14,253 nt of DNA from Candidatus Poribacteria bacterium (GTDB lineage Bacteria > Poribacteria > DTPJ01 > WJIO01), in assembly GCA_014730235.1 (NCBI GenBank), contig WJIO01000248.1, positions 1 to 14,253 on the forward strand, given 5' to 3'. Each line of letters opens with the position of its first letter. The stretch's first letter is position 1. Below, one piece after another: positions 1-14,253 of the stretch. The translations under genes and the position numbers were made by a program. The notes below the pieces were generated by a model that had not been told where the DNA came from, ran no database searches, and saw only the letters and a program-made list of their open reading frames with translations.

Positions 1-182
1 CAGTTTAAGTGTGGAAGTGTAAAAGACATTGTCCAATTAAGAAAAAAATATCCTCCATTTGTCATTCCTGCTTCAAGCTTTTTGAAAAAGCTTGAAGCAG
101 GAATGACAAGCTGAGAAAATTTTCAAATTATTACCATACTCAAACCGGAAGAGCCAAAGTTTTCACGGAATAAATTTTATGC
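1..182. repeat. Nested palindromic repeat element, copy 1 (left end cut by window)
   Basis: This is one of four related repeat copies in the window. Its centre is a very long perfect hairpin (59-109). Outside it lie imperfect inverted arms: about 2-16 on the left pairs with about 131-148 on the right (about 13 of 16 bases). The left arm is incomplete because the window begins inside it. The right arm, reverse-complemented, begins AAACTTTGGCTCTTCCGG, which matches the left arm of copy 2 (7273 onward). The right flank at 158-182 (gttttcac followed by ataaatttta) is also shared with copy 2 at about 7391-7413, so the unit extends past the arms. There is no coding capacity, so it is most like a non-autonomous MITE- or REP-like element. 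Confidence 0.75.
59..109. repeat. Perfect 25-bp inverted repeat with a one-base centre
   Basis: Positions 59-83 and 85-109 are exact reverse complements around a single G at 84. The outer part carries the family core GTCATTCCTGC, and the inner part adds a copy-specific extension through CTTCAAGCTTTTT. No T-tract follows the stem (the next bases are agctgagaaaatttt), so a simple intrinsic terminator is not evident, although RNA from either strand would fold strongly. Confidence 0.9.
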
Positions 183-277
183 TTGGACGATTCCTGAAAA
201 GGAAAAGATCATAAACAAAATTGCTATATAATGATATAATACCCTCAATCTAAATTATAAAAGTTAAAGACCATATC

Positions 278-306
278 TTGACACCTGTTTTTTAATGTGT
301 TATATA
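278..306 (+). promoter_or_regulatory. Sigma-70 type extended -10 promoter for the glycosidase operon
   Basis: TTGACA (278-283), a 17-bp spacer and TATATA (301-306), preceded by TG one base upstream of the hexamer (extended -10). Transcription would start near 313, just before the AAGGAG ribosome site at 315-320. The 13 bases TTTTAATGTGTTA at 290-302 recur exactly in the promoter at 7430-7458. Its position also rules out the upstream ATG at 295 as the translation start. The 1-327 region holds only this promoter and repeat copy 1. Confidence 0.75.
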
Positions 307-314
307 TTTCAAAT

Positions 315-320
315 AAGGAG
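315..320 (+). promoter_or_regulatory. Ribosome binding site that fixes the start of the glycosidase gene
   Basis: AAGGAG lies 7 nt before ATG 328. The competing in-frame ATG at 295 has no such site and falls inside the promoter spacer. Confidence 0.8.
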
Positions 321-327
321 TGGAAAA

Positions 328-2508
328 ATGATTCATGATATTAAAATCTCTGCCGTTATATGTTTTATGCTGCCGATTTATGCCGCTTATCCAAATGAAA
401 ACATACCATCGGATTTTCCAAAATTTATAATACCTGAAAACTCTCAAAGCATGGAATCATTAAGAGAGCTTTATTATCTTCATTATATACCGGGTGGGCC
501 GATGGCTACACTCTGGGATGAATGGCTTTCCGGCTCTACTTTATGGCCCGGGGTTTCTACAGACAACAGGATGGAGTCAATCCGTAAGAGATGGTCAAAT
601 GCCCTCTCTGCCAGAAGAATTGATCCAGAGGGATATGTGGCCACTCATCAACATGCATCTATCGCACACCAGGACGGCTGGCCCTTCCCCTTCTGGAAAC
701 AGGGAGGCCCGGGAACGTGGGGTTGGCATTTTTCCCTCCAGGGAGTGCCGGGAGGATGGCATGGCACAGAGGAGAAAACCCAAGAAGGATGGACGTTAAA
801 AGGTGGAAAAGATAAAGGTATATCGGATAATGCCTGGAATATAAATCTTTCATCATCGGACACATATATTCGCACATCGGAACTCAGTATACTGCCGGAT
901 CAGTCACCGTTTATCCAGCTTCGCTGGCGCGCAAAAGACCTGGGTAACACCCAGCCATATCTGGAATGGATCACCAGAGAAGAACCTGAATACACATCGG
1001 ATAAGCGGTTTTACTTTGAACCTGTTGATTCTCAGGACATAATATACACCATGATCCCTGTGTTTAAATCACCGGCATGGAAAGGGGAAATTATCCAGCT
1101 TGGTATTAATTTCGGTGAGACATCAGAAAGTGCTTCGGTGGGCATTCAGGCTTTGTTTACACAATATGATACCCGGCACAATATCAATAACCAGAATTTT
1201 ATCCGAGGATGCTGTCAGTATTTCTGGTGGACAAGGGATTTGAATTTCCTGCGGGAAAATCTTAACCGCATGCGTATAGCTCTTTTGTATATGATGAAAG
1301 AACTTAAAGGCCTGAAGGAAAACTGTATTGTAACACCCTTTGTAGGTCACTGCGGCAGGAGTGGTTTGGAAATAACCCCTGATGGCAAGAAAATTATACA
1401 TTCAGGTCGTGGGATCGGTAACAACTACTGGGATTTACTGCCAATGGGTTATAAAGATGCCTATGCAACTATCCATTATTACGATTCCCTGAATGATATG
1501 GCTAAACTGGAAAGGGAAATTGATAAGCATCCTGAATGGAATATGCCCGGTGGCCCCCTGGAAGTTAAGCCAGAACAGATAGAGGCACATGCCCAAAACG
1601 TCAAAGAGTATTCTGGCAAGCTTTTCTGGAACGAGGATACAGGACGCTTTGTATGCAGTATTGATATTGACGGCAAGGCATACGATTATGGCTTCACGTT
1701 CATAAACTGCGAAGCCATCGCCTATGATTTCGCCACAGAAGAGCAGGCGGAATCAATTATGGAGTGGCTTTCTGGTGATAGAATTGTGGAGAGTGATACA
1801 TCAAGAGGAGATGATATTTACCACTGGCGTTTTGGCCCCAGATCAACCACAAAGCGGAATGTGGAATATTATGGCTGGTTCTGGAGTAACCCTGAGTCTA
1901 TACCCTGGGGCGGTCAGGTTCAGGATGGCGGCGCGGTACTGGGATTTTCATATCATGATTTGCTTTCCAGAATCAAGATCCTTGGACCTGATAACGCATG
2001 GCAAAGACTTAAAGAAGTTATCGCATGGTTTGATGAAGTTCAGGATGCTGGCGGATACAGGGAATACTACAAGGACGAATCCAAAGGAACTTTACAAGGT
2101 GGGGGAAGAGCGGGAGGACTGGGTTTAGACCATGAATTCTTTGAGAGTATACTTGTACCTCAAATCATGATCAATGGTTTCATGGGTTTAAAGCCAAAAA
2201 GTGATGGTCTTTTTATCAATCCACAATTACCAGAAGCATGGCCCAGTTTAACTATAACCCGGATATATCATCATCAGGCAGTATTTGATATTACAGCGAT
2301 AAATAGTTCTATTGATATAACGTTAAAAGAAGGTAAATTATATAAACCATTTTATATTTATTTATCGGGAGGAGAATGGCAGCTAAATTATATAAATCCA
2401 GATGGAACTAAATCCCATGTTGCCGATGTCAATAAACCTGAAAAGGGAATCGAAGTTGACCTTTGGATAGGCAGAACAATAAATTTAACTCAAAGGAATT
2501 CCTTATGA
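328..2508 (+). CDS. Secreted six-hairpin (alpha/alpha)6 glycosidase-like protein
   Basis: The protein has 726 residues from ATG 328, chosen for the AAGGAG site and the promoter position. Residues 1 to about 20 form a signal peptide (hydrophobic ICFMLPIYAA), so it is probably exported. An N-terminal part is rich in W, G and H (residues 60-145). A beta-sandwich-like stretch follows at about 150-280 and may be a carbohydrate-binding module. The rest (about 290-690) looks like an (alpha/alpha)6 toroid: the helix around WWTRDLNFL, the NNYWDLLPMGYKDAYAT segment (about 365-380) and the late GGGRAGGLGLDHEFFES segment are typical of six-hairpin glycosidases such as the GH78/GH63/GH95 group. Acidic residues D369, D377 and the late D/E cluster are candidate catalytic or substrate residues. 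The exact GH family and substrate are not recognisable by eye. It is the first gene of the operon and its stop overlaps the next start (ATGA). Confidence 0.7.
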   Translation: MIHDIKISAVICFMLPIYAAYPNENIPSDFPKFIIPENSQSMESLRELYYLHYIPGGPMATLWDEWLSGSTLWPGVSTDNRMESIRKRWSNALSARRIDPEGYVATHQHASIAHQDGWPFPFWKQGGPGTWGWHFSLQGVPGGWHGTEEKTQEGWTLKGGKDKGISDNAWNINLSSSDTYIRTSELSILPDQSPFIQLRWRAKDLGNTQPYLEWITREEPEYTSDKRFYFEPVDSQDIIYTMIPVFKSPAWKGEIIQLGINFGETSESASVGIQALFTQYDTRHNINNQNFIRGCCQYFWWTRDLNFLRENLNRMRIALLYMMKELKGLKENCIVTPFVGHCGRSGLEITPDGKKIIHSGRGIGNNYWDLLPMGYKDAYATIHYYDSLNDMAKLEREIDKHPEWNMPGGPLEVKPEQIEAHAQNVKEYSGKLFWNEDTGRFVCSIDIDGKAYDYGFTFINCEAIAYDFATEEQAESIMEWLSGDRIVESDTSRGDDIYHWRFGPRSTTKRNVEYYGWFWSNPESIPWGGQVQDGGAVLGFSYHDLLSRIKILGPDNAWQRLKEVIAWFDEVQDAGGYREYYKDESKGTLQGGGRAGGLGLDHEFFESILVPQIMINGFMGLKPKSDGLFINPQLPEAWPSLTITRIYHHQAVFDITAINSSIDITLKEGKLYKPFYIYLSGGEWQLNYINPDGTKSHVADVNKPEKGIEVDLWIGRTINLTQRNSL

Positions 2509-3743
2509 AAGTAAAAATAAACAACCATGCGCTGGACCGCATACCCCTTTCAATTATATTTGATGATTCCACTGTTCTTGTTAATCTCAATTACTTCTGG
2601 ATGAGGGATAGAAATCCCTTAGATGGTCAAGGGCGACACTGGGAATATGTACCAGTGGTGCATCCTGAGTCTTTTACGCGAGAGTTTGCCGAATGGTGCC
2701 TGGAAAACGGCGTTAAAGGTAAATTTAGCATCGTTCCATGTCCTGCGGCTCTGGGACGTATCGATCATGGACTTCCCATGTTCAGCAAGCAACAGCAGGA
2801 TAGCTGGCTGGATATGTGCCGGGAGTTTATTGTTCCATCTTTTGACATAACACCTGAGATGATGACCCATTCTTATGTTGTGGATCTGGAGACATTTCAA
2901 CCTCTGGAATCCCGAATATGGGAACAGTATGAGTGGCAAACGCTGCCTATGGATCAGGAGGAGCTTGTATTTAATTATATCGCCACAGCCTGCCAGATAT
3001 TAAAAAACGTGGGTCTTACACCCGAAGGTGTAACATCCCCCGGCGGCTTTGGCGGTAAGACCCTGGAATTTTATGCAAAGGTGTCTGGGTTAGCTCTCCG
3101 GGAAGTTACAGGCAACCCGACTCCCTATTTCTTCAAACGCTTCTCCGACGATGCTAAAGCTCCAGTGTGGTATATTGATCGAAAGGCCGGAACGGCTGTA
3201 GGTGAAGTAACAGCATCAACCGGCGACTGGACAGGCTCATGGACTGGATATGAACAGGTCAGCGTTGATAAATACATTACAGCCGATCTCCAGGGAGGCC
3301 GGGTTCCAGCTCTTCTGAATGCGGGAAATCCTGTGGTATTTTGCAGTCACTGGCAGGGGTTTTATGGCATGCACAATGACGACCGTCGGGGATTTAACAC
3401 TTTTAAAACAGTGGTAAAGCGAATTCAGGAGATCGATCCGGATGGAGAAAAAACTCAATGGCGTAAATGCAGCGAGATTACTAACTATTCCTGTGCCAAA
3501 GAGATGACAGAGATAAGTATTAAAGACAATACCATTGAGTTTGATCTGCCGGTTCTTGTGCCTGATTTTACCATCAGGATAACAGGGGTGGATATCAAAG
3601 GAGTATCTGTGGATGGTGAATTTTTAAAGAAAACAAACTCCAAAAGCGGGTTTAAAAGCGGTACATTTTTTGTGGATAATGTAGTTACTCTTGTTGCTTT
3701 TGATCCGAAAAAGCGTAATGTGAAAATGGAGATAATGAAATGA
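2505..3743 (+). CDS. Polysaccharide deacetylase-like (NodB-type beta/alpha barrel) protein
   Basis: The protein has 412 residues from ATG 2505, with AAGGA eight bases upstream and an ATGA overlap with the previous stop. An in-frame ATG at 2463 would bury the start in the upstream gene. There is no signal peptide, so it is predicted to be cytoplasmic. The early strand SIIFDD (residues 16-21) resembles the NodB metal/catalytic Asp motif. A strand near 74-77 (FSIV), THSYVVD with H122 (121-127), a TSPGGFGG turn and a late CSHWQGF segment fit a divergent deacetylase barrel with His/Asp metal ligands. The usual second His of the H-x3-H motif is not obvious, so the enzyme may be divergent or act on another amide. 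The C-terminal about 70 residues look beta-rich. The assignment rests on motif shape only, and the product is best read as hypothetical with a deacetylase-like fold. It is translationally coupled to both neighbours. Confidence 0.5.
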   Translation: MKVKINNHALDRIPLSIIFDDSTVLVNLNYFWMRDRNPLDGQGRHWEYVPVVHPESFTREFAEWCLENGVKGKFSIVPCPAALGRIDHGLPMFSKQQQDSWLDMCREFIVPSFDITPEMMTHSYVVDLETFQPLESRIWEQYEWQTLPMDQEELVFNYIATACQILKNVGLTPEGVTSPGGFGGKTLEFYAKVSGLALREVTGNPTPYFFKRFSDDAKAPVWYIDRKAGTAVGEVTASTGDWTGSWTGYEQVSVDKYITADLQGGRVPALLNAGNPVVFCSHWQGFYGMHNDDRRGFNTFKTVVKRIQEIDPDGEKTQWRKCSEITNYSCAKEMTEISIKDNTIEFDLPVLVPDFTIRITGVDIKGVSVDGEFLKKTNSKSGFKSGTFFVDNVVTLVAFDPKKRNVKMEIMK

Positions 3744-4519
3744 AAATATATATTTCAACGGATCTGGAAGGCGTATGCGGTGTTTACAGATTTGCCCAAA
3801 CGCGGGAATACGGAACGCCGGAAAACATAGAAGCACGACACCTGCTTATGGGTGAGGTAAATGCCGCCGTTGCCGGCTGCTTTGATGGAGGAGCAACCAG
3901 GGTTGTGGTTAGAGACGGTCATAACGGGGCTATAAGCTTTTTCCCGGAAGAACTGGACGAACGGGCGGAAATGGTTATGGGTAGATTCAGCCCAAGGGAT
4001 CAGGTGCTTCGTCAAGGGTTTGATGGTGCTATCCTGCTGGGTTTTCATTCCATGAGCAACACCGAAGGCGGGATATTATGCCATACACAAAGCAGCAAGA
4101 CATGGGATAACTACTGGATAAACGGCAGGCTTTCAGGAGAGATATGCCAGAGTGCTATTACTGTTGGCGAGTTTGACATTCCGGTTGTGATGGTTACCGG
4201 TGATGATAAAACAGTGAAGGAAGCCAGAGATTTTCTGGGTGATGAAATAGTCACAGTCAAGGTTAAGACTGGTTTGGGTCGGGAAGGTGCTCTTATGCAT
4301 TCACCAAAAAAGGCCAGGGCCATGATCCGGGAAGGTGCTCGGGATGCTATGAGTCAGATAAGCAAGGTAAACCCCTATAAACCGGAATTTCCCCTTACCA
4401 TAAGATGGCAGTTTTTAAATAGCGATATTGTCACCAATTACAAAGGTGACGCTAAACACATTGATGATCGTACCCTGGAGAAAGTGGTGCATAAACCTGC
4501 TGATATAATTAGTCCCTGA
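3740..4519 (+). CDS. M55 family D-aminopeptidase (DppA-like)
   Basis: The protein has 259 residues and starts in an ATGA overlap with the preceding stop; GGAG lies upstream. DppA-type enzymes are zinc-dependent D-aminopeptidases that remove N-terminal D-Ala or similar residues from short peptides. The family signature is complete: D8 and E10 in the opening STDLEG motif, H61 in VVRDGHN, H103 in LLGFHSM, H115 in ILCHTQ and E134 in LSGEICQ. These match the ligand and catalytic positions known for Bacillus DppA, at nearly the same numbering. Length is close to the family norm (about 270). There is no signal peptide, so it is cytosolic. Its place after a glycosidase and a deacetylase-like protein suggests salvage of D-amino-acid peptides, possibly from peptidoglycan or an amino-sugar glycan; that role is inferred. 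No dipeptide transporter is adjacent, unlike the dpp operon. Confidence 0.93.
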   Translation: MKIYISTDLEGVCGVYRFAQTREYGTPENIEARHLLMGEVNAAVAGCFDGGATRVVVRDGHNGAISFFPEELDERAEMVMGRFSPRDQVLRQGFDGAILLGFHSMSNTEGGILCHTQSSKTWDNYWINGRLSGEICQSAITVGEFDIPVVMVTGDDKTVKEARDFLGDEIVTVKVKTGLGREGALMHSPKKARAMIREGARDAMSQISKVNPYKPEFPLTIRWQFLNSDIVTNYKGDAKHIDDRTLEKVVHKPADIISP

Positions 4520-4557
4520 ATATTATTAAGCCTAATTATACCTATAAGGAGAAGAGC

Positions 4558-5256
4558 ATGTATAGACACCTTATTTTGCCAGTTCTTCTTGGCTTTTTCC
4601 TGATTTTTGTCTGTGATACAGCTAAAGCTGATTTGCTATTTGAGGATGATTTTGAAGATGGCAGTTTTGGAAATAAATGGGATATAGTTATCGGAAACTG
4701 GGAAGTAGTAAAGGTAGATGGAAACCATGCCGCCAGACATATTGGAGATAGCGGTTCGGAAACTATTGTTATAAGAGATATGATTTTTGATGACTTTATC
4801 GCTGAGATGCGAATTCTTCATGTTAGTGATAGTTCCGGAGCGCAGATGTATTGGAGAACTAATGAGGGACCTGGTAACGCTGCTGGTAATGGATATATAT
4901 TTGGCGAAAATGCCCTGGATAATATTATACGCTGGTATCGGGTTGCTGACGGATCTCCAACAATACAGGATAAGATAACCGATATTGATATTACACCGGA
5001 TACATGGACATGGTTCAAAGTCAGGATAGAAGGTTCACATGCTCAGATGTGGTATAAGCGGGAAGATAAAGATGAAGATTACATCCTTGCCTTTGAGGTT
5101 GATGATCTGAATGAATATCAGGAAGGAACAATTGGTACATGGGTAGGCGGGGAAGTGTTAATTGACGATGTTCGGGTTGCGGATTTAAAGGGATTTGTTG
5201 TTGAACCTTACAGTCATGTTGAAGGTGCCTGGGGAAACATTAAGGTTATGTATTAG
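4558..5256 (+). CDS. Secreted concanavalin A-like lectin/glucanase-fold protein
   Basis: The protein has 232 residues, with AAGGAG at 4546-4551 before ATG 4558. A signal peptide covers about residues 1-24 (hydrophobic LILPVLLGFFLIFVC, then TAKA before D25). The mature part is essentially one jelly-roll domain starting LLFEDDFEDG, with aromatic-rich strands (WDIVIGNWEV, AQMYWRTNEG, WFKVRIEGSHAQMWY) and ending LIDDVRVADL. This is the layout of LamG/DUF1080-like laminarinase-fold domains. No clear catalytic pair is seen, so glycan binding is more likely than hydrolysis. Residues 213-229 form a C-terminal tail, F-x-V-E-x3-H-V-x3-W-G-x-I-K, shared with the LamG protein at 7526. The gene lies 38 nt after the M55 gene and 28 nt before the sigma factor, so it is probably co-transcribed with them. 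Confidence 0.72.
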   Translation: MYRHLILPVLLGFFLIFVCDTAKADLLFEDDFEDGSFGNKWDIVIGNWEVVKVDGNHAARHIGDSGSETIVIRDMIFDDFIAEMRILHVSDSSGAQMYWRTNEGPGNAAGNGYIFGENALDNIIRWYRVADGSPTIQDKITDIDITPDTWTWFKVRIEGSHAQMWYKREDKDEDYILAFEVDDLNEYQEGTIGTWVGGEVLIDDVRVADLKGFVVEPYSHVEGAWGNIKVMY

Positions 5257-5284
5257 TTTATTAATAGTCTGGAAGAAGGTAAGT

Positions 5285-5845
5285 ATGGAGCATACAGATT
5301 CATATCTGATAGAAAAATGCCTGGAGGGTGACAGGTCTGCTTTTGCTGAAATCGTTGAGAGATACAAAAAGCAGATTTACTCCATAACCTATTCCATGAC
5401 TCATAATCATGCAGATGCTGATGATTTATCCCAGGATACGTTCATCAAGGCCTATGAAAATCTAGGGAAATTCAAGCTGAATACAAACTTGCGATCATGG
5501 CTCTGCCGGATAGCAGTGAATTCCTGTATTGACTATATAAGACACAAAAAGAGATCACCGGAGGATTTTGTCAGCGATGAAGTAACCAAAAACATATCCA
5601 GACCCAATGATAATCCGTATAATAACGTAGAATCTCAAGAGGTGATGAATAATATATACGAAGCAGTAAATTCTTTACCGAAGAATCAGAAGATCGTGGT
5701 AACACTGAGAGAAATACAGGGCATGGAATTGAAAGAAATTGCAGAAATAATGGAATGTTCGGAAAATACTATAAGATGGAGACTTCACTCAGCCCGGAAA
5801 AAGCTACAAAAGAAACTAGCTTTTTACCTGGGAACATGTTCTTAA
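5285..5845 (+). CDS. ECF-family RNA polymerase sigma factor
   Basis: The protein has 186 residues from ATG 5285, with GAAGG five bases upstream. Longer in-frame starts (from 5195) would overlap the previous gene and add non-family sequence. Region 2 spans about residues 11-90, with the core-binding/-10 part containing DADDLSQDTFIKAYENL and the helix ending CIDYIRHKKR. Region 4 spans about 121-175, with the helix-turn-helix KEIAEIMECSENTIRWRL. Regions 1.1 and 3 are absent, as expected for ECF sigmas. It lies 28 nt downstream of a secreted lectin-fold gene and 107 nt upstream of its presumed anti-sigma factor. It may be read from the operon promoter at 278 or from an internal promoter not identified here. 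Its target genes cannot be read from this window. Confidence 0.95.
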   Translation: MEHTDSYLIEKCLEGDRSAFAEIVERYKKQIYSITYSMTHNHADADDLSQDTFIKAYENLGKFKLNTNLRSWLCRIAVNSCIDYIRHKKRSPEDFVSDEVTKNISRPNDNPYNNVESQEVMNNIYEAVNSLPKNQKIVVTLREIQGMELKEIAEIMECSENTIRWRLHSARKKLQKKLAFYLGTCS

Positions 5846-5867
5846 AACTTGATTAAATGAGTTTTAA
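5842..5867. promoter_or_regulatory. AT-rich 8-bp inverted repeat at the end of the sigma gene
   Basis: TTAAAACT (5842-5849) and AGTTTTAA (5860-5867) are perfect reverse complements with a 10-nt loop. The sigma stop codon lies inside the left arm. It could be an operator or a weak mRNA hairpin separating sigma from anti-sigma expression. An A/T-rich repeat of this size can occur by chance. Confidence 0.3.
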
Positions 5868-5874
5868 CAAACAG

Positions 5875-5903
5875 TTTACACGTTTTATACGTTATACTTA
5901 TAG
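5875..5903 (+). promoter_or_regulatory. Possible promoter for the anti-sigma gene
   Basis: TTTACA (5875-5880), a 17-bp spacer and a weak TTATAG (5898-5903) lie in the 107-nt gap between sigma and anti-sigma. A further TATACT occurs at 5893-5898 at the wrong distance. ACAGTTT (5871-5877) and AAACTGT (5911-5917) bracket the site as a 7-bp inverted repeat. A separate promoter would explain the unusually wide gap, but the -10 match is poor. Confidence 0.25.
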
Positions 5904-5952
5904 GAAACAAAAACTGTATACAACCTGAAAAATTTAAAATTGATCTAAAAAA

Positions 5953-7182
5953 ATGAAATGTAAAGACATTAAAAAGACATATTATAAATACATAGACTGC
6001 AAAGCCTCTCAGGCTGAATATGAATCAGTGCAGGAACACCTGGAGAATTGCCCTGAATGTAAGAAAGAGATTGAATCTATAGAAAAAATGCGAGGGCTTA
6101 TTCAAAAGTCTGGGGAGTTTCAGGTTTCTGATAATTACTGGAAAACATACTGGGAGCGTCTGGAAAAGAAACTACCGGAAGAACCAGAAAAAGTAACTAT
6201 AATGAATCGTATTTATGATGTTTTAAGCAGGTTTTCCAGGAGACCTGTTTTGATCGGAAAGATAGTTGCAGTTGCTTTGGTTTTAGCTCTGGCATTGTAT
6301 ATGGTTCCAGATAGTCCTTTGCATCGTCATAAAATAACTCAAGAAGAATCTAGATTATCCACTGAATCAGATGATGAAATAAATCTTTTTTATAGTATGC
6401 CTGAAAGAGAAGAGATGCTCGGGGAAAATCCTGATTCCATTGTTAATTATGATTCCGATAATGCGGAAGGGATACAACCAGCTTTACCAACTGATGAATT
6501 GAATCTAGAACTCAAGAAAAATTCGGTAAGGGAGATGGCTGAAGCAAAATCAGAATTACATACAAAAGTGGGAGATGCACCCGCAATAAAGACTCAGATC
6601 ATTGATACGGAAGTTGTTTCAAACGAAATATACAATGCGGCGGAGGCGCACTTTGCCAACGGTGAATTTGAAAGTGCTATTGAATCTTACAACAGGTTTT
6701 TGGAAATTAATAAATATGATGAAAATTCTGAATTGAATTTAAAAGCCAGATACCAGATCGGTGAATCATACTACCAGATCGGCAATTATCCTGAAGCGTT
6801 ATCTAACTTTATAGTTGTAGCCAATGTAGATAACCCGGAAATTAAGGAATTAAAAAGGTCGGACATAGGCAGAAGAGCAAGATCTGCAAAAATTGCTTAT
6901 GACAAAGAAATATCAAAAGAGGCTGATACAAAACAAAAGACCAAAGCTGCACCCGTTAAACCTGATGCAGTAAGATTTGCAATCAGGGAGAATAGGGATG
7001 AAGAATCTAAATCCAAGCGAGATAAGTTGATAGCCAATGCCATATATCGTCAGGCTCAGGCCTATGAAAAATTAAAAAAGCAAGACAAAGCATTGAATGC
7101 ATATCGAGATTATCTGGAGAAATTCCCTGAAGGTGAATTCGCATCTAAAGCTAAAGAGGCTATAAGCAAGATTCAAGATTAA
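5953..7182 (+). CDS. Zinc-finger transmembrane anti-sigma factor with extracytoplasmic TPR repeats
   Basis: The protein has 409 residues. The N-terminal anti-sigma domain carries the ZAS zinc motif H29-x3-C33-x2-C36 plus C3, which normally clamps the cognate ECF sigma. A single membrane span lies at about 98-118 (IVAVALVLALALYMV), after a basic RFSRRP stretch, so the rest (about 290 residues) is outside the cytoplasm. The outer part has an acidic linker (about 120-220), TPR-like units at about 224-258 (NAAEAHFANGEFESAIESYN), 263-297 and 361-394, and a charged linker with many Lys and Glu between them. The last unit (AYRDYLEKFPEGEFASKAKE) resembles CpoB/YbgF-type TPRs. The start is forced by a stop at 5941, but no Shine-Dalgarno sequence precedes ATG 5953 (ttgatctaaaaaa). 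Sensing by the TPR region is inferred. Confidence 0.9.
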   Translation: MKCKDIKKTYYKYIDCKASQAEYESVQEHLENCPECKKEIESIEKMRGLIQKSGEFQVSDNYWKTYWERLEKKLPEEPEKVTIMNRIYDVLSRFSRRPVLIGKIVAVALVLALALYMVPDSPLHRHKITQEESRLSTESDDEINLFYSMPEREEMLGENPDSIVNYDSDNAEGIQPALPTDELNLELKKNSVREMAEAKSELHTKVGDAPAIKTQIIDTEVVSNEIYNAAEAHFANGEFESAIESYNRFLEINKYDENSELNLKARYQIGESYYQIGNYPEALSNFIVVANVDNPEIKELKRSDIGRRARSAKIAYDKEISKEADTKQKTKAAPVKPDAVRFAIRENRDEESKSKRDKLIANAIYRQAQAYEKLKKQDKALNAYRDYLEKFPEGEFASKAKEAISKIQD

Positions 7183-7242
7183 TAAAATAATTTCCATGCT
7201 TATTCTAAATAAGTAATTTTCCAAGTATAAATTTTACATCCC

Positions 7243-7271
7243 TTTGTTATTGCAAAGAACGGAGTAACAAA
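7243..7271. repeat. Degenerate small inverted repeat beside copy 2
   Basis: TTTGTTA (7243-7249) pairs with TAACAAA (7265-7271) around a 15-nt interior, ttgcaaagaacggag. The whole resembles a decayed version of short REP-like repeats of the GTCATTGCGA...GGAGCGACAAAG type known from many bacterial genomes. The resemblance is from general knowledge, not a search. Confidence 0.4.
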
Positions 7272-7325
7272 TAAACTTTGGCTCTTCCGGGTTCAGTGTG
7301 GTAAAGATAAGAAACTTCCTTATGC

Positions 7326-7353
7326 TGTCATTCCTGCGAAAGCAGGAATGACA
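7326..7353. repeat. Central 12-bp hairpin of copy 2 with GAAA loop
   Basis: TGTCATTCCTGC (7326-7337) and GCAGGAATGACA (7342-7353) are perfect complements around the loop GAAA, a GNRA-type loop closed by C-G. The same core arm opens the hairpin in copy 1 and appears once in copies 3 and 4. Confidence 0.9.
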
Positions 7354-7429
7354 AGCTGAGGGATAACCATACTGAACCCGCAAGAGCAAGAGTTTTCACA
7401 GACATAAATTTTATACCGAGCGATTTTTT

Positions 7430-7458
7430 TTGACTTGAAAGTTTTAATGTGTTAAAAT
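7430..7458 (+). promoter_or_regulatory. Sigma-70 type extended -10 promoter for the LamG gene
   Basis: TTGACT (7430-7435), a 17-bp spacer and TAAAAT (7453-7458), with TG one base before the -10 hexamer. TTTTAATGTGTTA at 7442-7454 is identical to the promoter at 278-306. The predicted leader is about 60 nt to ATG 7526. The promoter begins right at the right edge of repeat copy 2. Confidence 0.75.
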
Positions 7459-7525
7459 TCCCTTATCGGTATTTATCAATAATATTAATTGACTTTTTTC
7501 ATAGTTTTGAAAGGGGTAAAATTCA

Positions 7526-8338
7526 ATGAAGTGTGAAAAAGATTTATTGAAGAAATCAGCTCATTTTATCATGGTTGGTATTTTAATAACATTCGTTATT
7601 ACTGGTTCACTTAGAGCTGACGTTGTTGCTGATGGATTGGTTGCCTATTGGTCCTTTGATGATGATACCATTGATGGGGATAATATTGCGGATATTGTAG
7701 GTGGAAATGACGGAATTCTAAACGGTGGCAATCTGGTGGCAAATGGAAAGATAAACTCCGCAATTGAATTTGATGGCGCGACTGAAATTGATATACCAGG
7801 TACTGAAGACCTGAATTTCAATGGCGCTGAGGAGATGACAGTAGCAGCATGGTTTAATCCTGACAGCGATGATCCTGTCGGTAATCAGGCAGCGGCTGGA
7901 TGCTGTGGTTCTATTGTAGCCCAGAGAGATGTTAACGGTTGGGCGTTAAGATATGACGGCAGAAATCCCGGACAGGAAATCGAATTTATTGTATCTCCAG
8001 GCTGGCAGGGAGATGCAGGATTTGGAGCCGCAAAGGTAGAACCAAATGGGTGGCATTATATTACCGGAGTTGTGGCTGTAGATATTATGAGGGTGTATCT
8101 GGACGGTGAATTGGTCATGGAACAACCTTTCTCAGGGCCTATGTCCACTACCGGAACTGAAACTGAAATAGGTTTAGCCAGTGATGGCAGCTTTATAGGG
8201 ATGATTGATGAAGTGGCTATATACAACAGGGCTTTGTCTGACGAAGAGGTAATGCAGAATTATGGATCAAACGTATTTTTCTCCGTTGACTACAGGAATA
8301 AACTGGCTATCTGTTGGGGTGATGTAAAAAGCAAATAG
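7526..8338 (+). CDS. Secreted LamG-domain (concanavalin-like) protein
   Basis: The protein has 270 residues, with AAAGGGG about 9 nt before ATG 7526. A basic N-terminus (KCEKDLLKK), a hydrophobic core (FIMVGILITFVITG) and LRA before D32 make a good signal peptide. A single LamG jelly roll follows at about 36-245: the classic GLVAYWSFDD opening, EEMTVAAWFNPDSDD, GWHYITGVVAVDIMRVYLDG and the closing GMIDEVAIYNRALSDEEV. Such domains bind glycans or protein ligands outside the cell. Four cysteines, including a CC pair near residue 130, could form a disulfide. Residues 252-268 repeat the tail motif seen in the 4558 gene (F-x-V-D-x3-K-L-x3-W-G-x-V-K). It has its own promoter (7430-7458) and lies upstream of the GH-A gene, separated from it by repeat copy 3. 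Confidence 0.9.
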   Translation: MKCEKDLLKKSAHFIMVGILITFVITGSLRADVVADGLVAYWSFDDDTIDGDNIADIVGGNDGILNGGNLVANGKINSAIEFDGATEIDIPGTEDLNFNGAEEMTVAAWFNPDSDDPVGNQAAAGCCGSIVAQRDVNGWALRYDGRNPGQEIEFIVSPGWQGDAGFGAAKVEPNGWHYITGVVAVDIMRVYLDGELVMEQPFSGPMSTTGTETEIGLASDGSFIGMIDEVAIYNRALSDEEVMQNYGSNVFFSVDYRNKLAICWGDVKSK

Positions 8339-8341
8339 ATA

Positions 8342-8422
8342 AAATAGTTTTGGTTTTTCCGGGTTTAGTGTGATAATAATAAGAAATCTCTATATTCTGT
8401 CATTCTTGCTTGCACAGGAAGG
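8342..8422. repeat. Palindromic repeat element, copy 3 (left half only)
   Basis: The left outer arm (tagttttggtttttccgggtt, from 8345) and inner segment match copy 2. The hairpin arm TGTCATTCTTGC ends at 8409. The matching right half is degraded: cacaggaagg reads where caggaatgaca would be expected, and the gene at 8423 begins there. The segment 8375-8409 is an inverted match (31 of 35) to copy 4 at 10183-10217. Confidence 0.7.
8416..8422 (+). promoter_or_regulatory. Repeat-derived ribosome binding site directly abutting ATG 8423
   Basis: AGGAAGG ends on the base before ATG 8423, which is too close for normal use of that ATG. The in-frame ATGs at 8435 and 8438 are 12 and 15 nt downstream and may be the real starts. 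The purine stretch lies in the degraded right arm of repeat copy 3. Confidence 0.4.
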
Positions 8423-10192
8423 ATGGTTTTAATTATGATGTTTCCGGCTTATATTGCTATATTGGGAATTATTGCGAATGTCAGAGCAGATGCGAACATG
8501 GCAAATCCCATAAGACTTTCTTCAGATGGTTGGTTTCGATACGAAAACAATAAGCACTATATACCATTAGGTGGTTTTCATGGTAACGTTATTCCTATTT
8601 CTCTGCTTAATTTAACAGAGGAAGAGAAAAAACATTTTGAACCACGATTATGGAACGGTCATATTGATCTTTATGATGCTACAGAAAAGGTATTGCATCA
8701 GTGGTTCAGCTTTTTACAGGAAAATGGTGTAACAAGTCTTAGACTTTTCCCAAGAGCAAACGTTGGAGTTGATGTGCTGGATTTGTGCGGTAAGGTGAAT
8801 ATGGAGTTATGGGAAGCTTTTCATCGGGCCTTTACTACTGCCGCAGATTATGATATACGGTTTTTGCTCCAGATAATGCCAGAACCGGGTAGAACAGGCT
8901 ATCTCAACAAAGACGCGCTGAAAAAACATGTATTACCTAAATTCACCGACGAAGATAAAAAGGAACTTACTCCCTCACAAAAGCACTTTATACTGGAAAA
9001 AGACACAGTCAGTATGAGGAAATATTTCACCGATCCTGATGTTCTGGAATGTCATAAGCTTTATCTTAGGCGCGTTCTAAAGCTTGTAGCGGATGAACCC
9101 CAGATTTTTGCCCTGGAAATATATAACGAACAGGGTTGGGGTGGTGTAAAAGTCAATGACAAATGGGAACACAGCTTTAATTATTTTCTGGAAAATGATG
9201 AAATTCAGTGGTCAAAGGAGATCACAGAAGCCATAAAGCAGGAACTACCGGAAATGCCGGTGTGCTTGTCTCATCCGGGCTTTGGAGTAACGGGTTTTGA
9301 TCCTTTCAGATGGAGTATAGGTGCAGGTGTGGATTTTTACTCACAGCACTTATACGCTGGTCTCTGTGGTGCAGAGGAAGACATTGACTTTTCAGCAGTC
9401 ACAGCCGCAACCTCCGCTATAATAAGCGCGGCTATACCCAATTCTCCCGGTGAATGGGGAATATTGGACAGTAAAGCACCTGCAAATATAAGACACAGAG
9501 GACATCGCGACGCTATATGGCTTAATATGCTTACCGGTAGCAATGGTTTCATGCAGTGGGAGTATGATTTTCCACAGGAGTATAAATGGGTCAAGAAGGT
9601 ATACGATTCTATACCTGAAGGTTTCAAACCGGATTTTTCAGACCATGTATCAGTGGAGATCGTTGAGGAGTATAAAGCGTTTCAGACGGATACCCGCTAT
9701 CCCATGTTTTCTTCAGAGGAATGGTTTAATCCATGGGAGTTTAACCGTTTGAAGCATAAGGACGAAAACATAAGGAAAATATATGCCGCATACTGGAAAT
9801 CTCTGGAAGATGGTGTACCTATACATTTTACTATGAACGGAGATGATTCTATACTGTTGGAAGATTTCCTGTCGGGAAAGTTATCAACCGAAAAAGCTAT
9901 AGAAGCAGAAGGCGGCTATCAGCTATCATACCTACCATTGAGTAATGGCGATAAGCGCATTTATATAGCATACCTGCGGAGTCGCAAGATAGAGAATTTC
10001 AGTGGTCATATTCTCGGTGTACCTGTGAAGAGGTCTTTGGATGTTATAGTTAACCAACCAGTTAGTTATACAATACAGATAATTGATCTTAACACAGAAG
10101 ACATTTCAGTATATACAGCCGCCGGTAAAAGGGAATTTCATCTGGGAGATAAGTCTGACCATGACTTTGTTCTTGTAATATCGCAGGAATGA
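8423..10192 (+). CDS. Secreted clan GH-A glycoside hydrolase (GH5-like TIM barrel)
   Basis: The protein has up to 589 residues; ATG 8435 or 8438 is an alternative start (see ribosome site). A hydrophobic N-terminus (MMFPAYIAILGIIANVRADA) looks like a signal peptide with cleavage near A22 or A24, but it lacks basic residues before the core. The barrel contains GVTSLRLFPRAN (about 102-113), FLLQIMPEP (about 147-155), LEIYNEQGW with N235-E236 as likely acid/base, QHLY with H309 and Y311 as the usual beta-6 pair, and SPGEWG with E344 as likely nucleophile. These spacings fit clan GH-A retaining enzymes such as cellulases and mannanases; the family and substrate are not resolved. A beta-rich C-terminal domain of about 100 residues follows. 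The last codons (Q-E-stop) lie in repeat copy 4. The gene is between inverted half-repeats. Confidence 0.75.
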   Translation: MVLIMMFPAYIAILGIIANVRADANMANPIRLSSDGWFRYENNKHYIPLGGFHGNVIPISLLNLTEEEKKHFEPRLWNGHIDLYDATEKVLHQWFSFLQENGVTSLRLFPRANVGVDVLDLCGKVNMELWEAFHRAFTTAADYDIRFLLQIMPEPGRTGYLNKDALKKHVLPKFTDEDKKELTPSQKHFILEKDTVSMRKYFTDPDVLECHKLYLRRVLKLVADEPQIFALEIYNEQGWGGVKVNDKWEHSFNYFLENDEIQWSKEITEAIKQELPEMPVCLSHPGFGVTGFDPFRWSIGAGVDFYSQHLYAGLCGAEEDIDFSAVTAATSAIISAAIPNSPGEWGILDSKAPANIRHRGHRDAIWLNMLTGSNGFMQWEYDFPQEYKWVKKVYDSIPEGFKPDFSDHVSVEIVEEYKAFQTDTRYPMFSSEEWFNPWEFNRLKHKDENIRKIYAAYWKSLEDGVPIHFTMNGDDSILLEDFLSGKLSTEKAIEAEGGYQLSYLPLSNGDKRIYIAYLRSRKIENFSGHILGVPVKRSLDVIVNQPVSYTIQIIDLNTEDISVYTAAGKREFHLGDKSDHDFVLVISQE

Positions 10193-10220
10193 CAGCATAT
10201 AGAAGTTTCTTATTATTTCC
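10183..10220. repeat. Palindromic repeat element, copy 4 (half copy, reverse orientation)
   Basis: Read on the minus strand, this is aataataagaaacttctat, then atgctgtcattcctgc, matching the left inner segment of copy 2 (7303-7337; 31 of 35) and of copy 3 (31 of 35). It is therefore an inverted left half, not a right half. It overlaps the 3' end of the GH-A gene and supplies its stop codon (TGA 10190-10192). Similarity fades beyond about 10220. Confidence 0.75.
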
Positions 10221-10255
10221 AGATCATACCTTGAAGAAATATAAAAATAAATCAT

Positions 10256-10672
10256 ATGAAAAGATATGAAATAATAGACCATACTGCTGATATAGGTATT
10301 ACTGCTTATGGTAGGGATTTGCCTGAAACTTTTTCGAATGCAGCCTATGCCATGTTCGATATTCTTACTGAAATTGATGGTATCAGAGAAATTCAGAGTA
10401 ACGATATAAAAGTTTCAGCAGATGATATTCAGGACCTGTTAATCGCATGGCTGGATGAACTGCTTTTTATATACGAAACTGAGTATTTTCTTTGCAGAAG
10501 AACAGCTATTGAGTATATAGACGAAACCAGTCTAAAAGCCCATGTCTTCGGGGAGAAAATCGATCCCCGAAGACATGATATAAAGCTGGAAATAAAAAGT
10601 GTTACATATCATCAGCATAAGGTAGAAAAAACAGAAGATGGCTATCAGGCAAGGGTTATATTCGATTTATAA
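10256..10672 (+). CDS. Archease (RtcB RNA ligase activator family)
   Basis: The protein has 138 residues, the usual length. Archease speeds guanylylation and turnover of the RNA ligase RtcB, acting in the cytosol in RNA repair or tRNA ligation. Family marks are clear: YEIIDHTADIGI at the N-terminus with D12, the middle LIAWLDELLFIYETE, then GEKIDPRRHDIKLEIKSVTYH (about 99-119) and the terminal IFDL with D137; the Asp and His residues are the known metal-site type. No RtcB gene is in the window. The Shine-Dalgarno signal is weak (GAAG about 18 nt away, then an A/T-rich stretch). Its DNA contains a perfect 14-bp inverted repeat at 10541-10577. It converges on the minus-strand operon with only 9 nt between stops. 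Confidence 0.93.
   Translation: MKRYEIIDHTADIGITAYGRDLPETFSNAAYAMFDILTEIDGIREIQSNDIKVSADDIQDLLIAWLDELLFIYETEYFLCRRTAIEYIDETSLKAHVFGEKIDPRRHDIKLEIKSVTYHQHKVEKTEDGYQARVIFDL
10541..10577. repeat. Perfect 14-bp inverted repeat inside the archease gene
   Basis: CATGTCTTCGGGGA (10541-10554) and TCCCCGAAGACATG (10564-10577) are exact reverse complements with a 9-nt loop. The encoded segment, AHVFGEKIDPRRHD, is ordinary archease sequence, so the symmetry lies in codon choice and not in an insertion. It is unrelated in sequence to the GTCATTCCTGC repeat family. Confidence 0.85.
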
Positions 10673-10681
10673 ATTTTTAAC

Positions 10682-11815
10682 TTACCAGTTAGTTAAGGCC
10701 CCATCAAGCCTGTGAAGTCTTGGTGGAGTTACCTTCTGGTATGGATGCTTTTTAGCTTCTTCTTCGTTAAACTCCACGCCTAATCCCGGTGCATCCGGCG
10801 GCAACAGATATCCATCCTCCCATTTCATCTGAACCGGGAATACGTTGGTAAGTGATGTTCCCGGCTTTCGGGGCATTTCCTGAACACCAAAATTGGTGCT
10901 GGCAAGATCAAGATGAAGACATGCAGCCGTTGACACAGGACCTAATGGGTTATGAGGCGCGATGTTTATGTAATGAGTCTCACACCATCCGGTTATTTTT
11001 TTCGCTTCAGTGATTCCTCCCACAATACACAGGTCAATGCGTGCATAGTCAATTAAATCCTCCTCCACAAGTTCCCGAAACTCCCATTTTGTGGCGTAAT
11101 GCTCTCCGGCGGCGATAGGTGCTGCTACATGCTTTCTCAGGTTATGGAAAGATGAAGTGTTTTCTGAGCGCAGGGGGTCTTCAAGAAAGAACGGTCGGAA
11201 TGGCTCTAATCCCCGGCAAAGGGCTACTGTATGGGGTGGATCAAGCCTTGTGTGAATATCAATACATATCTCTATATCATCACCTACGGCTTTTCGTATG
11301 GCTTCAAAACGTTTAATACTACTTCGCACAGCCCTGGATGGTTCAAGTATATTCGGTGTTTCATCAGACAGGCCAAAGCGCACAAATTTCCAGCCTTCAT
11401 CTACAATCTTTCTGGCGTTTTCCGCTATTTGTTCCGGTGTTGATCCGCCAATGTGGGGATAGCATACGGCTTTCTGGCGCACCAGACCGCCCAGGAGATT
11501 ATATACGGGCTGATCAAGAACTTTGCCCTTTATATCCCATAGAGCAATATCAATGGCACTCATAGCCGATGATACCACCTTGCCACCAGGGAAAAACGCA
11601 CCTCTGAGCATTACCTGCCATATATGTTCTGTGCGCATGGGATCTTCACCTATGATTAACTCACCAAGATGATCCATTGCTCCAGCAACTGCAAGCTCTT
11701 TCCATGTAATACCCGCTTCACCTACACCATAAATCCCTGTATCAGTTTCTACTTTCACAAATGTCAAATTGCGTCCATTGCCGACGATATAAGGTTTTAC
11801 CGCTGTGATTTTCAT
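10682..11815 (-). CDS. Enolase-superfamily sugar-acid dehydratase, galactonate dehydratase-like
   Basis: The protein has 377 residues from the ATG at 11815. AAAGGA (11829-11824) is 8 nt from this ATG but abuts the in-frame ATG at 11824, so the shorter start is preferred. The family abstracts a proton alpha to a carboxylate; dehydratase members convert sugar acids to 2-keto-3-deoxy acids. The capping domain is residues 1 to about 115. The barrel gives the metal ligands D186 (IDIHTR), E212 (FLEDP) and E238 (AAGEH), with H188 and H288 (APHNPLGPVS) as catalytic candidates. The APHNPLGP and TAACLHLD stretches favour a D-galactonate dehydratase-like subgroup over mannonate dehydratase. The exact substrate is unknown. 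It is the last gene of a minus-strand operon, 20 nt after the ABC exporter gene. Confidence 0.85.
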   Translation of the reverse strand: MKITAVKPYIVGNGRNLTFVKVETDTGIYGVGEAGITWKELAVAGAMDHLGELIIGEDPMRTEHIWQVMLRGAFFPGGKVVSSAMSAIDIALWDIKGKVLDQPVYNLLGGLVRQKAVCYPHIGGSTPEQIAENARKIVDEGWKFVRFGLSDETPNILEPSRAVRSSIKRFEAIRKAVGDDIEICIDIHTRLDPPHTVALCRGLEPFRPFFLEDPLRSENTSSFHNLRKHVAAPIAAGEHYATKWEFRELVEEDLIDYARIDLCIVGGITEAKKITGWCETHYINIAPHNPLGPVSTAACLHLDLASTNFGVQEMPRKPGTSLTNVFPVQMKWEDGYLLPPDAPGLGVEFNEEEAKKHPYQKVTPPRLHRLDGALTNW

Positions 11816-11823
11816 GTCTTCCA

Positions 11824-11829
11824 TCCTTT
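11824..11829 (-). promoter_or_regulatory. Ribosome binding site choosing the enolase-superfamily start
   Basis: On the minus strand, AAAGGA lies 8 nt before ATG 11815 but touches the alternative ATG 11824. The protein starting MKITAVKPYIV from the inner ATG also fits the usual N-terminus of the family. Confidence 0.65.
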
Positions 11830-11835
11830 ACTTTC

Positions 11836-13644
11836 TTAATTTGACCTGAACTGAGCTTCGCATAGTTTACTATATAGACCGTTGTGTTCCATTAATTGGG
11901 AATGTGTGCCTGATTCAACAATCTCACCATTATTCATTACAACAATTTTATCAGCATTTACAACAGTGGAGAGACGATGGGCAATAACAAAGGTTGTCCT
12001 GTCGCTCATGAGGTTTTCCAGGGCTTCCTGTATCAGTGACTCAGATTCAGTATCCAGAGATGATGTAGCTTCATCCAATATAAGTATTCTTGGGTTTTTC
12101 AATATAGCCCTGGCAATAGCCAACCGCTGTCTTTGTCCACCTGATATCTGCGCTCCTCTTTCACCTATAGGTGTATCATAACCCCGGGGGAGTTTTTCTA
12201 TGAATTCATGGGCATTTGCGCTTTTTGCGGCGTGGATTACCTCTTCTTCCGTGGCATTAAATTTACCATAAGCGACGTTTTCCCTGACTGTGCCTCCAAA
12301 GATAACTGTTTCCTGAGGAACCAGGCCAACCTGTTCCCTGAGGGATTTAAGCGTTACGCCGGATATGGATTGACCGTCTATGCTTATATCACCATTTTTT
12401 ATCTCATAGAATCTGGTCAGCAGACTTACCAGAGTGGATTTACCTGCCCCGCTGGGGCCTACCAGAGCGATTGTCTCACCAGCTCTGGCCTCCAGATTAA
12501 TATTTTCCAGAACAGATTTACTGCCGTTATATGCAAAAGTTACATCGCTGAATACCACATCACCTTTGATGGTAGGTATTTCTATTGCACCGGGGATATC
12601 ATGGGGTTCGGGGTGGGTATCCATTATCTCAAATATCCTGTCGGCTGAGGCCAGGGCCTGCTGGAAGGCGGCGTTGAATGTTCCCAGAGTTTTAACAGGC
12701 TTGTATATTGATCCTACCATGCCAATGAATGCTATAAACCATCCAGTGGATAGCCTACCGGTTATAACCTGCCAGAACCCAAGCCAGAAAACACTTACCA
12801 ATCCTAATGCAGTTATTATCTCAATTATAGGCAGAAAATAAGCAGAAAGCCTGACACGTTTCATGGCTGCGGAATATTTCTGCTTGTTTTCCTGGGTAAA
12901 ACGCTGTCTTTCCCAATCTTCAGTGGCAAAGCTTTTGATAATCTTAATTCCAAAAATGGTGCGTTCAAGATAAGATGAAATATCAGCAACTTTTTCCTGT
13001 ATTCTACTGCTTGCACCTTTGATGCGTCGGCCAAAGCGATTTATGACATATATAGCAGGGGGGAAAATCAAAGCTGTCAGGATTGTCAACTGCCAGCTTG
13101 TAATAATCATCATGACCAGCACAACAATCACAGTCGCACCAGCTTTTATTACATCTGCTAAAGAATTTACAGCATTTTGCAACATGGACATGTCGTTGGT
13201 TCCTCGGGACATAATATCCCCGGTTCGCCTCTCAGAAAAAAATCTCAGGGGGAAATGCAGAAGCCTGTTATATAGATCATTGCGAAGATGCAGAATAAGC
13301 TTTTGACCAACCCTAGCCATAGAATATTTGTGAATAAATGACAATATGCCCTTTATCAGGAATAAAGCCAGTATAGAAAGAGCTACATACGTCACCAGCA
13401 TTAAGGCAGCTCTCGTATCTGCTAGACTTATTGTTATTTTATACTGATCCGGCAGCTTTTTCAGGAACTCCACAGAAGTCGGCAGACCCTTATTATCAAT
13501 AACATTAATGGCATCTATGGTATCGGCCAGTATACTCAGATACCCCATTTCGCAGATAGCTATGAAAAAGGTGCATAATACAGCAATCGCTATGGAAACG
13601 GAATAAGGTAATATATATTTAAGCAATCGAGTTGATGTTTTCAT
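11836..13644 (-). CDS. MsbA-type ABC exporter (half-transporter, fused membrane and ATPase domains)
   Basis: The protein has 602 residues, typical for a homodimeric type IV ABC exporter in the inner membrane. The membrane domain has six predicted helices (about 12-35, 82-105, 163-182, 185-203, 268-290, 302-325). The segment between helices 1 and 2 (about 40-78) is longer than in many MsbA proteins. The ATPase domain follows from about 360: Walker A GPSGAGKST (396-404), Q-loop Q444, signature SGGQ (501-504), Walker B ILILDE (520-525; catalytic E525), D-loop SSLD and switch H556. All catalytic residues are intact. Substrates of relatives include lipid A, lipids, peptides and drugs; nothing here identifies the cargo. 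The gene starts 3 nt after the methyltransferase stop, so translation is probably coupled. Confidence 0.95.
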   Translation of the reverse strand: MKTSTRLLKYILPYSVSIAIAVLCTFFIAICEMGYLSILADTIDAINVIDNKGLPTSVEFLKKLPDQYKITISLADTRAALMLVTYVALSILALFLIKGILSFIHKYSMARVGQKLILHLRNDLYNRLLHFPLRFFSERRTGDIMSRGTNDMSMLQNAVNSLADVIKAGATVIVVLVMMIITSWQLTILTALIFPPAIYVINRFGRRIKGASSRIQEKVADISSYLERTIFGIKIIKSFATEDWERQRFTQENKQKYSAAMKRVRLSAYFLPIIEIITALGLVSVFWLGFWQVITGRLSTGWFIAFIGMVGSIYKPVKTLGTFNAAFQQALASADRIFEIMDTHPEPHDIPGAIEIPTIKGDVVFSDVTFAYNGSKSVLENINLEARAGETIALVGPSGAGKSTLVSLLTRFYEIKNGDISIDGQSISGVTLKSLREQVGLVPQETVIFGGTVRENVAYGKFNATEEEVIHAAKSANAHEFIEKLPRGYDTPIGERGAQISGGQRQRLAIARAILKNPRILILDEATSSLDTESESLIQEALENLMSDRTTFVIAHRLSTVVNADKIVVMNNGEIVESGTHSQLMEHNGLYSKLCEAQFRSN

Positions 13645-13647
13645 TCT

Positions 13648-14253
13648 TTACCCGTTGGGTGTTGAAATAGTAATAAGCTGTCTCGAATCGCCATCATATT
13701 CCCGTCCATCAATATCACCATATACATCAATTATCTGAAGCCCGGCTTCTTCCATCATTTCTTCCAGTTCCGGAAGAGAATAAAATCTTACCTCCCGAAC
13801 AGCTTTTTCCACCGAGGATTTGCCTATGTCTACCAGTGTTCTTACATCCTGAAGTCTACCAGTGGAGAAGTCAAACTTCGCTTCCGCCAGGGCTAGCAAA
13901 TTTTCAGTGATCCACCACCAGTTACGGGTTCCGTCAAGTTGAGCTGCAACAAAGGGATTCCAGTAATCCAGAAGAAATTTACCACCTGGTTTTAGTATTG
14001 AACATACGGATTTTAATACTTTAATGTTATCTGTATCTTCAAAGAATCCAAAGCTGGTAAAAAGATTGATTACTGCATCGCAGGATTTATCTTTCAGGGG
14101 TATCTCCCGCATGTCTCCTTCTAATAGACATGGTTTCTTTCCATCTATTGAGGTCATCTCCTGTTTTGCAATATCCAGCAATGTGGTTGATGAATCAATA
14201 CCAATAACCTTTAATCCCATCTGGGAAAGAATAACCGAATGTCGTCCCTGGCC
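13648..14253 (-). CDS. SAM-dependent class I methyltransferase (partial, N-terminus beyond window)
   Basis: At least 201 residues are visible; the frame is open to the right edge. The edge-most residues GQGRHSVILSQ continue straight into MGLKVIGIDSS. These are motif I (G-x-G-R-H-S, glycine-rich loop) and the acidic D after the second strand that binds the SAM ribose. The ATG at 14220 is therefore internal, not the start. Motif II-like GDMREIPLKDKSCDAVINLFTSFG and the post-motif LKPGGKFLLDYWNPF follow. A long internal stretch without substrate clues precludes naming the target. It is the first visible gene of the minus-strand operon with the ABC exporter and the dehydratase; the promoter lies outside the window. 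Confidence 0.88.
   Translation of the reverse strand, partial: GQGRHSVILSQMGLKVIGIDSSTTLLDIAKQEMTSIDGKKPCLLEGDMREIPLKDKSCDAVINLFTSFGFFEDTDNIKVLKSVCSILKPGGKFLLDYWNPFVAAQLDGTRNWWWITENLLALAEAKFDFSTGRLQDVRTLVDIGKSSVEKAVREVRFYSLPELEEMMEEAGLQIIDVYGDIDGREYDGDSRQLITISTPNG

Follow-up and report, generated by a model that had tools for sequence, protein, structure and literature searches.

A gene for a putative secreted enzyme from Candidatus Poribacteria lies between two inverted half-copies of a palindromic repeat. Was it moved or captured as a cassette between the halves, or did the repeat arrive separately at both ends of a gene that was already there, where it may have been domesticated as expression signals? 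The initial annotation offered both readings and held that the coincidence of reading-frame and repeat borders was hard to explain by chance. The stretch analysed here, referred to as the window (14,253 nucleotides), is the entire contig C178 of a 5.53 Mb assembly in 451 contigs. The gene order is sigma factor, zf-HC2/TPR protein, LamG protein (7526–8338), enzyme ORF (8423–10192) and archease (10256–10672), leaving gaps of 84 bp and 63 bp on the 5′ and 3′ sides of the enzyme ORF, respectively. The LamG protein is one of a much expanded family, for which this genome gives ~60 matches and most relatives give tens.

The bracketed ORF (forward strand) encodes a glycoside-hydrolase-like protein of 589 aa that is clan GH-A-like, with NE and GEWG motifs and weak similarity to a GH5 mannanase. 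Clan GH-A enzymes have a TIM barrel carrying two catalytic glutamates. A Pfam search of the protein returned no match, and a single-sequence structure model (pLDDT 34) was too poor for use. Only remote relatives of the gene are detectable in 84 genomes of the phylum. The better of these, in genome G039, shows 28% identity along the alignment and shares the NE pair (235–236) and E344 with the enzyme.

A modular family with the anatomy of a miniature transposon

The repeat family was sampled in 1.39 Mb of the genome, about a quarter, taken as loci. Genome-wide there are 234 perfect core palindromes of the form TGTCATTCCTGC-(0–12)-GCAGGAATGACA and a first look gave 859 candidates for whole elements. 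The sample holds 384 core arms, compared with about 6 expected by chance, and 228 copies, 215 of them fully intergenic. A full copy consists of a half A, the core palindrome TGTCATTCCTGC-loop-GCAGGAATGACA and a half B′, as in the copy upstream of the LamG gene (7277–7387, forward strand). Another copy at the contig start (1–159, forward strand) has a C-type module, a core with a 25-nt loop and a B′ module. Sequences flanking the arms sort into a few modules, namely A (131), B (123), C, D, E, F and G. The A-B′ pairing accounts for 82–93 of about 166–169 paired copies, with A-D (14), B-C (11) and A-A (3) also seen. The two halves within one copy agree on average at 21.8 of 35 positions, and at 31 or more in just 1 of 96 copies, whereas halves of the same module often reach at least 31/35. 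Loops come in discrete lengths: 4 nt (109 copies), 24–26 nt (23), 45–54 nt (28) and 89 nt (4). Inside the longer ones there is often a second palindrome, nested and fixed in size (GGAATCCAG...CTGGATTCC or TTCAAGCTTTTTGAAAAAGCTTGAA; loci L055, L061, L072, L115, L170 and others), and from these nested palindromes the family looks as if insertion or exchange at the loop had built it.

The terminal inverted repeats are ~25 bp long; modules A and B have in common the outer inverted repeat GGYTCTTCCGGGTTYAGTGTGGTAA, of the pattern GGTTCTTCCGGGTT.AGTGTGGTAA. Conservation drops just outside the GG of the terminal repeat, and direct repeats of 8 bp sit exactly there. Of 39 testable copies, 19 have identical 8-bp flanks and 25 have flanks agreeing at 7 or more positions, compared with 0.3% and 3.6%, respectively, for shuffled partners. 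The element between the duplications is mostly 120–175 bp long, with a cluster of lengths at 120–170 bp. Thus, the family is MITE-like, being short, non-coding and present in many copies, with terminal inverted repeats and 8-bp target duplications. Terminal repeats and duplications together indicate that it spread by transposition, for which a transposase would have been supplied in trans.

We sought a source for such a transposase. Only one pair of ends 400–4000 bp apart in the sample has matching flanks, and it proved to be two separate MITEs. Insertion sequences of the ISL3 family make 8-bp target duplications and have ends that start with GG. The element resembles them in both respects, and the genome contains three partial ISL3 transposase genes, cut by contig ends. 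The element's terminal repeat is seen on none of the three, and an ISL3 parent was not demonstrable, the ends of these fragments being either missing or without a match. A REP/RAYT origin was rejected, as the single Y1_Tnp gene is IS200-like and its locus has no core palindrome. The full element was not seen in relatives: just the core is shared, in G001, of the same order, and in G003, while the outer part is matched once, weakly, in G004. The exact pattern of terminal repeat plus module A gave no match in a collection of genome contigs, and Rfam none in the window.

Among known systems, type II MITEs of bacterial insertion sequences are alike in being short, non-coding and intergenic, with hundreds of copies, terminal inverted repeats and duplications of a fixed 8 bp. 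The element described here differs from them in having alternative halves (A–G) round one palindromic core and nested loops of 4, 25, 45–54 and 89 nt. The Neisseria dRS3/NIME core, ATTCCC(N8)GGGAAT (PMC3898611), has the same 6+8+6 geometry as the core found here, ATTCCT(N8)AGGAAT, with one base different in each arm. The two systems also share mosaic intergenic modules joined at a short palindrome; however, long terminal repeats and target duplications are features of the full copies here. The GTAG/CGTC REP palindromes are intergenic and can provide stop codons to adjacent genes (PMC3733652), but the present element is longer, has terminal repeats and target duplications, and has no REP-associated transposase beside its copies.

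Two half-copies at the borders of the enzyme gene

The 5′ half-copy (8352–8409, forward strand; profile hit 8349–8409, 46 bits) is a module A running from the terminal inverted repeat GGTTTTTCCGGGTTTAGTGTGATAA... to the core arm TGTCATTCTTGC, and its right half is absent. A B-type remnant of that half, sought downstream inside the coding start, did not rise above background. The 3′ half-copy (10183–10240, reverse strand; profile hits 10182–10238 and 10183–10242) is likewise module A, truncated exactly at the palindrome centre, with a badly decayed terminal repeat. The two lie in opposite orientation with their cores toward the enzyme gene. The match of 31/35 between 8375–8409 and the reverse complement of 10183–10217, which the initial annotation gave together with its description of both as the left half in opposite orientation, was reproduced when recomputed.

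The gene had been placed exactly between the halves, which is slightly too strong. At the 3′ border, the arm GCAGGAATGACA (10183–10194) overlaps the end of the ORF and, as had been noticed, holds CAG GAA, the last two sense codons, and the TGA stop. At the 5′ border, family similarity stops at 8409, 13 bases ahead of the ATG. A degenerate second arm, ACAGGAAGGATG (8414–8425, forward strand), follows at the standard 4-nt loop distance with 4 mismatches, that is 8/12 to GCAGGAATGACA, and looks like a true decayed remnant of the 5′ half-copy. It contains both AGGAAGG, attributed in the initial annotation to a degraded arm of the first half, and the ATG start; the AGGAAGG abuts the ATG and lacks the spacing of a normal Shine-Dalgarno site.

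The 8-bp outer flank of the 5′ half-copy, at the position of a target duplication, is ATAGTTTT (8344–8351, forward strand). Its best downstream match is ATGGTTTT at 8423–8430, 7/8, containing the ATG. We rejected a target duplication ATAGTTTT/ATGGTTTT that regenerates the start codon, matches at that spacing occurring only at background frequency. A promoter-like pair in module A, ATGACA-16 nt-TATTAT (10/12), reads outward from the core at 10189–10216 (forward) and 8403–8376 (reverse). The pair in the 3′ half-copy is aimed at archease, 40 nt downstream, and is predicted from the consensus match only; a scan for such pairs gave 17 sites compared with 9.5 expected.

How closely are the two half-copies related? 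The two resemble each other far more than chance would allow, but this comes from membership of one family: a match of at least 31/35 to the 3′ half-copy is found in 65 of 294 sampled halves, itself counted. Since the halves of an ordinary element are dissimilar and those of the same module alike, the two are most likely from different copies. A single ordinary element split by the gene was rejected on the same ground, A-B′ copies having dissimilar halves. Both half-copies carry a rare variant, AATAATAAG, with 3 exact matches in the genome, and the best match of the 5′ half-copy in the sample is the 3′ one, tied with one other; the shared variant and this best match hint at a common source. 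The third AATAATAAG copy, on contig C392, matches the 3′ half-copy at every one of the inner 31 nt; its second arm is intact and its surroundings are quite different.

The outer flank of the 3′ half-copy, ATAAAAAT (10241–10248, forward strand), agrees with ATAGTTTT at 4/8, and the null for unrelated flanks peaks at 4–5 of 8. Equal 8-bp flanks would be expected of a unit moved by its outer ends. This mismatch is weighty, not absolute: drift is possible in both copies, which are old, and the 3′ end is decayed.

These observations bear on the idea that the enzyme gene entered the middle of a symmetric A-A′ palindrome, a rare form and a fragile site, of which the two half-copies would be the halves. 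The exact end of the 3′ half-copy at the palindrome centre and the uncommon AATAATAAG variant common to both agree with it, and A-A pairs do occur (3 of about 166). Yet the unrelated copy on C392 has the same 31 nt with its second arm intact, the 5′ half-copy appears to retain a decayed second arm, which is unexpected after a central insertion, and the outer flanks agree at 4/8. We regard such an insertion as improbable, if slightly less so than the composite transposon and the assembly artefact considered below.

Bracketing across the genome and the case for gene movement

If the gene had been moved, an empty site might survive in a relative. No enzyme orthologue with the same neighbours, and thus no such site, was found among the 84 phylum genomes. 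Different genes flank the LamG orthologues of 14 relatives, as they do a LamG paralogue of this genome. For a minimal mobile element, relatives would have various cassettes, or none, between the two flanking genes; LamG and archease are adjacent in no relative locus examined, and in G001 archease follows an aminotransferase. Comparison of composition, which the initial annotation had proposed, showed the enzyme gene to be average for the genome, with a GC of 0.408, a GC3 of 0.369, equal to the genome mean, and a codon deviation at the 43rd percentile. At the C-terminus, the G039 homologue ends in HDFLLLIEKPN and the enzyme in HDFVLVISQE, each directly before the stop. The 3′ half-copy starts just past the conserved protein end, consistent with the enzyme gene being older than that half-copy.

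ORFs with copies within 100 bp at both ends number 20 of about 1000 sampled, compared with 10.3 ± 3.0 in simulations, and this excess over random placement is regional clustering. ORFs with facing solo halves number 1 observed against 0.15 expected (P = 0.13, all 55 solo copies, post hoc). Counting only the about a dozen strictly truncated half-copies in the sample gives P about 0.01 under random placement, again post hoc. Two facing half-copies round one gene are therefore mildly unusual, at a post hoc P of about 0.01–0.13, and not compelling. The initial annotation had proposed a search for other genes bracketed in this way, and no second case with facing solo halves was found in 1.39 Mb.

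Nor are the borders as hard to explain by chance as had been argued. Copies in gaps of 84 and 63 bp must sit near an ORF edge, and the family fills short gaps, avoids coding sequence and brings an in-frame TGA in its arm; the ORF and repeat borders coincide because short gaps hold the elements and the arm carries this stop. At L053 (14767–14778), a module E half-copy gives the TGA stop to a 310-aa ORF (14769–15701, reverse strand), exactly like the 3′ half-copy, and in-frame TGA use recurs at L138 (6596), beside an unclassified arm. At L146, a 212-aa ORF lies between two full copies (2545–2692 and 3573–3719). Each of them has a perfect 8-bp duplication to itself (AAATATGT and AAATATTT), which clearly illustrates how independent insertions can bracket an ORF. 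At L149, one of the bracketing copies is enclosed by a perfect duplication of its own (8/8), as separate insertions predict.

Taken together, capture or movement of the gene as a cassette is possible but unsupported: the outer flanks agree at 4/8, GC and codon use are native, the half-copies are most likely not parts of one ordinary element, and the arm of the 3′ half-copy is identical to that of an unrelated copy. A specific form of it is a composite MITE transposon with the gene as passenger between inverted copies and the outer inverted repeats as ends, like the TIME-COMP of Pseudomonas, in which two inverted miniature elements surround a gene (PMC4133298). The arrangement here is alike, with inverted half-copies and terminal repeats outward, but without a matching outer target duplication. 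MITE-like elements can mobilise DNA lying between two copies (PMC4133298, PMC10969869), and the enzyme gene is without an orthologue at useful similarity in the 84 phylum genomes. Nevertheless, the outer flanks agree no better than unrelated ones, the codon use is native, the sample holds no second gene so bracketed, and the terminal repeat of the 3′ half-copy is badly decayed; a composite transposon is very unlikely. We give equally little credence to an assembly artefact, in which a short-read assembler would have joined unrelated segments at a near-identical repeat arm. The assembly is fragmented into 451 contigs, the window starts within a repeat copy and the 3′ half-copy has a 31-nt identical twin elsewhere. 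However, the shared stretch is short, the outer part of the 3′ half-copy is individual, and the ORF end is sensible, next to a conserved C-terminus. Least probable of all is that MITE halves recombining at the shared core capture whole genes and supply a start region and stop codon; if true, gene capture between half-copies would amount to a gene-cassette system in an uncultured phylum.

Proposed history and meaning

We therefore consider it likely that the two half-copies are independent truncated MITE-like copies, inserted separately into the gaps before and after a resident enzyme gene, with their inner halves then lost. That the repeat came to each end separately was the other reading in the initial annotation, and it fits all the data. 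Under this history, an element spreading by transposition would have inserted twice, into the short intergenic spaces on either side of the existing gene. Each copy may later have lost its inner half, with the deletion ending near the palindrome centre, where a hotspot for deletions is likely. At the 3′ end, the coding sequence would have become joined to the arm of the half-copy, whose in-frame TGA then served as the stop and replaced the last few codons, although the order of these steps is conjectural. ORF and repeat edges would coincide because insertions or deletions cutting further into the gene were selected against.

The family, with interchangeable halves round one palindrome, is worth description in its own right. 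In a genome so rich in repeats, inverted repeats flanking a gene are weak evidence for a cassette. This locus suggests that a miniature transposon, when very abundant, shapes gene edges in bacteria: it fills intergenic gaps and can donate its own TGA to an adjacent gene.
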